From Parafannyhessea umbonata (GTDB lineage Bacteria; Actinomycetota; Coriobacteriia; Coriobacteriales; Atopobiaceae), in contig NZ_LT629759.1 of assembly GCF_900105025.1 (NCBI RefSeq), forward strand, positions 62,001-126,000: a stretch of 64,000 nucleotides of DNA. Direction: 5' to 3'. Position numbers and translations under genes: made by a program. Of this stretch, positions 1 through 64,000 are shown one piece after another; position 1 is the stretch's first letter, and every line of letters starts with the position of its first letter. The notes below the pieces were generated by a model that made no database searches, was not told the origin of the DNA, and worked only from the letters and a program-made list of their open reading frames with translations.

Positions 1-1
1 G

Positions 2-259
2 TTCGGCGGCTACCTCGGCATGTTCGACTGGGCAACCGTCTGGCCGCTCTTCACGGTCATCATGAAGTACCTCGGCTGGATCGGCGCCGCCATCGTCATC
101 GTCTTCCTCGTCGTCATCCCGCAGCTCCAGTACAAGGCTGCTCCGAAGGACGAGAACGGCATCTCCGCCTACTTCCTCGAGGTCGAGGACTACGAGAAGT
201 ACGCCGAGTACCGTGACGCCGCCGAGAGGCAGGCAGTCGCAAAGGCAGAGGGCAAGTAA
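2..259 (+). CDS. ulaA: PTS ascorbate transporter EIIC component, C-terminal part
   Basis: The reading frame is open from the window edge, so only the last 85 codons are present. The visible protein has a hydrophobic segment (WIGAAIVIVFLVVIPQLQY) followed by a charged cytoplasmic tail rich in Glu, Tyr and Lys, as at the end of UlaA/SgaT permeases. UlaA is the membrane channel that imports L-ascorbate while EIIB phosphorylates it. The assignment rests mainly on context: EIIB, the lactonase UlaG and the UlaF/UlaE epimerases follow directly. The N-terminus and any EIIA gene lie outside the window. Confidence 0.85.
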   Translation, partial: FGGYLGMFDWATVWPLFTVIMKYLGWIGAAIVIVFLVVIPQLQYKAAPKDENGISAYFLEVEDYEKYAEYRDAAERQAVAKAEGK

Positions 260-287
260 GCTATCCCTCCGGTCCGTATGGTTCCAA

Positions 288-321
288 GCGGCCGGCAACA
301 CGATCTGAGGTTGTCGGCCGC
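288..321 (+). other. intercistronic hairpin between ulaA and ulaB
   Basis: GCGGCCGGCAAC (288-299) pairs with GTTGTCGGCCGC (310-321) around a 10-base loop; the only imperfect pair is G-U. No T-run follows, so it is unlikely to end transcription fully. A stem here would suit an mRNA processing or stability element that sets the EIIC:EIIB ratio; that role is inferred. Confidence 0.55.
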
Positions 322-377
322 ACTCCCACTTTCAAGTCAAGACGCGGCATTCGTCCGCAAAGCGAAAGGTCGTAAAA

Positions 378-689
378 ATGGCAGCAAAGATTCTGTGCGC
401 GTGCGCTAACGGCTCCGGTACCTCCCTGATGATGCAGCTCACCGTCGAGCGCGTAGCCAAGAAGCTCAACATGGACGTCTCCCAGGTTCACCACTGCGCG
501 CTTGCGGAGGGAACCTCCACGGCAACCAACTTCGACATCGCCTGCTTCCCGCGCAACTTCGAGAACATGTTCAAGTCCGCCGCCGATACCGGCAAGGTCG
601 TCTGCATCCCCCTGAAGAACGTCCTCTCTGATAAGGAGATCGAGGAGAAGTTCGTCGAGGCTGGTCTGGACAAGAAGTTTGCAAAGTAG
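378..689 (+). CDS. ulaB: PTS ascorbate transporter EIIB component
   Basis: This 103-residue protein has the size and fold signature of a PTS_IIB domain of the SgaB/UlaB type. The phosphocysteine loop CANGSGTS lies at residues 9-16, with Cys9 as the expected phospho-acceptor. It would take phosphate from EIIA and pass it to ascorbate at UlaA, giving L-ascorbate-6-phosphate in the cytoplasm. It sits between the EIIC gene and the catabolic genes on the same strand, so it is probably one ula transcript. The start follows GAAAGG at short distance. Confidence 0.93.
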   Translation: MAAKILCACANGSGTSLMMQLTVERVAKKLNMDVSQVHHCALAEGTSTATNFDIACFPRNFENMFKSAADTGKVVCIPLKNVLSDKEIEEKFVEAGLDKKFAK

Positions 690-737
690 GTCGTCCGCAA
701 TCATCGCGTTCGCATCGAGGCTTGAGGAGGCCTATCA

Positions 738-1796
738 ATGAGGTTCGAGAAGAAGGTGCTCGCTACCGACATGGTCAAGTGCTATGCCATCGGTATGGTC
801 GAGGCGGCGGGCGAGAAGAGCTTTGTCGTCGCAACCGAGAAGGACGGTCCCATTCGTCGCTTCGCACTCGATGGCACCCAGAGGGAGAACGTCTGTGACG
901 GCCCCGGCGGCGTCATGACGGTCATGCAGACCCCTGGACGCACCGACCAGCTCATGAGCACGTACAAGTTCTTCTCGCCGAACTTTGGTGGCGACGACGC
1001 GAAGATCGTGACGTACACGCGCCAGGGCGATGGCTCCTGGAAGCGCCAGGTCCTGTGTGACCTTCCCTACGTGCACCGCTTTGGCGTGCTCGAGGGGGCC
1101 GACGGACAGAAGTGGCTCATCGCCTGCACGATCAAGTCCGCCTGCCGCGAGTTCAAGAACGACTGGAAGACCCCGGGTGCCGTGTACGCGGCGAAGCTCC
1201 CCGAGAACCTCGAGGACTATGACCAAGACCACCAGCTCGAGCTGACCTGCATCGCGAACTGCCAGCTTCAGAACCACGGATTCTACACCGCCCCCGACCG
1301 CAGCTACGCGCTCGTGGGAACGGCCGCTGGCGCCTTCCGTTACGTGCCGCCTGCGTCCGACGGCGCTGACTGGCAGATTGACTGCCTCGTCGTCCAGCCT
1401 ACGAGCGACATGTGCATGGTCGACCTCGACGGTGACGGCAAGGAGGAGATGGTCACCATCTCCACGTTCCACGGCGACACCCTGTCCGTCTGGCACGAGG
1501 GCGCAGAGCCCGACACGTACGAGAAGGTCTGGGAGGACCCGCTGAAGCGTGCCTTCCTGCACGCGATCTGGTCTGGAAAGCTCGCCGGAGAGCCCTGCGC
1601 GCTTCTGGGCAACCGCAAGGACGGCCGTGACCTTCTGAGGCTCTACCACGAGGACGGCGAGTACCGTGTCGAGATCATCGACCACGACTGCGGTCCCGCG
1701 AACGTGTGGGCCTTCGAGGACGGCGGCATCGACCACATCATCGCCGCGAATCGCGAGACGAACGAGGTTGCGCTCTACGCGGTGCACGCCGAGTAG
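738..1796 (+). CDS. uncharacterised FG-GAP/VCBS-like protein in the ula operon
   Basis: This 352-residue protein has no signal peptide or membrane segment. It is built of short beta-rich repeats with conserved Gly-Asp turns, and one repeat (MVDLDGDGKEEMVTIS, about residue 232) matches the calcium-binding loop of FG-GAP/VCBS beta-propellers. This suggests a cytoplasmic propeller. It lies 48 bases after ulaB and 55 before ulaG on the same strand, with GAGGAGG before the start, so it is very likely co-expressed with ascorbate catabolism. A sensor, lactonase-like or scaffold role is possible, but nothing in the sequence fixes the function. Confidence 0.8.
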   Translation: MRFEKKVLATDMVKCYAIGMVEAAGEKSFVVATEKDGPIRRFALDGTQRENVCDGPGGVMTVMQTPGRTDQLMSTYKFFSPNFGGDDAKIVTYTRQGDGSWKRQVLCDLPYVHRFGVLEGADGQKWLIACTIKSACREFKNDWKTPGAVYAAKLPENLEDYDQDHQLELTCIANCQLQNHGFYTAPDRSYALVGTAAGAFRYVPPASDGADWQIDCLVVQPTSDMCMVDLDGDGKEEMVTISTFHGDTLSVWHEGAEPDTYEKVWEDPLKRAFLHAIWSGKLAGEPCALLGNRKDGRDLLRLYHEDGEYRVEIIDHDCGPANVWAFEDGGIDHIIAANRETNEVALYAVHAE

Positions 1797-1851
1797 GGAA
1801 GCGGCTTTTCTCGCCCAGGCGTCTTAACGAACGTAATAAGAGGAGATTCCA

Positions 1852-2970
1852 ATGTCTGCTATCGACGAAGTTACCCGCGAGGGTTGGATCATGAACACGT
1901 TCCCCGAGTGGGGCACGTGGCTGAACGAGGACATCGAGAACGCCGTCGTTCCCGAGGGCAACGTGAAGATGTGGTGGCTCGGCTGCACCGGCATGTGGGT
2001 GAAGACCCCCGGTGGCGCCAACATCACCATCGACCTCTGGACGGGCAACGGCAAGCGCACCCACGGTGACGGCAAGATGAAGGTCGGTCACCAGATGGCG
2101 AACATGGCCGGTTGCCGCGCCATGCAGCCGAACCTGCGCAACATCCCGTACGTGTTCGATCCGTTTGGGTTCAAGCAGGTGGACGCCGTCCTGGCCACCC
2201 ACTACCACCAGGACCACATGTCCAAGGAGTGGGCTGCCCACGTCGTGAAGTCCGGCATGACCACCACCGACGAGAACGGCAACGAGATCCCCGTGCCGTT
2301 CATCGGCCCGGAGAAGTCCGCCGAGTTCTGGCGCAAGTGGGGCGTGCCCGAGGACCGCATCATCGTCGTGAAGCCGGGCGACAAGATCAAGATCAAGGAC
2401 ATGACCATCGTGGCCATGGACTCCTTCGACCGCACCTGCATCACCACGACCGACTCCACCGGCCCCGACCGCGAGGACCTCTGGGGCAAGTGCCCGATGG
2501 ACATGGACGAGAAGGCCGTGAACTACCTGCTCGTCACCCCGGGTGGCAACATCTACCACTCCGGCGACTCCCACTACTCCATCTACTTCGCGAAGCACGG
2601 CAAGGACATCATGAAGGAGTACGGCGGCGTCGACGTTGCCTTTGGCTCCTATGGCTGCAACCCGCTTGGTATGCAGGACAAGATGGAGGCCTCCGACATC
2701 CTTCGTATGGCCGAGGCCCTGCAGGCGAAGGTCGTCATCCCCATCCACTGGGACGTCTGGACCAACTTCGCGGCCGACCTGCGCGAGATTGAGGTTCTGT
2801 ACCAGATGCGCAAGGACCGTCTGGAGTACAAGTTCAAGCCTTACTACTGGAAGGTCGGTGGCGAGTACACCTACCCCCAGGACAAGGACAAGAAGGAGTA
2901 CATGTACGACCGCGGCTTCCACGACTGCTTCGACCACGAGCCGAACGTCCCGTTCCGCTCCGTCCTCTAA
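1852..2970 (+). CDS. ulaG: L-ascorbate-6-phosphate lactonase
   Basis: This 372-residue member of the metallo-beta-lactamase superfamily has the metal-binding motif HYHQDH at residues 117-122 (His117, His119, Asp121, His122). A later GDSHYS probably supplies further ligands. UlaG opens the lactone ring of L-ascorbate-6-phosphate to 3-keto-L-gulonate-6-phosphate, normally with manganese. Length is close to the E. coli enzyme (about 354). AGAGGAG precedes the ATG. No gene for the next enzyme, the decarboxylase UlaD, is visible in this operon, so that step must be encoded upstream or elsewhere. Confidence 0.95.
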   Translation: MSAIDEVTREGWIMNTFPEWGTWLNEDIENAVVPEGNVKMWWLGCTGMWVKTPGGANITIDLWTGNGKRTHGDGKMKVGHQMANMAGCRAMQPNLRNIPYVFDPFGFKQVDAVLATHYHQDHMSKEWAAHVVKSGMTTTDENGNEIPVPFIGPEKSAEFWRKWGVPEDRIIVVKPGDKIKIKDMTIVAMDSFDRTCITTTDSTGPDREDLWGKCPMDMDEKAVNYLLVTPGGNIYHSGDSHYSIYFAKHGKDIMKEYGGVDVAFGSYGCNPLGMQDKMEASDILRMAEALQAKVVIPIHWDVWTNFAADLREIEVLYQMRKDRLEYKFKPYYWKVGGEYTYPQDKDKKEYMYDRGFHDCFDHEPNVPFRSVL

Positions 2971-2982
2971 GGGGTCCTGCAG

Positions 2983-3693
2983 ATGATGCTCAAGGAACTG
3001 CGCGAGAAGGTCTACGAAGCCAACATGGACCTTCCCAAGCACGGGCTCGTCGTCTTCACGTGGGGCAACGCCTCCGAGATCGACCGAGAGAAGGGTCTGT
3101 TCGTGATCAAGCCCTCCGGCGTTGATTACGACGAGCTCACTCCCGAGTCCATGGTCGTGTGCGACATGGATGGCAACGTGGTCGAGGGCGACCTCAACCC
3201 GTCCTCCGACACGGCGACCCACGCGTGTCTGTACCGCGCCTGGGAGAACGTCGGCGGCATCGTGCACACGCACTCCACCGTCGCCACGGCCTGGGCGCAG
3301 GCCGGTCGCTCCATCCCGTGCTACGGCACGACCCAGGCCGACTACTTCTACGGAGAGGTTCCTTGCATGAGGGGTCTCACCAAGGAGGAAATCGAGGAGG
3401 CCTACGAGCTGAACACGGGCAACGTGATTGTCGAGGGCTTCGAGGGCAAGGACCCCATGGCCCAGCCGGGTTGCCTGGTGCGCAACCACGGCCCCTTCAC
3501 CTGGGGCAAGGATGCGGCCGCTGCCGTGTACCACGCCGTCGTGGTAGAGGAGGTCGCAAAGATGTCCAGGGACGCGGAGCTGCTCTGCGTCGCCGCCGGT
3601 CGTGCGATCGACGATGCCAAGGCCCCGCAGTACCTGCTTGACAAGCACTACATGCGCAAGCATGGTCCCAACGCCTACTACGGACAGAAGTAG
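2983..3693 (+). CDS. ulaF: L-ribulose-5-phosphate 4-epimerase
   Basis: This 236-residue class II aldolase-fold epimerase of the AraD/UlaF family carries the zinc ligands His95 and His97 in [10 protein letters not shown] and a third His in RNHGPFTWG (about 169). The GNASEID segment near residues 28-34 and SSDTATH near 74-80 are the usual phosphate and active-site regions. It converts L-ribulose-5-phosphate to D-xylulose-5-phosphate, the exit of the ascorbate route into the pentose phosphate pathway. It starts 12 bases after ulaG. Two ATG codons sit in tandem at the start, and the second (2986) may be the one used. Confidence 0.93.
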
Positions 3694-3727
3694 CGCACAG
3701 GACCAAAAAGGCGCAGCACGAGAGGGA

Positions 3728-3761
3728 GGGGCGCCCTCATGGCACGACCATGGGGGCGCCC
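3728..3761 (+). other. stem-loop between ulaF and ulaE
   Basis: GGGCGCCCTCATGG (3728-3741) pairs with CCATGGGGGCGCCC (3748-3761) with a single imperfect pair and a 5-base loop. The bases after it (TTGTAGAAAGGGACC) hold the ulaE ribosome binding site, not a T-run. It may be a processing or partial-termination element that tunes the distal operon. Confidence 0.6.
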
Positions 3762-3780
3762 TTGTAGAAAGGGACCATAG

Positions 3781-4641
3781 ATGAGCAGGCAATACAGGCT
3801 CGGTCTGTACGAGAAGGCGACTCCCGCGGAACTCTAGTGGGAGGAGCGCCTCCAGGTGGCGGCCGAGTGCGGGTTCGACTACATGGAGATCTCCGTCGAC
3901 GAGTCCGACGCCCGCCAGGCTAGGCTCGACTGGACGCCCGCGGAGCGCGCGACAGTCGTAAAGGCCATGCGCGACACCGGCATCCCCCTGGGATCCATGT
4001 GCCTTTCCGGCCACCGTAAGTGGCCGTTTGGCGCCAAGGACCCCAAGAAGCGGGCATACAGCCTCGAGATGATGGACAAGGCGCTCGAGCTCGCCTGCGA
4101 CCTCGGGCTCCACGTGATTCAGCTCGCCGGCTACGATGCGTACTACGACGAGGACAAGTGGGATGGCTCGCGCGAGTGCTTCTCCGAGAACCTCGCGAAG
4201 GCGACGGAGATGGCGGCGGCAGCCGGCGTCGTCCTCGGCTTCGAGACCATGGAGACGCCGTTCATGGATACGGTTCGCAAGGCCATGACCTATGTCGACG
4301 AGGTAAACAGCCCCTACCTGGGCGTCTATCCCGACGTGGGCAACCTCACGAATGCGTCCCTCCTCTACGGCAACACCGTCGCGGACGACATCGCCTGTGG
4401 GCGTGGGCACATCTTCGCCGCGCACATGAAGGCGACGAAGGCCGGCCAGTATCGTGACATGCTCTTCGGCGAGGGCACGACCGACTACGAGGGCGCACTG
4501 AGCCAGCTCGTTCCCCAGGGCGTCCGTCGCTACGTGTGCGAGATGTGGTACCTCGGCTCCCCCGAGTGGAAGCAGGACGTCGCGCACGCCTCTAGCTTTG
4601 TAAGGGAGAAGATCGACTCCGCCATGGAGGCGCTCTCCTAA
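3781..4641 (+). pseudogene. ulaE: L-ribulose/L-xylulose-5-phosphate 3-epimerase with in-frame TAG at codon 19
   Basis: ATG at 3781 follows AAAGGGA and reads MSRQYRLGLYEKATPAEL, then TAG (3835-3837), then WEERLQVAAECGFDYMEISV and onward to the natural stop at 4641. Residues on both sides match the UlaE N-terminus (family pattern LG-YEKA-PA followed by W-ERL), so the frame is continuous and only one codon is wrong. The rest of the TIM barrel looks intact (VIQLAGYD, LGFETMETP, YPDVGNL, AAHMKATKAG, EMWYLGSPEW). A shortened product could start at GTG 3856 or ATG 3883 but would lack the first barrel strand. It is called a nonsense-mutated gene; suppression or a sequencing error cannot be excluded. 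Confidence 0.85.
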
Positions 4642-4756
4642 GCATTGAGCAGGCTTCGGCAGTCCCCCTCTGCCGTGGCCTTGCTTTACACAACCATGCC
4701 AGCCGTCGGACGGTTCCCGCCGCCGACGCTGGATCGAGAAGAGAAGGAAGAGGAAC

Positions 4757-5440
4757 ATGAAGTTCTTCATCGACACCGCGGACCTGGACGACATCCGCGA
4801 GGCTGCGAGCTGGGGAATCCTCTCCGGCGTCACCACCAACCCGAGCCTGTACGCCAAGACCGGCGGCAAGCTGGCGGACTTCGAGGACCACATGGTCGAG
4901 ATCTGCCACATCTGCGAGGGCCTCCCCGTCTCCGCGGAGTCCACGGCCGAGACCACCGAGGGCATGATCGCCGAGGCGGAGCACCTCGCCTCCCTCGCGC
5001 CGAACATCGTCGTGAAGCTCCCCGTGACCGAGCAGTCCCTGCCCGCGATCCACCACCTCGCGCAGGAGGGCATCCGCGTCAACATGACGCTCGTGTTCTC
5101 CGCGACCCAGGCGCTCCTCGGCGCCCGCGCCGGCGCGCGCTACATCAGCCCGTTCGTCGGCCGCTTCGACGACATCGGGGACGAGGGCCTCGACCACCTC
5201 GCCGAGATGGTGACCGCCGTCCACAACTTCAGGTACGGCTACTGGGACGAGGAGGGCGGCCCCGAGATCATCACCGCCTCCGTGCGCACCCCGCACCACG
5301 TGACCCAGGCGGCGCTCCTGGGCGCGGACATCGCGACCGTGCCGTTCGGCGCCCTGAAGAAGTGCGTGCACCACCCGCTCACCGACCGCGGCCTGGAGCT
5401 CTTCGCCGCCGACTGGGCGAAGGTCACGGGCGAGAACTAA
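4757..5440 (+). CDS. fsa: fructose-6-phosphate aldolase / transaldolase-like protein
   Basis: This 227-residue member of the short transaldolase subfamily (FSA/TalC) starts with MKFFIDTADLDDIREA. The Schiff-base lysine is Lys87 in NIVVKLPVT, close to Lys85 of E. coli FSA. Length and the C-terminal FGALKK-HHPLTD-GL segment fit the family. Members either cleave fructose-6-phosphate to dihydroxyacetone and glyceraldehyde-3-phosphate or act as transaldolases. Placed between the ascorbate genes and a transketolase, a role in non-oxidative pentose phosphate flux is the likelier one. The start follows GAAGAGGAAC. Confidence 0.9.
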   Translation: MKFFIDTADLDDIREAASWGILSGVTTNPSLYAKTGGKLADFEDHMVEICHICEGLPVSAESTAETTEGMIAEAEHLASLAPNIVVKLPVTEQSLPAIHHLAQEGIRVNMTLVFSATQALLGARAGARYISPFVGRFDDIGDEGLDHLAEMVTAVHNFRYGYWDEEGGPEIITASVRTPHHVTQAALLGADIATVPFGALKKCVHHPLTDRGLELFAADWAKVTGEN

Positions 5441-5509
5441 GGTAGACTTAAGCGGCAGGACGCAAAAGGCGCGTCTTGCCGCTTTTGACGAAGAGGGAGG
5501 TACCACCAC

Positions 5510-6331
5510 ATGACCAACGAAGAATTGGCCAAGATCGCCCGGGAGGTCCGCAAGGGCATACTCGTGGGCACGCACGCGGCGAGGTCCGGCCACCCCGGCG
5601 GGTCGCTGTCGGCCGCCGAGATCTTCACCTACCTCTACTTCGAGGAGATGAACGTCGACCCGAGGAACCCCCGCGACCCCGGCCGCGACCGGTTCGTGCT
5701 CTCCAAGGGCCACTGTGCCCCCGGCCTGTACGCGACGCTCGCGCAGAGGGGCTTCTTCCCCGTGTCGGACCTCGAGACCCTGCGCCATATAGGCTCGCAC
5801 CTGCAGGGCCACCCGAACATGAACGACACCCCCGGCGTCGACATGTCCACCGGCTCGCTCGGCCAGGGCATCTCCGCCGCGGTCGGCATGGCGATCGCCG
5901 CGAAGCACTGGGGCGACCCGTACCGCGTCTACGCGCTCTGCGGCGACGGCGAGATCGAGGAGGGCGAGGTCTGGGAGGCCGCCATGCTGGCCGGCAACCA
6001 CGCCCTCGACAACCTCTGCGTGATCGTGGACAACAACAACCTGCAGATCGACGGCACGCTCGACGAGGTCAACTCCGCCCAGCCCATCGCGGACAAGTTC
6101 CGCGCGTTCAGGTTCAACGTGGTCGAGGTGGCCGACGGCAACGACCTCGGCCAGCTGCGGGAGGCCTTCGCCGCTGCTAGGGCCTGCGAGGGCGCCCCGA
6201 CCTGCATCGTCGCCCACACCGTGAAGGGCAAGGGCGTCTCGTTCATGGAGAACCAGGTCGGATGGCACGGCAAGGCCCCGAACGACGAGCAGTTCGCGCA
6301 GGCCATGGCAGAGCTCGAGAGGGAGGCGTAG
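5510..6331 (+). CDS. transketolase, N-terminal (TPP-binding) subunit
   Basis: This 273-residue protein corresponds to the first domain of transketolase. The thiamine diphosphate motif runs from GDGEIEEGE (145-153) to DNNNLQIDG (174-182). Upstream HPGGSLSAAE and KGHCAPGLYATL are the usual N-terminal active-site segments. It pairs with the next gene to form a complete two-polypeptide enzyme that moves two-carbon units between pentose and other sugar phosphates. AGGGAGG lies about 7 bases before ATG. The split form is common in anaerobes and archaea. Confidence 0.94.
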   Translation: MTNEELAKIAREVRKGILVGTHAARSGHPGGSLSAAEIFTYLYFEEMNVDPRNPRDPGRDRFVLSKGHCAPGLYATLAQRGFFPVSDLETLRHIGSHLQGHPNMNDTPGVDMSTGSLGQGISAAVGMAIAAKHWGDPYRVYALCGDGEIEEGEVWEAAMLAGNHALDNLCVIVDNNNLQIDGTLDEVNSAQPIADKFRAFRFNVVEVADGNDLGQLREAFAAARACEGAPTCIVAHTVKGKGVSFMENQVGWHGKAPNDEQFAQAMAELEREA

Positions 6332-6334
6332 GGG

Positions 6335-7273
6335 ATGGAAGACGTTAAGAGGGTCGCAACCCGCCAGAGCTACGGCGAGGAGCTCGTCGCGCTGGGCGCC
6401 GAGCACGACGACTTCCTGGTCCTGGACGCCGACCTCGCGGCGGCGACGCAGACCGGGAAGTTCAAGGCCGCGTACCCGGACCGCTTCGTCGACTGCGGCA
6501 TCGCCGAGCAGAACCTGATGGGCGTCGCCGCCGGCATCGCGACGACCGGCCACCGCGTCTTCGCGAGCACGTTCGCGATGTTCGCCGCCGGGCGCGCCTT
6601 CGAGCAGGTGCGCAACTCCATCGGCTACCCGCACCTGCACGTGGTCGTCGCCGCCACGCACGCCGGCATCTCCGTCGGCGAGGACGGCGCCACGCACCAG
6701 TGCAACGAGGACATCGCCCTCATGAGGACGATCCCGGGCATGACCGTCGTCGTGCCGTCCGACGACGTCGAGGCCCGCGCCGCGGTGCGCGCCGCCTACG
6801 AGGCGGACGGCCCCGTGTACCTGAGGCTCGGCCGCCTCGCCGCCCCCGTGATCCACGGCGACGGCTACCGCTTCGAGGTCGGCCGCGGCGTCGTGGAGCG
6901 CGAGGGCGCCGACGTCACCGTCGTGGCGACCGGCCTCATGGTCTCCTCCGCGCTCGAGGCCGCCGAGGCGCTCGCCGCCGAGGGGATCGACTGCGAGGTC
7001 CTGAACCTCCACACGGTGAAGCCGCTCGACGCGGACCTCGTGGCGGAGTCGGCCGCCAAGACCGGCAGGGTCGTCACGGTGGAGGAGCACTCCGTCATAG
7101 GCGGCCTGGGCGGCGCCGTGTGCGAGGCCCTCGCGGAGAGGTGCCCCGTGCCGGTGAGGAGGGTTGGCGTGCGGGACGTCTTCGGCGAGTCCGGACCGGC
7201 TGTCGACCTCCTGGCCAAGTACGGCCTCGACGGCGCCGGCGTCGCCGAGTCGATCCGCTCCTTCCTGAGGTAG
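6335..7273 (+). CDS. transketolase, C-terminal (pyrimidine-binding) subunit
   Basis: This 312-residue partner begins 3 bases after the N-terminal subunit stops, which implies translational coupling. It contains the pyrimidine-binding domain with the catalytic Glu region DCGIAEQNLMGVAAG (about 51-65), the FAMFAAGRAFEQVRNS segment, and a C-terminal transketolase domain ending with VEEHSVIGGLG and VFGESGP. The pair supplies the transketolase needed to process pentose phosphates released by the ascorbate genes. It is the last gene before a strong terminator. Confidence 0.94.
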   Translation: MEDVKRVATRQSYGEELVALGAEHDDFLVLDADLAAATQTGKFKAAYPDRFVDCGIAEQNLMGVAAGIATTGHRVFASTFAMFAAGRAFEQVRNSIGYPHLHVVVAATHAGISVGEDGATHQCNEDIALMRTIPGMTVVVPSDDVEARAAVRAAYEADGPVYLRLGRLAAPVIHGDGYRFEVGRGVVEREGADVTVVATGLMVSSALEAAEALAAEGIDCEVLNLHTVKPLDADLVAESAAKTGRVVTVEEHSVIGGLGGAVCEALAERCPVPVRRVGVRDVFGESGPAVDLLAKYGLDGAGVAESIRSFLR

Positions 7274-7311
7274 AGCGCGCCGCCCCGTGGGGGCGGCGGG
7301 AAGCGTGGCGC

Positions 7312-7365
7312 CCGCGGGCGCCGTGGTGCCGGGGACGGCACTCGCGGCGCCCGCGGGCTTTTTGC
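7312..7365 (+). terminator. intrinsic terminator of the ula-tkt operon
   Basis: GCCCGCGGGCGCCG (7312-7325) and CGGCGCCCGCGGGC (7347-7360) form a perfect 14-bp stem, followed by TTTTT (7361-7365). It lies 38 bases after the transketolase stop. Confidence 0.9.
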
Positions 7366-7553
7366 GTAAAGAAAAACGACTCCGACTGCGACCCATTGCC
7401 TTTCTCGTCTAAACGAGGAAGACGTTGAATTGACAGCAGATACATCATAAAGATTGAAATAGAAAAATAAATGGGATTGTTTTGCATGCATCAAACTTGT
7501 GTGTAGATATGCATGAATGCATAGCATTTTGGGTTGATGAGATGCATAGCTCA
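7366..7553. other. AT-rich intergenic stretch with ATGCAT repeats
   Basis: Base composition drops sharply compared with the flanks. ATGCAT or near copies occur repeatedly between 7483 and 7548 (GCATGCATC, ATGCATGAATGCAT, GATGCATAGC). No complete gene is seen. Together with the adjacent remnant this looks like foreign or decayed DNA. Confidence 0.5.
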
Positions 7554-7760
7554 TCATCGTTTCTTCAGTAGTGCAAATTCCATGTTTATCTGGGATACTT
7601 CATCTCCTTTTTTGCTGCTGGTAGCTGTAAATGGAGAGCGCAGTAATACGTTATCAAGTTCAGCGTACTGAATTAGATTCTCAGGAATATGACATTGCAT
7701 ATACCGCTCACGTATTTGTACTTTGAAAGCGGTAGAATAACTATTAATATTTCCAAATTG
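7554..7760 (-). pseudogene. AT-rich coding remnant (C-terminal fragment, unidentified)
   Basis: On the minus strand a 68-codon frame is open from just inside TAA (7761-7763) to TGA (7554-7556) and ends in SQINMEFALLKKR. Composition is protein-like: mixed polar and hydrophobic residues, and a basic end after a charged loop (SSKKGDEV). The frame has no good start; an internal ATG lies after RERY without a ribosome binding site. I read it as the tail of a lost gene in DNA unlike its surroundings. The family is not recognised. Confidence 0.4.
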
Positions 7761-7778
7761 TTACGAGCAATGGTAAGA

Positions 7779-7803
7779 GGGCCATGCCGGATGGGCGTGG
7801 CCC
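7779..7803 (+). other. hairpin in the pepT leader
   Basis: GGGCCATGCC (7779-7788) pairs with GGCGTGGCCC (7794-7803) with one non-Watson-Crick pair and a 5-base loop. It sits 30 bases before the pepT start. It could be a weak terminator for upstream transcripts or a leader stem. Confidence 0.4.
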
Positions 7804-7833
7804 TTGTCTGTGCCGAAGAGGGAGGCTGTCTTT

Positions 7834-9057
7834 ATGGAGGTTATCGACCGTCTGCTTGAGTACGTAGCGGTCAAGACGCCGAGCGACGAGGACAACGACT
7901 CCGCATGTCCCAGCAGCAAGGAGCAGTTCGAGCTTGCGAATCTGCTGGCGGAGGAGCTGCGCGAGCTGGGCGTCAAGGACGTCGTGGTGAGCGAGAAGTG
8001 CTTTGTATACGCGAAGGTGCCCGCGACCGTCGGCTGCGAGGGCACGCGCAAGCTGGGGCTCATCGCGCACATGGACACCGTGTCGCAGTTCTGCGACGGG
8101 AAGATCACGCCGGTGCTGCATGAGGACTACGACGGGTGCGACCTCGCACTGGGTACGAGCGGCCGCACGCTTTCCGTGAGGGACTTCCCGCGCCTGGCGG
8201 AGCTCAAAGGTCGCACGCTGCTCACGAGCGACGGCACCACGATTCTGGGCGTGGACGACAAGGCGGGCATAGCGGAGATCATGGGTGCGCTCGAGCGCGT
8301 GCTTAGCGACGGCACGCCGCATGGCGAGCTTCGCATTGCGTTCACCCCGGACGAGGAGATCGGCACCGGCGCTGGCAACTTCGACGTGGAGTACTTCGAC
8401 GCGGACGTCGCCTACACCATGGACGGAGACGCCGAGGGCGAGATCCAGTACCAGAACTTCAACGCGTGCGAGGCGGACTTCGAGGTCAGGGGCGTGAGTG
8501 TGCACCCGGGTTCTGCAAAGGGAATCATGGTGAACGCCATGCAGGTGTGCTGCGACATCAACAACATGCTCCCGACGCTGGAGGCTCCGCGCTACACGGA
8601 GGGCTACGAGGGCTTCTACCACCTGCTCGAGATTCACGGTGACGAGTCTGCCGGCGGCATGTCCTACATCGTGCGCGACTTTGACGCGGCGTCGTTCGAG
8701 TGCCGCAAGCAGACGCTCGGGCACATCGCGAAGGTCATGAACGAGCGCTGGGGCGAGGGCACCGTGACGCTTCGCATCAAGGACGAGTACCAGAACATGG
8801 AAAGCGTGATCGAGGGCTGCATGTTCGCCATCGACAACGCAAAGCTCGCGTGCGAGCGCGCCGGCGTCGTGCCCAAGGTCACGCCCATCCGCGGCGGCAC
8901 CGACGGCTGCCAGCTGTCGTTCCGTGGGCTGCCGTGCCCGAACCTGGGTACCGGCGGCGACGGCTACCACGGGCCATACGAGCACGCGACGGTCGAGGGC
9001 ATCAACGCGGCGACTGACGTCGTGGTGGAACTGATCAAGGTCTACGCCGGGGCCTAG
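7834..9057 (+). CDS. pepT: peptidase T (tripeptide aminopeptidase, M20B)
   Basis: From ATG 7834 (AAGAGGGAGG just upstream) the protein is 407 residues, matching E. coli PepT (408). A TTG 30 bases earlier is in frame but lacks a ribosome binding site. Zinc-site motifs of M20 peptidases are present: LIAHMDTVSQF (His79, Asp81), VDDKAGIAEIM, and DEEIGTGAGNFD with the catalytic Glu pair. A late RGGTDGCQLSFRGLPCPNLGTGG supplies the remaining ligands. It removes N-terminal residues from tripeptides in the cytoplasm. The following carrier gene suggests peptide or amino-acid use. Confidence 0.94.
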   Translation: MEVIDRLLEYVAVKTPSDEDNDSACPSSKEQFELANLLAEELRELGVKDVVVSEKCFVYAKVPATVGCEGTRKLGLIAHMDTVSQFCDGKITPVLHEDYDGCDLALGTSGRTLSVRDFPRLAELKGRTLLTSDGTTILGVDDKAGIAEIMGALERVLSDGTPHGELRIAFTPDEEIGTGAGNFDVEYFDADVAYTMDGDAEGEIQYQNFNACEADFEVRGVSVHPGSAKGIMVNAMQVCCDINNMLPTLEAPRYTEGYEGFYHLLEIHGDESAGGMSYIVRDFDAASFECRKQTLGHIAKVMNERWGEGTVTLRIKDEYQNMESVIEGCMFAIDNAKLACERAGVVPKVTPIRGGTDGCQLSFRGLPCPNLGTGGDGYHGPYEHATVEGINAATDVVVELIKVYAGA

Positions 9058-9077
9058 GCGAGAAGATCTTCTCGCCT
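9056..9077. promoter_or_regulatory. perfect 22-bp palindrome between pepT and the carrier gene
   Basis: AGGCGAGAAGA (9056-9066) is followed directly by its exact complement TCTTCTCGCCT (9067-9077); the first two bases belong to the pepT TAG stop. No T-run follows, so it looks more like an operator or processing site than a terminator. Half-copies of the motif recur at other gene boundaries in the window. Confidence 0.6.
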
Positions 9078-9111
9078 GGCGCTTTGTCAACAACGTGAAA
9101 GGAAGTCAATC

Positions 9112-10656
9112 GTGGCAGAGGAAATCGCCGCCGATACGGCGGCAGCAAAGCCGGGGAAGAGGCACAAGCTGCACTTCCCGACGGCCATCACCGTGCTGTA
9201 TATCGTCATGCTGTTTGCGGCGGCGCTCACCTACATCGTGCCCGCCGGCGAGTACTCCAAGCTCACGTACGACGCGAGCCAGGACAAGTTCGTGGTGACG
9301 AAGCCGGACGAGAGCACGAAGCTCATGCCGCCCACGCAGAAGACCCTCGACAAGCTGGGCGTCTCCGGCAAGCTCGAGAACTTCAGGAACGGCTCGATAT
9401 CGAAGCCCATCGCCATCCCTGGCACGTACGAGCGCGTGACGCAGGCGCCACAGGGCGTGGCCGAGTTTCTGCTCGCGCCGATCCAGGGCGTGTACGACAC
9501 GATCGACATCATCCTGTTCGTGTTCCTGCTTGGCGGATGCATCGGCGTGCTCAACTACATGGGCGCCTTGAACTCCGCCGTCGCCGCGCTGTCGCGCATC
9601 ACGCACGGCCGCGAGTACCTGCTCATCATTATACTTTCTCTTTTGATGGTTATCGGCGGCACCACGTTTGGCCTGGGCGAGGAGACCATCGCCCTGTATC
9701 CCATCCTCATGCCGGTGTTCATCGCGGCCGGCTACGACGCCATGACGTGCATCGCCGTCATCTTCGTGGGCGCGTCCGTTGGTACCATGTACTCCACCAT
9801 CAACCCGTTTGCCACGGGCGTCGCCACCAAGGCGGCCGGCATCGCCATGTCCGACGGCATGAGCTGGCGTTTCGTCGCGCTCGTCGTCGGCACGGTCATG
9901 GCGGTTGCGTACATCATGGTGTACGCGCACCGGGTGCGCCTGGACCCCTCCAAGTCCGTCTGCTACGACATGAAGGAGAAGATCGAGAAGCGCTGGGGGC
10001 AGCAGGGCGACCAGATCGAGTTCACCTGGCACATGAAGCTCTCGCTCGCGGCTTTTGGCCTCGCGTTCGTGGTGCTGGTGTACGGCATCGTCGCGTACCA
10101 GTGGTGGTTCGACTACATGACGGCCGTGTTCCTGGCATGCTCCATCGTCCTCGCGTTCACCTCCGGGCTCGAGGAGGAGGTGTTCTTCGACAAGTACATT
10201 GGCGGTTGTGGCGACCTCATGAGCGTCGCGCTCGTCGTGGGCGTTGCGCGTGCGGTCAACATCCTGCTGGAGAACGGCCTCATCTCCGACACCATCCTGC
10301 ACTTCTTCTCGGGCACCGTCACGGGCATGGGGCCGGTCCTCTTCATCCTCGTGATGCTCGTGGTCTACATCATCCTGGGCTTCTTCATCAACTCGTCCTC
10401 CGGCCTCGCCGTGCTGTCGATCCCCATCATGGCGCCGCTCGGCGACGCCGTGGGCGTCTCGCGCGCCGCGGTTATCGCCGCGTACAACTACGGTCAGGGC
10501 CTCATCTCGTACATCACGCCCACCGGTCTGATCCTGGCGTCGCTCGCGATGGTGGACGTCCCGTTCAGCCGCTGGCTCAAGTTCGTCAACCCGCTGCTGA
10601 TCGCCACGATCGCGCTGAACGCGCTGCTTCTGGTGGCGCAGGTGCTCATAGGGTAG
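9112..10656 (+). CDS. YfcC family carrier (putative basic amino acid antiporter)
   Basis: This 514-residue membrane protein of the YfcC/DcuC-like group starts at GTG 9112 after AAAGGAAG. It has an N-terminal helix (FPTAITVLYIVMLFAAALTY), a long extracellular loop, then about eleven further helices. The family-typical segments GGTTFGLGEETIALYPILMP (180-199) and FINSSSGLAVLSIPIMAPLGD are present. Family members are annotated as arginine/ornithine or C4-dicarboxylate carriers, but substrates are poorly established. Being downstream of pepT suggests it moves amino acids or short peptides linked to that peptidase. Confidence 0.85.
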   Translation: MAEEIAADTAAAKPGKRHKLHFPTAITVLYIVMLFAAALTYIVPAGEYSKLTYDASQDKFVVTKPDESTKLMPPTQKTLDKLGVSGKLENFRNGSISKPIAIPGTYERVTQAPQGVAEFLLAPIQGVYDTIDIILFVFLLGGCIGVLNYMGALNSAVAALSRITHGREYLLIIILSLLMVIGGTTFGLGEETIALYPILMPVFIAAGYDAMTCIAVIFVGASVGTMYSTINPFATGVATKAAGIAMSDGMSWRFVALVVGTVMAVAYIMVYAHRVRLDPSKSVCYDMKEKIEKRWGQQGDQIEFTWHMKLSLAAFGLAFVVLVYGIVAYQWWFDYMTAVFLACSIVLAFTSGLEEEVFFDKYIGGCGDLMSVALVVGVARAVNILLENGLISDTILHFFSGTVTGMGPVLFILVMLVVYIILGFFINSSSGLAVLSIPIMAPLGDAVGVSRAAVIAAYNYGQGLISYITPTGLILASLAMVDVPFSRWLKFVNPLLIATIALNALLLVAQVLIG

Positions 10657-10682
10657 GGAAGCGGCACATACGCAAAGGTACT

Positions 10683-10720
10683 GGGGCGGGTCCGTCGCAT
10701 CGGCGCGGGTCCGCCCCTTG
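10683..10720 (+). terminator. probable terminator after the YfcC-family gene
   Basis: GGGGCGG (10683-10689) pairs with CCGCCCC (10711-10717), followed by TTGCGTGT. The stem is short and the T-run poor, so this is a weak call. Confidence 0.4.
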
Positions 10721-10770
10721 CGTGTACGGGGTCATGCGCCGCGGACGTGGGCCACCGTCCGCTCCTGCGG

Positions 10771-11310
10771 CTAGTGGCCGGCCACGCTCGGGATGTCCTG
10801 CAGCTCAAAGCGGTAGCGCTGCTTCGCATTGGGGTACTTCTCGCGGTCCACGGCAGAAAGAAACAGCTTCTTCGGTCGCGCCCACAGCGAGCCGTCGCCG
10901 TACAGCTTGCGATAGATCACAAGCTCCTCGCCGGTCTCGGAGTGGCGCGCCACGTCCTCCACCAGGTAGTAGTCACCCTTGAAATGCCGGTACACGCCCC
11001 CGCGGCGAATCTCGCGGACGCCGCCTTGCTCCGCGGAGCGGGCGCCGGGCGAGAAGGGCGCAGCCGCGGCGCAGGCGGCCGCGGCGGAACCTCCGGGGGT
11101 GGCACCGGCCTTGGCCATGTCCTTCTCCGCCTGCCCAGCGAGCAGCCTCTTCACGAGCTTTTTCGCCGCGGGCTTGCACTTGCCGCATTTGCTGCCGGCA
11201 CCCGTTGCCTTGCGCACCTGCTTGAGGCTGGTGGCGCCGTCGGCTATCGCCTTGCGGATGTCTTCCTCGGTCACGTGCCTGCACGGGCAGACGTACTTCG
11301 AGCCGGCCAT
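10771..11310 (-). CDS. BFD-like [2Fe-2S] domain fused to DUF1653
   Basis: The start is ATG 11310, preceded by AGGAGGG, giving 179 residues. The N-terminal domain has CPC at 8-10 and CGKC at 42-45, that is C-x-C-x31-C-x2-C, the ligand pattern of bacterioferritin-associated ferredoxin-like [2Fe-2S] domains. An Ala/Gly linker (about 70-90) follows. The C-terminal part, from [18 protein letters not shown] to the end, is a DUF1653 domain (typical GxYRHFKG-Y and [11 protein letters not shown] features). DUF1653 usually stands alone. No partner gene (bacterioferritin, nitrite reductase) is adjacent; redox sensing or electron transfer is plausible but unproven. Confidence 0.8.
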
Positions 11311-11424
11311 GCACCCTCCTGTCAACGCGCGTTTTCGCACCATGGTACGCGACTTTCGCGCGCGAGGGGAGCCCGTGAGGAGAGTCTGGCCTTCACAGCG
11401 GCCGACCCATGCGTCTGGTCGTGC

Positions 11425-11622
11425 CTAGCGTGTCTTCGCGGGACCGTTCGTCGCCGCAAACAAGGCGATCGCAAGTCCTACGCTCACCCAGGGAACCGCT
11501 GCGTCCCAGAAGTCCTTCAGACTTCCGCCGACCGAGTTCGCGACGGCGCACATGAACCCAATCGCAAAAAGGCAGACGATTGCAACCTGCGTCGCCCTCC
11601 TGTAGTCCGTCCGCGTGTCCAT
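11425..11622 (-). CDS. small two-helix membrane protein, unknown function
   Basis: Starting at ATG 11622 after GGAGGT the product is 65 residues. It has a short charged N-terminus (MDTRTDYRRATQ) and two hydrophobic segments, about residues 13-30 and 42-58, with a polar turn between. It stands alone between the BFD/DUF1653 gene and the divergent release-factor-like gene. No family is recognised. Confidence 0.55.
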   Translation of the reverse strand: MDTRTDYRRATQVAIVCLFAIGFMCAVANSVGGSLKDFWDAAVPWVSVGLAIALFAATNGPAKTR

Positions 11623-11878
11623 GGTGACCTCCGTCCCGGAGCGAGGTGCTTGGGAACGGCTCTGCCCAAAGTGCCGCGCCCTGGCGTCGTGGGACAATGC
11701 GACGCCTTCAGGCTACACGGCAACACGGGAGCCTGGGTCATCCCAGAGTAAGCATATGGTCAGGTCCTTTTACCGCGCGGGGCGTAGGGATTTGCTGACT
11801 CAACCAGTCCCATCCCCTAGGTCGGGAGCGAGCCGCAATGGCTTGCCCCCGACCATCGTGATGTCGTAAGGTGAGCAC

Positions 11879-12256
11879 ATGCGGAATGACCTTACATACG
11901 ACGACTACGCGCGCTTCTTGCGCCTGCCCGCGGACGAGCTGGCTCGGCAGTGTCGCGCGGAGGCGTTTCATGCATCGGGCCCGGGCGGCCAGGGCGTGAA
12001 CACGGCGGACTCCGCGGTGCGCATGCGACATGTTCCCACGGGCATCACCGTGGTCAGCCGCGAGTCGCGCAGCCAGCTGCAAAACCGCGAGCGTTGCCTG
12101 CAGAAGATTCGCGCGGAGCTCGCCCGACGCGCACGCAAGCCAAAGACCCGGCATGCGACTAAGCCCACGCGCGCCTCTGTCCGCAGGCGTCTGGACGAGA
12201 AGAGCAGGCATTCCCAGCTGAAGCGCATGCGGCGCCGGCCCGGGATGGACGAGTAG
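11879..12256 (+). CDS. ArfB-like ribosome rescue factor (RF-1 domain, GGQ)
   Basis: This 125-residue protein carries the peptide-release motif GPGGQGVN with GGQ at 36-38, then the RF-1 domain pattern [12 protein letters not shown]. It has a long, strongly basic tail (residues 82-121), which in ArfB/YaeJ enters the mRNA channel of stalled ribosomes. It lacks the stop-codon recognition domains of RF1/RF2. The expected role is hydrolysis of peptidyl-tRNA on ribosomes that ran off damaged mRNA. AAGGTGA lies before the ATG. The gene is monocistronic. Confidence 0.88.
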
Positions 12257-12303
12257 CAGGCACCCACGAGGCGCGCCCGCCGCCGCGCCGCACGCCGTGG
12301 CCC

Positions 12304-13146
12304 TCACTTGACGTCGAACTCCCTCAGCAGCGCGCCCAGCCTCGCCTCGTCGCCGAGCGCGTCCGCGAGCTCCCCCGCGCGGCCCGCGCCCTCGAGCGCC
12401 CGCGCGAGCCTCGCGAGCTGCTCGTCGCGCCTCCTCGCTCCGATGGCCTCGCCCTCCGCAAGTCCCGACGCGCGGCCCTCGTCCATGGCGTCGGCAATCT
12501 CGTCGCGGTACTTCTCGGACCAGAGCATCCTGTACCTCCTCCACTGGGGGTTGTCGCGAACCCCTCGGACCGCGTCGTCCACGCTCCTGACGTAGTCGCT
12601 TTCGATAACAGTATCATTCGAGAGATAGCGCAGGAAGGCGTCAAATTCGTCGCCGTAGTCACCGCGCGTGCCCGCCGCGTTCACGAACACGATGCTGGTT
12701 CCGTCGTCCATGGGCTGCCCGTCCTGCGCGCAGGTCCGCATGAAGTCGTAGCGCTTCCAACCTCGGCCAAACGGGTCGTTCGCGCAGATGAAGATTACGA
12801 TCGCGTCGCCGGCGTCCTCGAAGCGCTGTCCACGGTCAAGCATGTTCGCATCCACGAGCGTGAGGTACCGACGCGCGCGCCTGGCGATGCCGGGAGTGGC
12901 GACGTTCTGCATCTCGACGTCGTACTCGTTGCCGGCGCCGTCCCGCACCAGCAGGTCGACGATGCCCGCGCGCGAGAGCGGACCCGCGTCCAAAAGCCCC
13001 TGGCGCTCCACGAACTCGATCTTCTCGACCTGTATGCCCAGCAACAGCTCTATGAGGCCTTGGCACAGGTTCGGGTCCTGGAACACCGTGCCAAACATCA
13101 GGTCGTCCGTGATTCCCAGCCTGTCAAAGTCGATATCGCCGCGCAT
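12304..13146 (-). CDS. Rpn family PD-(D/E)XK nuclease
   Basis: This 280-residue protein begins with the typical Rpn/YhgA start (ITDDLMFGTVFQDPNLCQGLIELLLGI). It has a nuclease core with Asp in GIVDLLVRD and Glu-x-Gln in YDVEMQN (about 78-83). The family promotes RecA-independent recombination and includes phage-defence members. The C-terminal 65 residues are Ala/Glu/Arg-rich and helical. AGGGAGG precedes the ATG. It stands alone, convergent with the release-factor-like gene, with no transposase terminal repeats seen, so it is annotated as nuclease rather than transposase. Confidence 0.85.
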   Translation of the reverse strand: MRGDIDFDRLGITDDLMFGTVFQDPNLCQGLIELLLGIQVEKIEFVERQGLLDAGPLSRAGIVDLLVRDGAGNEYDVEMQNVATPGIARRARRYLTLVDANMLDRGQRFEDAGDAIVIFICANDPFGRGWKRYDFMRTCAQDGQPMDDGTSIVFVNAAGTRGDYGDEFDAFLRYLSNDTVIESDYVRSVDDAVRGVRDNPQWRRYRMLWSEKYRDEIADAMDEGRASGLAEGEAIGARRRDEQLARLARALEGAGRAGELADALGDEARLGALLREFDVK

Positions 13147-13304
13147 CGTACACCAGCCTCCCTCGTCACAGAGTCAAACGGTGAGGCCACATGATACTCG
13201 GGGGCACTTGCAGATATTTCACTTTTATATGGCAGGACTCTTATATTGCAGAGGCCTTTACCCACGGAACCCCTGTCCCGCCATGCGGTGGCGCAAACTC
13301 GTGC

Positions 13305-13958
<654 letters not shown>

Positions 13959-14135
13959 GCGATGCCCCTCCTCGTCTCGTCCTGCGCACATCCTGCGCAT
14001 GGCCTGCGCACCGTGCGAAAACAGGATAGCGCACGACTGGTGCCGCGGTGGGGGAGGTGCGATGGGAAGGACGTGACGGTCGGGATGCCCGGGATGGCCG
14101 GGATGCCACGCCCTTCTCGCCCAGCGCCTCTTGTG

Positions 14136-14157
14136 TAGATATTTAGGCAAATATCTA
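14136..14157. promoter_or_regulatory. operator palindrome upstream of the SdpR-type repressor gene
   Basis: TAGATATTT (14136-14144) and AAATATCTA (14149-14157) form a perfect 9-bp inverted repeat around AGGC. It is AT-rich within GC-rich DNA and ends 60 bases before the repressor start. ArsR-type regulators bind such palindromes, so this is the likely autoregulatory operator. A -35-like TTGTGT (14131) overlaps its left end. Confidence 0.75.
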
Positions 14158-14217
14158 AATACAGGGGAGAAGAACGTGCCCTCGGGGTAGCATCTTGGTG
14201 ACGAAAGGAGGGGTGCC

Positions 14218-14508
14218 ATGGTGGGTGACGCGTTCAAGGCGCTGGGAGACCCGACGCGCCGGCGCATCCTGGAGCTTCTTGCGGACGGAGACCTCACGGC
14301 CGGGCAGATTGCCGACAACTTCGACATATCGAAGCCGTCCGTGAGCAACCACCTGGGGGTGCTGCGGTCGGCGGGGCTCGTGACGAGCCGGCGCAGCGGG
14401 CAGAGCATCATCTATCACCTGAACACGACGGTTTTTCAGGAGCTTATGCAGTGGATCGCGGGGCTGGGCCACGCGTCCGGAAAGGATGGGGGTCATGGTC
14501 GCTCGTGA
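14218..14508 (+). CDS. sdpR: ArsR/SdpR family autorepressor
   Basis: This 96-residue winged-helix protein starts FKALGDPTRRRILELLADGD (residues 6-25). The recognition helix ISKPSVSNHLGVLRSAGLV is followed by the wing SRRSGQSIIYHLNT. No ArsR cysteine metal ligands are seen, which fits the SdpR branch, whose repression is relieved by the membrane partner SdpI. AAAGGAGGGG precedes ATG. It overlaps the SdpI gene by 14 bases, so the two are translationally coupled, as in the B. subtilis sdpRI module. No SdpC toxin gene is nearby. Confidence 0.88.
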   Translation: MVGDAFKALGDPTRRRILELLADGDLTAGQIADNFDISKPSVSNHLGVLRSAGLVTSRRSGQSIIYHLNTTVFQELMQWIAGLGHASGKDGGHGRS

Positions 14509-15208
14509 GCGGAGGGGCGGTCGCGGGGGTCGCGTGCCGCGCTTTGACAGGCGCGTGGTGGTCGTCCTCGTAGCCATCGTGGCGGCAAGCGTCGTGGGGC
14601 ACTTGGTGGTGTACCCGCGCCTTCCGGACGTCGTTCCCACGCATTGGAACGCGGCCGGCGTCGTGGACCAACGCAGCCCGAAGGCGCTGTCCCTTGTGCT
14701 GGACCTGCTGCCGCTCCCGATGGCGGGGCTGTTCTGGCTTGTGCCGCGCATCGACCCAAACGGTGGCAACTTTAGGGACTTTTGGGGCTTCTACCAGGGG
14801 TTTGTGGTGGTGCTGACCGTGTTTGTGTGTGCGCTTTCGTGGATGGCGGACCTGGCGGCGCTTGGGGTGCTTCCCCACGAGGGCTCGGGCTTCGTGGGCA
14901 TCGCGGTGCCGCTGGGCGTGGGGCTGCTGTTTGTCTGGATTGGCAACTACCTGCCGCGCGTGCGGCGCAACCACACGTTTGGCGTCAGGACGTCGTGGGC
15001 GCTCGCGGACGAGCGCACCTGGCAGAAGTCGCAGCGCATGGGCGGCATCACGTTCGTGGTCATGGGGGTTGCGCTCATGGCGCTGGGCCTGTTGTCGCAG
15101 GCCATGCCAGGCGAGGTCGTGTTTGCGGTGCTACTGGCCGTGGTGCTTGGCGGCAGCGGGTGGACGATGCTCTACTCGTATTTGGTGTGGCGCGGCGGGG
15201 ACCGTTAG
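14495..15208 (+). CDS. sdpI: SdpI family membrane protein (DUF1648)
   Basis: This is about 237 residues from ATG 14495 (ATG 14486 is an alternative). The N-terminal DUF1648 helix ends with the characteristic LPDVVPTHWNAAGVVD, and the SdpI signature NHTFGVRTSWALADERTWQKS lies near 160-180. About six membrane helices are predicted. In Bacillus, SdpI gives immunity to the SDP cannibalism peptide and titrates SdpR to the membrane. Here a general envelope-stress or bacteriocin-immunity role is inferred from the paired repressor. Confidence 0.88.
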   Translation: MVARERRGGRGGRVPRFDRRVVVVLVAIVAASVVGHLVVYPRLPDVVPTHWNAAGVVDQRSPKALSLVLDLLPLPMAGLFWLVPRIDPNGGNFRDFWGFYQGFVVVLTVFVCALSWMADLAALGVLPHEGSGFVGIAVPLGVGLLFVWIGNYLPRVRRNHTFGVRTSWALADERTWQKSQRMGGITFVVMGVALMALGLLSQAMPGEVVFAVLLAVVLGGSGWTMLYSYLVWRGGDR

Positions 15209-15238
15209 CTGCGGCGCTGCGGGCGGCGCCAGCTGCGG

Positions 15239-15916
15239 CTACGCGTTCTTCTCGCCCGTCTGCATGCGCCGGATGCGCAGCTCAAGGCGCCGTCCCACCG
15301 CCACGAGCGCCATCACGATAACGTAGTACACCACGGCGATGGCCACGAACGGCTCGAACGCGCGGTAGGTGAGCGCCTGCACGCTCTCTGCCGCGCGCAT
15401 CATGTCCGCAAGGCCGATGGTGGCGACGAGGCTCGAGCTCTTGAGCACGGTGATGACCTCGTTCACGAGCGCGGGCGCCACGGACATGAGCGCCTGTGGC
15501 AGGATGACGTGCACCATCATGGGCACGTAGCGCATGCCGATGGAGCGTGCCGCGTCGTATTGGCCCTGGCTCACGCCCTGGATGCCGCCGCGCAGCGTCT
15601 CGGACACGGTGGCAGAGCCGTTGAGCCCCAGCGTGACGACGGCTGCGGCAAACATCGAAATCTTGTAGCCCGTGATCTGCGGGGTTGCAAAGTATGCAAT
15701 AAACAACAGCACGATGAGCGGGATGCCACGGAAGAGCGACGTATAGAAGTCCAAAATCGCGCGAAGGGGGCGGTTGCCGGCAACCTTGAGCAGAGCAATC
15801 ACGAAGCCCAAGGCAAACGCAAACACAAGTGCGACCGCCGTCACCTCAAGGGTTACGGCGAGGCCGCTCAAAAACATTGGATAGTACGGCTCTATTATCG
15901 AGAAGTTCAGGTCCAT
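15239..15916 (-). CDS. polar amino-acid ABC transporter permease
   Basis: From ATG 15916 (GGAAGG upstream) the product is 225 residues with about five membrane helices. The EAA loop common to His/Glu-type permeases is visible as ETLRGGIQGVSQGQYDAARSIGM. It lies 90 bases downstream of its substrate-binding protein gene on the same strand. No ATP-binding subunit is encoded next to it, so it must share an ATPase from elsewhere. The C-terminus (RRMQTGEKNA) overlaps one of the recurring TTCTCGCC motifs. Confidence 0.92.
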   Translation of the reverse strand: MDLNFSIIEPYYPMFLSGLAVTLEVTAVALVFAFALGFVIALLKVAGNRPLRAILDFYTSLFRGIPLIVLLFIAYFATPQITGYKISMFAAAVVTLGLNGSATVSETLRGGIQGVSQGQYDAARSIGMRYVPMMVHVILPQALMSVAPALVNEVITVLKSSSLVATIGLADMMRAAESVQALTYRAFEPFVAIAVVYYVIVMALVAVGRRLELRIRRMQTGEKNA

Positions 15917-16006
15917 TGGCCCTTCCGCCCGCGGGATGCGCACCTGTCGTCATTGCGTCCGGCCGCCCCACGTGCGGGCGTGACCGGACGCCGTGCGACG
16001 CCTATT

Positions 16007-16921
16007 CTACTTGACGCCCTCGGTCGCGGTGCCGGCGGCGCTCACGTCGTCTCCCCATGCGAAGTCCGCGCCCACGTACTTCTTGATGTGCGCGTCGAGC
16101 GTTCCGTCCTTCAGCATCTTGCCGATCTCCTGGTCGAACGCCTTCACGAACGTGGCACCCTTCGTGGCCATCACGCGGTAGACGCCCACGTAGTCCTGGG
16201 TGTCCTTGCGGTCCAAGAGGCCAAGCACCAGGCCCTTGTTCGCGTCGCGCATAGACTGGCCCTCCGCGCCGTCGCACAGGTACGCGTCGATGCGGCCGGC
16301 AAGGACCTCCTGCAGGCACTGCGTGCCGCCGTCGTAGGTGTGGATGTCGCCGTCTGGCAGCACGGCTTCGACAAACTTGTTCTGCACGGTGCCGGTGGTG
16401 CAGGCGATGCTCTTGCCCTTGAGGTCGTCCACGGAGGTCACGGCCTTTCCGCCCAGGGTGAGCACGCCCACGAGGGGCTCGTAGTAGCCGCGGGTGAAGT
16501 CGAAGGTCTTCTCGCGCTCCTTGTTGGAGGACATCGCCATCGTGAACGACGTGTCGCTCGACTGCACGGACGCGAGCGTCGCGGAGAACTCCTGCGCCTC
16601 GAACTCGTACGTGAAGCCCAGGCGCCGCGCCAGCTCGTCTGCGATCGCGATGTCAAGGCCGACGACCTTCTTCTTGCCGGACTTCGTCTTCTGCACGTAG
16701 CGGTAGGGTGCGAACGCGTCGTCCCCCACGAACGTGAGGTGCTGGCCCGCAAGCGCCTTCTTCGACGTGCTCGCCGCGGAGGCGGACGCGTCGCTGCCGG
16801 AGCCACCGGTGCCGCAGCCGGCGAGCGCTCCCATCATGGTGACGGAGCCCGCGGCCACAAGGCCCAGGAAACCCCTCCTGTCAAGGTCGATGCTGCCGAT
16901 GCCATGTTGCGCGCGCGTCAT
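16007..16921 (-). CDS. amino-acid ABC transporter substrate-binding lipoprotein
   Basis: From ATG 16921 (GGAGGG upstream) the product is 304 residues. The signal region combines a twin-arginine start (DRRGFLGLVAAG, Arg15-Arg16) with a lipobox LAGC at Cys36, so it is a Tat-type lipoprotein candidate. A Ser/Ala-rich linker follows. The mature part has the SBP_bac_3 pattern (VGDDAFAPYRY, GLDIAIADELARRLG, KGKSIACTTGT). It would capture a polar amino acid outside the membrane for the downstream permease. The ligand cannot be read from the sequence. Confidence 0.92.
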   Translation of the reverse strand: MTRAQHGIGSIDLDRRGFLGLVAAGSVTMMGALAGCGTGGSGSDASASAASTSKKALAGQHLTFVGDDAFAPYRYVQKTKSGKKKVVGLDIAIADELARRLGFTYEFEAQEFSATLASVQSSDTSFTMAMSSNKEREKTFDFTRGYYEPLVGVLTLGGKAVTSVDDLKGKSIACTTGTVQNKFVEAVLPDGDIHTYDGGTQCLQEVLAGRIDAYLCDGAEGQSMRDANKGLVLGLLDRKDTQDYVGVYRVMATKGATFVKAFDQEIGKMLKDGTLDAHIKKYVGADFAWGDDVSAAGTATEGVK

Positions 16922-17089
16922 GAAACCCTCCAAACTGGTGCGAATGCCGATGCACGGCCATTGTAGGCATCGGCTTGCAGATACATATTCCTACCATAAA
17001 GATGGGATATTACTTGTAACATTGCGGAGGCGCCACCGCGGCGGAGCCGCACCGTCCGGCATGCCACCGCCCCCATGGGCCTGCCGCCA

Positions 17090-17443
17090 CTACGAGCGCA
17101 GGACCTTCTCCAATGCCTTGCCGTGGGCAAGCTCGTCCACCATCTTGTCCAGCACGCGGACGTCACGCATGAGCGGATCTTCTATCTCCTCCACGCGCAC
17201 GCCGCAAATGCGGCCGGTCACCTGCGTCCGTGCGGGGTTCATCCGCGGGGCGTTGCGGAAGAAGTCCCCGTATGTGGCGTCGCCCTCCGCCAGGGCCTCG
17301 ATCGCCTGGCGCGAGTATCCCGTGAGCCACTCTGCGACGGCGAACACCTCGTCCGCCGTGCGCCCCTTGCGCTCGGCCTTCCTTACCAGCAGGGGCCACA
17401 CCTTGCCAAAGCGCATGCCAAAGACCTTGCCGTTGTCTGCCAT
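17090..17443 (-). CDS. DUF2200 family protein
   Basis: This is 117 residues from ATG 17443 (GTG 17449 is in frame, two codons earlier). The family pattern is clear throughout: VFGMRFGKVWPLLVRKAERK near the start, WLTGYSRQAIEAL in the middle, and TGRICGVRVEEIEDPLM, then a KMVDELAHGKALEKVLR end. The function of DUF2200 is unknown; it is small, soluble and widespread. It is monocistronic and divergent from the amidohydrolase gene. Confidence 0.88.
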   Translation of the reverse strand: MADNGKVFGMRFGKVWPLLVRKAERKGRTADEVFAVAEWLTGYSRQAIEALAEGDATYGDFFRNAPRMNPARTQVTGRICGVRVEEIEDPLMRDVRVLDKMVDELAHGKALEKVLRS

Positions 17444-17591
17444 GGACACCCCAATCGACCCATGCGAACTTGCCTTCGCGACACGCGACGCCCTCGCGCG
17501 GTCGCGTCAGATGATAGGCTAGCAACACGCGCGCGCCGTGCGCAAGGCCGCGCGGACGCGGGTTTGGACTGACGACGCCTTGGAGGCGAGC

Positions 17592-18881
17592 ATGGGATAC
17601 GCGTACACCAACGGGACGATTCTGGATGGCACATGGGCGATGGAGCCCCTTGAGGGAATGGCCCTCCTCCAGGAGGGCGAGAAGATCGTGGACATCGTGC
17701 CCGCTGACCGCGTGCCGCAGGGGTTTGCCCCCATCGACCTCGACGGCGCCTACCTGCTGCCTGGCCTGGTGAACCTGCACGTGCACCTTGCGATGGACGG
17801 CCGCCCGCCAAAGGCGAGCAAGAAGCCTGTGGACTACACGAGGCTCTATCACGCGCTCACGTCCAACGCGCTCCTGAGGGCAGCGGCAAGGCGCAGGGTC
17901 GCCGGATTTGCGCGCACGGAGCTCATGAGCGGCGTCACCACCATCCGCACCGTCGGCGGCGTGCTGGACTTCGACGCGCGGGTGCGAGACGAGACAGACG
18001 CCGGCAGGCTCGTGGGCCCGCGTATCATCGCGTCCAACATGGGCGTCTCCGTTCCCGGCGGGCACTTCGCGGGCTCTATCGCGACGGAGGCCGCCTCGCC
18101 GCAGATGGCGGTCGAGCACGTGGACAAGATCGCCCAGACGAAGCCCAACCTCATAAAGCTCATGGTCACCGGCGGCGTGATGGACGCGTCCGAGGAGGGG
18201 GAGCCCGGCGTGCTGCGCATGCCGCCCGAGGTGGTGCGCGCCGCCTGCGACGAGGCGCACCGGCTTGGGTTCAAGGTCGCGGCACACGTGGAGAGCTCCG
18301 AGGGCGTGCGCGTTGCGCTGGAGGGCGGCGTGGACACCATCGAGCACGGCGCGCCCCTGGACGCCCGCGCCATCGCGCTGTTCAAGAGGCGAGGGGCCGC
18401 GGACGTCTGCACCATATCGCCCGCGCTCCCGTACGCGGAGTTCGACCTGGGCGAGTCGCACGCGCAGCCCGTCGCAAAGCGCAACGGGCGCATCGTGATG
18501 GACGGCATCGTCGCGTGCGCGAAGACCTGCCTTGCGCAGGGAATTCCCGTGGGCCTTGGCAACGACGTGAGCTGCCCGTTCGTGACGCATTACAATTTCT
18601 GGCGAGAGCTTTGCTACTTCCACAGGTACGTGGGCGCCTCCAACGCGCAGACGCTCCACCTGGCCACGCTCGGCAACGCCGCGATCGCGGGCGTTTCGGA
18701 CGTGACGGGAAGCCTCGAGCCCGGCAAGAGCGCGGACCTCCTGGTGGTCGGCTCCAACCCCCTCGAGGACCTCTCGGCCCTGCGCGACGTGCGCATGGTC
18801 GCACTGCGTGGCAGGCTCCAGCGTCACCCGCGCGTTAGGCGCTTTGCAGACATCGACGCCCTGCTCGATAGGTACATGTAA
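17592..18881 (+). CDS. amidohydrolase family protein (metal-dependent hydrolase)
   Basis: From ATG 17592 (TTGGAGG upstream) the product is 429 residues. The metal-binding HVH lies at residues 63-65 in [19 protein letters not shown] holds a candidate carbamylated lysine, followed by AAHVESSEG and EHGAP histidines and an Asp in [10 protein letters not shown]. The layout resembles imidazolonepropionase/prolidase-type and Xaa-Pro hydrolase relatives. It ends 11 bases before xanthine phosphoribosyltransferase, so an action on a purine or related ring is possible, but classic guanine deaminase motifs were not recognised. Confidence 0.82.
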
Positions 18882-18892
18882 CGGAGGAACTC

Positions 18893-19477
18893 ATGAGAGA
18901 ACTCGAGGAGCGCATCATCCGGGAGGGCATCGTCCGCGAGGGCGAGGTGCTCAAGGTCGACAGCTTCCTGAACCACAAGTGCGACGTCGCCCTGTACGAC
19001 CACATGGGGGCGGAGTGGGCGCGCCTGTTCGCTGGCAAGCCCGTCGACAAGATCCTGACGATCGAGGCCTCCGGCATCGGCATCGCCTGCGTCGCCGCGC
19101 GCCACTTCGGCAACGTGCCCGTGGTCTTCGCGCGCAAGACAGAGTCCATCAACCTCGACGGCTCGCAGTATCGCACGCAGATCCACTCGTACACGCACGG
19201 TCGCGACTACCACGTGATCGTGGCGAAGCGCTTCCTCACCCCGGGTGAGCACGTGCTCGTAATCGACGACTTCCTGGCAAACGGCTGCGCCCTCAACGGC
19301 CTGCTCGAGATCTGCGACGCGGCGGGCGTCTCGGTCACCGGCATCGGCATAGCGATCGAGAAGGGCTTCCAGCCGGGCGGCAAGAGCCTCCGCGAGCGCG
19401 GGTATGACCTCCAGTCGCTGGCGATCGTGGAGGCGATGGACCCAAAGACGGGCAGCATCGTCTTTCGCGAGCAGTGA
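18893..19477 (+). CDS. xpt: xanthine phosphoribosyltransferase
   Basis: This 194-residue protein matches Xpt in length and signature: [12 protein letters not shown] near residue 22 and the PRPP-binding loop [18 protein letters not shown] near 119. The [16 protein letters not shown] and [12 protein letters not shown] segments are those expected of the family. It makes XMP from xanthine and PRPP, salvaging purine. GGAGG precedes the ATG at close range. It is co-directional with, and probably co-transcribed with, the upstream amidohydrolase. No purine riboswitch is seen in front of the pair. Confidence 0.95.
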
Positions 19478-19537
19478 CCAGTCCCAACCGCTATGGTGAG
19501 GTGGAGAAAAACGCACGGCCTTATAAGGAGACTCCTC

Positions 19538-20422
19538 ATGTATGACAAGCTTCCGGTCCCCGGACGCAACGATGCCTGCTGGTGCGGCAGCGGCAGGAAG
19601 TACAAGAAGTGCCACGCGGCGGAGGACGACCGCCTCGACCAGCTGTACCACGCAGGCGAGGAGGTCCTCCCGCGCTCGCTCATCAAGACGGCGGCGGACG
19701 TCGAGGGCATCAAGGCCTCGGCTGCCGTGAACATGGGCGTGCTCGACTACGTGGGCGAGCACATCTGCGCCGGCACCACGACCATGGACATCAACCGCTG
19801 GGTGGAGGAGTACCTCTCCGCTCACGACGCGGTCTCCGCCGACCTCAACTTCGAGGGGTACCCGTTCAGCGTGTGCACCTCCATCAACGACGTCGTCTGC
19901 CATGGCTTCCCGGACGAGGGCGCCGTGTTGAGGGACGGCGACATCATCAACGTGGACATGTCGACCATAAAGGGCGGGTACTTCTCGGACTCCAGCCGCA
20001 TGTACTGCATCGGCGAGGTGAGCCCGGAGCGCAGGCGTCTTGTGGACGTGTGCCACGAGTCCGTCAAGGCCGGTCTGGCCGCGGTGAAGCCCTGGGGCCA
20101 CCTGGGCGATGTGGGCGCCGCCGTCCATCGGGTCGCTCTGGACGCGGGCTTCTCCGTCGTGGAGGAGTACGGCGGCCACGGCATCGGCTGCGAGTTCCAC
20201 GAGGACCCGTTCGTGAGCTTCACGAGCGAGGCGGGCACGGGCCCCATCCTCATGCCAGGCATGTGCTTCACCATCGAGCCCATGGTGAACGCGGGCGACC
20301 CCGACATCTACATCGACCGTGGCAACGGCTGGGTTGTGCGCACGGTCGACGGCAGCGACTCCGCGCAGTGGGAGGTCCAGCTTGTCGTGACGGACACGGG
20401 CTACGAGCTGCTGAGCTGGTAG
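19538..20422 (+). CDS. map: methionine aminopeptidase type I with SEC-C zinc motif
   Basis: From ATG 19538 (AAGGAG upstream) the product is 294 residues. A SEC-C zinc-finger (CWCGSGRKYKKCH, residues 14-26) precedes the catalytic pita-bread domain. Metal-ligand segments are visible: NVDMSTIKGGYFSDSSRMY, YGGHGIGCEFHEDP and MCFTIEPMVN. It removes the initiator methionine from new proteins; the SEC-C motif probably docks it to the ribosome. This is not the map of the ribosomal protein operon, so it may be a second copy. Confidence 0.93.
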   Translation: MYDKLPVPGRNDACWCGSGRKYKKCHAAEDDRLDQLYHAGEEVLPRSLIKTAADVEGIKASAAVNMGVLDYVGEHICAGTTTMDINRWVEEYLSAHDAVSADLNFEGYPFSVCTSINDVVCHGFPDEGAVLRDGDIINVDMSTIKGGYFSDSSRMYCIGEVSPERRRLVDVCHESVKAGLAAVKPWGHLGDVGAAVHRVALDAGFSVVEEYGGHGIGCEFHEDPFVSFTSEAGTGPILMPGMCFTIEPMVNAGDPDIYIDRGNGWVVRTVDGSDSAQWEVQLVVTDTGYELLSW

Positions 20423-20493
20423 GCAACGGCAAGGGGCGTCAAGTGCCACAGGCTGCCCGTCTTGGCGCGGCGCCCGCCGCAACGCACACAAGC

Positions 20494-20531
20494 GACGCCA
20501 GTCACCCAGCGCTTGGATGGCTGGCGTCTTT
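20494..20531 (+). terminator. terminator between map and the convergent nitroreductase gene
   Basis: GACGCCAG (20494-20501) pairs with CTGGCGTC (20521-20528), followed by TTT. Inner bases (CACC/GGATGG) can extend the stem. It sits in the short convergent gap and ends 12 bases before the nitroreductase stop. Confidence 0.55.
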
Positions 20532-20542
20532 CATGTGCGGCC

Positions 20543-21067
20543 CTATGCCACGTCGTTCTGCGCGAAGCGATGGCCGGCCGGCACCTGGCGCGGCTCGTAC
20601 TTCTCGTCCGTCTTGCCCAGGACGATGGAGCCGAGCGGCGCGAAGCCCTCCGGCAGGTCAAGCTGGGCCAGAAGGTCTGCGTCCTGCGCCAGCGCGCGCG
20701 TCGCGCCGTAGATGTAGCAGCTGCCGACGCCCTGGTCCACGGCCGCGAGCGACATGTTCTGGATCACGGCGGCCACGTTCGCGCTCGCGACGTTGCCCTC
20801 CCGGTCGCTCGAGACCACCACCAGCATTGGCGCGCCGTACAGCGGGTGCGCGTCCGGGTTGCCAAACATGCGAGCCGCCGCGGCGTCGATGGCCGCAAGC
20901 AGGCTGGGCCGCGTGACGACGGTCAGGTGGATGCTCTCGTACCTGCCCATGCCGATGGGCGCCTCGTACGCGGCCGTCAGGATCGCCTCCAGCTGTTCCG
21001 GGTCCACGACCTGCCCCGTGTAGCTGCGGATAGACCTGCGACGGTTGAGTGCCTCGCTCAGTTCCAT
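20543..21067 (-). CDS. nitroreductase family protein
   Basis: From ATG 21067 (GGGAGG upstream) the product is 174 residues. The FMN-binding N-terminus reads MELSEALNRRRSIRSYTGQ, and a middle segment (ASANVAAVIQNMSLAAVDQG) plus GSCYIYGATR follow the family pattern. It is one of three small nitroreductases in the window; each is likely an NAD(P)H-dependent flavoprotein with an unassigned substrate. It has no operon partner. Confidence 0.88.
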   Translation of the reverse strand: MELSEALNRRRSIRSYTGQVVDPEQLEAILTAAYEAPIGMGRYESIHLTVVTRPSLLAAIDAAAARMFGNPDAHPLYGAPMLVVVSSDREGNVASANVAAVIQNMSLAAVDQGVGSCYIYGATRALAQDADLLAQLDLPEGFAPLGSIVLGKTDEKYEPRQVPAGHRFAQNDVA

Positions 21068-21199
21068 GATGCCTCCCAATCCAACGTGTGCCTGACACGG
21101 AGTATGCCCTTTTTCGGTTTGGGTAATCTTGTGGGGAGTCTGGCGAGAAAAGCTGCCCCCTTACCGAAGACGCGGGCGGGCAAGAGGCCTGCCGCGGCG

Positions 21200-21205
21200 T
21201 AGAAT
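21200..21205 (+). promoter_or_regulatory. putative -10 box of the Gfo/Idh/MocA gene
   Basis: TAGAAT occurs 39 bases before the start at 21245. No clear -35 box is visible at standard spacing. Confidence 0.4.
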
Positions 21206-21244
21206 CAACGGCGTTGGCAGGGCATGGTTCAGACGGGGGCACGC

Positions 21245-22231
21245 ATGAGGGTTGCGGTCGTAGGCACGGGGTTCATCGGCAAGCTCGTGGCGCCAAAGCT
21301 GGCGGCGTGGGGGTATGACGTGACGTATGTGGTGTCCACGCCACGCTCGCTCGCAAAGGCAGAGGCGCTGGCGGCAGAGGTGGGCGCCCTCGCGAGCTGC
21401 GACTACGATGCCGTGCTGGCATCCGACAAGGTCGATGCGGTCTACCTGGGAATTCCCAACGACCTGCACTACGACTACGCTACGCGGGCCCTACTGGCGG
21501 GTCGGCACGTGATCCTTGAGAAGCCGATGTGCTCCAACTACGACGAGGCTCGTCGTCTGGTGACGCTCGCCGACGAGCGGGGTCTCCTGCTGTTTGACGC
21601 GACGACCACGCTCTACCAGCCCAGCACGCTCAAGGCGGCGGAGTGGCTGCCGCGCGTGGGCGAGGTCAAGCTCGCCGCGGTCAACTACAGCCAGTACTCC
21701 AGCCGTTACGACCGGTTCAGGCGCGGGGACATCGCGCCGGCGTTTGACCCAGCGCACTCCGGTGGCGCGCTCATGGACCTGGGACATTACTGCCTGTCGT
21801 GGCTGTGTCGCCTGTTTGGAGAGCCCAAGGACGTGATCTACCTGGCAAACGTGGAGCGTGGGATTGACACCTCGGGCATGACGCTGCTGGACTACGGCGG
21901 CTTCAAGGCGACCGCGATTGCGGCAAAGGACTGTGGCGCCCCCAGTTACGGCATCGTGCAGGGAACCGCTGGCTACATCCGCATGGACGGCAAGCCCAAC
22001 GCCCTGTGTCCCGTGGAGCTGCACCTCAACGACGGAACGATCGAGAAGTATCTGCCTCCCGAGCGGGACCAGTACCGCGCGGAGTTCGAGGCGCTCCGTC
22101 GCTTTGCCGAGAGCGGTCAGGACGGCCTGGCACTGTGCCACAAGATGAACGAGCTCGCGCTCGTGGTGAGCAAGGTGCAGACACAGGCGCGCGAGTCCGC
22201 GGGCGTGGTGTTCCCGGCAGACGCCCACTAG
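21245..22231 (+). CDS. Gfo/Idh/MocA family oxidoreductase
   Basis: This is 328 residues from ATG 21245 (an in-frame ATG at 21224 lacks a good ribosome binding site). The Rossmann start RVAVVGTGFIGKLVAPKL carries the GxGxxG NAD(P) motif. YLGIPNDLHYDYATRALLAG and the EKPMCSN motif (the conserved EKP) follow, then a C-terminal substrate domain with SGGALMDLGHY holding the usual Asp/His. It probably oxidises or reduces a sugar or inositol derivative; the substrate is unknown. It is transcribed alone. Confidence 0.9.
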   Translation: MRVAVVGTGFIGKLVAPKLAAWGYDVTYVVSTPRSLAKAEALAAEVGALASCDYDAVLASDKVDAVYLGIPNDLHYDYATRALLAGRHVILEKPMCSNYDEARRLVTLADERGLLLFDATTTLYQPSTLKAAEWLPRVGEVKLAAVNYSQYSSRYDRFRRGDIAPAFDPAHSGGALMDLGHYCLSWLCRLFGEPKDVIYLANVERGIDTSGMTLLDYGGFKATAIAAKDCGAPSYGIVQGTAGYIRMDGKPNALCPVELHLNDGTIEKYLPPERDQYRAEFEALRRFAESGQDGLALCHKMNELALVVSKVQTQARESAGVVFPADAH

Positions 22232-22651
22232 GCTGAACAGCTGCGGCTTCTTCTGCCAAGTGATGGCTGGCAATGCTGACGAGGTGACCGGCTCCTGATG
22301 CGGCCGAGTGGCCAATGGGTGCTTACTCCACGTCGTGCGGCGATCCTGCTGGATTGGACGGTGGCGCGCAAGCCCGCATCCCAACGAACTGGGGAGAGTC
22401 GGCACGCAAGGGCCCGCCAGATTTCTTTCCGGTCCGGTCATTGGCGTGCCGCGAGGTCGCTGCGTGGCAGTTGCGAGCTGCCATCGCCATTGCGCCCGTT
22501 GTCCCTGGATACTGCACAATCACATCAATGCATTAATCATAAACACATATTCAACAGTGATTTGTTAGTATATAACGTATCTTTGAGGGGTGGAACCGGC
22601 GTTCCGCCCCTCAAGGAGCAACCAAATCTGCAAGGGCGCGGGGCACGTGCG
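22232..22651. other. 420-bp intergenic region
   Basis: No gene is recognised here. The left 270 bases are GC-rich and non-coding by eye; 22505-22582 is notably AT-rich (ATTAATCATAAACACATATT). The right end holds the hairpin at 22583-22614. It may be a site of past rearrangement. Confidence 0.4.
22583..22614 (-). terminator. hairpin downstream of alaX
   Basis: TTGAGGGGTGGAAC (22583-22596) pairs with GTTCCGCCCCTCAA (22601-22614) with one imperfect (G-T) pair and a 4-base loop. It lies 37 bases past the alaX stop on the minus strand. No long T-run follows, so termination strength is uncertain. Confidence 0.55.
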
Positions 22652-23908
22652 TTAGACCGAGAGCTCGCGCAGCGCAGCCTCGGCCTCCTCGCGCGTGGTG
22701 GCCCAACTGCCCTGGACCATGGTCGGCTTGCCGCCACCGCGTCCATCGAGGCGACGGTTCAGTTCCTTGCATATGGGGCGCAGGTCCACCGTGGTGCTCG
22801 CAATCGCGAAGTTGATGCGGCCGTCGGAGCCCTCCATAGGCGCGAGTGCCGCGACGACAGGTGCCACTCCGCCCTCTGTGACGCGCTCGCACAGGTAGCG
22901 CAGCTCGTCCATGTCCGCGGCGTCGCGGTAGCTCACGAGGGGGCCGTCCTGGTGCGCCGTGGAGGCGACCTCGTGGTCGATTGCCTTGCGGTTTGCCGCC
23001 TTGAGCAGGTGCTTGAGCTCGTCCTTCTCGCCCGAGAGGCGCCGCACGGCGTCGGGCACGTCCTCGTCCGCGACGGAGAGGAAGTTGCTCACGTCGCGCA
23101 GGCGACCCGTGAGGTCCTCGCACAGCTCCAGCGCGCGCCGTCCGCACAGAAGCTCGATGCGGGTCTTCTTCTTTTTGGTGCCCACGCGCAGAATCTTGAC
23201 CAGGCCTACCTGGCCCGTCGTCGCCACGTGGGTGCCGCAGCACGCGCAGGAGTCGACGCCGTCGATCGTGACCACGCGGATCTGCCCGTCGTGCTCCTTC
23301 TTGCTGCGAAAGTCCATCGCGTCCAGCTGCGCGGGCGTGGGCAGAAGCGCGCGCACGGGCACGTCGTCGCGGATGGCGGCGTTGGCGCGACGCTCGACGT
23401 CCAGGGCCTGCTCCGGCGTGAGGATGCCGTCAAAGTCGACCTCGATGCACTTCTCGCCCATGTGGAAGCCCACGTTCTCGTAGCCGTAGAGCGCGTGCAC
23501 GATGCCGGACACGATGTGCTCGCCCGTGTGGGCCTCCATGTTGTCGCGGCGCCACGTCCAGTCGAGCGCGCCATGGACGGCGGTGCCCACGGCAAGCGGC
23601 GCGTCTGCCAGGTGGAACACGGTTCCGGGCTCGGCGCCGGGCACGGCCTCGCGCACGTGGACGGTGCCGGGGGCCTCCGCGGGCGCGGCCTCGCCCTCCT
23701 GCGCGCCCTCCGCAGCGGGCGCGGGCGCCGGTGCGTCTGCGGGTACGAGCGTGCCGCGGTCGCCGGGCTGGCCGCCGCCCGTGGGATAGAACGCCGTCCT
23801 GTCCAGCGCGATGGCGAACCCGCCCTCCGCGGGCTCGCACGACGTCACGCGTGCGTCGAACTCGCGCGCGTAGGTATCGGTGTAGTACAGCTCGTCAAAC
23901 GTCTCCAT
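22652..23908 (-). CDS. alaX: alanyl-tRNA editing protein AlaX-L type
   Basis: From ATG 23908 (GAGGGGG upstream) the product is 418 residues. It has the second-additional domain with zinc ligands HTGEH (127-131) and CGTH (224-227), preceded by DRTAFYPTGGGQPGD. The C-terminal third (GGVAPVVAALAP, FAIASTTVDLRPICKELN, GRGGGKPTMVQGS) is a DHHA1-like domain. It deacylates Ser- or Gly-mischarged tRNA-Ala in trans. Residues 57-81 are an Ala/Pro/Glu-rich insertion absent from ordinary AlaX proteins. Confidence 0.92.
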   Translation of the reverse strand: METFDELYYTDTYAREFDARVTSCEPAEGGFAIALDRTAFYPTGGGQPGDRGTLVPADAPAPAPAAEGAQEGEAAPAEAPGTVHVREAVPGAEPGTVFHLADAPLAVGTAVHGALDWTWRRDNMEAHTGEHIVSGIVHALYGYENVGFHMGEKCIEVDFDGILTPEQALDVERRANAAIRDDVPVRALLPTPAQLDAMDFRSKKEHDGQIRVVTIDGVDSCACCGTHVATTGQVGLVKILRVGTKKKKTRIELLCGRRALELCEDLTGRLRDVSNFLSVADEDVPDAVRRLSGEKDELKHLLKAANRKAIDHEVASTAHQDGPLVSYRDAADMDELRYLCERVTEGGVAPVVAALAPMEGSDGRINFAIASTTVDLRPICKELNRRLDGRGGGKPTMVQGSWATTREEAEAALRELSV

Positions 23909-24012
23909 GTGGCGCCCCCTCATGCGCAAGCCGCCCGGCGCAAACGTCGGGCGGCGATTGGTTTCCATCGACACATGATAGGCGCTTCAGGCGCGCCTTG
24001 GGCGCACGGGCG

Positions 24013-24666
24013 CTACTGGAGCGTCAGCAGCAGCGCCATCTTGAAGCGCTTCTCGGCGCGCACGTAGTGGCGGCCGTTCTTGTCGAACTTGAAGCACTCG
24101 CCGGCGTGGATCACGTGCTCCTGCCCCTCGTAGCCGATGACGCCCTCGCCGTCGAGCGCGAACACGAGCGCCTCGCCGGGGGCGGAGTGCTCGGAAAGCC
24201 CGCAGCCGGCGTCGAAGCTCATGAGCGCGAGCTTCATGCCGTCGTTGTGCGCGACGTCCATGTTCACGATGGTCCCGTCCTGGTAGGGGAGGAGCTCCCC
24301 GAGCCTGAAGACGTCGCCCGCCTTGACCGCCTGGTTCATGATGGTTTCCCTTTCCATGTTGAGTTCCGTGTACGTGCAGCCTTCCTGCGTGGCCATGCCC
24401 ACCGTGGCGCCCGCGGACACCAGGATGGACTCGCCCGCGGCTACGTGGCGCGCGCCGTCTCCGGCGTCCACGTCCATGCTGCCGTCCGCCACCATAAGCA
24501 GCTTGTGCTGGGGGTGCGTCTCGGCGCTGATGTCCGTCCCGGCCGCGAGCGAGAAGTAGCTCACGGCAAGCCCCGTGCCCTCGTGCACCGCAAACGACGT
24601 GGTGCAGCCCGGCGTCGCGGGGTGCTCCTTCGCTATGCTGAACGTCCTTCCGGCCGTCTCCCTCAT
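24013..24666 (-). CDS. bicupin-like cupin domain protein
   Basis: From ATG 24666 (GGAGA upstream) the product is 217 residues. It contains two cupin-type halves: one with AETHPQHKLLMVADGSMDVD and one with FDAGCGLSEHSAPGEALVFALDGEGVIGYEGQ. Both keep the G-x5-H-x-H-like and G-x5-P/D-x2-G patterns, so two metal sites are likely. The protein is soluble and resembles stand-alone cupins of unknown substrate. It lies between AlaX and the HD protein genes on the same strand but with gaps near 100 bases. Confidence 0.82.
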   Translation of the reverse strand: MRETAGRTFSIAKEHPATPGCTTSFAVHEGTGLAVSYFSLAAGTDISAETHPQHKLLMVADGSMDVDAGDGARHVAAGESILVSAGATVGMATQEGCTYTELNMERETIMNQAVKAGDVFRLGELLPYQDGTIVNMDVAHNDGMKLALMSFDAGCGLSEHSAPGEALVFALDGEGVIGYEGQEHVIHAGECFKFDKNGRHYVRAEKRFKMALLLTLQ

Positions 24667-24783
24667 GTGATGTCTCCGTTTCTGGCGCGCCGCCTGCTGG
24701 GTGCCTGCTGGCGCGCCCGTTGTCTGTACGGGCTCAGCGTAGCCAAGCTGCTGGAGGCATGTCCGTTGCCGCGGCAACGGTTT

Positions 24784-25578
24784 TCAGCGCAGCTGCTCCT
24801 CCATCCACGCGCGCAGGTGCCGCTCCATGCGCGCAAACGCGGCGCGCGTGTCGTCGCGGGCAAACGGCCGCTCCATCATCCGGAACACGCAGCCCTGCTC
24901 CGCCGTGATGGCAAGGCTTTGGGGAAACGCCATCTCCCACGCAAAGCAGACGTGGCCCAGAAGGATGTCCGCCGGGTACCTGCGCGCGGCGCGCGGGATG
25001 GTGGAGTGCCGCCAGAACCAGGAGGCGGCCTCCTGGGAAAGCTCGCTCTCCAGGAGCGTGCGCTCCGGGAAGCCGTAGATGTCCTGTACGGGGCAGGTGC
25101 AGTTCACCTTCAGGATGTCTATCTTGTCCGCGTCGCGCAGGAGCTCGCACAGGCGGCGCGTGCGCGCGTCCAGGTCCTGCGGCAGCCGCCACGAGCTGTG
25201 CAGCGCGACGGCCGTGCGGATGAGCCCGTCCTCGTCCGGCGCGGCCACGTAGTCGCGGATCGTGGGCGCAGTGCCGTCCAGCCCGTCAAACAGCACGCGC
25301 GCGCCGAGGGCCGCGTGGCTGGTGGAGGCGGCGTCGTTGAACGTGCCATAGCGTCTGACCTGCTCGAAGCGACCCACGTCGTGCAAGAGCCCCAGCAGCC
25401 ACGCAAGGTCGACGTACTCTGGGGACGCGCCTTCCGGCAGGGAGCGCGCGATCTTCTCGGCAAGGTCCGCCACGCGCCAGGTGTGCTCCACCTTCAGGGC
25501 GATCTTGGGGTCCTGGGGGTCAAAGCGCTCCACGTAGCGCTCGAACGCGTGCGCCGCCCGGTCCCTGTCTATGTGCAT
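24784..25578 (-). CDS. HD domain hydrolase
   Basis: From ATG 25578 (GAGGAGG upstream) the product is 264 residues. The HD metal motif is His32 in VEHTWRVADLAEKIA and His66-Asp67 in LLGLLHDVGRFEQ, then ALHSSW and LLRDADKIDIL as the later His and Asp. HD proteins hydrolyse phosphate esters, often nucleotides. A helical C-terminal domain of unknown role follows. No partner gene is evident. Confidence 0.88.
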   Translation of the reverse strand: MHIDRDRAAHAFERYVERFDPQDPKIALKVEHTWRVADLAEKIARSLPEGASPEYVDLAWLLGLLHDVGRFEQVRRYGTFNDAASTSHAALGARVLFDGLDGTAPTIRDYVAAPDEDGLIRTAVALHSSWRLPQDLDARTRRLCELLRDADKIDILKVNCTCPVQDIYGFPERTLLESELSQEAASWFWRHSTIPRAARRYPADILLGHVCFAWEMAFPQSLAITAEQGCVFRMMERPFARDDTRAAFARMERHLRAWMEEQLR

Positions 25579-25652
25579 GTGGCCTCCTCGCGCGGCGCTT
25601 CCCATGCCGCGTCCCAATCCGCGCCACCGTGGCGCGTGCCTGCCGTGCCAGC

Positions 25653-25658
25653 ATTATA
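25653..25658 (-). promoter_or_regulatory. putative -10 box (TATAAT) of the HD-domain gene
   Basis: The minus strand reads TATAAT, a perfect -10 hexamer, 75 bases before the start at 25578. The -35 region is not recognisable in this GC-rich stretch. Confidence 0.45.
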
Positions 25659-25830
25659 CGGCTGGCCCCCACCGGGCCGGATGCCGGGTGCCGTCGCCGG
25701 CCCGGGATGCCCCCGAGTCGCGCGCCCGCACGTGCCGCAACACAAACCCGCAACGTTGGGGAAACGAAGCGAGCGACGTTTCGCGCCCGTCCCGTAACCA
25801 CGCCTAAACCGCAGGTCAACGTCCGCGCAC

Positions 25831-25836
25831 TACAGT
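25831..25836 (+). promoter_or_regulatory. putative -10 box of the class-III aminotransferase gene
   Basis: TACAGT lies 31 bases before the start at 25868, which is preceded by GGAGAGGAG. No clear -35 box is visible. Confidence 0.4.
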
Positions 25837-25867
25837 GGGCCCAAGGTCTTACGGAGAGGAGCACGTC

Positions 25868-27154
25868 ATGCCCATGCGGTACGAGGACTACAAGCGCTAC
25901 CTGAGCCCGGCGCTCGCAAAGAGCACGGACCTCGTGATCGACCACGGCGAGGGCGGCTACATGTACGACGTCAACGGCGAGAAGTACCTCGACTTTGTCC
26001 AGGGCATCGCCGTGAACGCGCTGGGCCACAACGACCCGCACGTTCGTGCCGCCATCCACGAGCAGGTGGACAGGCTCGTAAACGGCAGCTTCAACATGGT
26101 GAACTTCCCCACCACGCTCGAGCTCGCGGAGCGCATAGCCCAGGTGGCGCCCGGCGACCTTGGCTGCACGCTGTTTGCCAACGGCGGCGCGGAGGCCACG
26201 GACGGCTCGCTCAAGCTCGCGCGCGCCTACACCCGCAGGCCGTGCATCATCGCGTTCAAGGGCTCGTTCCACGGCCGCACGTGGGGCGCGCTCTCCGTCA
26301 CCGGCTCTGCCGCGCACTACCGCGAGGCATACCAGCCGGGGCTGCCGGGCGTGTACTTTGCCACCTACCCGCAGAAGGACCTCTGCCCCAAGGGCATGGA
26401 CGTGGAAGAGCGCTCCAGGTTCTGCCTGGACGAGCTCAAGCAGCTGTTTGACTACCTGGTGGAGCCCACTGAGGTCGCGGCCATCATCATGGAGCCGGTC
26501 CAGGGCGAGGGCGGCTACTTCGTGCCGCCCGCGAGCTTTGTCCAGGGCGTGCGCGAGATCTGCGACACGTACGGCATCCTGCTCATCTTCGACGAGATTC
26601 AAAGCGGCTACGGCCGCACCGGCAAGATGTGGGCCGGCCAGAACTTTGGCGTGACGCCCGACGTCATGAACCTGGGCAAGGCCATCGCGGGCGGCATGCC
26701 CATGAGCGCCATTGTCTCCACCGAGAAGATCATGGCAAAGTGGCTGCCCGGCATGCACGGCGGCACCTTTGGCGGAAACCCCGTGGCCGCGGCCGCCGGC
26801 CTTGCGGTGCTGGAGCAGTTCGAGGAGCAGCGCATCCTCGAGAACGTGAACGAGAAGGGCACCTACCTCGCCGGAAAGCTGGAGGAGCTGCGGAAGGCCC
26901 ATCCCGTGGTGGGCGACGTGCGCGGCATCGGCCTGATGCGCGCCATCGAGTTCGACCACCCCGAGGACGGAAGCCCGGCGCCGGAGATCTGGGGTGCCGT
27001 GAAGGCCCAGTGCCTCAAGAACCACATGATCACCCTCAACTGCGGCGTGCACGGCAACGGCATGCGCTTCGCAACCCGCCTGAACGTCACGACAGAAGAG
27101 CTGGACGAGGGCGTGGGAATCCTGGACCGCTCCATGGGCGAGCTGGGGTACTAG
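25868..27154 (+). CDS. class-III aminotransferase (GABA/acetylornithine type)
   Basis: This 428-residue PLP enzyme has the fold-type I layout: FANGGAEATDGSLKLARAYT (103-122) for phosphate binding, FDEIQSGYGRTG with Asp242 against the pyridine nitrogen, and Schiff-base Lys271 in NLGKAIAGGMPMS. HGGTFGGNPVAAAAGLAVLE is the family C-terminal signature. Substrates are probably an omega-amino acid such as 4-aminobutyrate with 2-oxoglutarate, though ornithine-type donors are possible. It is followed 61 bases later by a 2-hydroxyacid dehydrogenase, which could reduce the oxo-acid product. Confidence 0.92.
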   Translation: MPMRYEDYKRYLSPALAKSTDLVIDHGEGGYMYDVNGEKYLDFVQGIAVNALGHNDPHVRAAIHEQVDRLVNGSFNMVNFPTTLELAERIAQVAPGDLGCTLFANGGAEATDGSLKLARAYTRRPCIIAFKGSFHGRTWGALSVTGSAAHYREAYQPGLPGVYFATYPQKDLCPKGMDVEERSRFCLDELKQLFDYLVEPTEVAAIIMEPVQGEGGYFVPPASFVQGVREICDTYGILLIFDEIQSGYGRTGKMWAGQNFGVTPDVMNLGKAIAGGMPMSAIVSTEKIMAKWLPGMHGGTFGGNPVAAAAGLAVLEQFEEQRILENVNEKGTYLAGKLEELRKAHPVVGDVRGIGLMRAIEFDHPEDGSPAPEIWGAVKAQCLKNHMITLNCGVHGNGMRFATRLNVTTEELDEGVGILDRSMGELGY

Positions 27155-27215
27155 ACGGGCGCTGGCGCCCGGCCGTTGGAGCCGGCGCAGGGGAAAGCCA
27201 TGCAAGGAGGCCATC

Positions 27216-28193
27216 ATGCCACGCATCGCATATCTGGGAAGCGCGGTCCCGCTGGACCTTGAGCGCAGGATGCTGGGCGAGCTGGGCAGGGACGACGTCG
27301 AGGTGTACGAGGTCGACTCCGACAACGCGGGCCGCCCCGCGCGCGGGTCGCTTTCGGGCGCGGACGCGCTCGTGATCGAGTGGGGCAAGGCGGACGCCCG
27401 CACGTTCGACGCGGCACCCCAGCTGAGGTGCGTGAGCATGATGGCAATAGGCCACGACAACATCGACGACGCGGCGGCCTCGCGCCACGGCTGCTGGGTC
27501 ACGAACGTGCCGGACTACTGCACGTACGACGTCGCCCTGCACGCGCTGGGGCTCATCGTGGACCTGTACAAGAAGATCACCTGGTTCGACCGCCAGGTGC
27601 GCGACGGCGTGTGGGACGACATGGCCGGCTACGACGCGCCGCGGCCCCAGGGCCAGACGGCGGGCCTCGTGTTCTTTGGCTCCATCGCGCAGGCGCTCAC
27701 GCCCATGCTGCAGGCCATCGGCATGAACGTCATGGCCTACGCGCCAACCAAGTCGACCGCGTTTCTCGCCAGCCACGGCGTGACCAAGGCGCAGAGCCTT
27801 GAGGAGCTTCTGGAGAAGAGCGACGTGGTGAGCCTGCACTGCCCGCTGGTGGACGCGACGCGCGACATCATCTGCGCGCGGACGCTGCGCCTGATGAAGC
27901 CGACCGCGTTCTTCGTGAACACGTCGCGCGGCGGCTGCGTGGTGGAGGAGGACCTGGCGCAGGCGCTGACGGACGGCACGATTCGCGCCGCGGCCGTGGA
28001 CGTGAAGCGCGACGAGACGAACGCGAAGAGTCCGCTGGTGGGGCTGGACAGATGCATCGTGACGCCGCACTGCGCGTACCACTCGTCAGACTCGTACACC
28101 GAGATGCGCACGCGCGCGCTCAAAAACGCCCTGCAGGCGCTGGATGGCGAGAAGCCCGAGGACGCCGTGAACGAGCTCTCGCTCGCGGGGTAG
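27216..28193 (+). CDS. D-2-hydroxyacid dehydrogenase family protein with altered NAD motif
   Basis: This 325-residue protein has the catalytic Arg238 (NTSRGGCVVEE), Glu266 (VDVKRDETN) and His285 (VTPHCAYHS) of the D-isomer family. The Rossmann glycine motif is unusual: VFFGSIAQA at 152-160 replaces the normal GxGxxG, keeping only the first Gly. CAAGGAGG precedes the ATG. It is probably co-transcribed with the aminotransferase. It may use cofactor weakly or differently, or have lost activity. Confidence 0.88.
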   Translation: MPRIAYLGSAVPLDLERRMLGELGRDDVEVYEVDSDNAGRPARGSLSGADALVIEWGKADARTFDAAPQLRCVSMMAIGHDNIDDAAASRHGCWVTNVPDYCTYDVALHALGLIVDLYKKITWFDRQVRDGVWDDMAGYDAPRPQGQTAGLVFFGSIAQALTPMLQAIGMNVMAYAPTKSTAFLASHGVTKAQSLEELLEKSDVVSLHCPLVDATRDIICARTLRLMKPTAFFVNTSRGGCVVEEDLAQALTDGTIRAAAVDVKRDETNAKSPLVGLDRCIVTPHCAYHSSDSYTEMRTRALKNALQALDGEKPEDAVNELSLAG

Positions 28194-28211
28194 GGCGCGG
28201 GCCAGTCGCGG

Positions 28212-28234
28212 GCCGGCGGCACGTAGCCGCCGGC
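28212..28234. terminator. GC-rich hairpin in the convergent gap
   Basis: GCCGGCGGC (28212-28220) pairs perfectly with GCCGCCGGC (28226-28234) around ACGTA. No T-run follows. A second perfect 16-bp palindrome (CACTGCGG/CCGCAGTG) occurs at 28254-28269. The region separates the plus-strand dehydrogenase from the minus-strand DUF2798 gene. Confidence 0.4.
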
Positions 28235-28304
28235 GGCGTTGTGGCCCGCGTGGCACTGCGGCCGCAGTGGGCGGTGCGCCTGCCCCCTGCGGCCGCGGCG
28301 ACGG

Positions 28305-28796
28305 CTACCTGTCCTCGCTGCTCGAGGCCACGGCCCTGGGGCGGACGAGCGCGCCAAACGCGCCGCGCACGATGGGGCCGGCCACGAAGAACTGCCACAG
28401 CAGCGCCATGGGCAGGTTGAGGAGCGTCGTCTGGATCCACGTGGACACGATGTCCGGCGCGGCGGGGCGCTTGATGACGAGCGTGGCGACAAGGCTCATG
28501 AGCGGGCACATCATCTGCACGCTGAGCGCGGAGATCGCCGCGACCATCGCAAACGGCGTCTTGGGGTTGGGGCCCACCAGCTTCTGGGCGCGGCGGCCGA
28601 CGACGGGCGAGACCACAAACAGGTCAAGCAGGAACGCGACTGGTCCCATGAACGCGAGCTCCGGCAGCCCGGCGGCAAAGACAAAGTTGGAAAGGCCGCC
28701 GACCTCGAGCGAGACGTTATAGCAGATCATGCCATAGACCATGGCGATGACCATCATTACGGTAAAGACGAGCTTCTGGGTGCGAGTTTGCGGCAT
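28305..28796 (-). CDS. DUF2798 family membrane protein
   Basis: From ATG 28796 the product is 163 residues with four predicted membrane helices. The N-terminus TRTQKLVFTVMMVIAMVYGM followed by ICYN is typical of the family, and the second half (FAMVAAISALSVQMMCPLMS) repeats the two-helix pattern. Function is unknown. The start follows CCGGGAGG, which can pair with an upstream leader segment. It is divergent from brnQ. Confidence 0.85.
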   Translation of the reverse strand: MPQTRTQKLVFTVMMVIAMVYGMICYNVSLEVGGLSNFVFAAGLPELAFMGPVAFLLDLFVVSPVVGRRAQKLVGPNPKTPFAMVAAISALSVQMMCPLMSLVATLVIKRPAAPDIVSTWIQTTLLNLPMALLWQFFVAGPIVRGAFGALVRPRAVASSSEDR

Positions 28797-28801
28797 GTAT
28801 A

Positions 28802-28843
28802 CCTCCCGGTTGTGTGCAGTGTTGTTCGTTATCACCCGGGAGG
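28802..28843 (-). promoter_or_regulatory. possible ribosome-binding-site sequestering leader hairpin
   Basis: On the minus strand CCTCCCGG (plus 28836-28843) is exactly complementary to CCGGGAGG (plus 28802-28809), which is the ribosome binding site of the DUF2798 gene. The loop is 26 bases. Folding would hide the start site, so translational control is possible. Confidence 0.45.
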
Positions 28844-29016
28844 GTGTGCGTTTCCAAAGGATACCTGCAGCTAAGAATATGGCCTAGGAACGTTACCACG
28901 CGCGGTGCCGCCGCGTGCGCCCGCGTTTGCGAGGCGGTACAAACACTCCACAGGTCGTCCGGGGCGCCCGAGCCGCGAGGCTGGACCGCCGCCCTTGCCG
29001 TCTTACCGCGGAGCCG

Positions 29017-29022
29017 TATCAT
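29017..29022 (+). promoter_or_regulatory. putative -10 box of brnQ
   Basis: TATCAT lies 51 bases before the brnQ ATG. No clear -35 box is visible. Confidence 0.35.
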
Positions 29023-29073
29023 GTCTCCTGGACAGGCGGAGAAGAACGACTCCCACGGGACGGTGGCGGTTTC

Positions 29074-30450
29074 ATGGCTGATGGCAACAAGCTGGGCGTG
29101 CGAGACGGGATCGCGGTCTCGAGCATGCTCTTCGGGCTCTTCTTTGGGGCCGGCAACCTGATATTTCCCATCCACATGGGCCAGCTTGCGGGCAGGAACG
29201 CGTGGTGGGCGCTGCTGGGCTTTCTCGTGACGGGAGTGGGGCTTCCCATACTGGGCGTCGCGGCGTTGGGCGCCAGCCGCTCGAAGGGCCTCCTGGACCT
29301 GAGCTCGCGCGTAGGCCGGCGCTTTGGCCTTGCGTTCACGTGCGTGCTGTACCTCACGATCGGCCCGCTGTTTGCCATACCGCGCTGCGCGACGGTGGCC
29401 TACACCGTCGGCATCGCGCAGTCGCTTCCCAAGGGCGCGCACGGTCCGTGGCTCCTGCTCTTCTCGCTCGCGTTCTTTGCCGTGGTGCTTGCGCTTTCGC
29501 TCAGGCCGGGAAAGATTCTGACGTGGGTGGGCAAGGTGCTGACGCCGGGGTTCCTGGTGTTTCTGGGGATACTCGTGGCCGCGGCGCTTGCGGCGCCGTC
29601 CGCGCGCGTGGCGGACGTCGCGCCGCAGGGGGCGTACGTGGCGTCCCCGTTTGCGACGGGGCTGCTGGAGGGATACAACACGATGGACGCGCTTGCGGGC
29701 CTGGCGTTTGGCATCGTGGTGGTGGGGGTCGTGCGCGACCTTGGGGTGAGCGATGCCGCGGACGTCGCGCGCGGCACGATCCTCTCTGGCGCGGGTAGCG
29801 GCCTCATCATGGCGGTGGTGTATGCGCTCGTGACCGTCGTCGGCGCCCAGAGCAGAGGGGCATTTGCGCCGTCTAGCAATGGCGGCATCGCGTTTGCGCA
29901 GATAGCTCGCCTGTACCTGGGCGACGCCGGCTTGGTGGTGCTTGCGGTGACCGTGACCGTCGCGTGCCTGAAGACGGCGGTGGGCCTGGTGACGAGCTGC
30001 TCGCACACGTTTGTGGGGATGTTTGGCGGGAGGGTGACGTACCGCGGCTGGGCGGTCGTGTTTACGCTCGTGTCGTTTGCGCTGGCAAACGGCGGGCTCG
30101 ATGCGCTCATCGCGTGGTCGCTGCCCGTGCTTTACATCATGTACCCCTTGGCCATCATGCTCATTGTGCTGGCGCTTGCGGGCGGGGCGTTTGGGTACGA
30201 CCGCGTGGTGCTTGCGTGGGCCGAGGGCCTGACGCTGCCGGCGGCGCTCGTGGGTGCGGCCGCCTCGGCGCCAAAGGCGCTTGCCGCAACGCCCGTCGTC
30301 CGGGCCATGGCGTGCGTCGCGGCGGCGTTGCCCCTGGCGTCGTGGGGCTTTGGCTGGGTGGTGCCCGCGGCGGCGGGACTTGCCATCGGTGTTGCGGTGC
30401 ATGCGGTTCGCGCACGCGCGCGGACTCGCGGCAACGTGCCGTCATTGTGA
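29074..30450 (+). CDS. brnQ: branched-chain amino acid transport system II carrier protein
   Basis: This is 458 residues with about twelve hydrophobic helices. The family start GIAVSSMLFGLFFGAGNLIF (residues 10-29) and PIHMGQLAG are diagnostic of BrnQ (LIVCS family) sodium or proton symporters for Leu, Ile and Val. The upstream frame is open further but has no plausible start; ATG 29074 gives the standard N-terminus, although its ribosome binding site is weak. It is monocistronic and upstream of prfC. Confidence 0.92.
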   Translation: MADGNKLGVRDGIAVSSMLFGLFFGAGNLIFPIHMGQLAGRNAWWALLGFLVTGVGLPILGVAALGASRSKGLLDLSSRVGRRFGLAFTCVLYLTIGPLFAIPRCATVAYTVGIAQSLPKGAHGPWLLLFSLAFFAVVLALSLRPGKILTWVGKVLTPGFLVFLGILVAAALAAPSARVADVAPQGAYVASPFATGLLEGYNTMDALAGLAFGIVVVGVVRDLGVSDAADVARGTILSGAGSGLIMAVVYALVTVVGAQSRGAFAPSSNGGIAFAQIARLYLGDAGLVVLAVTVTVACLKTAVGLVTSCSHTFVGMFGGRVTYRGWAVVFTLVSFALANGGLDALIAWSLPVLYIMYPLAIMLIVLALAGGAFGYDRVVLAWAEGLTLPAALVGAAASAPKALAATPVVRAMACVAAALPLASWGFGWVVPAAAGLAIGVAVHAVRARARTRGNVPSL

Positions 30451-30488
30451 GAGGCCCCGCTTTCGGGCGGAGGGGGCGGCTCTTCTCG

Positions 30489-30494
30489 TACAAT
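30489..30494 (+). promoter_or_regulatory. putative -10 box of prfC
   Basis: TACAAT follows CTTCTCG and lies 31 bases before the prfC start. A similar TCTCGTA context precedes the -10 box at 39681. Confidence 0.45.
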
Positions 30495-30525
30495 ACGATG
30501 GTTACGCCATCTATAAGGAGAATGC

Positions 30526-32139
30526 ATGCCAAGCCTGTCCGACCAGATCGCATCGCGGCGAACGTTCGCCATCATCAGCCACCCCGACGCGGGAAAGACC
30601 ACCCTTACCGAGAAGCTGCTGCTGTACACCGGCAGCATCCAGACGGCAGGTTCCGTCAAGGGCAAGGCGAGCGCGCGCCACGCGGTGTCCGACTGGATGG
30701 ACATCGAGAAGGAGCGCGGCATCTCGGTCACGTCGTCCGTGCTGCAGTTCACGTACGAGGGCAAGTGCGTGAACATCCTGGACACCCCGGGCCACCAGGA
30801 CTTTTCTGAGGACACGTACCGCACGCTCATGGCGGCGGACGCCGCGGTCATGGTGATCGACGGCGCAAAGGGCGTCGAGGCCCAGACCAAGAAGCTCTTC
30901 AAGGTCTGCACGCTGCGCCACATCCCCATCTTCACGTTCGTGAACAAGCTCGACCACGACACCCGCGACCCCTTTGACCTCACGGAGGAGATCGAGACGG
31001 TCCTGGGCATCGGCACGTACCCCATGAACTGGCCCATCGGCAGCGGCCGCAACTTCCGCGGCGTGTTCGACCGCAACTCGCGCCACGTGATCGCGTTCGA
31101 GGGCGACGGCCACGCCAACGCCACCAAGAAGGTGAACGAGATCGAGGCCGAGCTGGGCGACCCCGCCCTGGACGAGCTCATCGGCGAGGAGAACCACCGC
31201 ACGCTCATGGACGACATTGAGCTCCTGGACGGCGCCGACAACGAGTTTGACCTCGAGGCGGTCCGCACCGGCCGCCTGACCCCGGTGTTCTTTGGCTCGG
31301 CACTCACCAACTTTGGCGTGGAGCCCTTCCTGAAGGACTTCCTGCGCCTTGCCCCGGAGCCCCTGGCGTACACGGACGTCCTTACGGGCGAGAAGGTCGA
31401 GCCCTCCCGGCCCGAGTTCAGCGGCTTCGTGTTCAAGATCCAGGCCAACATGGACCGCCACCACCGTGACCGCATCGCCTTCGTGCGCATCTGCTCCGGC
31501 AAGTTCGAGCGCGGCATGAGCGCCTTCCACGTGCAGGGCGACCGCACGATCAAGCTGGCCACTGGCACGTCCATGATGGCCGACGATCGCGCCATCGTGG
31601 ACGAGGCGTACGCCGGCGACATCGTGGGCCTGTTCGACCCGGGCATCTTCTCCATCGGCGACACCGTGTGCGCCGGCAAGCCCCGCGTGCAGTTTCCGCA
31701 GATCCCCACGTTTGCGCCGGAGCACTTCGCGCGCATCACGCAGGTGGACACGCTCAAGCGCAAGCAGTTCATCAAGGGCGTGGAGGAGCTTGCGCAGGAG
31801 GGCGCCATCCAGATCTTCCGCGAGCTTGGCATGGGTATGGAGAGCGTGATCGTGGGCGTTGTGGGCGTGCTGCAGCTCGACGTGCTGGAGCGGCGCCTCA
31901 AGAGCGAGTACGGCGTCGAGGTGAGTCGCCACCCGCTGCCGTACCACGAGATCCGCTGGATCCAGAACGACCCGGAGGAACTCGACATGGCGAGCCTGAA
32001 CCTCTCGCGCGACACCGGCCGCGTGGAGGACATGCGCGGCGGCCGCCTGCTGCTGTTCACGAACGAGTTCAACGTGAACTGGGCGGAGGAGCGAAACCCC
32101 GAGCTCAGGCTGTCCGAGTTTGGAAACGTCACGTTCTAG
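30526..32139 (+). CDS. prfC: peptide chain release factor 3
   Basis: This 537-residue translational GTPase has the P-loop SHPDAGKTTLTEKLL (18-32), where most EF-G-like factors have GH. Switch II is DTPGHQDF and the guanine motif NKLDHD. RF3-specific features are ERGISVTSSVLQF and the C-terminal LNLSRDTGRVEDMRGGRLLL. It recycles RF1/RF2 from terminated ribosomes. AAGGAG precedes the ATG. It stands alone. Confidence 0.96.
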   Translation: MPSLSDQIASRRTFAIISHPDAGKTTLTEKLLLYTGSIQTAGSVKGKASARHAVSDWMDIEKERGISVTSSVLQFTYEGKCVNILDTPGHQDFSEDTYRTLMAADAAVMVIDGAKGVEAQTKKLFKVCTLRHIPIFTFVNKLDHDTRDPFDLTEEIETVLGIGTYPMNWPIGSGRNFRGVFDRNSRHVIAFEGDGHANATKKVNEIEAELGDPALDELIGEENHRTLMDDIELLDGADNEFDLEAVRTGRLTPVFFGSALTNFGVEPFLKDFLRLAPEPLAYTDVLTGEKVEPSRPEFSGFVFKIQANMDRHHRDRIAFVRICSGKFERGMSAFHVQGDRTIKLATGTSMMADDRAIVDEAYAGDIVGLFDPGIFSIGDTVCAGKPRVQFPQIPTFAPEHFARITQVDTLKRKQFIKGVEELAQEGAIQIFRELGMGMESVIVGVVGVLQLDVLERRLKSEYGVEVSRHPLPYHEIRWIQNDPEELDMASLNLSRDTGRVEDMRGGRLLLFTNEFNVNWAEERNPELRLSEFGNVTF

Positions 32140-32159
32140 GACGCGGCGGCGGGCGAGGC

Positions 32160-32176
32160 GGCGAGTTTTTCTCGCC
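32160..32176. other. short GGCGAG/CTCGCC stem after prfC
   Basis: GGCGAG (32160-32165) pairs with CTCGCC (32171-32176) across a TTTTT loop, 20 bases after the prfC stop. It belongs to the recurrent GGCGAGAAG/CTTCTCGCC boundary motif. Terminator function is doubtful because the T-run is in the loop. Confidence 0.4.
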
Positions 32177-32232
32177 TGCGGACGGATGGGCCGATGCTGG
32201 GCCCCGAGGCAGCGACACGGACTGGAGGCGCC

Positions 32233-33270
32233 ATGCCCACGCTCCTTCTTCTTGCACCGTTCTGCGACGAGCACGTCGACGCGCTATGCGAGGCGGCGGG
32301 ACCCGGCTGGGTCATCGAGCGACATTGGCCGGCGGACATGTCGACGCCCAAGACCATGTGCTCGGGCAGGTACAACCTTTCCGACGACGAGCTGGTGGCG
32401 GCGCTCGTGCGCGCGGACGTCGTGATAGGGGAGCCCGCCCCCGCCCTTCTGCGCCGCGCGGCGGACGAGGGCTCGCGCCTGCGCCTGGTGCAGATGACGT
32501 GGGCCGGAACGGACAAGTACAACAGGAGCGACGTGCCGTTTCCCGCCGGCGTGAGCCTGTGCTGCGCCGTCGGCGGCTTTGGGCAGCTCATATCCCAGTA
32601 CGTCGTGGCGCAGGTGCTCGGCCTCATGCAGAACCTGCCGGCATACCGTGACGAGCAGCGCCTGCACCGCTGGGGCGACCTCGGCCCCGTCGGCTCGCTT
32701 GACGGTGCGCGCGTCCTCGTGTTTGGCGCGGGAAACATCGGCGGCTGGGTCGCGCGGCGCTTGAGTGGCTTCGACTGCACGGTCACCGGCGTGTGCCGCG
32801 AAACGTCGCGCCCGCGCCCCGGCTTCGACCGCCTGGTCACGCTCGACGCGGCGGCCGCGGAGCTTCCCGGGGCAGACGTCGTGGTGGGCGCGCTTCCCAA
32901 CAACGATGCCACGGCCGGCTGGCTGGACGCGCGCCGCCTGAGTGCGATGCGGCCGGGCGCCGTCCTCGTGAACGTGGGCCGCGGCAACTTTGTCGACTGT
33001 GACGCCCTCGCGGACGTGCTCGCGGCCGGCGCCATCCGCGGCGCCGCGCTCGACGTCACATCGCCGGAGCCCCTGCCCGCGGACCACCCGCTCTGGGCGG
33101 AGCCACGCTGCGTCATCACGCCGCACGTGTCCGGCGGCTCGTTTGGCCGTCACCGTCAGACGGAGGACAACATCTGCGCCATCTGCTGCGACAACCTGCG
33201 CGCCCTGCGCACGGGCGCTGCACTCAGGAACCTGGTGCCCGCGTCCGCGTTCGACGTGGTGCCCCGCTAG
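32233..33270 (+). CDS. D-2-hydroxyacid dehydrogenase
   Basis: From ATG 32233 (GGAGGC upstream) the product is 345 residues. Unlike the earlier homologue, the NAD motif is canonical (VLVFGAGNIGGWVARRL). Catalytic Arg lies in VNVGRGNFVD, Glu in SPEPLPADHPLW and His in TPHVSGGSFGRH. The N-terminal domain contains a Cys-rich turn (SLCCAVGG) in place of the usual active-site loop. It probably reduces a 2-oxo acid; the substrate is not inferable. Its closest look is the glyoxylate/hydroxypyruvate or D-lactate-type subgroup. Confidence 0.9.
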   Translation: MPTLLLLAPFCDEHVDALCEAAGPGWVIERHWPADMSTPKTMCSGRYNLSDDELVAALVRADVVIGEPAPALLRRAADEGSRLRLVQMTWAGTDKYNRSDVPFPAGVSLCCAVGGFGQLISQYVVAQVLGLMQNLPAYRDEQRLHRWGDLGPVGSLDGARVLVFGAGNIGGWVARRLSGFDCTVTGVCRETSRPRPGFDRLVTLDAAAAELPGADVVVGALPNNDATAGWLDARRLSAMRPGAVLVNVGRGNFVDCDALADVLAAGAIRGAALDVTSPEPLPADHPLWAEPRCVITPHVSGGSFGRHRQTEDNICAICCDNLRALRTGAALRNLVPASAFDVVPR

Positions 33271-33378
33271 CGCGCCGCAGCACGTCGGATTGCCGCGCCA
33301 CCCGCGCACGTCCCAACTCGAAACACCACAACAAGCTGCCCGAAACCTTGCGTGTCGCCTTCCGCAACCACGCGCGCC

Positions 33379-33384
33379 TAGAAT
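33379..33384 (+). promoter_or_regulatory. putative -10 box of the iron alcohol dehydrogenase gene
   Basis: TAGAAT lies 72 bases before the start at 33457. TTGCGT at 33348 is too far away to be its -35 box. Confidence 0.35.
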
Positions 33385-33456
33385 GGCCGCAAACGGCCGC
33401 GACCGCGCCTTGCCTGCGCTGCGCGGCCACGCACGCGCGAGGAAGGACCTGACACC

Positions 33457-34644
33457 ATGTCCCTAGACAGCTTCCGCCTCTATGCACCCACCCGCGTCCT
33501 GTTTGGCCCCGGCCAGCTCTCCCACCTGCACGAGCAGCCCATGCCGGGCAAGACGGCCATGCTCGTGATATCCAACGGCCGCTCCACGAGGGCGAACGGC
33601 TACCTCGGCCGCACGGTGCACGAGCTCACGCAGGCCGGCGTGAAGACGGTGCTGTTTGACAGCGTCGGCGCGAACCCCACCAAGGAGGTGGTTGAGGAGG
33701 GCGCGGCGCTCGCCCGCAGGTGCCAGGTGGACTTCGTGGTCGCGCTCGGCGGCGGCTCGGTGATGGACGCCGCAAAGGTGATGGCGCTCCTTGCACCGCA
33801 GCCCTCCGACGACCTGTGGGATTACGCCACGGGCAGCACGGGACGGCACCTGCCGCTCCAGCGGCCGGAGCTGCCGTGGGTCGCCATCACCACCACGGCG
33901 GGCACGGGGTCCGAGGTCGACGCCATCGGCGTTGTGTCCAAGCTGGACACGCACGAGAAGATTGGCATCGGCTCGCCCAACAACTTCGCCAGGATTGCGG
34001 TCGTGGACCCGGAGCTCATGCTGAGCGTGCCGCCCAAGTTCACGGCGTACCAGGGCTTCGACGCGCTGTTCCACAACATGGAGGGCTACATCAGCACAAG
34101 GACGAACCTGTTTGGTCAGATGGTGCAGCTCGAGGCAATCAAGAGCATCGGCGCGTGGCTGCCCGTGGCCGTGCGCGATGGCGCAAACCTGGAGGCGCGC
34201 ACGCACGTGGCGTACGCCAACACCATGGGAGGCTACTCCATGGTGGTCTCGTCCAACTGCTCTCAGCACTCCATGGAGCACGCCATGAGCGCCTTCCATC
34301 CGGAGCTTCCGCATGGCGCCGGCCTCACCATGCTGAGTCTCGCGTACTTTGGCTTCTGGGCGGAGCGCCACGTGTGCGACGACCGCTTGGTGGCGATGGC
34401 GCGCGCCTTGGGCCGCACGGACGCCACGCGCCCGGAGGAGCTGCCACGCGCCCTGCACGATCTGCAGGTGTCGTGCGGCGTGGACGGCCTTCGCATGAGC
34501 GACTACGGCTTCGCGGGCACGCACGAAGAGGCGCTGCTGCTTGCGCGCACCGCCCGCGAGACCATGGGCCGGCTCTTCTCGGCGGACCCGGCACCCACGA
34601 CGGACGAGGACATCGCGGGCATATACATGAAGAGCTTCCACTAG
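33457..34644 (+). CDS. iron-containing alcohol dehydrogenase
   Basis: This 395-residue protein of the Fe-ADH family has the NAD-binding segment ALGGGSVMDAAKVMAL near residues 94-109, TTTAGTGSEVD, and the metal-binding region FTAYQGFDALFHNMEGYIS. It then has SMEHAMSAFHPELPHGAG with two of the His ligands. Members reduce aldehydes or oxidise alcohols such as butanol or lactaldehyde. It is 186 bases after the dehydrogenase gene on the same strand and ends before the larB promoter region. Confidence 0.92.
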   Translation: MSLDSFRLYAPTRVLFGPGQLSHLHEQPMPGKTAMLVISNGRSTRANGYLGRTVHELTQAGVKTVLFDSVGANPTKEVVEEGAALARRCQVDFVVALGGGSVMDAAKVMALLAPQPSDDLWDYATGSTGRHLPLQRPELPWVAITTTAGTGSEVDAIGVVSKLDTHEKIGIGSPNNFARIAVVDPELMLSVPPKFTAYQGFDALFHNMEGYISTRTNLFGQMVQLEAIKSIGAWLPVAVRDGANLEARTHVAYANTMGGYSMVVSSNCSQHSMEHAMSAFHPELPHGAGLTMLSLAYFGFWAERHVCDDRLVAMARALGRTDATRPEELPRALHDLQVSCGVDGLRMSDYGFAGTHEEALLLARTARETMGRLFSADPAPTTDEDIAGIYMKSFH

Positions 34645-34758
34645 GCAAGCGCATCCGCTAGGCAAGAGCGCCAGGCGAGAAGAGCCGTCCCAGCCACCTG
34701 CCGCCCGCAGCCGCATGCGACCCTCCGCCGCCCGCCGCAGCGTGCGGGCCCCAAGGGC

Positions 34759-34764
34759 TATCAT
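34759..34764 (+). promoter_or_regulatory. putative -10 box of the larB-larC-rsmJ operon
   Basis: TATCAT lies 33 bases before the TTG start of larB. Confidence 0.4.
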
Positions 34765-34797
34765 GGGACGCGACGGAATCGACGAAGAGGTGGCTTA

Positions 34798-35592
34798 TTG
34801 GAGCGAGAAGAGCTGAGGTCGCTGCTTGCGGCCGTGGCGGCGGGCGGTGTGTCCGTGGACGACGCGTGCGCACGCCTGGGAGAGGCGCAGCTCGCGGGGC
34901 CTGGGTTCAGCGACCTTGGCTACGCGAAGCCGGACGTGGGTCGTGGCGTGCGCCAGGGCGTGTCCGAGGTGATCTACGGCGCCGGCAAGACGGCTGCCCA
35001 GATTGCGGGCATCATGCGCGAGCTCGTGCGCTCCGGGCAGGAGCGCGTGATCGTGACCCGCCTCGACCCGCAAAAGAGCGACGAGCTGCGCGCGCTCCTC
35101 ATGGCGCAGAGCCTGCGGATGGTGACGGGCTACCGCTACCACGCCCTTGCGCGCATGGGCACGTGGGGCGAGCCCGCGGCTCCCGGCGGCCACGGCTACG
35201 TGCTGGTGGCGTGCGCCGGCACGAGCGACCTCTACTGCGCGGAGGAGGCGGCCCTCACGGCGACCATGCTGGGCAGCGAGGTGCGCCGCGCCTACGACGT
35301 GGGCGTCGCGGGTATCCACCGCCTGCTTGCCCAGGCGGACCTCATCCAACGGGCGTCCGTGATCGTGGCCGTCGCCGGCATGGAGGGCGCCCTTGCGAGC
35401 GTAATCGGTGGCCTCGCGGCGTGTCCGGTGATCGCGTGTCCCACGAGCGTGGGCTACGGCGCGTCGCTCGGCGGCGTCTCCGCCCTGCTCAGCATGCTGA
35501 ACTCCTGCGCCAGCGGCGTCTCCGTCGTGAACATCGACAACGGCTTCGGGGCGGGCTACCAGGCCAGCCTCATCAACCACGTGGGGAGGTAG
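34798..35592 (+). CDS. larB: nickel pincer cofactor biosynthesis protein LarB
   Basis: This is 264 residues from a TTG start (34798) behind GAGGTGG; no ATG fits. The N-terminal half carries GYAKPDVGRGVRQGVSEVIYG. The C-terminal half is PurE-like, with VACAGTSDLYCAEEAALTA and ACPTSVGYGASLGGVSALLS, as in LarB. LarB carboxylates and hydrolyses nicotinic acid adenine dinucleotide, the first step toward the Ni-pincer cofactor of lactate racemase. It is followed 2 bases later by larC. LarE and the racemase LarA are not in the window. Confidence 0.93.
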   Translation: MEREELRSLLAAVAAGGVSVDDACARLGEAQLAGPGFSDLGYAKPDVGRGVRQGVSEVIYGAGKTAAQIAGIMRELVRSGQERVIVTRLDPQKSDELRALLMAQSLRMVTGYRYHALARMGTWGEPAAPGGHGYVLVACAGTSDLYCAEEAALTATMLGSEVRRAYDVGVAGIHRLLAQADLIQRASVIVAVAGMEGALASVIGGLAACPVIACPTSVGYGASLGGVSALLSMLNSCASGVSVVNIDNGFGAGYQASLINHVGR

Positions 35593-35594
35593 CG

Positions 35595-36971
35595 ATGCCA
35601 GAGGCTCCCATCGCGCCGCGCGCCGCCAAGGCGCCGGCCGCGCAGACCCTGTACCTGGAGTGCGCAAGCGGCATAAGCGGCGACATGGTGGTCGCGGCCC
35701 TGCTAGATCTTGGCGCGGACGAGAAGGCCATGCGCTTCGCGCTCGCGAGCCTGCCCTTGGAGGGATACGACGTCCGCGTGACACGCAGGGTGGCGAACGG
35801 GATAGACTGCTGCGACTTCGACGTGGTGCTGGATGCGGCGCACGAGAACCACGACCACGACATGGCGTACCTGTACGGCAATCTGGACGGCTCGCACGAG
35901 CACGGCGCACGCGAGCATGAGCATGAACACCATGGGCACGACCACGCTCACGGGCATCACCACGAGCACGCACACGAGCACCGCACGCTTGCGGACGTGC
36001 TGCGCGTGGTGGACGCCGGCAGCCTGACACCGGGTGCCAAGGCCATCGCGCACCGCGTGTTCAAGATCCTGGCCGCGGCAGAGGCAAAGGCGCATGGCGT
36101 GCCGGCCGACCAGGTGCACTTTCACGAGGTCGGCGCCGTCGACTCCATCGTGGACGTCGTGGCCGCGTCCGTGTGCCTGGACTCGCTGGGCGTGACGGAC
36201 GTCGTGGTGAGCCCGCTGGCAGAGGGCCATGGCCGCGTGCGCACCCAGCACGGCGTGCTGCCCGTGCCGGTGCCCGCCGTGGTCAACATCGCGGCAGCCC
36301 ACGGCCTCGCGCTCGCGCCGCGCGACGTGGAGGGCGAGCTCGTGACGCCCACGGGCGCGGCCATCGCGGCGGCCGTCCGCACCGAGGACGCGCTTCCGCC
36401 GGCGTACGCGGTCAAGGCCGTGGGATACGGCTGCGGCAAGCGCGCGTACGAGCCGGTCAGCATGGTACGGGCGATGCTCCTGGAGGCGCGCGACGCCGCG
36501 CCCGCGGCTGGTGGCAGCGCGTCGGCGGGTACGGGCGTCCTCGTGAAGCTCGAGACCGAGGTGGACGACTGCACGGGCGAGGCGCTTGGCAACGCGCTTT
36601 CCAAGCTCTTCTCGGTCGGCGCACGCGAGGCCCACTACGTGCCCATATACATGAAGAAGAACCGCCCGGCATACCAGGTTGAGGTGCTGTGCACGCAAGA
36701 CCGGGTCGCAGCGTGCGAGCGCGTCCTCTTCGAGGAGACCACCACCATCGGCGTACGCCGCCATCCCGTCGAGCGCACGGCGCTGCCCCGGGAACAGAAG
36801 GACGTGCGCACGCCGCTGGGGCCGGCCCAGGTCAAGGTGGTCACGCTGCCGTCCGGCGCCATGCGCGCCTACCCGGAGCACGATTCCGTCGTGGCGCTTG
36901 CGGCCGCTGCCGGCGTGCCGTACCAGGAAGCGTATCGTGCGGTGCTCGCGGCCGCGCAGGCGGGGGAGTAG
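35595..36971 (+). CDS. larC: nickel insertion protein LarC, single ORF
   Basis: This is 458 residues. The N-terminal LYLECASGISGDMVVAALLDLG motif and QVHFHEVGAVDSIVDVV are characteristic. Residues 83-129 form a His-rich stretch (over twenty His with Glu, Asp and Gly), likely for nickel storage or delivery. The C-terminal CTP-binding half (ETEVDDCTGEALGNAL, VPIYMKKNRPAYQVEVLC) follows in the same frame, whereas Lactiplantibacillus needs a frameshift to join LarC1 and LarC2. LarC inserts nickel into the pincer cofactor. It overlaps the larB operon tightly and is followed by rsmJ after 2 bases. Confidence 0.94.
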   Translation: MPEAPIAPRAAKAPAAQTLYLECASGISGDMVVAALLDLGADEKAMRFALASLPLEGYDVRVTRRVANGIDCCDFDVVLDAAHENHDHDMAYLYGNLDGSHEHGAREHEHEHHGHDHAHGHHHEHAHEHRTLADVLRVVDAGSLTPGAKAIAHRVFKILAAAEAKAHGVPADQVHFHEVGAVDSIVDVVAASVCLDSLGVTDVVVSPLAEGHGRVRTQHGVLPVPVPAVVNIAAAHGLALAPRDVEGELVTPTGAAIAAAVRTEDALPPAYAVKAVGYGCGKRAYEPVSMVRAMLLEARDAAPAAGGSASAGTGVLVKLETEVDDCTGEALGNALSKLFSVGAREAHYVPIYMKKNRPAYQVEVLCTQDRVAACERVLFEETTTIGVRRHPVERTALPREQKDVRTPLGPAQVKVVTLPSGAMRAYPEHDSVVALAAAAGVPYQEAYRAVLAAAQAGE

Positions 36972-36973
36972 CG

Positions 36974-37651
36974 ATGGCGATCGACCTGCCAGAGGGGCTC
37001 GCGCTCGAGCGCGTGGACGGGGCGCTCACCCTGGTGGCGGAGGACGGCCTCTCCATGTGCGGCGACTTCACGCGCGAGCTCAGGCGCCTGCGTCCCGCAA
37101 ACGTGTCGCGCGAGCTCCTGGTGCGCGCCGCACGCGTGCGCGGCTGCGAGCACCCGCGTGCCGTGGACGCGACGGCCGGCATGGGCGAGGACTCGCTGCT
37201 CCTGGCTGCGGCGGGCTTCGACGTGATGCTGTACGAGCATGACCCCGTGATCGCGGCGCTCCTTGCGGATGCGCTGGAACGTGCGGGCGCCGTGCCGGAG
37301 CTTGCGCCCGTGGTGGCGCGCATGAGGCTGGTGCGTGGCGACAGCGTGGAGGCGCTGCGCGCGCTGGCGGACGCAGACGCCAACGCGCGGCCGGACGTGG
37401 TGCTGCTTGACCCCATGTTCCCCGAGCGCCGCAAGAGCGCCTCGGTAAAGAAGAAGGCCCAGCTGCTGCAGAGGCTGGAGCGACCCGCTCAGGACGAGGC
37501 CGCCATGCTGGACGCGGCCATCAAGGCGCGCCCGCGCAAGGTGGTCGTGAAGCGTCCTCTGAAGGGGCCGTTCCTCGCGGGCGCAAAGCCCGCGTACCAG
37601 ATTGCGGGAAAGGCCGTCCGCTACGACGTGCTGGTGCCTGCGCAGCTGTAG
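36974..37651 (+). CDS. rsmJ: RsmJ-like 16S rRNA methyltransferase
   Basis: This 225-residue class I SAM methyltransferase has the RsmJ motif I VDATAGMGEDSLLLAAAGFDV (about 54-74), YEHDPVIAALL as motif II and VVLLDPMFPERRKSA as the catalytic loop. The family end VVVKRPLKGPFLAG is present. RsmJ methylates G1516 of 16S rRNA in E. coli. The start ATG overlaps the larC ribosome binding context with only a 2-base gap, so translation is coupled; the functional link to nickel cofactor synthesis is not obvious. Confidence 0.9.
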   Translation: MAIDLPEGLALERVDGALTLVAEDGLSMCGDFTRELRRLRPANVSRELLVRAARVRGCEHPRAVDATAGMGEDSLLLAAAGFDVMLYEHDPVIAALLADALERAGAVPELAPVVARMRLVRGDSVEALRALADADANARPDVVLLDPMFPERRKSASVKKKAQLLQRLERPAQDEAAMLDAAIKARPRKVVVKRPLKGPFLAGAKPAYQIAGKAVRYDVLVPAQL

Positions 37652-37702
37652 GAAGACCATGCAAGAGGCCCCCGTTCGGAAACTACTAGGGACTCCGCTA
37701 CG

Positions 37703-37735
37703 AGCCCGGCCACCTCTTGGGGTGGTCGGGCTTTG
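37703..37735 (+). terminator. terminator of the larB-larC-rsmJ operon
   Basis: GCCCGGCCACC (37704-37714) pairs with GGTGGTCGGGC (37721-37731) with one imperfect (C-T) position, followed by TTT. It lies 52 bases after rsmJ. Confidence 0.75.
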
Positions 37736-37785
37736 GCGTAGGTTGCGAAGCCTAGGTGCTGGAGCGAATAACGTTGTAAAGAGAA

Positions 37786-37813
37786 GGCCACCCCACATAC
37801 ACGTGGGGTGGCC
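37786..37813 (-). terminator. terminator of the G3E-nitroreductase operon
   Basis: GGCCACCCCAC and GTGGGGTGGCC form a perfect 11-bp stem with a 6-base loop. Read on the minus strand the stem is followed by TTCTCTTT. It lies 51 bases past the nitroreductase stop. Confidence 0.75.
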
Positions 37814-37864
37814 ATAGACGCAAGGTGCTGTGAGGACGATGCCCGCGAATTTGGGCTGGAATTC

Positions 37865-38371
37865 CTACACGGCGTGTATGCGCTTCTCGTCGTAGCGCTC
37901 CGCGCAGTGGGGCGTGACCGTGCCGTCCGGGTGTCCCACCGCGACCATGCAGAACGGCGTGAGGTCCTGAGGCAGGTCGAGTGCGGCCGCCACCTTGTCC
38001 TCGCGCTCGCGCACGGGGTTGACGGCCATCCACACGGCGCCCAGGCCCAGGTCGACGGCCTCGAGCAGCAGGTTCTGTACCGCGGCGGCCATGTCGAGCG
38101 GCGCGCACTCCGGGAAGCGCACGTTCTGCCTGAAGCACGGCACGATCACGAGGGGCGCGTTCGCGGCGGGGGCGGCGTAGGGCGAGGCCTGCGCAAGGGC
38201 TGCGCGTGCGTCCTCGCTCGAGACGAGGTAGAACTCCCACGGCTGCTGGTTGCCTGCCGAGGGGGCGGCCATCGCGGCGTGGAGAAGGGCCTCAGCCTCG
38301 AACGATGTGACCTTCTCGCCCGTGAATCGCCTAACGCTTGCGCGCCGGTACATGGTGTCGAGGGCGTCCAC
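37865..38371 (-). CDS. nitroreductase family protein coupled to the G3E GTPase
   Basis: This is 168 residues from GTG 38371, one base after the stop of the upstream GTPase gene, implying coupled translation (ATG 38353 is a later alternative). FMN-site motifs are YRRASVRRFTG, APSAGNQQPWEFYLV and VGHPDG near the end. The protein has the short Nfn/NfsA-like form without a ferredoxin domain. Its tight link to a metallochaperone GTPase hints at a shared condition, but the substrate is unknown. Confidence 0.9.
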   Translation of the reverse strand: MDALDTMYRRASVRRFTGEKVTSFEAEALLHAAMAAPSAGNQQPWEFYLVSSEDARAALAQASPYAAPAANAPLVIVPCFRQNVRFPECAPLDMAAAVQNLLLEAVDLGLGAVWMAVNPVREREDKVAAALDLPQDLTPFCMVAVGHPDGTVTPHCAERYDEKRIHAV

Positions 38372-38372
38372 G

Positions 38373-39527
38373 CTACTCGCCGTCCTCGTAGGGGTCTTCG
38401 TCGGGCACGTAGTCCGTGAGGCACGCGTCCAGCTTTGCGACGATGTCGTCCTTGTCCATGTGGCGGCCGATGATGCACAGCTTGTTCTCGCGGTCGCCCA
38501 CCTCGGGGTCCCAGCTGTCCATGATCTCCGGGCTCTCCGCGATGATGCGCTTGAACTCGTCCTCCGGGGCCGTGGCGACCCAGAGGCCGTTCTCGTTCAG
38601 GCGCACCTGGTGGCCGGCCTGCTCGAACACGTAGCACATGTCCGGGTTCTGCTGCGCCCAGAACGTGCCCTTCGTGCGGATGATCTCGTCCGGGAAGTTC
38701 TGGAGCAGGTCGTTGAACTTGTCCACGTCAAAGGGCTTGCGTCGCGCGTACACAAAGGTCTCGATGTCGTACTCGAGCACCTCCGGGTCCTCGTGCTCCT
38801 CGGGGTGCTCCATCGCGTCGATCCACGCGGCGGAGTTGTAGGCCTTCTCGAAGCTGAAGCGGCCGGTGTTGAGGATCTGGTCCATGGGGACGTCGCCGTT
38901 TTCCGCCTCGACGATCACGGCGTCCTTCTGGAGGCTGCGGACGATGGCCTTCAGCTCGGCGATCTGGTCAGGGTTCACGAGGTCGGTCTTGTTGAGGACG
39001 AGCGTGGAGCAGAACTCGATCTGCTGGATGAGCAGCGACTCGATGTCGTCCTCGTCGATGTCGTCCTCGAGCAGGTCCTTGCCGCCGTTGAACTCGTCGT
39101 ACATGCGCGCACAGTCCACGACGGCCACGATGTTGTCCAGGTCGAGCGGGGCGTTGCCCTCGTACTTGGACTGGTCGCAGAACGCGCTGATGGTGTAGGC
39201 GATGGGGATGGGCTCGCAGATGCCGGAGGCCTCGATGATGATGTAGTCGAAGTCGCCGGAGGCGGCGATGCCGCCCAGCTGCTTCGCCAGGTCGTCGGAG
39301 AGCGTGCAGCAGATGCAGCCGTTCGTGAGCGGGATGAGGCTGTCGGTCTGGTTGAGGCCCCCCTCCTTGATGAGGCTTGCGTCCACGTTGACCTCGCCGA
39401 TGTCGTTTACGATCACGGCGGCGCGGATGCCCTGGTCGTTTGCCAGGATGTTGTTGAGGATGGTGGTCTTGCCGGCACCCAGGTAGCCGGTGAGCATCAC
39501 GATCTTGACGGGTTTGGACTGGGGCAT
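38373..39527 (-). CDS. G3E GTPase, CobW/ZNG1-type metallochaperone
   Basis: From ATG 39527 (GAGGAGGG upstream) the product is 384 residues. It has the P-loop GYLGAGKTT (14-22), the metal-binding CxCC motif GCICC (70-74), a Walker B-like VAVVDCARM and the guanine motif NKTD. The C-terminal CobW_C domain includes RTKGTFWAQQ and ends in acidic DEDPYEDGE. Family members deliver zinc or cobalt to target enzymes. An acidic loop (LLEDDIDEDDIESL) replaces the His-rich loop seen in some homologues. It is divergent from the antiporter gene. Confidence 0.93.
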   Translation of the reverse strand: MPQSKPVKIVMLTGYLGAGKTTILNNILANDQGIRAAVIVNDIGEVNVDASLIKEGGLNQTDSLIPLTNGCICCTLSDDLAKQLGGIAASGDFDYIIIEASGICEPIPIAYTISAFCDQSKYEGNAPLDLDNIVAVVDCARMYDEFNGGKDLLEDDIDEDDIESLLIQQIEFCSTLVLNKTDLVNPDQIAELKAIVRSLQKDAVIVEAENGDVPMDQILNTGRFSFEKAYNSAAWIDAMEHPEEHEDPEVLEYDIETFVYARRKPFDVDKFNDLLQNFPDEIIRTKGTFWAQQNPDMCYVFEQAGHQVRLNENGLWVATAPEDEFKRIIAESPEIMDSWDPEVGDRENKLCIIGRHMDKDDIVAKLDACLTDYVPDEDPYEDGE

Positions 39528-39680
39528 GTGCCCTCCTCGCTTGGGCCCGGCGACGCGGGCGGTTTGTTGTCGGTTGCAGTCTAGGGGTTCGTACCCAAAA
39601 AGGGCGGTCTCGCATGGTGCTTTCACGTTCAATACACGTAACCACCTGCGCCGCGCGCGTGGGCGCAGGCCTGTCTCGTA

Positions 39681-39686
39681 TATAGT
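39681..39686 (+). promoter_or_regulatory. putative -10 box of the antiporter operon
   Basis: TATAGT within TCTCGTATATAGTTTCC lies 65 bases before the TTG start. Confidence 0.4.
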
Positions 39687-39751
39687 TTCCTCAACAACAG
39701 GGCGGTTTGGCCGGTCTTTTGGCGCCCGCCGTGACGCGTGGGAGGGGTTCC

Positions 39752-41884
39752 TTGGAGCAGTTCGAGTTCATATTGGTGGTGCTTGCGTGCGTGGGGCTGT
39801 CCTCGGTCCTGGACCACGTGGTCGAGAAGGTCTCGCTTCCCGTGCTGCAGGTGATACTGGGCCTGGCGGCATCCGTGCTGGTGCCCGGCGTGCGCGAGGC
39901 GCGGGTGGAGTCCGAGCTCTTTCTAGTGCTGTTCATAGCGCCGCTGCTGTTTAACGAGACCCGCGAGGTCGACCCGCGCCGCCTGTGGCGGAGCCGCGCC
40001 GACATACTCTCGCTCGCGGTGGGGCTCGTGGTGGCGAGCGTGCTTGCGGTGGGCTACGTGCTGCACTGGCTGGTGCCAAGCATACCCCTGGCTGCGGCGT
40101 TCGCCCTGGGCGGCGCCCTCGGCCCCACGGATGCCGCCGCGGTGACGGCGCTCAAGTCCTCCGTCAACCTGAGCGACCGGCAGACCACGCTCCTTTCGGG
40201 CGAGTCGCTCATAAACGACGCGTCGGGCGTCGTCGCGTTCCAGTTTGCGGTTGCGGCCGCGGTGACCGGGTCCTTCTCGCTCGCAAACGCGACGGGCACG
40301 TTCCTGGTGCTGTTTGTGGGCGGCATCGTGCTGGGGGCGGCGCTGGGGGCCGTGGTTTCTGCCGTCATCAGGCTGCTTGAGGACCTTGGCCTGGAGGACG
40401 TGACGTCGCACGCGCTGTACGAGCTACTGGCGCCGTTTCTGGTGTACCTGGTGGCGGAGGCGCTGCACGTGAGCGGGATCCTGGCCGTGGTGGCGGCCGG
40501 CATCGTGATGGCGGCGTCGCGCCCGCGCTTTCACTCCACGTTCGAGGCGCGCAGGTCGCTCGTGTCTGGGTCGCTCTGGTCTGTCGTGTCGTTCTTGATA
40601 AACGGCACGGTCTTTGTGCTGCTGGGCATGCAGCTGCCGCACGTGGCGGCGCCGGGGCTTGCGGACGGGCTCGTTCCCGCGCAGGTGCTGGGCGTGATCC
40701 TGGCCGTCGCGGCCACGAGCATGCTGTGCCGCCTGCTGTGGGTGTACGCGCTGGAGGTGGCGCATCGCCGGCGTGGCGGGAGCCTGTGCGGACGTGGCGG
40801 GTCTGCGCTACATGACGCGCTGGTGACGACCGTTGCGGGGGCGAAGGGCGCCGTGACGCTTTCCATCGTGCTGACGCTGCCGGCAACCGTGGCCGGCGGG
40901 GCGCCGTTTGCCGGGCGCGACCTTCTGGTGACGCTTGCGGCCGGCGTCATCCTCGTGACGCTTCTGGCCGCGGACGCCGCGCTGCCGCGCCTGGCCCCTC
41001 AGCCGGCGGACGATGGCTCGCGCGAGCGGGAGCGCAGACGCGCGACCATGGCGGTGCTGGAGGGGACCGCGGCGGAGCTCGCGCGCATGCTTGGGGAGGA
41101 GCCGGACGCGGACCACGCGCCGGCCGTGCGCTTTGTGCTTGACCGCTACCAGATGCGCATGGCGGCGGAGCGCCTGAGCGACGCCGACGTGGCGGAGGCG
41201 AACCGCGCCGTGGAGCGCGAGGAGTTTCGCCGGCAGGCGCGCACGCTCAACCTGCTACACGCGCGCCACCTGAGGACGCGCTCCGAGCGGGACTGGAAGG
41301 AGCACGTGCGCTGGCTGCGCTTCGTGCGGCACCTGGTTGGCTACCAGGGCCGGATGGAGGGCGTGGTGCCACGCGGGCGTGCGCTGGGCGCCGCCGCGGC
41401 AACGCTTGTGCGGCACTCCGCGCACGCGGCGCGCCCCGACGACCACGCGGGCGAGGAGGAGTTCGCCCGTGTGTTTGGCCAGGCCTGCATCTATGCGATA
41501 GAGCTGGAGTATGCGAGCCTGGACTACTTTGACGAGGTGATTGCCGCGGGTGATGAGGCGCGGGCAAAGGCGGCGCGCATCCGCAGGGAAACCCACGAGC
41601 AGCTGCTGCGCTCGCTGTGGAGCTGGCTCAACTACGGCCGCGACGTGCCCGTGGACTCCAACGAGGCGTATGCGCTGCCGTACAATCTGCTTACGCACGA
41701 GTTTGCGCCGCGCTTTGGCGAGCACCTCGCGAAGGCCCGCGAGTACGCCCGCGACATGGATGCGACGGCGCTGAGGATAGAGCTGGACGTGATAGCGCGC
41801 CTGCAGGCGGAGGGGCAGGTGTCCCGGCGCGTGGCGGGCGAGCTGCGCGAGGACGTGTACCTGCTGCAGATGAGCGAGGAGTAG
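39752..41884 (+). CDS. CPA1 family Na+(K+)/H+ antiporter
   Basis: The TTG at 39752 has GGAGGGG 6 bases upstream and gives 710 residues; earlier in-frame codons have no ribosome binding site. About twelve membrane helices occupy the first 420 residues. The ion-binding segment is ALGPTDAAAVTALKSS, with GESLINDASGVV as the conserved ND motif. The remaining 280 residues form a long charged cytoplasmic domain, as in NhaP-type exchangers. It would export sodium or potassium against protons. The next gene begins 10 bases later. Confidence 0.92.
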   Translation: MEQFEFILVVLACVGLSSVLDHVVEKVSLPVLQVILGLAASVLVPGVREARVESELFLVLFIAPLLFNETREVDPRRLWRSRADILSLAVGLVVASVLAVGYVLHWLVPSIPLAAAFALGGALGPTDAAAVTALKSSVNLSDRQTTLLSGESLINDASGVVAFQFAVAAAVTGSFSLANATGTFLVLFVGGIVLGAALGAVVSAVIRLLEDLGLEDVTSHALYELLAPFLVYLVAEALHVSGILAVVAAGIVMAASRPRFHSTFEARRSLVSGSLWSVVSFLINGTVFVLLGMQLPHVAAPGLADGLVPAQVLGVILAVAATSMLCRLLWVYALEVAHRRRGGSLCGRGGSALHDALVTTVAGAKGAVTLSIVLTLPATVAGGAPFAGRDLLVTLAAGVILVTLLAADAALPRLAPQPADDGSRERERRRATMAVLEGTAAELARMLGEEPDADHAPAVRFVLDRYQMRMAAERLSDADVAEANRAVEREEFRRQARTLNLLHARHLRTRSERDWKEHVRWLRFVRHLVGYQGRMEGVVPRGRALGAAAATLVRHSAHAARPDDHAGEEEFARVFGQACIYAIELEYASLDYFDEVIAAGDEARAKAARIRRETHEQLLRSLWSWLNYGRDVPVDSNEAYALPYNLLTHEFAPRFGEHLAKAREYARDMDATALRIELDVIARLQAEGQVSRRVAGELREDVYLLQMSEE

Positions 41885-41894
41885 GGAGAAGGGC

Positions 41895-42410
41895 ATGGCG
41901 TTTGTAGATCTGGCGCGCGAGCGCTTTAGCGTGAGGAAGTACTCGGAACGCCCCGTGGAGCGGGGTAAGCTCGACCAGGTGCTCGAGGCGGCGCGCGTGG
42001 CGCCCAGCGCCAAGAACCTGCAGCCGTGGCGCGTCCACGTGCTCCGGGGCGCGGACGTGCTCGAGCGCTACGACGAGCTGACGCCCATGCGCTACGGGGC
42101 GCCCACGGTGCTCGTCTTTACCTACGACGTGGCACAGGACTGGAAGAACCCCCTGGAGGAGGGCGTCCACTCCGGCGAGCAGGACGCCTCCATCGCGGCG
42201 ACGTATGCCATGCTGCAGGCGACCGACCTGGGCCTTGCCACGCTCTGGTGCAACTACCTGCCAAATGCCTGCGTTGCCGAGCTGCTGGGGCTGCCCGCGT
42301 CCGAGCGCGTGGTGCTGGCGCTCGACCTGGGCTACGCCGCGCCCGAGGCGCATCCCTCGCACCTGCATGCGCAGCGCAAGCCCCTGGGCGACCTGGCGGA
42401 CTTCCGCTAG
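41895..42410 (+). CDS. nitroreductase family protein
   Basis: This is 171 residues with FVDLARERFSVRKYSERPVE at the FMN-binding start, APSAKNLQPWRVHVL and a DASIAATYAMLQATDLGLA helix. It lies 10 bases after the antiporter stop with GGGAGAAGG as ribosome binding site. It is the third nitroreductase of the window. The Cys/Trp pair in LGLATLWCNYLP may shape the active site; the substrate is unassigned. Confidence 0.9.
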   Translation: MAFVDLARERFSVRKYSERPVERGKLDQVLEAARVAPSAKNLQPWRVHVLRGADVLERYDELTPMRYGAPTVLVFTYDVAQDWKNPLEEGVHSGEQDASIAATYAMLQATDLGLATLWCNYLPNACVAELLGLPASERVVLALDLGYAAPEAHPSHLHAQRKPLGDLADFR

Positions 42411-42439
42411 CGCGCGGACCGGCAGACGGGGAGAAGAAC

Positions 42440-43159
42440 ATGGCGCCTCTGCTTCTGGTCACGCTCGCGACTGCGGGCGTCATCCTGCAGGCATGCTTCG
42501 TGCGTGCCGACCGCGTGGGCGCGTACAGGCGCGCGGCCGTCCTGAAGGGCCTTGCCGCGCTGGCGTTTGTGCTGGTGGGCGCCACGGGCGCGACGGGTGG
42601 TGCGGGCACGGTGGAGGCTCCGCGTCCGGAGGCGGTCGCGATCTGCCTGGGCCTGGCGCTGGGTGCCGTGGGGGACGTCCTGCACGCGCTGCGCTTTGTG
42701 TGGCCGTCGCGCAAGCGGCTGCTCTTCAACGTTGGTGCCGCGTCGTTTTTGCTGGGGCACCTCGCCTACCTGGCGGCCGTTGTCCCCGCGTGCGCGGTAC
42801 CCGCCTGGGGGCTTGCGGCGTCGTGTGCGCTCGCGACGGCGGTCGACGTTGCGGTGCTGCCGCGCCTGGTCGTGCAGAGCCGTGCGGAGCTCGTCGCGGG
42901 TGGCGCCTACCTTGCGGTTACCTCGGCGGTGGTGGGCTTTGCCGCGGCGGGTGCCGCGGCGGTGGCGCTCGCGCCCGCAGCTCTTGCGCGCCTTGCGCCC
43001 GGGGTCGCGCTCGCGGTGGGGACGGTCGCGTTTCTCGCCTCGGACGTGATGCTTGCCATCAACAACTTTGGGGGAGTCAACAGCCGGCGCCTGAGGGCGG
43101 CAAGCCTGGGCACCTACTATGCCGGGCAGATGCTCATCGCGCTCAGCCTTGCCGTTTAG
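42440..43159 (+). CDS. YhhN family membrane protein (lysoplasmalogenase-like)
   Basis: This is 239 residues from ATG 42440 behind GGGAGAAG, with about eight hydrophobic helices. The YhhN features are FXLG-type GLALGAVGDVLHAL, FLLGHLAYLAAVV and FLASDVMLAINNFGG with its conserved Asp. Characterised members cleave lysoplasmalogen. It follows the nitroreductase gene by 29 bases. Plasmalogens occur in many anaerobes, so a lipid remodelling role is plausible. Confidence 0.87.
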   Translation: MAPLLLVTLATAGVILQACFVRADRVGAYRRAAVLKGLAALAFVLVGATGATGGAGTVEAPRPEAVAICLGLALGAVGDVLHALRFVWPSRKRLLFNVGAASFLLGHLAYLAAVVPACAVPAWGLAASCALATAVDVAVLPRLVVQSRAELVAGGAYLAVTSAVVGFAAAGAAAVALAPAALARLAPGVALAVGTVAFLASDVMLAINNFGGVNSRRLRAASLGTYYAGQMLIALSLAV

Positions 43160-43235
43160 CGGCGGCGCGGGCCGTTGCATGGCGCCGTGGGGTGTGGTGG
43201 CGCCGTGGCGTGCCGCGCGCGTGGGGCGGAAGCGC

Positions 43236-43241
43236 TACAGT
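43236..43241 (+). promoter_or_regulatory. putative -10 box of the ComB-like gene
   Basis: TACAGT lies 38 bases before the start at 43280. Confidence 0.4.
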
Positions 43242-43279
43242 AGGCTGTGTTTCTCGCATGAGGCTGCGGAGGGAGCAAC

Positions 43280-43975
43280 ATGGACGTAAGGGTGCTGGAG
43301 CTTGTCGAGGGCGCGCGCGAGGCGCGTGGGCTCACGGTGGTGATCGACGTGTTCCGCGCGTTCACGCTCGAGTGCTACCTGTTTGCGCAGGGTGCGAAGG
43401 CGATCTATCCCATTGGGTCCGTGGAGGAGGCCCGGGCGCTCAAGGCGGCGCATCCTGACTGGGTCTGCTTTGGCGAGCGCGGAGGCTGGCAGGTGGAAGG
43501 CTTCGACTATGGCAACTCTCCCTCGCAGGTGGCTGGCGTGGACCTGACGGGCCGCACGTGCATCCACACCACGAGCGCCGGCACGCAGGGCATCGTGAAC
43601 GCCACGGGTGCGGACGAGATCGTGACGGGGAGCCTTGCGAACGCGCGCGCCGTCGCCACGTACATCGAGCGTCGCGACCCGCGCGAGGTATCCATCGTGG
43701 CGATGGGAACCTCCGGCGTCACGAGCGCAGGCGAGGACGTGCTGTGCGCCCGCTACATCGAGGCGCTGCTCAAGGGCACGGCCAAGGGCTTTGACGTGGC
43801 CGGCAAGGCTGCCGCCCTGCGCGACACCGCGGGTGCGAAGTTCTTCGATCCCAATCAGCCCCAGTACCCTGCGGCAGACTTTCCGTACTGCGTGGACTGC
43901 GACCGCTTCGACTTCGTGATCCGTGTGGGCAAGGACGGCGATGGCCGGCTGGTGAACACGCGGCTCGACCTGTAG
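43280..43975 (+). CDS. 2-phosphosulfolactate phosphatase (ComB) family protein
   Basis: This is 231 residues with the ComB pattern: LTVVIDVFRAFTLECYLF near the start, FDYGNSPSQV and the TTSAGTQGIVNA phosphate loop (about 94-105). The original ComB acts in coenzyme M synthesis, which is not expected here, so the bacterial protein probably dephosphorylates another substrate. GGAGGGAG precedes the ATG. The C-terminus contains a Cys pair (PYCVDCDRFDF). It is transcribed alone. Confidence 0.85.
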   Translation: MDVRVLELVEGAREARGLTVVIDVFRAFTLECYLFAQGAKAIYPIGSVEEARALKAAHPDWVCFGERGGWQVEGFDYGNSPSQVAGVDLTGRTCIHTTSAGTQGIVNATGADEIVTGSLANARAVATYIERRDPREVSIVAMGTSGVTSAGEDVLCARYIEALLKGTAKGFDVAGKAAALRDTAGAKFFDPNQPQYPAADFPYCVDCDRFDFVIRVGKDGDGRLVNTRLDL

Positions 43976-44031
43976 GGGCGGAGAGGCGTCGTCAGCGTGC
44001 TGCTGTAATTGAGCAGAATGGGAAAGCTTTG

Positions 44032-44442
44032 CTAGTTGTCCGACAGCTTAAGGAAGTCGCTGGCCGTGAGGATTTTAGGGTGTTCGACTCCCGATTCGAG
44101 AAGATCCTTATCACCAGTAAGAAGAATGTCTGACTTCGCAAATTCTGCGGCTCTATAGACAGGACGATCTTTCGGATCTCGGACTCTGGACTCCTCTTCC
44201 ATCTCCAGATTTGGGGTAACGACTATCTCGATACACGATGAAATTGCAGCGAGAAAGGTGTCCAGAGCGGGCAGCTTCTTTGGAAACTTGCGTGCGAATA
44301 CGCGTCTAAGCTCATCGATTACATAGTCGCTTACTATGGGGTCATTGGGGGTCGATACCGCCTTCTCAAACGCATTGGCTGCTACTCCATTTGGAAATAG
44401 TGCGGCGGAGATAAGGACATTGGTATCTATGAAGATTCTCAC
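44032..44442 (-). CDS. vapC: PIN domain toxin (VapC-type)
   Basis: This is 136 residues from GTG 44442 (GGAGG upstream), one base after the antitoxin stop. The first PIN acidic residue is Asp in RIFIDTNVLISA, followed by VIDELRRVFARKFP, the acidic DPKDRPVYRAAEF and TGDKDLLE, so the four-acidic cluster of an RNase is kept. VapC toxins cut tRNA or rRNA. The codon composition is AT-richer than its neighbours, suggesting acquisition. Confidence 0.88.
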   Translation of the reverse strand: MRIFIDTNVLISAALFPNGVAANAFEKAVSTPNDPIVSDYVIDELRRVFARKFPKKLPALDTFLAAISSCIEIVVTPNLEMEEESRVRDPKDRPVYRAAEFAKSDILLTGDKDLLESGVEHPKILTASDFLKLSDN

Positions 44443-44443
44443 G

Positions 44444-44710
44444 TCAGGCCTCCGAGCGGAGCTCGGTAACAAAATCGGCGACGTCCTCCTCGCTGAGTAT
44501 TCCTTCCGATTCCGCCGTTCCCAGCATCTGACTCTGAAGTACCTGCATGGCATAAGATGCGGCGTTGACTACGCGGACAACGTTCCCCTCGACTATGAAA
44601 GTCACCTTGTCTCCCGGATCGACGCCAAGAACCTTACGTACATCTTTAGGAATGGTTATCTGACCCTTACTCATAACTTTTGCATTGTCCACAAACATTT
44701 TGGTAGACAT
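44444..44710 (-). CDS. vapB: AbrB/MazE-type antitoxin (VapB-like)
   Basis: This is 88 residues. The swapped-hairpin DNA-binding domain is VMSKGQITIPKDVRKVLGVD then PGDKVTFIVEG (about 12-43), and a helical tail (SEEDVADFVTELRSEA) would wrap the toxin. GGAAGG precedes the ATG. The stop codon precedes the toxin GTG by one base, so toxin translation depends on antitoxin translation. It probably autorepresses through nearby direct repeats. Confidence 0.88.
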   Translation of the reverse strand: MSTKMFVDNAKVMSKGQITIPKDVRKVLGVDPGDKVTFIVEGNVVRVVNAASYAMQVLQSQMLGTAESEGILSEEDVADFVTELRSEA

Positions 44711-44728
44711 GGTATGGCCTTCCGGAAA

Positions 44729-44744
44729 AGTAGGGATAGTAGGG
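44729..44744. repeat. direct repeat AGTAGGG in the vapB upstream region
   Basis: AGTAGGG occurs at 44729-44735 and 44738-44744, 9 bases apart, within 20-35 bases of the antitoxin start. This is a candidate operator for AbrB-type autoregulation. A TATACT-like -10 box lies just beyond on the minus strand. Confidence 0.4.
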
Positions 44745-44809
44745 TAACAAGAGTATACCCCAGCAGACGTTTTCGTACGGCAGGTTGTTGTGGAGTTCCC
44801 TGTTCGCCG

Positions 44810-45445
44810 TCAGTCGCACAGCTCGCGATCGAGCCGGACGGCGCTGCGGTCGGCAAGGCTCGGCCAGTCGTCGCCAAGCCAGACGCTCGACTCGCCCGGT
44901 CCCAGTACGAGCGGCATACGGTTGTGCACGGGCGAGACGCTCGCGTTTGGCTCCGTCGTGACGACGGAGAAGCGCTCGCCCTGCCGCACGCACGCGATGA
45001 GGAAGATGCGGTGTCCTGCCAGCCGGAACGCCACCTGCGGGCGGCGGCCGCGCCTGCCCGGGGCGTCGTCCGCGCCGGTGCGCGGGGCGCCGGGCTGGGT
45101 CCACCACTCAAAGAACGCGCGTACGGGCACGATGCAGCGCCCGCGCTCGACGGGCCCCGCCCACATGCCGCGTCCGTCCGTGGCCTGGCGCAGCGCCGTC
45201 TCGATGCGGGTGTTGAACACCGTGCGCCCGCCCTGTGCGGGGGAGGGAAAGCCCCACGTCAGCTCCGTGGCAGCAAGCGAGCCGTCGTCCTCGGGAACGA
45301 AGAGCGGCACCTGCGAGCCGGGGTACGCGTCCGGCACCACGATGGAGGGGTTGCGCCGTGGCACGTGCGCACGGCCCGTGACCTGCATGTACTTGAGGCC
45401 CTCCTGCAGCTCGCGTAAAAGCAGGGGCGACATCCGGTGGCACAT
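44810..45445 (-). CDS. SOS response-associated peptidase (SRAP/YedK)
   Basis: This is 211 residues from ATG 45445; the essential Cys2 follows the initiator Met (MCHRM). The active site is completed by Asn in FNTRIETA, Glu in VPVRAFFEW and His in PVHNRMPLVL. SRAP proteins crosslink to abasic sites in single-stranded DNA through Cys2 and protect them. There is no adjacent SOS gene and no LexA box was recognised. It begins 7 bases after the upstream membrane protein gene ends. Confidence 0.93.
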   Translation of the reverse strand: MCHRMSPLLLRELQEGLKYMQVTGRAHVPRRNPSIVVPDAYPGSQVPLFVPEDDGSLAATELTWGFPSPAQGGRTVFNTRIETALRQATDGRGMWAGPVERGRCIVPVRAFFEWWTQPGAPRTGADDAPGRRGRRPQVAFRLAGHRIFLIACVRQGERFSVVTTEPNASVSPVHNRMPLVLGPGESSVWLGDDWPSLADRSAVRLDRELCD

Positions 45446-45452
45446 GGCGCAC

Positions 45453-46292
45453 CTACTTGCCGTCGCCGGCGCCGGTGGCGCCCGCGTCATTCGCGCGGCT
45501 CTTTGCGTGCTTGCGGGCTCGGCGCTCGCTCTCGACGCGCGCGACGGCACGGCGCAGGCGGGCGGCGCCCTCCTCGCGACGCTCGTTGGTGTAGCTGCGG
45601 ATGCTCTTGAGCGTGCGACGCTGCACCAGCGACATTCCCTCCGCGGTGCGGTGCGCGGCGGCCTCAAGGTCCGTGCCCAGCGGCCGGCGTCCTGAGGCGA
45701 GGTCGTCCACGGCCGTCTCCATCACGGCGTCGAAGTCCGCGCGGCTGCGCTCCACGCGCTGCGTCACGTCCGTGAGGGCAGAAAGCGTCAGCGCGAGGTC
45801 GGCGCTCATAAGGCCCACGGTGAGAAGGGCGAGGACCTCCCAGGCCGCAAGCGGCAGCGAGACCGTGGCGCCTCCCAAGAGCGGACACACGAAGTAGTAC
45901 AGCAGCGTGCCCACCGCGCCAAAGCAGAGCGCGAACGGCAGGCAGATGCGGCCGTTGAGGTTGAGCGGAACGTTGGAGTAATCCCACCAGCGCGCGTGGA
46001 AGCACTTCTCCAGCACGTAGGACGTGGTGTATTCAAGCACGGCGCTGCCGGCGCTGGCGCACAGGAACACCTGCCACCACGCCGCGTTCGCGGACGTCGC
46101 GCCCGAGGACGCGAGCGCCTGTGCCACGATGAGAAGCGCCGACACGCCAAAGCCGTAGATGGGACAGACGGGGCCAAACAGGAAGCCTCGGTTGTCCCAG
46201 CGCTTGGTGCGGATGGCGCAGTAGGTGCACTCGTACACCCAGCCAAGCACGCTAAACAGTCCAAACCATGCCACGTAGCTGCAGATGTCCAT
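45453..46292 (-). CDS. putative ABC transporter permease, CmpB-type membrane protein
   Basis: From ATG 46292 (GGGAGG upstream) the product is 279 residues. Four to five membrane helices fill the first 150 residues. The family pattern is FSVLGWVYECTYCAIRTKRW at the start and NRGFLFGPVCPIYGFG, then EYTTSYVLEKCFHARWWDYS, as in PF06541 proteins. The rest is a charged helical cytoplasmic tail rich in Arg, Ala and Glu. The transport link is by annotation tradition only; function is unknown. Confidence 0.83.
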   Translation of the reverse strand: MDICSYVAWFGLFSVLGWVYECTYCAIRTKRWDNRGFLFGPVCPIYGFGVSALLIVAQALASSGATSANAAWWQVFLCASAGSAVLEYTTSYVLEKCFHARWWDYSNVPLNLNGRICLPFALCFGAVGTLLYYFVCPLLGGATVSLPLAAWEVLALLTVGLMSADLALTLSALTDVTQRVERSRADFDAVMETAVDDLASGRRPLGTDLEAAAHRTAEGMSLVQRRTLKSIRSYTNERREEGAARLRRAVARVESERRARKHAKSRANDAGATGAGDGK

Positions 46293-46311
46293 GCGGCCTC
46301 CCGTGCGTGCG

Positions 46312-46875
46312 CTATGCGCCGGCCGCCGGCGGGGCGGCGAGCGGTGCGGGTGCGGGGGCGCCCTCGGCCTCGGCTGCAAGGGCCTGGCGCAGGCGCTCGT
46401 AGTGCAGGAAGACGCCGTCCGCGGCAAGGGCGTCGATCTGCTCGCGCGTGGCGAGCTGGCAGCCTATGGCCTCGCGCCGCTGCAGGCGTACGTCGTCGGG
46501 CGAGAAGTGCAGATGAAAGTGGTAGATGTCCACGATGTAGTTGTCGCCGCGCGCAAGGTCCACGTTGCGGTAGCGCCACACGGGCGCAAGCGGCTCCGCG
46601 GACACGTCGAGGCCCGTCTCCTCGCGTACCTCGCGCACGACGGCCGCGGCCGAGGTCTCGCCGGCCATCACGCCGCCGCCGGTGACCTCCCACCAGCCGG
46701 CCGCCCAGTGCTTGTCGAGCGCGCGCCGCGTGATGAGGATGCGACCCGACGCGTCCTCGATGATGGCGAGCACGTACAGCATGTACTCGCCCTCGTGCAG
46801 GAACGAGCCCTTGCGCGCCATGGTCCGGCCGGTGGGCCTTCCGTCCTCGTCGTAGATGTCGATTCGCTCTTCCAC
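46312..46875 (-). CDS. NUDIX hydrolase
   Basis: This is 187 residues from GTG 46875. The Nudix box is GGGVMAGETSAAAVVREVRE followed by ETGL (G-x5-E-x7-REVREETGL), at about residues 66-89. The N-terminal segment (ERIDIYDEDGRPTGRTMARKG) resembles YfcD/isopentenyl-diphosphate isomerase-like Nudix proteins. It would hydrolyse a nucleoside diphosphate derivative. An Ala/Pro-rich tail ends the protein. Its upstream region holds the phased TATCTACGCCA array, so it may be the gene controlled by it. Confidence 0.9.
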   Translation of the reverse strand: MEERIDIYDEDGRPTGRTMARKGSFLHEGEYMLYVLAIIEDASGRILITRRALDKHWAAGWWEVTGGGVMAGETSAAAVVREVREETGLDVSAEPLAPVWRYRNVDLARGDNYIVDIYHFHLHFSPDDVRLQRREAIGCQLATREQIDALAADGVFLHYERLRQALAAEAEGAPAPAPLAAPPAAGA

Positions 46876-47021
46876 GCTCTTCTCGCCTTCGCCGTGCGTT
46901 GCCTGCGGCCGGCCGCGCGGGCGGCCACGCCTGTCTGACCAGACATTCTACACTGCGGGCGCGCGGCGCACGCAGGCATGCGGATGATCGCGCTCAGGGC
47001 GAAACAGTCTGCGGTGGAGCC

Positions 47022-47138
47022 CATCTACGCCACATAAAAAATATCTACGCCAAATGATAGCAAAATGGCGTAGATAGGCTGTTGCATGGGGCAGATAGGC
47101 TGCCCTGTGGCGGAGATAGGCTGCCGCACGGGCAGATG
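47022..47138. repeat. phased array of six TATCTACGCCA-like boxes
   Basis: Two copies run on the plus strand (CATCTACGCCA 47022-47032; TATCTACGCCA 47042-47052) and four on the minus strand (47066-47076 exact; 47087-47097 TATCTGCCCCA; 47108-47118 TATCTCCGCCA; 47129-47138 CATCTGCCCG). Spacing is 20, 24, 21, 21 and 21 bases, near two helical turns. Copies 2 and 3 form a perfect 11-bp inverted repeat. The array occupies the gap between the purH 3' end and the NUDIX gene. It looks like a multi-site binding array for a dimeric regulator. Confidence 0.7.
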
Positions 47139-47160
47139 GGGTGCTCTGTCCCAAAGGGCG

Positions 47161-47194
47161 CGCGGGCGAGAAGAACGCGTCCTTCTCGCCCGCG
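47161..47194 (-). terminator. hairpin downstream of purH
   Basis: CGCGGGCGAGAAG (47161-47173) pairs perfectly with CTTCTCGCCCGCG (47182-47194) around an 8-base loop. It lies 24 bases past the purH stop on the minus strand. There is no T-run. It contains the recurring GGCGAGAAG motif. Confidence 0.55.
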
Positions 47195-47217
47195 GCACGT
47201 CCTGGTGGTGGAACGTC

Positions 47218-48396
47218 CTAGTGGTGGAAGAGCCTCATGTGGGTGAAGCACATGGCCATGTTGTACTTGTCTGCCGTCTCGATCACGTTGTCGTCGCGGA
47301 TGGAGCCGCCGGGCTCCGCGATGTAGCTCACGCCGGACTTGTGCGCGCGCTCCACGTTGTCGCCAAACGGGAAGAACGCGTCGGAGCCTAGGGTCACGCC
47401 GGTCTGCGTGGCGATCCAGGCGGCCTTCTCTTCGCGGGTCAGGACCTCAGGTTTCTGGGCAAACCACTTCTGCCACTCGCCGTCGCGCAGGACGTCGTCG
47501 TGCTCGTCGCTGATGTAGACGTCGATCGCGTTGTCGCGGTTGGCGCGGCGGATGCCATCCACAAACTTGAGGCCCAGGACCTTGGGGTGCTGGCGCAGGA
47601 ACCAGGTGTCGGCCTTGTTGCCGGCAAGGCGCGTGCAGTGGACGCGGCTCTGCTGGCCGGCGCCCACGCCGATGGCCTGGCCGTCCTTTACGTAGCACAC
47701 GGAGTTGGACTGCGTGTACTTGAGGGTGATGAGGCTCACGATCATGTCGATCTTCGCGTCCTCGGGGATGTCCTTGTTCTTGGTGACGACGTCAGTCAGC
47801 AGGTCCTTGTTGATGCGGAAGAAGTTGTGGCCCTGCTCGAAGGTGATGCCAAAGACGTCCTTCGTCTCGGTGGGGGCGCACTCGTACGTGGGGTCAATCT
47901 GGACCACGTTGTAGGTGCCCTTCTTCTTCTGGGCAAGGATCTTGAGTGCCTCGGGCGTGTAGCCTGGCGCGATGATGCCATCGGACACCTCGTGCTTGAT
48001 GTAGAGCGCCGTGCGCGCGTCGCACGGCTCGGAAAGCGCGGCCCAGTCGCCGTACGAGCTCATGCGGTCCGCGCCGCGCGCGCGGATGTACGCGCACGCG
48101 ATGGGCGAGAGCTCGCCCTCGTCGTCCACGAAGTAGATCTTCTTGTCGGTCTCCGAAAGCGGCTTGCCCACGGCGGCGCCGGCGGGACTCACGTGCTTGA
48201 AGGAAGCGGCGGCCGGCATGCCGGTCTCGCGCGAGAGCTCGCGCACCAGCTGCCACGAGTTGAGCGCGTCCAGGAAGTTGATGTAGCCGGGGCGGCCCTG
48301 CAGCACCTTGACGGGCAGGTCGGAGCCGTCCTTCATGAAGATGCGCGCGGGCTTCTGGTTGGGGTTCATACCGTACTTGAGCTGCAGCTCGTTCAT
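47218..48396 (-). CDS. purH: AICAR formyltransferase (stand-alone PurH C-domain)
   Basis: From ATG 48396 (GAGAGGAA upstream) the product is 392 residues. It corresponds only to the AICAR transformylase half of bifunctional PurH: LKYGMNPNQKPARIF at the start, ASFKHVSPAGAAVG, and QQSRVHCTRLAGNKA near the end, with SDAFFPFGDNVERAHKSGV. It formylates ZMP (AICAR) with 10-formyl-tetrahydrofolate. The cyclohydrolase is supplied by the separate gene upstream, 86 bases away, in the same ZTP-riboswitch-controlled transcript. Confidence 0.95.
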   Translation of the reverse strand: MNELQLKYGMNPNQKPARIFMKDGSDLPVKVLQGRPGYINFLDALNSWQLVRELSRETGMPAAASFKHVSPAGAAVGKPLSETDKKIYFVDDEGELSPIACAYIRARGADRMSSYGDWAALSEPCDARTALYIKHEVSDGIIAPGYTPEALKILAQKKKGTYNVVQIDPTYECAPTETKDVFGITFEQGHNFFRINKDLLTDVVTKNKDIPEDAKIDMIVSLITLKYTQSNSVCYVKDGQAIGVGAGQQSRVHCTRLAGNKADTWFLRQHPKVLGLKFVDGIRRANRDNAIDVYISDEHDDVLRDGEWQKWFAQKPEVLTREEKAAWIATQTGVTLGSDAFFPFGDNVERAHKSGVSYIAEPGGSIRDDNVIETADKYNMAMCFTHMRLFHH

Positions 48397-48482
48397 GGTG
48401 TTCCTCTCGTTTGGGTTGTGCGCCGGCCAATGGGGGTCGCCCGTCGGGCGCGGCGCGGGTGCGGTGTGGTGCGGATGTGGGG

Positions 48483-49133
48483 CTAGTCGCCCAGGTTCTT
48501 GTTGAACAGGCGGACGTCGCCGTCCACGTTCGTGTACAGGCTCACCTTGTTGTCCGCGTTGAGGGCCGCCCAGACCTCGTCCGGCTCGGGCATGGTCACC
48601 TCGACGGGCTCGCCGGCAAAGCTGGGCAGCGGGTTGCCGTCGCCCTGGTAGGTGCTGATGAAGTAGCCGTGGCCCTCGTCCGCTCCTTCGTAGCAGAAGA
48701 ACTCGCGCACGCAGCGGCCGCCGTCCGTGGCGGCGTGGTCCTCCGCCTTGAGGATGGACAGCTCGAAGCTGCCGTCCGCGTTCACGATGCAGCTGATGCG
48801 CGGGGTGAAGTTGGGTCCGTCCGGCTCGAACTTGCGCGCCATGCAGCCGTCGCGGAAGCTGTTCTTCTCCACGATGGTGTCCGTCTGGTCGCCGTTGGTG
48901 ACGACGAGCGCGTCGCCCATGGTGCGGACGGGGTGGTAGATGATGAGGCTGGGGTCCTCGAGCTTGGAGGGGTCGTGTGCCTCCGTCATGATGCCATCTT
49001 CCGTCTTGGTGAAGACGCGGTTGCGGCTGTTGGAGCTGCGCCCCATGATCCAGTAGTAGACGCGGCCCTTGCCCACGACGATGCCGCGGCCGGGGTAGGG
49101 GTTGTTGCGCAAAAGCTCGAGCAGGTCCTGCAT
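48483..49133 (-). CDS. purO: IMP cyclohydrolase, PurO-like
   Basis: From ATG 49133 (AGGGAGA upstream) the product is 216 residues. Family features of PF07826 are LLRNNPYPGRGIVVG near the start, YYWIMGRSSNSRNRVF and AHDPSKLEDPSLIIYHPVR, with an Asn-terminal-hydrolase-like alpha-beta layout. It closes FAICAR to IMP, the last step of purine synthesis. Such stand-alone cyclohydrolases are best known in archaea and some anaerobic bacteria. It is the first gene of the purine pair behind the riboswitch. Confidence 0.93.
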   Translation of the reverse strand: MQDLLELLRNNPYPGRGIVVGKGRVYYWIMGRSSNSRNRVFTKTEDGIMTEAHDPSKLEDPSLIIYHPVRTMGDALVVTNGDQTDTIVEKNSFRDGCMARKFEPDGPNFTPRISCIVNADGSFELSILKAEDHAATDGGRCVREFFCYEGADEGHGYFISTYQGDGNPLPSFAGEPVEVTMPEPDEVWAALNADNKVSLYTNVDGDVRLFNKNLGD

Positions 49134-49172
49134 GGTCTCCCTTTCTCTTGGCGCAGTCCAAGGGAGCCAGCC

Positions 49173-49218
49173 CCAAAACGCACAAGGGCAAGGCACCCCT
49201 TTCGGAATGCGCTTGCCC
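49173..49218 (-). terminator. riboswitch-linked intrinsic terminator before purO
   Basis: On the minus strand GGGCAAG (plus 49212-49218) pairs with CTTGCCC (plus 49186-49192), extended by GCA/TGC inside, and is followed by TTGTGCGTTTT. The 5' arm overlaps the CTGGGCA end of the ZTP aptamer. Ligand binding would therefore keep the arm in the aptamer and allow read-through, an ON switch. Confidence 0.75.
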
Positions 49219-49286
49219 AGACGGTCGGCGGTTTGTATCACGCTGCTTCCCCGTGGTAGCCCACGATTATCCGTCAGTAACAGCGC
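49212..49286 (-). promoter_or_regulatory. ZTP (pfl) riboswitch aptamer
   Basis: Minus-strand order matches the pfl consensus: P1 CGCTG (plus 49281-49285) with CAGCG (49241-49245); ACTGACGG after the first P1 strand; P2 CGTGG-CTA-CCACG (49252-49265); GGGGAAGC; a linker; then CCGCCGACCGTCTGGGCA (49215-49232), the invariant 3' pseudoknot part. It senses ZMP/ZTP, the purH substrate, and so raises purO-purH expression when folate-dependent formylation lags. Confidence 0.92.
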
Positions 49287-49299
49287 GTTCTTGCTCTCT

Positions 49300-49305
49300 A
49301 CTGTA
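49300..49305 (-). promoter_or_regulatory. putative -10 box of the purO-purH leader
   Basis: The minus strand reads TACAGT about 14 bases before the 5' edge of the riboswitch, the right place for transcription to begin just ahead of the aptamer. Confidence 0.5.
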
Positions 49306-49388
49306 GCACGGCGCCACCGCGCGGGACGCGCGCTTGGTCGTGACGCGCCGCCGCGCTACGGTTTTCCCACGAGTCTTGCGGCGGGCTT

Positions 49389-49646
49389 CACTTTCTGACA
49401 GAAGTGCGATCTGTCAGAAAGTGAGCCCTCAGGAACCCCCACTACCTGACAGAAACGCGATCTGTCAGATAGTGGTGCCTGCCAGCCCTCACAAACTGAC
49501 AGAAGCGTGACCTGTCAGATAGTGAAATACCACTAACTGACAGAAGTGCGATCTGTCGGATAGTGGTGCTTGAAGAGGCCTTTTCACAATGTATTGGCCC
49601 TCTAATCTCATCACTTTCTGACAGGAGCGCAATCTGTCAGAAAGTG
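49389..49646. repeat. five 35-bp palindromic elements
   Basis: Elements at 49389-49423, 49440-49474, 49490-49524, 49531-49565 and 49612-49646. Each is a 13-base arm, a 9-base centre (consensus AAGYGCGAT) and a 13-base arm; the inner arms are CTGACAG and CTGTCAG. Elements 1 and 5 have CACTTT/AAAGTG outside, 2 and 4 CACTA/TAGTG, so outer arms change together. Gaps are 16, 15, 6 and 46 bases, too short and variable for CRISPR spacers. They lie beyond the purO promoter. The meaning is unknown: clustered operators, transcribed hairpins or an intergenic repeat family. Confidence 0.85.
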
Positions 49647-49670
49647 ATTCACCCAGGGAGCCGCCGCATG

Positions 49671-49710
49671 AAAAACGGTGGGCCATCGTCTGATGCGATG
49701 GCCCACCGTT
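49671..49710 (-). terminator. intrinsic terminator of the truncated gene
   Basis: AACGGTGGGCCATCG (49674-49688) and CGATGGCCCACCGTT (49696-49710) form a perfect 15-bp stem with a 7-base loop. On the minus strand it is followed by TTT, giving a five-T run. It follows the remnant gene at 49739. Confidence 0.88.
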
Positions 49711-49738
49711 GTGGCTGGAAAACCTTTGGCGACCCAAG

Positions 49739-50206
49739 CTACTCGTTGGAAGTGTCGAAGTAGTCGACCGATGCCTCGACGCGTGCTGGGGCGGCTGACG
49801 GATAGGCCTCGAGCTTTACTGTCTCGCCTGCTTTCCAGGAATCGATGCTGGTGTAGGTTTCTTCCTGCTTCACGCCGCTCTGGTCGTACAGGGAAAGAAC
49901 GATGGAGAGGTCCTTGATGTTGTACTTCGTGGTGTTCTGTCCGGTTGCGGTGGGCGTGTAGCTACCGTACCCATCGTCCGTCGTGCTCCACTGAAGGGAG
50001 GAGACGAGAGCGTTTACCGCGTCCTTCTCGTCGTTCTGCGCCTGCGCGGCCTTGCCGTTGTCGATGAGCTCCTTCAACGTGTCGGCGTATTTGTCACTTA
50101 CCTTGAGGTCATACTTGTCCACGAACTTCTTGATGACAGCCGTTCTCTTGTCGTAGGTCTCGTTCCACTTGGTCCAGAAGTCGCTCCGTCGTCCATTTGT
50201 GGGCCA
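49739..50206 (-). pseudogene. N-terminally truncated gene, product unidentified
   Basis: The minus-strand frame is open from TAA (50207-50209) to TAG (49739). It reads a soluble, charged protein (from about DFWTKWNETYDKRTAVIKKF to the acidic end YFDTSNE), but no ATG or signal peptide occurs. The only start-like codon is GTG at 50122, inside a helix-forming segment, with no ribosome binding site. Its own strong terminator remains. The tail (TVKLEAYPSAAPARVEASVDYF) resembles the C-terminus of secreted or lipoprotein beta-domains. I infer loss of the promoter and N-terminus by deletion near 50207. Confidence 0.6.
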
Positions 50207-50366
50207 TTACGCGAATTTGGTTCCGTGGGCGGTCTGAATGTGGCCGCCTGGGCACAAAGAGACCGCGTCACGGGGATCTTCCCACGTGGCGCGGCCTTCG
50301 TTTGCGCTTCCTATTGGCTGGAGCGGCGCATGCCGTCACGCGCTTCGGCACGCCGCCGCGTGTCGC
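50207..50366. other. junction region upstream of the truncated gene
   Basis: 160 bases of GC-rich sequence with no recognisable gene, promoter or terminator. It separates the truncated gene from the 3' end of the heptad-repeat protein gene, which has no clear terminator of its own. Confidence 0.3.
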
Positions 50367-52982
50367 CTACTCGCCCTTGTGCTTGCCTGTCGAGAAGAGC
50401 GCGCCCAGCCGGTCGATGAACGACTCGCTCTTCGTGGCGCTGCCGCCCTTGGAGGACTTGGACTCGGACTTCGAGTCGCCCTTGGAGGCGTCGCCCTTCT
50501 CGCCCGTGGACTTCGCCTCTTTTACGCCGTCCACGACGTAGACAAACTGCACCTCGCTCACGTTGGTGTTCGACGGGTCCACGAACGAGTGCAGCTGGTA
50601 GTCCTGGCCGAGCTTCTGCCTGATGGTTTCCTTGAGCTTGTCGATGACCTTCTGGTCCAGTCCGTCGGTGGAGGACCTCAGCGTGTCGAGGCCGTCAGCG
50701 AGCGTGGCTGAGCCGCTCTGCGCCTGCGACGCCCCGCTCGCAAGCGTCTTGAGGCCGCCGTCGAGCGTGTGCGCGCCGGACGCGAGCTGGCCGGCACCGC
50801 TGTTGAGCCTCGTGGCGCCGGAGTCCAGCGTGTCGAGGCCGCCCTTGAGCCGCGACGCCCCGCCCGCGACCTGGCTTGCGCCGGATGCGGCCGCCGCGGC
50901 GCCGCCATCAAGCTGGCTGGCGCCGCTTGCGATGCCGGAAACCGCGCCGCCGATCGTGGTGGTGCCGCTCGTGGCCTTGAGCGAGCCCACGAGCGCGCTC
51001 ACGCCGGACGATACCTGCGCCGCGCCGTCGGACAGCTGCTTGAGCTGCCCCAGGTCGATGGCTCCCAGCTGCTGCTGCGTCTTGCCCACAAGCTCCTGCG
51101 AGCCGTCGAGCACCTTCTGCGAGCTGGCCAGCACGTCCGAGGACTCGCCGGCAACGTCCCTGACGCCGTCCTGCATCTGCGAGAGTGTGCCCTTGAGCGC
51201 CTCCGCGTCCTTCTGGAGCTTCGCGCCTGCCGTCTGCATGCCCTGCAGAGAAGTGCCAAGGCCCTTGATCGTGGTGAGCGCGCTGCCGGAGTCGCCCGCC
51301 GCCTTGTCGGCATACGTCGACGCCGTGGCAGCGCAGCCCGACGCCGTGTCCGCGCCCTTCTCGGCGGCCTTTGCCTGCTCGTCCGCAGCTTGGACCTTTG
51401 CGCGCTGGTCTGCGGTGAGCGAGGTGTCCGCCAAGAGCGCGTCCAGCTGCTGGCTTGCGGAGTCTGCGCTCGCTGCGGCCGCGTCCGCCGCCTGCTTCGC
51501 GCCGTCCGCCTCCTGCTTGGAGACCGTGGCCTCTGCCTGTGCGGTGCCGGCGGACGTGCCTGCCTGCTGCAGCGCCGTTGTGAGGCCGCCCGTGCCCTGC
51601 TCGATCGCAGTGAGGTCTCTCTTGACGGCCTCGGCCTGCTGGATGGCGCCCTGCGCGGCGGAGGACATGGTGCCTGCCTGCGACTTGATGGTCGCGAGCT
51701 TCTGCTGGATGCCGTCGAGCGTCTGGCGCGTCTGGTTGAGGCCCTGGTTGACCGTGAGCAGCTGCTGGGGCAGGGTGGAGGAAAGCGCCTGGTACAGCTG
51801 CTGCGTGCCACCGGACACCTGCTTTGCGCCGGAGTCGAGCCTGTCGAACGTGCCGCTCTGGCTGCGCAGGGTGTCGCGTAGGGCGCCGGCGCCCTGGCTG
51901 AGCTGCCTTGCGCCCGCCGCGAGCTTCGCGTTGCCGCTGCTGAGGCTCGCGCTGCCGGATGCCAACGTGTCGGCGCCTGCGTCGAGCTTGCCCGTGCCGG
52001 CCTTTGCCTCGCGCGTGCCTGCGGCGAGTTGGTCCGCGCCCGCGGCGAGCGTGCCTGCGCCCGTGGCCGCCTGGCCGGCGCCGTTGGAGAGGAGCCCCAG
52101 GGCGTCCCGCAGCCTTGCGCCGCCCGCGTCCAGCTGCCCCACGCCGTCCTGCAGCTTGGCCGTGGCGCTCGTGAGCTCGGAGGTGTCGATCTTGCTGGCG
52201 TCCAGGTCCAAGTCGAGCGGCATGGCGGCTATCTGCCAGCCGCCGTACGTGAAGTCGTGCGCGTCGCCCGTGACGTGCCAGTCGCCGTTCTGGCCCGGGA
52301 TGAGCACGTACGTGAGGACGGTGTTGCTGCCGCTGGTGGCAATGGTGGCGTTACTGGCCTGGTCAAGCTTGAAGTTCTGGTTGGGGAACGTGCCCTGCGC
52401 CTGCAGCAGGAAGCTCTTGGCAAAGTCTGCCGTGGCGGAGTCGTCGTCGAGGCCGTCCACCTTGAGCTCGATGTCGAGCTTGCCGCTCTTGCCCGCGAGC
52501 TTGCTTGGGCTCACGACCTTGCCGTCCAGCCGGTACGTTATCTGCACCTTCCAGGGGAGCTTGGTGTCCTTGCTCAGGTTGCCCTGGTAGTAGAAGGGCT
52601 CGCCCGCAACGGTCGTCAGGTCGACCTTGCCGTCACTCTGCTCCAGCTTCTTGTTGGTGGTGAGGTTCGTGAGCTTGTCGTAGGTGCCGGGGTCCTGGAT
52701 GTCCGTCTTGCTGGGCGTCTCGAACGCGTTCACGACGTAGGATTCGCCGGACGCGCCCGTGGCGTCGGTCTTCGTGTACACGACCTCGCGCTTTGCCGTG
52801 GAGGCGGTGCTGGCCCCGTGCGTCACGCTCTTCTCGCCCGTGGAGCCCGTGGTGCCGGACTCCGCCGCGATGGCCTGCGTGGCACCAAACGGGATGGTCA
52901 TGCTGAGGCCGAGCACCGCGCCAATGGCGCCGGCCGCGATTCTCTTTCCAAGGGGGATGGTGGATGCGTTCGTCTTGCTCAT
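50367..52982 (-). CDS. secreted heptad-repeat (YhgE/Pip-like) protein
   Basis: From ATG 52982 the product is 871 residues with a signal peptide (basic KRIAAGAIGAVLGLSM, cleavage after AIAA, about residue 35). A beta-rich N-terminal domain (to about 260) is followed by blocks of the seven-residue pattern xxxLxxG, for example LASGASQLDGGAAAAASGAS, and long coiled-coil Ala/Gln regions in the middle. The tail is charged and Ser/Lys-rich. It sits 29 bases after the MMPL transporter gene. It is likely a surface or periplasm-like partner of that exporter, perhaps in envelope assembly. Confidence 0.88.
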   Translation of the reverse strand: MSKTNASTIPLGKRIAAGAIGAVLGLSMTIPFGATQAIAAESGTTGSTGEKSVTHGASTASTAKREVVYTKTDATGASGESYVVNAFETPSKTDIQDPGTYDKLTNLTTNKKLEQSDGKVDLTTVAGEPFYYQGNLSKDTKLPWKVQITYRLDGKVVSPSKLAGKSGKLDIELKVDGLDDDSATADFAKSFLLQAQGTFPNQNFKLDQASNATIATSGSNTVLTYVLIPGQNGDWHVTGDAHDFTYGGWQIAAMPLDLDLDASKIDTSELTSATAKLQDGVGQLDAGGARLRDALGLLSNGAGQAATGAGTLAAGADQLAAGTREAKAGTGKLDAGADTLASGSASLSSGNAKLAAGARQLSQGAGALRDTLRSQSGTFDRLDSGAKQVSGGTQQLYQALSSTLPQQLLTVNQGLNQTRQTLDGIQQKLATIKSQAGTMSSAAQGAIQQAEAVKRDLTAIEQGTGGLTTALQQAGTSAGTAQAEATVSKQEADGAKQAADAAAASADSASQQLDALLADTSLTADQRAKVQAADEQAKAAEKGADTASGCAATASTYADKAAGDSGSALTTIKGLGTSLQGMQTAGAKLQKDAEALKGTLSQMQDGVRDVAGESSDVLASSQKVLDGSQELVGKTQQQLGAIDLGQLKQLSDGAAQVSSGVSALVGSLKATSGTTTIGGAVSGIASGASQLDGGAAAAASGASQVAGGASRLKGGLDTLDSGATRLNSGAGQLASGAHTLDGGLKTLASGASQAQSGSATLADGLDTLRSSTDGLDQKVIDKLKETIRQKLGQDYQLHSFVDPSNTNVSEVQFVYVVDGVKEAKSTGEKGDASKGDSKSESKSSKGGSATKSESFIDRLGALFSTGKHKGE

Positions 52983-53011
52983 GTCTGTCACTCCGTTCGT
53001 GGGGATGTGCA

Positions 53012-55132
53012 TTAGTTGGACGCCGGGGACGCCGGGGACGCCGCCGGCCGCTCGCTCTGGTCGCCGCGATAGAAGCCGATCTTGTGGCTGGTTACGCGCA
53101 CGAGGCCGTCAAGCAGCGTGAACAGCAGCGGCAGCACAAAGAAGATCAGGATGACGCTGATGAGGGCGCCACGTGCGATGAGCATGCCCACCTGCTGAAT
53201 CATGGGGCTGGACACGCTGAGGTAGATGCCCAGGCACGCCAGGATCAGGATGGAGCTCGACGTCATGATGGGCTGTGCGGTCTTCTCGATGGACTGGATG
53301 GAGGCGTCCGCCTTGGGCATGCGCCTGCGGCGCGCCAGGTACTCCTCCGTGAAGATGATGGCGTAGTCCACGGCGGCGCCCAGCTGCACGGCGTCTATCA
53401 CGAGGAACGCGACGAAGTTGATGGTCTGTCCCATGAGGTAGGGGACGGCCTCGTTCATCCAGATGGAGACCTCGATCGCCATGATGAGGATGACGGGGAT
53501 GGAGAGGGACTTGAACATCACGAGCAGCACGGCGCCAATTGCCAGGATCGAGGCGAGCTTCACCGTGGTGGAGTCCACGGACGTGACCGCCTTGATGTCC
53601 GCGTAGCTCACGGCGTTGCCCACGAGGCGGTACGTGCTGCCGTAGCGCGCCCTGCAGAGGCTGCGCACCCTCTTCACCAGGTCAAACGCCTGCCTCGACT
53701 CGTCCGGGATGCGCGACGTGAGGACGATGCGGCTGTAGCCGCCGCTAAAGAGCTGCTTGATCTGGCTCCTGTCTGCCAGCTGGCGGGGCAGGGCGGAGCT
53801 CGCGATGGTGGAGTACGAAAGCACGCTCTTGGTGGTGGGGAGCTTCTGGAGGTCCTCCACCAGGGCGTTCTCGTCGCCCCAGTGCTCGGCCGGCACCATG
53901 ATGGCCCAGGTCTGCGACTCGCCAAACGCCTTGTCGATCACGTCGCCGTCGATCTTGACCTGCGAGGTGGGCGACATGTTGGCCGCGGAGCCGTACGTGA
54001 AGCTCACGGACTGCGACGCCAGAAGCGCCGGCACCGCCAGCACGGCCGCGATCGCGAGCGCGGGCACGGCGCCTGCGTGGCACACCTTCGCCATGCGGCG
54101 GAAGGAGCGGAAGAACGGCTTGTGCATGGTCTTCGCAACGAGCCCGCGCATGTCGTACAAGATGCACGGCATCAGGAGCGTGATGGAGAAGAACGAGCAC
54201 ACGATGCCCTTGGCCAGTGCTATGCCCATGTCCGCACCGATCAGGAACTGCATGGCGCCGAGCGAGAGGAAGCCGAAGAACGTGACGGCGGCGGAGCTGA
54301 GGATGACGGGGAACGACTTGGTCATGGCGGCCACCATGGCCTCGAACTGGTCGTCGGTTTCCTGCTGCGCGCGGCCGAAGTTCGTGAGCAGCACGATGGA
54401 GTAGTCCATGGAGACCGCGAGCTGCAGCACGCTCGCCACGAGCTGCGTGATGGAGGATATGGTGCCGCGGAAGACGTTCGTGCCCATGTTGAGCACGATC
54501 GCGACGCCGATGGTGAGGAGCATCACGATGGGGTGCAGGTAGCTGGTGGTGTTGAGCGCAACCACCACGAGCACCACGATCACGGCGATCGTCATGATCT
54601 TGCCCATGTCCGTGTTGATGGTGGCCATGTTGGCCGCGTCGTCCGCGGCCGAGCCGTCGATCGCGACGGTCCTTGCGCCGGGCACCGCCTTCGCGAGCGC
54701 GCGTATGTGGTCTATCTGGCCCTGCTTCACGCCCGACTTGAGCACGGCCTGGAACAGGTAGCCCTTGCCGTCGTACCAGTCGGCGATCGTGTCCGCGTCC
54801 TGGGTCTCGAGCGGCTGGTCAACGTCCACCTCGTCGCCGAGCCACGTGACAGAGATCACGTCCTTCTCGCCCTTGAGGCTCTTGTCGAGGGCCTTGGCGT
54901 CCGGCAGGCTGATGCCCGTGACGTAGACGCGCGCGTTCGTGATGTCGTTGCCGTAGACGCGCTTCATGGCGTCCAGGTCCTGCGACGACTTTGCCGTCGG
55001 CGGAAGGTAGTCGCTCATGTTCGCATCGATCTTAACCTGCGGAATCAGGCACGCGCATATGACCGCCAGCACCACGAACACGCCGACGACCACCCTGCGG
55101 TGCCTGAGGATCCCGCGAAACAGCCTCTCCAT
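53012..55132 (-). CDS. MMPL family RND transporter
   Basis: From ATG 55132 the product is 706 residues. It shows the two-fold MMPL layout: a helix then a large external loop, a helix bundle with the proton-relay region VLQLAVSMDYSIVLLTNFGR, a second loop, and a second bundle with DAVQLGAAVDYAIIFTEEYL. These transporters export lipids or hydrophobic compounds using proton motive force. It precedes the heptad-repeat gene in one operon and faces a TetR gene. The start is chosen for the conserved MERLFRGILRHRRVVVG N-terminus. Confidence 0.93.
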   Translation of the reverse strand: MERLFRGILRHRRVVVGVFVVLAVICACLIPQVKIDANMSDYLPPTAKSSQDLDAMKRVYGNDITNARVYVTGISLPDAKALDKSLKGEKDVISVTWLGDEVDVDQPLETQDADTIADWYDGKGYLFQAVLKSGVKQGQIDHIRALAKAVPGARTVAIDGSAADDAANMATINTDMGKIMTIAVIVVLVVVALNTTSYLHPIVMLLTIGVAIVLNMGTNVFRGTISSITQLVASVLQLAVSMDYSIVLLTNFGRAQQETDDQFEAMVAAMTKSFPVILSSAAVTFFGFLSLGAMQFLIGADMGIALAKGIVCSFFSITLLMPCILYDMRGLVAKTMHKPFFRSFRRMAKVCHAGAVPALAIAAVLAVPALLASQSVSFTYGSAANMSPTSQVKIDGDVIDKAFGESQTWAIMVPAEHWGDENALVEDLQKLPTTKSVLSYSTIASSALPRQLADRSQIKQLFSGGYSRIVLTSRIPDESRQAFDLVKRVRSLCRARYGSTYRLVGNAVSYADIKAVTSVDSTTVKLASILAIGAVLLVMFKSLSIPVILIMAIEVSIWMNEAVPYLMGQTINFVAFLVIDAVQLGAAVDYAIIFTEEYLARRRRMPKADASIQSIEKTAQPIMTSSSILILACLGIYLSVSSPMIQQVGMLIARGALISVILIFFVLPLLFTLLDGLVRVTSHKIGFYRGDQSERPAASPASPASN

Positions 55133-55208
55133 CCTCCCAGGCGCTCCTTTCGATCTCGTTCGCCGGTATGTCGCGCTACTCCGGTCGAACATCCGTCCTA
55201 AGACGCTC

Positions 55209-55232
55209 ACATGTGGTAGAACATACACATGT
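55209..55232. promoter_or_regulatory. candidate TetR operator between the regulator and export operon
   Basis: ACATGTG (55209-55215) and CACATGT (55226-55232) form a perfect 7-bp inverted repeat with a 10-base spacer. It is AT-rich relative to the flanks and lies 77 bases before the transporter start and 147 before the regulator start. Confidence 0.6.
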
Positions 55233-55379
55233 TGAAAAATACCCAAGCACCTGGCGGGCACACGGCAGACTGGCTTTTTGAACAGCATTTCGAATCGTGT
55301 TTAAAACCCGACAGAGTGCCGCACAGGTGTGCGAGAGGAACGTGGCACCGTTCTGGTGCCGGGACACGTGGGAGGTAGC

Positions 55380-56006
55380 GTGGAAGCCATCAGAAACCGC
55401 AACGCGCAGAGGTCCGTCCGCCTTCTTGAGGAGGCCTTGACCCTGCTCATCGCCGAGAAGCCGTACGACAAGATCACCGTATCCGACATCACGCGCCGCG
55501 CGGACCTCAACCGCGGCACGTTCTACGCGCACTTCGACAGCGTGGACCAGCTGATGCGCCAGACGATGGAAGACCTGACGGAGAAGGTCTCCGCCTCCAT
55601 AGACCCGCTGGTCACGAACGCGTTCTTTCAGGACCCGATGCCGTTTCTGCGCCAGATAAGCAACTTCGTGTGCGACAACCTCGCCCTCACGCACAAGCTC
55701 GTGGACAACGACCGCCTGGGGCCGTTCCTGGGCGCGCTCATGGACCGCATAGAGCGCCACCTGCACGATATCGCCCGGCGCGAGGACCCCAACGGCGGCA
55801 ACTTCCCGCTGGAGACGGTGGACTTCCTGCTGGGGGGCATCCGCAACGCGTACGCCTCATGGCTGGAGGGCGCGTACGGAAACGAGGAGATAGACGACCT
55901 CAACCAGAGCCTGTGCGCGTTCATCAAGGCGATTGGCGTGGTGCTGGGGCAGCGCAAGAGCGAGCGCACCGCCGCGGACGCCGCTGACGGCGCGGACGGG
56001 GCGTAG
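55380..56006 (+). CDS. TetR/AcrR family regulator
   Basis: This is 208 residues from GTG 55380 (GGGAGGT upstream); upstream in-frame codons are not preceded by ribosome binding sites. The TetR HTH is NRNAQRSVRLLEEALTLLIA then KITVSDITRRADLNRGTFYAHF (about residues 7-55). The C-terminal ligand domain is all-helical. It is divergent from the MMPL operon, the usual layout for a repressor of an exporter, with a perfect inverted repeat in between. It almost touches the convergent HAD gene. Confidence 0.92.
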   Translation: MEAIRNRNAQRSVRLLEEALTLLIAEKPYDKITVSDITRRADLNRGTFYAHFDSVDQLMRQTMEDLTEKVSASIDPLVTNAFFQDPMPFLRQISNFVCDNLALTHKLVDNDRLGPFLGALMDRIERHLHDIARREDPNGGNFPLETVDFLLGGIRNAYASWLEGAYGNEEIDDLNQSLCAFIKAIGVVLGQRKSERTAADAADGADGA

Positions 56007-56013
56007 CGCCGCG

Positions 56014-56661
56014 CTAGAGATCCAACAGCTCGAAGGACGAGAAGAGCTCGTCCGCGGCGGAGAGGTCCTGCGGGACGCTCGAGCCTGTGTATCCCAGCGT
56101 GTGGACGCCCGCGGCCTGCGCCGACGCCACGCCGGAGGGGGAGTCCTCGAACGCGACGGCCTCGTGCGCCGCGACCCCAAGCGCCTTAAGCGCGCGGGCG
56201 TACGGCTCCGGGTCCGGCTTGTGGCGCGCGACGTCGTCTCCGCCCACGACGAGGTCGACCAGGTCCAGCAGGCCCACGCGTCCCAGCGCCGTCACGACGA
56301 GGCGGTGCTCCGTGGTAGAAACGACGGCCACGCGCGTTCCGCCCGCACGCAGGCGTCCCATGAGCTCGCGCGCGCCGGGGGACGCCTCGAGCGGCATCTC
56401 CTCGTAGATCACGTCGCTGGGGCGGCGGTGCGCGAAGAACTCCGCTGCGCTCACGTCCATGCCGTGTGCCCGGAAGAGGGCCGGGATCGACTCGAGGCCG
56501 TCGGTCCCGGCGAGCGAGTTCTTCTCGCCCTGCGTGGGCGTGATGCCAAAGTGGGCGTAGGCTTCGTCGTCGAGCTCGATGCCAAGGCGCTCCGTGTCTG
56601 CGAGCGTGCCGTCGAAGTCGAAGAGCGCCGCCTGTATGCGCGTGGGCCTTGGTATCGCCAT
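56014..56661 (-). CDS. HAD family phosphatase (beta-phosphoglucomutase-like)
   Basis: From ATG 56661 (GGGAGA upstream) the product is 215 residues. HAD motif I is FDFDGTLADTE (about 13-23), motif II VAVVSTTEH, motif III KPDPEPY and motif IV AFEDSPSGV. The cap domain is of the C1 helical type. Substrates could be sugar phosphates; the DFDGTLADTE start and cap length fit beta-phosphoglucomutase-like enzymes. It is divergent from the alpha/beta hydrolase, sharing the palindromic upstream region. Confidence 0.9.
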   Translation of the reverse strand: MAIPRPTRIQAALFDFDGTLADTERLGIELDDEAYAHFGITPTQGEKNSLAGTDGLESIPALFRAHGMDVSAAEFFAHRRPSDVIYEEMPLEASPGARELMGRLRAGGTRVAVVSTTEHRLVVTALGRVGLLDLVDLVVGGDDVARHKPDPEPYARALKALGVAAHEAVAFEDSPSGVASAQAAGVHTLGYTGSSVPQDLSAADELFSSFELLDL

Positions 56662-56755
56662 GGTGTCTCCCGTCGGTGTGGTGCCGGTGTGATGGCGTCC
56701 ATTGTAGCGTGGCGACGAGTTTTGCTCGGGAGCGACAAGTCGTGATGCGTGCGCT

Positions 56756-56790
56756 CTATATTTCGACTTATGGATTAAGTCAAAATATAG
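56756..56790. promoter_or_regulatory. long AT-rich palindrome in the divergent region
   Basis: CTATATTTCGACTTA (56756-56770) and TAAGTCAAAATATAG (56776-56790) are inverted copies with one mismatch and a 5-base spacer. A further GTAAGTC half-site appears at 56815. The region is AT-rich and lies between the HAD gene start (56661) and the hydrolase start (56865), so it could control both. Confidence 0.7.
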
Positions 56791-56864
56791 ATAGCTCATA
56801 ATTTGAGTTGCGTGGTAAGTCATGACATAAGGGGTAGCGGCGTCGCTGCGAGTGAGGAGGAGCT

Positions 56865-57767
56865 GTGCCCAGCGAGTACGCAGAGCTCATGAACGCGATA
56901 TTCAGGGACAGGCCGTGGGACGCGTCCCCGGAGGCGCACACGCACGAAGACCGGGACGGCGCCCCTGCCAGGCGGCCGCCGCGCACGCCCAAGGGCGTGA
57001 CGGTCGAGAAGATCGACCTCAACGGGCTGGGGGGCGAGCGGCTGACGAAGCGGGGCAACGCGGGCTGGGTGCTCTACGTGCACGGCGGCGGGTACATGTC
57101 AGGCTCTGCGCGCGAGCGCCGCGAGGTGTGCCAGTACATCGCGGACATGCACGGCCGCAACGTGATGAGCTGCAACTACCGCCTTGCCCCCGAGCACCTG
57201 TGGCCCGCGCAGATCGACGACACGCTCGCGGCGTGGGAGGGCGTACTCGCGCGGGGCGTCGACGCGGCAGACGTGATCGTCGCCGGAGAGTCCGCGGGCG
57301 GCACGCTGGCCCTCTCGCTCGCGTTCGCGCTCAAGGAGCGCGGTATGGCGCAGCCCGGAGGCATCATGGCGCTGTCGCCCTCCGTCACGCAGGCGGAGAG
57401 CCTCCCGTCGCACTCCGCCAACGTCGCCACGGACTACCTGCTGCGCGACGCGGTCGAGAAGGGCGCCCTCCGCATGGTGTATGGCGGCTCGGAATGCACG
57501 GAGGCGTTCCTGCGCAGTCCCGTGGTGTCCCCGCTGTACGGCGACTTTGCGGGCCTGCCGCCGGTCTTTCTCTCCGCATCTGACACGGAGTGCCTGGTGG
57601 ATGACGCACGCGTGCTCTACCAGCGGCTTTGCGAGGCGGGACACCCTGCGGCGCTCGACATTCGGCACGGGTGTCCCCACGCCTTCCAGATGTTTCCCCG
57701 TATGCCGGAGGCGCGCGACGCCCTTGCCGCGGGCTTTGCGTTCTTCGACCGGCACGCGCGGACGTAG
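56865..57767 (+). CDS. alpha/beta hydrolase, HSL family esterase
   Basis: This is 300 residues from GTG 56865 (GAGGAGG upstream). The oxyanion hole motif is HGGGYMSGSA and the nucleophile GESAGGTLAL, with Asp in SASDTECLVDD and His in CPHAFQMF. This is the hormone-sensitive-lipase esterase layout. It probably hydrolyses short-chain esters. Its upstream region holds the 35-bp palindrome, so its expression may respond to a specific regulator not encoded next to it. Confidence 0.9.
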   Translation: MPSEYAELMNAIFRDRPWDASPEAHTHEDRDGAPARRPPRTPKGVTVEKIDLNGLGGERLTKRGNAGWVLYVHGGGYMSGSARERREVCQYIADMHGRNVMSCNYRLAPEHLWPAQIDDTLAAWEGVLARGVDAADVIVAGESAGGTLALSLAFALKERGMAQPGGIMALSPSVTQAESLPSHSANVATDYLLRDAVEKGALRMVYGGSECTEAFLRSPVVSPLYGDFAGLPPVFLSASDTECLVDDARVLYQRLCEAGHPAALDIRHGCPHAFQMFPRMPEARDALAAGFAFFDRHART

Positions 57768-57786
57768 CGCGCTCCGCGCAGCCCTG

Positions 57787-58308
57787 CTACAGGCCCTGGA
57801 TCTGGCAGGAGCGCATGGTCTCGAGCGCGGCCTCGTGCTTCTGCGGCGTGACGCCGGCGCAGCACGCGGGGTCCACGGAGATGCGCGCCTCTGGCAGCAC
57901 GGCCTTCAGCAAGAGCGCGTTCGACACGACGCAGATGTCGGTGCACAGGCCCACGAGCTCAAGCTGCAGCTCCTCGTGCTGCGCCATCTGCCGCACGGCG
58001 CGCGCGAGCTCCGTCGAGCCAAACGTGGGCTTGTCGAACACGTGGTCCGCGGGCACGAGCTCCGCGACCTCCGACCGCAGCCGCCAGCCGTCCGTCCCCT
58101 TGATGCAGTGGGGGACGGGCAGATACGTGCCCTCCTGGGTGGAAAGGTAGTCTGCGGGGTGCGTGTCGCGCGTGGCGAACACGTCGCACGCGGGGTACGA
58201 GCGGATCTTCCGCACGACGGCCGGCACGATGGCCTGGGCCTCCGGCGTGCCGAGCGCGCCGTCGATGAAGTCGTTCTGCATGTCGATCACGATCAGGATT
58301 CTGCGCAT
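57787..58308 (-). CDS. isochorismatase/nicotinamidase family hydrolase
   Basis: From ATG 58308 (GGGAGG upstream) the product is 173 residues. The Asp-Lys-Cys triad is DMQNDF (9-14), DKPTFGSTEL and VGLCTDICVV. The ATRDTHPADYLST metal region, with Asp and His, resembles nicotinamidases. It would release ammonia from nicotinamide or a related amide. It is convergent with the esterase gene, 19 bases away. Confidence 0.9.
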   Translation of the reverse strand: MRRILIVIDMQNDFIDGALGTPEAQAIVPAVVRKIRSYPACDVFATRDTHPADYLSTQEGTYLPVPHCIKGTDGWRLRSEVAELVPADHVFDKPTFGSTELARAVRQMAQHEELQLELVGLCTDICVVSNALLLKAVLPEARISVDPACCAGVTPQKHEAALETMRSCQIQGL

Positions 58309-58397
58309 GGTGCCTCCCTCTGCGGGCGGGCCGCCGTGGCCCGCGTCCCTTGCTACCGACATGCTACCGCGTGCCGCGCGACCGCGGCGCGGGCGGC

Positions 58398-58403
58398 TAC
58401 AAT
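58398..58403 (+). promoter_or_regulatory. putative -10 box of the proline iminopeptidase-like gene
   Basis: TACAAT lies 52 bases before the GTG start at 58456. Confidence 0.45.
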
Positions 58404-58455
58404 GGCATCGCGCGGGCGTCCGTGGGGGACGCCGCGACGGCGTGAGGGGGCTGGC

Positions 58456-59382
58456 GTGTCTGACGATGCTACCGCAAGGGCGGGCGTGAAGGTGAGCGAG
58501 GGCTACATGCCCTTTGGCGAGTGGCAAACGTACTTTCGCGTCGCGGGCGACGTGCAGGCGGGGCTTGCCGCGGGCAAGGCGCCGCTTGTGTGCCTGCACG
58601 GAGGGCCGGGCTCCACGCACAACTACATGGAGCTGCTTGACCCGCTGGCCGCCGACGGCCGCGCCGTCATAAGCTACGACCAGCTGGGCTGTGGCAACTC
58701 GTACGTGGAGGGGCACCCGGAGCTGTGGCGCGCAAGGACCTGGGTGGACGAGCTCGAGGCGCTCGTGGCGTATCTGGGGCTCACCCGCTTCCATCTGCTG
58801 GGGCAGTCGTGGGGCGGCATGCTCGAGATAACGTATCTGGTGGAGCGCCAGCCCGCCGGCGTGCTGAGCGCGACCCTCAGCAGCACGCTGCCGTCCTCGC
58901 AGCTGTGGGGGCGCGAGCAGCACCGCATGGCAAGGATGCTTCCCGAGCAGGAGTGGCACGCGCTTGAGCGCGCCGAGGAGACCGGCCGCTTCGAGGGCGA
59001 GGCGTACCAGCGCGCGATCGACCACTACATGCAGCTGCACTGCGCGGACCTCGCGTACGGTCCGGACGCGCCGGAGTGCCTGCGTCGCCCCAAGCGCAGC
59101 GGCACGGAGTCGTACGTGACGGCGTGGGGTCCCAACGAACTCACGCCGCAGGGCACGCTGCGCGATTGGAACTACACGGACCGGCTGGACCAGATCCACG
59201 TGCCCACCCTCGTGGTGAGCGGCACGGACGACCTGTGCACGCCGCTTGTTGCCAAGACCATGGCGGACGGCATCCCCGGCGCGCGCTGGGAGCTGTTCGA
59301 GGGGTGCCGCCACATGTGCTATGCGGACGACACCCCTCGCTACCTGCGCATGATGCGCTCGTGGCTTGCCGCAAACGACTAG
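58456..59382 (+). CDS. proline iminopeptidase family alpha/beta hydrolase
   Basis: This is 308 residues from GTG 58456 (GAGGGGG upstream). Motifs are HGGPGSTHNYMEL for the oxyanion hole, LLGQSWGGMLEI with the nucleophile Ser, SGTDDLC with Asp and GCRHMCYADD with His. The HGGPG and GQSWGG pattern is typical of prolyl aminopeptidases and tricorn-factor-like enzymes. It would remove N-terminal proline from peptides. It ends 19 bases before the glgB stop on the other strand. Confidence 0.91.
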   Translation: MSDDATARAGVKVSEGYMPFGEWQTYFRVAGDVQAGLAAGKAPLVCLHGGPGSTHNYMELLDPLAADGRAVISYDQLGCGNSYVEGHPELWRARTWVDELEALVAYLGLTRFHLLGQSWGGMLEITYLVERQPAGVLSATLSSTLPSSQLWGREQHRMARMLPEQEWHALERAEETGRFEGEAYQRAIDHYMQLHCADLAYGPDAPECLRRPKRSGTESYVTAWGPNELTPQGTLRDWNYTDRLDQIHVPTLVVSGTDDLCTPLVAKTMADGIPGARWELFEGCRHMCYADDTPRYLRMMRSWLAAND

Positions 59383-59401
59383 CCGGCCCGGCGGGCAGCC
59401 G

Positions 59402-61273
59402 CTACGCCACGCTCAGGATCACGGTCGCAAACGGCGGCAGCGTGCACGTGAGCACGTGCGTGCTTGCGTCCAGCGCCACGGCCTCGGTGCCGCGCGGCGT
59501 GGTGCCGGCGTACACGTCCCAGTCGCTGTCGAGAAGGACCTCGGCCTTTGCCGCGCCAGGCACCTCTACCTCGTAGCCCTCCTGGGTTGCGCCAGAGAGG
59601 TTCAGCACCGCGACGATGCGCTCGCCCGTCGCCGGCTGCGCCTGCGCGCCCCCGTCCTTCTCGCCCGCGGGCGCGTTCGCGCCTTCGTCCGCCGCGGCCG
59701 ATCGGCGCTCGATGGCGTAGGTGCAGCGCTCCGTGGACGCGACGTCCAGCCACGTAAAGCCGTGCTCGGCGTAGTCCTCCTGCCACAGGGCCGGGTGGTC
59801 CAGGTACAGGTGGTTCAGGTCCGTGCAGAAGCGGTAGAACGCTTCGTGCTTGGGGAACTTGCGCATGAACCAGTCCTGCTCGCGGCGCTCGTCCCACTCG
59901 CGCAGCTGCGCCACCTCGGACCCCATGAAGTTCAGCTTCTTGCCGGGGTGCACCATCATGTAGCAGTACAGCGAGCGCGCCTGCGGGAACTTGAGGTCGC
60001 CCTCGCCCCACATCTTCTGGGCGATGGTGGCCTTGCCGTGGACCACCTCGTCGTGGCTGAGCGGCAGCAGGTAGCGCTCGTTCCTAAAGTACATCATGCT
60101 GAAGCTGAGCTTGTGGTAGTTGCCGCTGCGGAAGTACGGGTCAAGCTGGAAGTAGGAGAGCGTGTCGTGCATCCAGCCCATGTCCCACTTGTAGTCGAAG
60201 CCCAGGCCGCCCTGCTCCACGGGGCGGGTGGTGCCCTCGTAGTCCGTGGAGTCCTCCGCGATGGTGAACGTGCCCGGGTTGAGCGACTTCACGCCGGAGT
60301 TCAGGCGCTTCATGAACTCGACGTTCTGGTTGTTCACGCCGCGGGACTCGTCGCCCTGCCAGTAGATGATGCGGCTGATGGCGTCCATGCGCACCGCGTC
60401 GAAGTGGTAGCAGCCCAGCCAGAAGTTCACGGAGCTCTGCATGAAGCTGCACGACTCCCCGCGGCTGTACATGAAGTTGTGACTGCCCCACTCGCTCACG
60501 CCCACTGCCCGGTTGGGGTACTCGAAGAGCGGCGTGCCGTCGTAGTTGGCGAGGCCCCACGCGTCCGTGGCAAAGTGCACGGGCACCACGTCCAGGATGC
60601 AGCCGATGCCGGCCTGGTGCAGCGTGTCCACTAGGCGCATGAGCTGCTGCGGCGTGCCGTAGCGGCTCGTGGGGCTGAAGAACCCCGTGGGCTGGTAGCC
60701 CCACGATCCGTCGAACGGGTACTCGCACAGGGGCATGAACTCAACGTAGTTGTAGCCGGCCTCCTTTAGGTACTCCGCCAGCGGCTCTGCCAGCTCCTCG
60801 TAGGTGTACCAGTCCGCCGGGTCGTCCGAGGGCTTGTCGCCGGAGCGCTTGCGCCACGATCCCACGTGCATCTCGTACACGTTCAAGGGCCCGTCCAGCT
60901 GGCGGTTGCGCCGCGTGCGCCCCTCCATCCACGCGGCGTCGCCCCACTCGTAGGCGAGGTCCCACACGATGGAGCGGTGGCGCGGCCTCAGCTCTGACGC
61001 AAACGCGTACGGGTCCGCGTGGTCCACGTAGCCGCCGCCGTGGTAGATGCGGTACTCGTAGTGGTCGCCCGCCTTGGCGCCGGGAACCTCCGCCTCCCAG
61101 AAGTTGCCGTCCTGCGCACGGTGCATCTCGTGCGGGCCGTCGTCCAGAAGCACGACGATGCCGTCCGCCGCGGGCGCGAACGTCCGGAAGACGACGCCGC
61201 CGGGCGTGGCATGCGCGCCCAGGTGGTCCTGCGCATAGAACTCGGTGCCGCGATAGAAGTTCTGGATGTCCAT
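59402..61273 (-). CDS. glgB: 1,4-alpha-glucan branching enzyme
   Basis: This 623-residue GH13 enzyme has an N-terminal CBM48-type domain (AHATPGGVVFRTFAPAADGI), then the catalytic barrel: FDAVRMDAISRI with nucleophile Asp297, TIAEDST with acid/base Glu340 and LLPLSHDEVVHGK with His407-Asp408. It makes alpha-1,6 branches in glycogen. A low-complexity insertion of Ala/Gly/Glu (about residues 530-555) sits in the C-terminal domain. AAGGAAGG precedes the ATG. It is downstream of the DUF434 gene in one operon. Confidence 0.95.
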   Translation of the reverse strand: MDIQNFYRGTEFYAQDHLGAHATPGGVVFRTFAPAADGIVVLLDDGPHEMHRAQDGNFWEAEVPGAKAGDHYEYRIYHGGGYVDHADPYAFASELRPRHRSIVWDLAYEWGDAAWMEGRTRRNRQLDGPLNVYEMHVGSWRKRSGDKPSDDPADWYTYEELAEPLAEYLKEAGYNYVEFMPLCEYPFDGSWGYQPTGFFSPTSRYGTPQQLMRLVDTLHQAGIGCILDVVPVHFATDAWGLANYDGTPLFEYPNRAVGVSEWGSHNFMYSRGESCSFMQSSVNFWLGCYHFDAVRMDAISRIIYWQGDESRGVNNQNVEFMKRLNSGVKSLNPGTFTIAEDSTDYEGTTRPVEQGGLGFDYKWDMGWMHDTLSYFQLDPYFRSGNYHKLSFSMMYFRNERYLLPLSHDEVVHGKATIAQKMWGEGDLKFPQARSLYCYMMVHPGKKLNFMGSEVAQLREWDERREQDWFMRKFPKHEAFYRFCTDLNHLYLDHPALWQEDYAEHGFTWLDVASTERCTYAIERRSAAADEGANAPAGEKDGGAQAQPATGERIVAVLNLSGATQEGYEVEVPGAAKAEVLLDSDWDVYAGTTPRGTEAVALDASTHVLTCTLPPFATVILSVA

Positions 61274-61321
61274 GCTCTTCCTTCCTTATGGGTGGGGCTC
61301 CCCGGCAGGGGGGCGCGTCTC

Positions 61322-62266
61322 TTACGAGAGGAACGTGTCTCCCGGGTCCTGTACGCTGATGGGGATCATCGGGATGCGGCTCGCGGGGCCCTTCTCGTCC
61401 GACGCGGCGCTCGTGCCGAAGGTGGAGGCGTCCGCCTCCAGGATGTCGCGCGCGGGGTCCGGGTACAGCGGGTCCTCGTCCGGCGCGATGGCGTCCAGCA
61501 CCCACGCGTCGTCCACGCGGTCGAGCGCCGCTGCGTCCAGGCTCACCCAGCTCTGGCAGTGGTCGATCACCGCACTGTCGTTCGTGGCCACGTACGCGCG
61601 GCCCGCGAGCTCGTTGTCCACGTTGTCCACGAGGGCCGCCTGCACCTTGGGCAGGTTGGGCTGGATGTTTGCCAGGGCGCGCACGTAGTCCGCTATCGTC
61701 TTCGCAAGGCGGCCGGAGTTGCGCACCGGGCGGTCGAAGTAGAACGTGGCCGATGCCACCTGCGCCTCGGTCAGGAGGTCGAGCACCAGGTCGATGGCCT
61801 GCATCGTCTGCTCCACGGAGCGGTACGTGCCGTTTATGCCCGCAAGGTCGCGGATGGCGCCGTCCTGCGCGCGGATGAGCGGGGAGCGCACGAGCGCCAC
61901 CTCGAGAGGCACGATCACGTTGAAGCCGTCTATGCACACGTCGCGCCCGCGCAGGTCCTCGAGCTTCAGGTGCTTCGCGGCGCGCGCGGCCCGCTTCGCC
62001 TCGCCGCTCACGCCACGGTTCAGAAACAGCCGCTGGCGCGTGGTGAACTGGTAGCGGTTGCCCACGAACTCCACGGCCGTCTCGCGCGGGTAGCCGCGGT
62101 CCAGCAGAAACGACAGCTCGGCCGCCGCGCGTTGCAGGGTCTCCATCGACTCCGTGCCAAAGTCCTTCTCGTCCGTGGGCTGGTACCCGCGGCGAGGCGC
62201 GGCCGCACCGTCCGTCAGGGTGCCGTCGCTTGCGTTTTCGTTGCTATGGGTGATGTCGTATGACAT
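61322..62266 (-). CDS. DUF434 domain-containing protein
   Basis: This is 314 residues behind AAGGAG. A polar N-terminus (about 35 residues) precedes the DUF434 core: ETLQRAAAELSFLLDRGY then ETAVEFVGNRYQFTTRQRL, DVCIDGFNVIVPLEVALV (a PIN-like acidic start) and FYFDRPVRNSGRLA with another Asp. The family is thought to be a metal-dependent nuclease-like fold of unknown role. It is the first gene of the glgB transcript, 48 bases upstream of glgB. Confidence 0.85.
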   Translation of the reverse strand: MSYDITHSNENASDGTLTDGAAAPRRGYQPTDEKDFGTESMETLQRAAAELSFLLDRGYPRETAVEFVGNRYQFTTRQRLFLNRGVSGEAKRAARAAKHLKLEDLRGRDVCIDGFNVIVPLEVALVRSPLIRAQDGAIRDLAGINGTYRSVEQTMQAIDLVLDLLTEAQVASATFYFDRPVRNSGRLAKTIADYVRALANIQPNLPKVQAALVDNVDNELAGRAYVATNDSAVIDHCQSWVSLDAAALDRVDDAWVLDAIAPDEDPLYPDPARDILEADASTFGTSAASDEKGPASRIPMIPISVQDPGDTFLS

Positions 62267-62417
62267 GGGATGCTCCTTGGTTTGCCGGCGTTTCGCACGG
62301 ATACTCCTAGTCTACCCATCGCGCGCCCGCCCGTGTGCCGTGGCGCAACTTCCCACACGCCGCTCGGCAGGCTTTCCGCACGGCGTGCGCGGCACGCGCG
62401 CCGCCTGGACGTGCCGC

Positions 62418-63101
62418 CTACGCGCCTGCGCCCATGCCCGCAAATCCCGTCTGGCGCAGCGCCTCGTACAGCACGACGGCGACCGCGTTCGAGAGGTTGA
62501 GCGCGCTTATGCGCCAGTCGTCCACGTTCACGAAGTTGCCGCAGATGTCCTGCCGCGCAAGGGGAGAAGCGCCGGCCCCCGCGCTCGCGGCCGCGTCCCC
62601 AAGCGAGGCCTCGTGCGCGGCCCACGCGTCGCGGTTGGAGAGCGACCTCGCGTCCGGAAGCATGGGGATGCGCTCGCAGCTTGCGGGGTGCGCGGCGAGC
62701 ACCTGCTCGGGGATGCCGGTGCTCTCGGATCCAAACACCAGGAAGTCGCCGTCGCGGTACGTGGACTCGGCGTACGTGCGTCGCGCCTTCTTCGTCAGCA
62801 GATGCAGCCCGGGCGTGCCTGCGGGCGCGTTGCCCGCGGTCGCGGCTCCGTCACCCTGGCCGCGCGCGCCGTCGTCCCCGCCCGCAAGGCCGTTCCGTCG
62901 CAGGAACTCGTCCCAGCTGGCATAGCGCGTGACGTCCAGGTTTGGCCAGTAGCCAAGGCCGGCGCGGCGCAGCATGCGGCTGTCCAGGCTAAAGCCCAGG
63001 GGCTCCACCAGGTGCAGGCGCGATCCCGTGAGCACGCACGTGCGCCCTATGTTTCCCGTGTTCGCCGGGATCTCCGGCGCGTAGAGCACGATGTTGAACA
63101 C
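62418..63101 (-). CDS. trmL: tRNA (cytidine(34)-2'-O)-methyltransferase TrmL
   Basis: This is 227 residues from GTG 63101, behind GGGAGG (an upstream ATG at 63152 would add 17 residues). SPOUT knot motifs are YAPEIPANTGNIGRTCV, FGSESTGIP and NLSNAVAVVLYEAL at the end. It 2'-O-methylates the wobble base of tRNA-Leu in E. coli. Two Gly/Ala-rich insertions (about 76-100 and 178-192) make it longer than the usual 155 residues. It is divergent from the HAD gene. Confidence 0.9.
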   Translation of the reverse strand: MFNIVLYAPEIPANTGNIGRTCVLTGSRLHLVEPLGFSLDSRMLRRAGLGYWPNLDVTRYASWDEFLRRNGLAGGDDGARGQGDGAATAGNAPAGTPGLHLLTKKARRTYAESTYRDGDFLVFGSESTGIPEQVLAAHPASCERIPMLPDARSLSNRDAWAAHEASLGDAAASAGAGASPLARQDICGNFVNVDDWRISALNLSNAVAVVLYEALRQTGFAGMGAGA

Positions 63102-63311
63102 CAGCGATGCCTCCCGTCCCGCCCGGCGCGCGCCCTGCGCGCCCGCGGCCATCTACGCGGCCCCATGGCGCGCGTCTCCGTCCCAGCATCATAGGCGCAT
63201 TCCCCCTGCGCGCGCACGCCGCGCCGCCGCAGTGGTATCGTGACGTGACGGCGCCGTCGGCCCGCGCGCAAGCCGCGTGGCCGAGTACGGCGCATCCGGG
63301 AGGGAGGCACC

Positions 63312-64000
63312 ATGATCAGGCTGTTCGCGTCGGACCTCGACGGCACCCTCCTCAACGCGCTGCACCGCACGGACCCGGTGGTGCTGCGCTCCATAGCCCG
63401 CGTGCGCCAGGCTGGCCTGCGCTTCTCGCTCGCAACGGGGCGCACGCTCAGGAGCGGCCGCCAGATGGGCTTTGCGGGCAACGTGTGCGTCGTGTGCGCA
63501 AACGGCGCCATCGTGCTGGACGAGGGCGGCGCCCCCATCCGCACCCGCAGTCTGGATCCCGCCTTCGTGCAGGAGCTCGCCGCGGCGTTTCCCACGGCGC
63601 CGCTCGAGTTCGTGACGGTCGCGCACACCTACCACCTGCAGAGCCTGGAGCAGCACCGCGCGTCCTTTGGCAACGCGCCGCTCGCCCGGCGGCTCCTCAT
63701 GCGCGCGCCGGGGCTCGTCGGGCCTCCGGAGCACGTGTATAACGTCACGCGTGCCCAGCTCGCCTCGCTCGACGTGCTGAAGGTGAACGCCCACCTCCAG
63801 GGACCGGGCCTCGCCCAGGACGTCCACGCGTTTCTCGCCCGGCATGCCGACGTCGCCACCAACGCGCCGTTCGACCCGTGCATGTTCGAGATAACGGCCG
63901 CCGGCGTCAACAAGGGGGAGGCCCTCGCGTGGCTGGCCGCGCGCCTGGGCATCGCGGAGGACGAGGTGGCCGTCTACGGCGACGGCGGAAACGACGTGGT
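63312..64000 (+). CDS. Cof-type HAD hydrolase, C-terminus beyond the window
   Basis: The frame runs off the window after 229 codons. HAD motif I is FASDLDGTLL (5-14), motif II LATGRTLRSG and motif III begins with the NKGEALAWLAARLG lysine. The last visible residues, YGDGGNDVV, are motif IV of Cof-type phosphatases. The C2 cap domain lies between. It is a probable sugar or flavin phosphate phosphatase. AGGGAGG precedes the ATG. Confidence 0.9.
   Translation, partial: MIRLFASDLDGTLLNALHRTDPVVLRSIARVRQAGLRFSLATGRTLRSGRQMGFAGNVCVVCANGAIVLDEGGAPIRTRSLDPAFVQELAAAFPTAPLEFVTVAHTYHLQSLEQHRASFGNAPLARRLLMRAPGLVGPPEHVYNVTRAQLASLDVLKVNAHLQGPGLAQDVHAFLARHADVATNAPFDPCMFEITAAGVNKGEALAWLAARLGIAEDEVAVYGDGGNDV

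Follow-up and report, generated by a model that had tools for sequence, protein, structure and literature searches.

The purO locus

The window analysed here, a stretch of 64,000 nucleotides, covers positions 62001-126000 of a 2.35-Mb Parafannyhessea genome (family Atopobiaceae, class Coriobacteriia) that consists of a single contig. The minus strand carries a putative purO-type IMP cyclohydrolase gene (48483..49133), named from the sequence-only reading that preceded this work and from its riboswitch context, as well as the ZTP (ZMP-ZTP) riboswitch of purO (49208..49291, minus strand; Rfam match of 57.6 bits), which stands directly upstream of a purO-purH operon and lies beside, not within, the palindromic array described below. 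This riboswitch borders the array on the left, and two features of the minus strand border it on the right: an intrinsic terminator hairpin of the neighbouring gene (49674..49710), made up of an inverted repeat and a T-run on that strand, and the 3' remainder of a 5'-truncated lipoprotein-like gene (from 49739 to 50122 or, taken more widely, 50190). The truncation was recognized by sequence comparison with P. umbonata 105184, where the ortholog is longer and its 5' part is present. As the terminator of the neighbouring gene precedes the array, transcription of that gene should stop before reaching it. The sequence-only reading had already put the array between the purO promoter and a terminator, next to a truncated gene, and a position between terminator and purO leader is borne out.

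The array comprises five copies of a 37-bp palindromic element, YCACTWWCTGACAG-N9-CTGTCAGWWAGTGR, which span positions 49388-49647 on the plus strand. In the first copy (49388..49424) the outer arms TCACTTT and AAAGTGA and the inner arms CTGACAG and CTGTCAG enclose the centre aagtgcgat. The remaining copies follow at 49439..49475, 49489..49525, 49530..49566 and 49611..49647, separated by linkers of 14 bp (49425..49438), 13 bp (49476..49488), 4 bp (49526..49529) and 44 bp (49567..49610), the last being of the class in which A/T patches recur at 10.1 bp. The five palindromes of the earlier reading are real, and the coordinates of all five, together with the start-to-start spacings of 51, 50, 41 and 81, were recovered; their palindromy stands, whereas their length is 37 bp and not the 35 bp originally given. 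The arms CTGACAG/CTGTCAG are exact in four of the five copies, copy 4 having CTGTCGG as one arm, and the centre, reported as a conserved AAGYGCGAT, is only loosely kept, with AAGTGCGAT, AAACGCGAT, AAGCGTGAC, AAGTGCGAT and GAGCGCAAT in copies 1-5. The linker lengths do not fit a CRISPR array, as had been recognized. No described family matching the element was found, which had likewise been suspected, and a literature search, with most subscription journals outside its reach, returned no paper describing these repeats.

A family of arrays in two species

The original observation is confirmed and is larger in extent than was first reported, as the block belongs to a conserved set of nine orthologous arrays in two Parafannyhessea species. 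The pattern CTGACAGN9CTGTCAG has 21 matches in the 2.35-Mb genome against none for the reversed-pattern control, and when mismatches were allowed in the whole-genome search almost every match fell into nine clusters. These amount to nine arrays with 38 elements (2 to 7 per array) in the window genome, and to nine arrays with 37 elements, at orthologous places, in P. umbonata 105184. The arrays keep their positions in the two genomes, no jumping having been seen, and within one array the centres mostly share the same orientation. Mobile-element carriage was rejected, as there was no match in plasmid or phage records, nor in viral contigs.

Among the genomes of the family that were searched, closely paired exact elements occur only in these two, and no further arrays of the Parafannyhessea type were found in the other Atopobiaceae genomes. 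A third Parafannyhessea species (G002) has no arrays: its four matches with two mismatches stand isolated, and its purO and hisS loci were inspected and lack an array. Since a member of the same genus lives without the arrays, their function is dispensable. A scan of a species-genome collection recovered P. umbonata 105184 along with one match each in a Saprospiraceae and an Ignavibacteria MAG, both of which proved to be other, unrelated hairpin repeats.

Two loci depart from the common arrangement. In the array at 1.214 Mb of the window genome (L019 2938-3012), a 112-bp spacing encloses a variant element whose centre has 22 bases rather than 9, and half-elements follow the last copy, so that it reads as a decaying or atypical array. 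In P. umbonata 105184 (C27, L052 2490-2892), a 184-bp unit of three elements was likely duplicated recently, an example of how arrays may grow in helical phase.

Helical spacing and phased linkers

The most telling feature of the arrays, absent from the sequence-only reading, is that their spacings form a ladder of whole helical turns. The 51, 50, 41 and 81 bp of the window array already fall on such a ladder, a pattern that suggests a protein bound to duplex DNA. Across 18 arrays in the two genomes, the 57 adjacent spacings measure 40/41, 49-52, 61, 70/71, 81 or 112 bp; they share a best-fitting period of 10.15 bp (R 0.96), and all 57 lie within 1.75 bp of its multiples. When each orthologous locus was allowed a single spacing for every turn class, R was 0.98, a value reached by none of 5000 simulated sets. 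Orthologous arrays vary in copy number and spacing and yet keep their phase, as at the purO locus, where the window genome has 51-50-41-81 and P. umbonata 105184 has 81-40-81. What selection keeps is symmetric sites set in helical register along duplex DNA.

From one array to another the linkers show no obvious homology; what stays is their length class, namely 3-4, 12-15, 24, 33-34 or 44 bp. Five such classes in the Parafannyhessea arrays contrast with the near-constant spacer length of a CRISPR. The 44-bp linkers (n=20) have A/T peaks at positions 7, 17, 27 and 38-39 with G/C between them, giving a period of 10.1 bp that no shuffle out of 2000 reaches and that holds for the 14 non-redundant linkers. 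The amplitude of this periodicity is 0.159 in the linkers and 0.024 in the outer flanks, so that it is nearly absent outside the arrays. DNA with phased A/T patches bends easily in one plane, and the simplest reading of patches phased in this way is that the DNA would be bent between bound elements. The phasing result pertains to the linkers of Parafannyhessea; inspected by eye, the gaps in the arrays of Olsenella uli, described below, show no clear A/T periodicity. Chance and low complexity were discarded as explanations on the strength of the reversed-pattern control, the spacing simulations and the linker shuffles.

Arrays of similar geometry in Olsenella uli

The region downstream of hisS, which holds an array in Parafannyhessea, carries in O. 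uli palindromes with other arms at a spacing of about 82 bp (L095 2706-2974). Pattern searches and a weight matrix recovered 19 arrays in this genome, with 116 half-sites of 24 bp, GGAYGGCWGGGGARCTWTTGTGAR, that alternate strictly at distances of 30, 40-42 or 51-52 bp, equivalent to 3, 4 or 5 turns. The half-site looks unrelated to the Parafannyhessea element. Of the first eight O. uli loci, only the hisS place is shared with Parafannyhessea. A locus found later (L152 1853-2081) lies at the 3' end of purH in the purO-purH operon. This operon and hisS thus border arrays in both genera, at opposite ends in the case of purO-purH. Two genera of gut and mouth bacteria possess such arrays, at about 9 to 19 places per chromosome. 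Since quite different repeats share the same geometry (whole turns, gene ends and ordered orientation), what selection sees is geometry on duplex DNA.

The arrays abut the 3' ends of genes. The neighbours of the 28 arrays are convergent genes in 9 cases, tandem genes in 18 and divergent genes in 1, as judged from uncurated gene calls based on codon composition, with locus L022 scored as tandem since a tRNA gene precedes its array. On a circular chromosome convergent and divergent gene pairs are equally frequent, and 9 against 1 is therefore a bias (two-sided binomial, about 0.02). By inspection the flanking genes, which include hisS, a dehydrogenase, tRNA genes and transporters, show no common pathway.

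Base pairing within the elements

The sequence-only reading had noted co-variation of the outer arms and had taken it as selection for a base-paired structure. In 75 elements from the two Parafannyhessea species, arm positions 5-7 show more Watson-Crick pairing than shuffled columns do (z 3.6 to 5.9), which agrees with co-variation, yet at these same positions 53 changes are uncompensated against 31 compensated. In the core arm CTGACAG the ratio is 40 to 1, and the centre bases adjoining the arms pair below chance. Compensation thus does not extend throughout the stem as in a structured RNA, and the claim of selection for pairing is not supported as it was stated, the core-arm changes being nearly all one-sided. 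Such changes are expected of protein contacts, and a protein site of two-fold symmetry accounts for the pattern better than a stem under selection does. The partial co-variation could reflect sequence copied from one element to another, or the correction of palindromes as the DNA is replicated. An Rfam search of the window returned the ZTP riboswitch as its sole match, and the elements match no family.

Searches for an associated protein

Three protein families were searched for, and none of them tracks the arrays. Y1 (RAYT) transposases (PF01797) have no match in the window genome, P. umbonata 105184, G002 or O. uli, for which reason a RAYT/REP origin was rejected. Proteins of the Lrp/AsnC family (PF01037) were likewise found in none of these four genomes, and wrapping by such a protein was set aside on that account. 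A single ParB_N protein is encoded by each of the two arrayed Parafannyhessea genomes, by O. uli, and by the array-less genomes G002 and G028; as the lone ParB also occurs where no array was found, a plasmid-type ParB centromere was dismissed as well. A de novo search for phased arrays in up to 400 kb each of two further genera, G028 and G018, gave scattered weak pairs and, in G018, different hairpin families; as the detector recovers the majority of known arrays but misses some, this is a weak negative.

Matches to PF01797 do exist in other genera, five in G007 and two in G018, and both genomes contain palindromes of other kinds. G018 has two further families of hairpin repeats, with ATCCAGTGCAGG arms and AACCCAAAWCG arms (L131 15840-15990 and L142 10140-10380). 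G007, from another genus of the family, has, at five places (L096-L100), paired 31-bp palindromes, TGTCACAAARGTGTC...GACACTTYTGTGACA, about 12 bp apart, with one pair in an apparent ilvC-ilvD gap; in this genome with five Y1 transposase matches, the pairs look REPIN-like.

A proposed role in chromosome architecture

Arrays of extragenic palindromes have long been known, with no consensus on what they do. For the arrays described here, we put at about even the chances that they are binding platforms for a putative sequence-specific, DNA-bending architectural protein, in a BIME-like role where genes end. We infer the protein, its folding of the DNA and the function of the arrays from phased spacings, from A/T-phased linkers and from orthologous arrays that stay in phase, and the second genus and the preference for gene ends agree with this. 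One oligomer of the putative protein would occupy each 37-bp palindrome, or each 24-bp half-site in O. uli, and whole-turn spacing would line the copies all up along a single face of the helix. The phased A/T patches would let the longer linkers bend, so that neighbouring oligomers could touch and close a folded nucleoprotein complex. Behind the 3' ends of genes, such a complex would most likely serve chromosome architecture, as a topological or transcriptional boundary or as an anchor; BIMEs, too, are thought to act in chromosome architecture. Against a binding platform stand the protein searches, which found no binding protein and no tested family that tracks the arrays, and the partial co-variation at arm positions 5-7, which simple protein contacts do not predict. 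The array-less G002 and the confinement of the A/T phasing result to Parafannyhessea linkers also count against it.

More tentatively, and with the balance of probability somewhat against it, the arrays may represent a new class of architecture site, in which fast-evolving, genus-specific palindrome codes are read by a dedicated protein that would fold roughly 120-400 bp into a compact phased body at gene ends. With geometry as the selected property, the function of the arrays becomes testable, and the dedicated protein, if real, would be a new chromosome-organising factor in the Coriobacteriia.

Alternative explanations and comparison with known systems

It is unlikely that DNA gyrase uses the arrays as preferred sites in the manner of E. 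coli BIME-2, with the palindrome cut, the linkers wrapped on GyrA and positive supercoils relieved behind transcription units. BIME-2 elements are gyrase sites, the arrays stand behind gene ends, and strong gyrase sites resemble them in having a centre of about 36 bp beside some 45 bp of DNA with 10-bp phased composition, downstream of transcription units. In the E. coli gyrase motif a central region is flanked by G/C phased at 10 bp (PMC6379681), and its dimensions of 47+36+47 bp (PMC12393610) are close to those of a 44-bp linker and a 37-bp element. However, the phasing of the gyrase motif extends to either side of its centre, whereas phasing in the arrays is strong in the linkers, between elements, and nearly missing from the outer flanks. 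Spacings of 40, 51 and 61 bp are too tight for one gyrase per element, the strongly conserved, genus-specific arm consensus is left unexplained, and arrays are absent from G002, which must have gyrase too.

That the arrays are operators of one ordinary cooperative transcription factor regulating the neighbouring genes is similarly improbable. Cooperative regulators typically bind palindromic sites in helical phase, and the window array does lie upstream of purO, but most arrays stand behind gene 3' ends in convergent or tandem pairs, with one in a divergent pair, and the flanking genes, on inspection, show no shared pathway. The wrapped operators of Lrp/FFRP proteins also combine palindromic sites in helical phase with DNA wrapped around an oligomer. 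The distance between Lrp-type sites is two or three turns (PMC2995911), compared with 4 to 8 turns between elements here, and the arrays are not mainly at promoters and come with no Lrp/AsnC protein in the genomes searched.

A third view, that the arrays are REP/BIME-type or MITE-type mobile repeats, with a transposase making and spreading their hairpins, is less likely still. The elements are extragenic, dispersed, multi-copy and palindromic (38 and 37 elements, and 116 half-sites in O. uli), and lie near gene ends as do the BIME-2 and REP arrays of enterobacteria and pseudomonads. REPs and BIMEs usually exceed 100 copies per genome, a figure to be set beside the 38 elements of the window genome and the 116 half-sites of O. 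uli. BIMEs are defined by regular spacing in alternating orientation (PMC2817692), a pattern seen in the O. uli half-sites, whereas Parafannyhessea has mostly one orientation per array and places conserved between two species. The GT(A/G)G head of REPs is absent from the consensus of the 75 elements and from that of the O. uli half-site, and no RAYT (Y1) transposase was found in the arrayed genomes or G002. Transposition does not predict one-turn steps, and BIMEs in 350 kb of E. coli are spaced mainly by about 91 and 113 bp with no helical ladder (18 spacings, a small sample), unlike the arrays with their whole-turn ladder and non-homologous linkers.

Least probable of all is an action in RNA as tandem transcript hairpins, for instance in termination or 3'-end protection: each element can fold on both strands, arm positions 5-7 pair above chance and the arrays adjoin gene 3' ends, but the 40 uncompensated core-arm changes against 1 compensated, the lack of an Rfam match, the terminator that precedes the window array and a helical-turn spacing without obvious meaning for separate RNA hairpins all argue otherwise.

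Among known systems, plasmid centromeres such as sopC, which consists of 43-bp tandem repeats with inverted repeats, can also be compared with the proposed protein-binding platforms. The arrays differ in being many and dispersed over the chromosome, and in being accompanied only by the usual ParB that array-less genomes also have. What sopC-type centromeres would share with them is a large nucleoprotein complex nucleated on palindromic sites that follow one another in tandem at intervals of about four turns.
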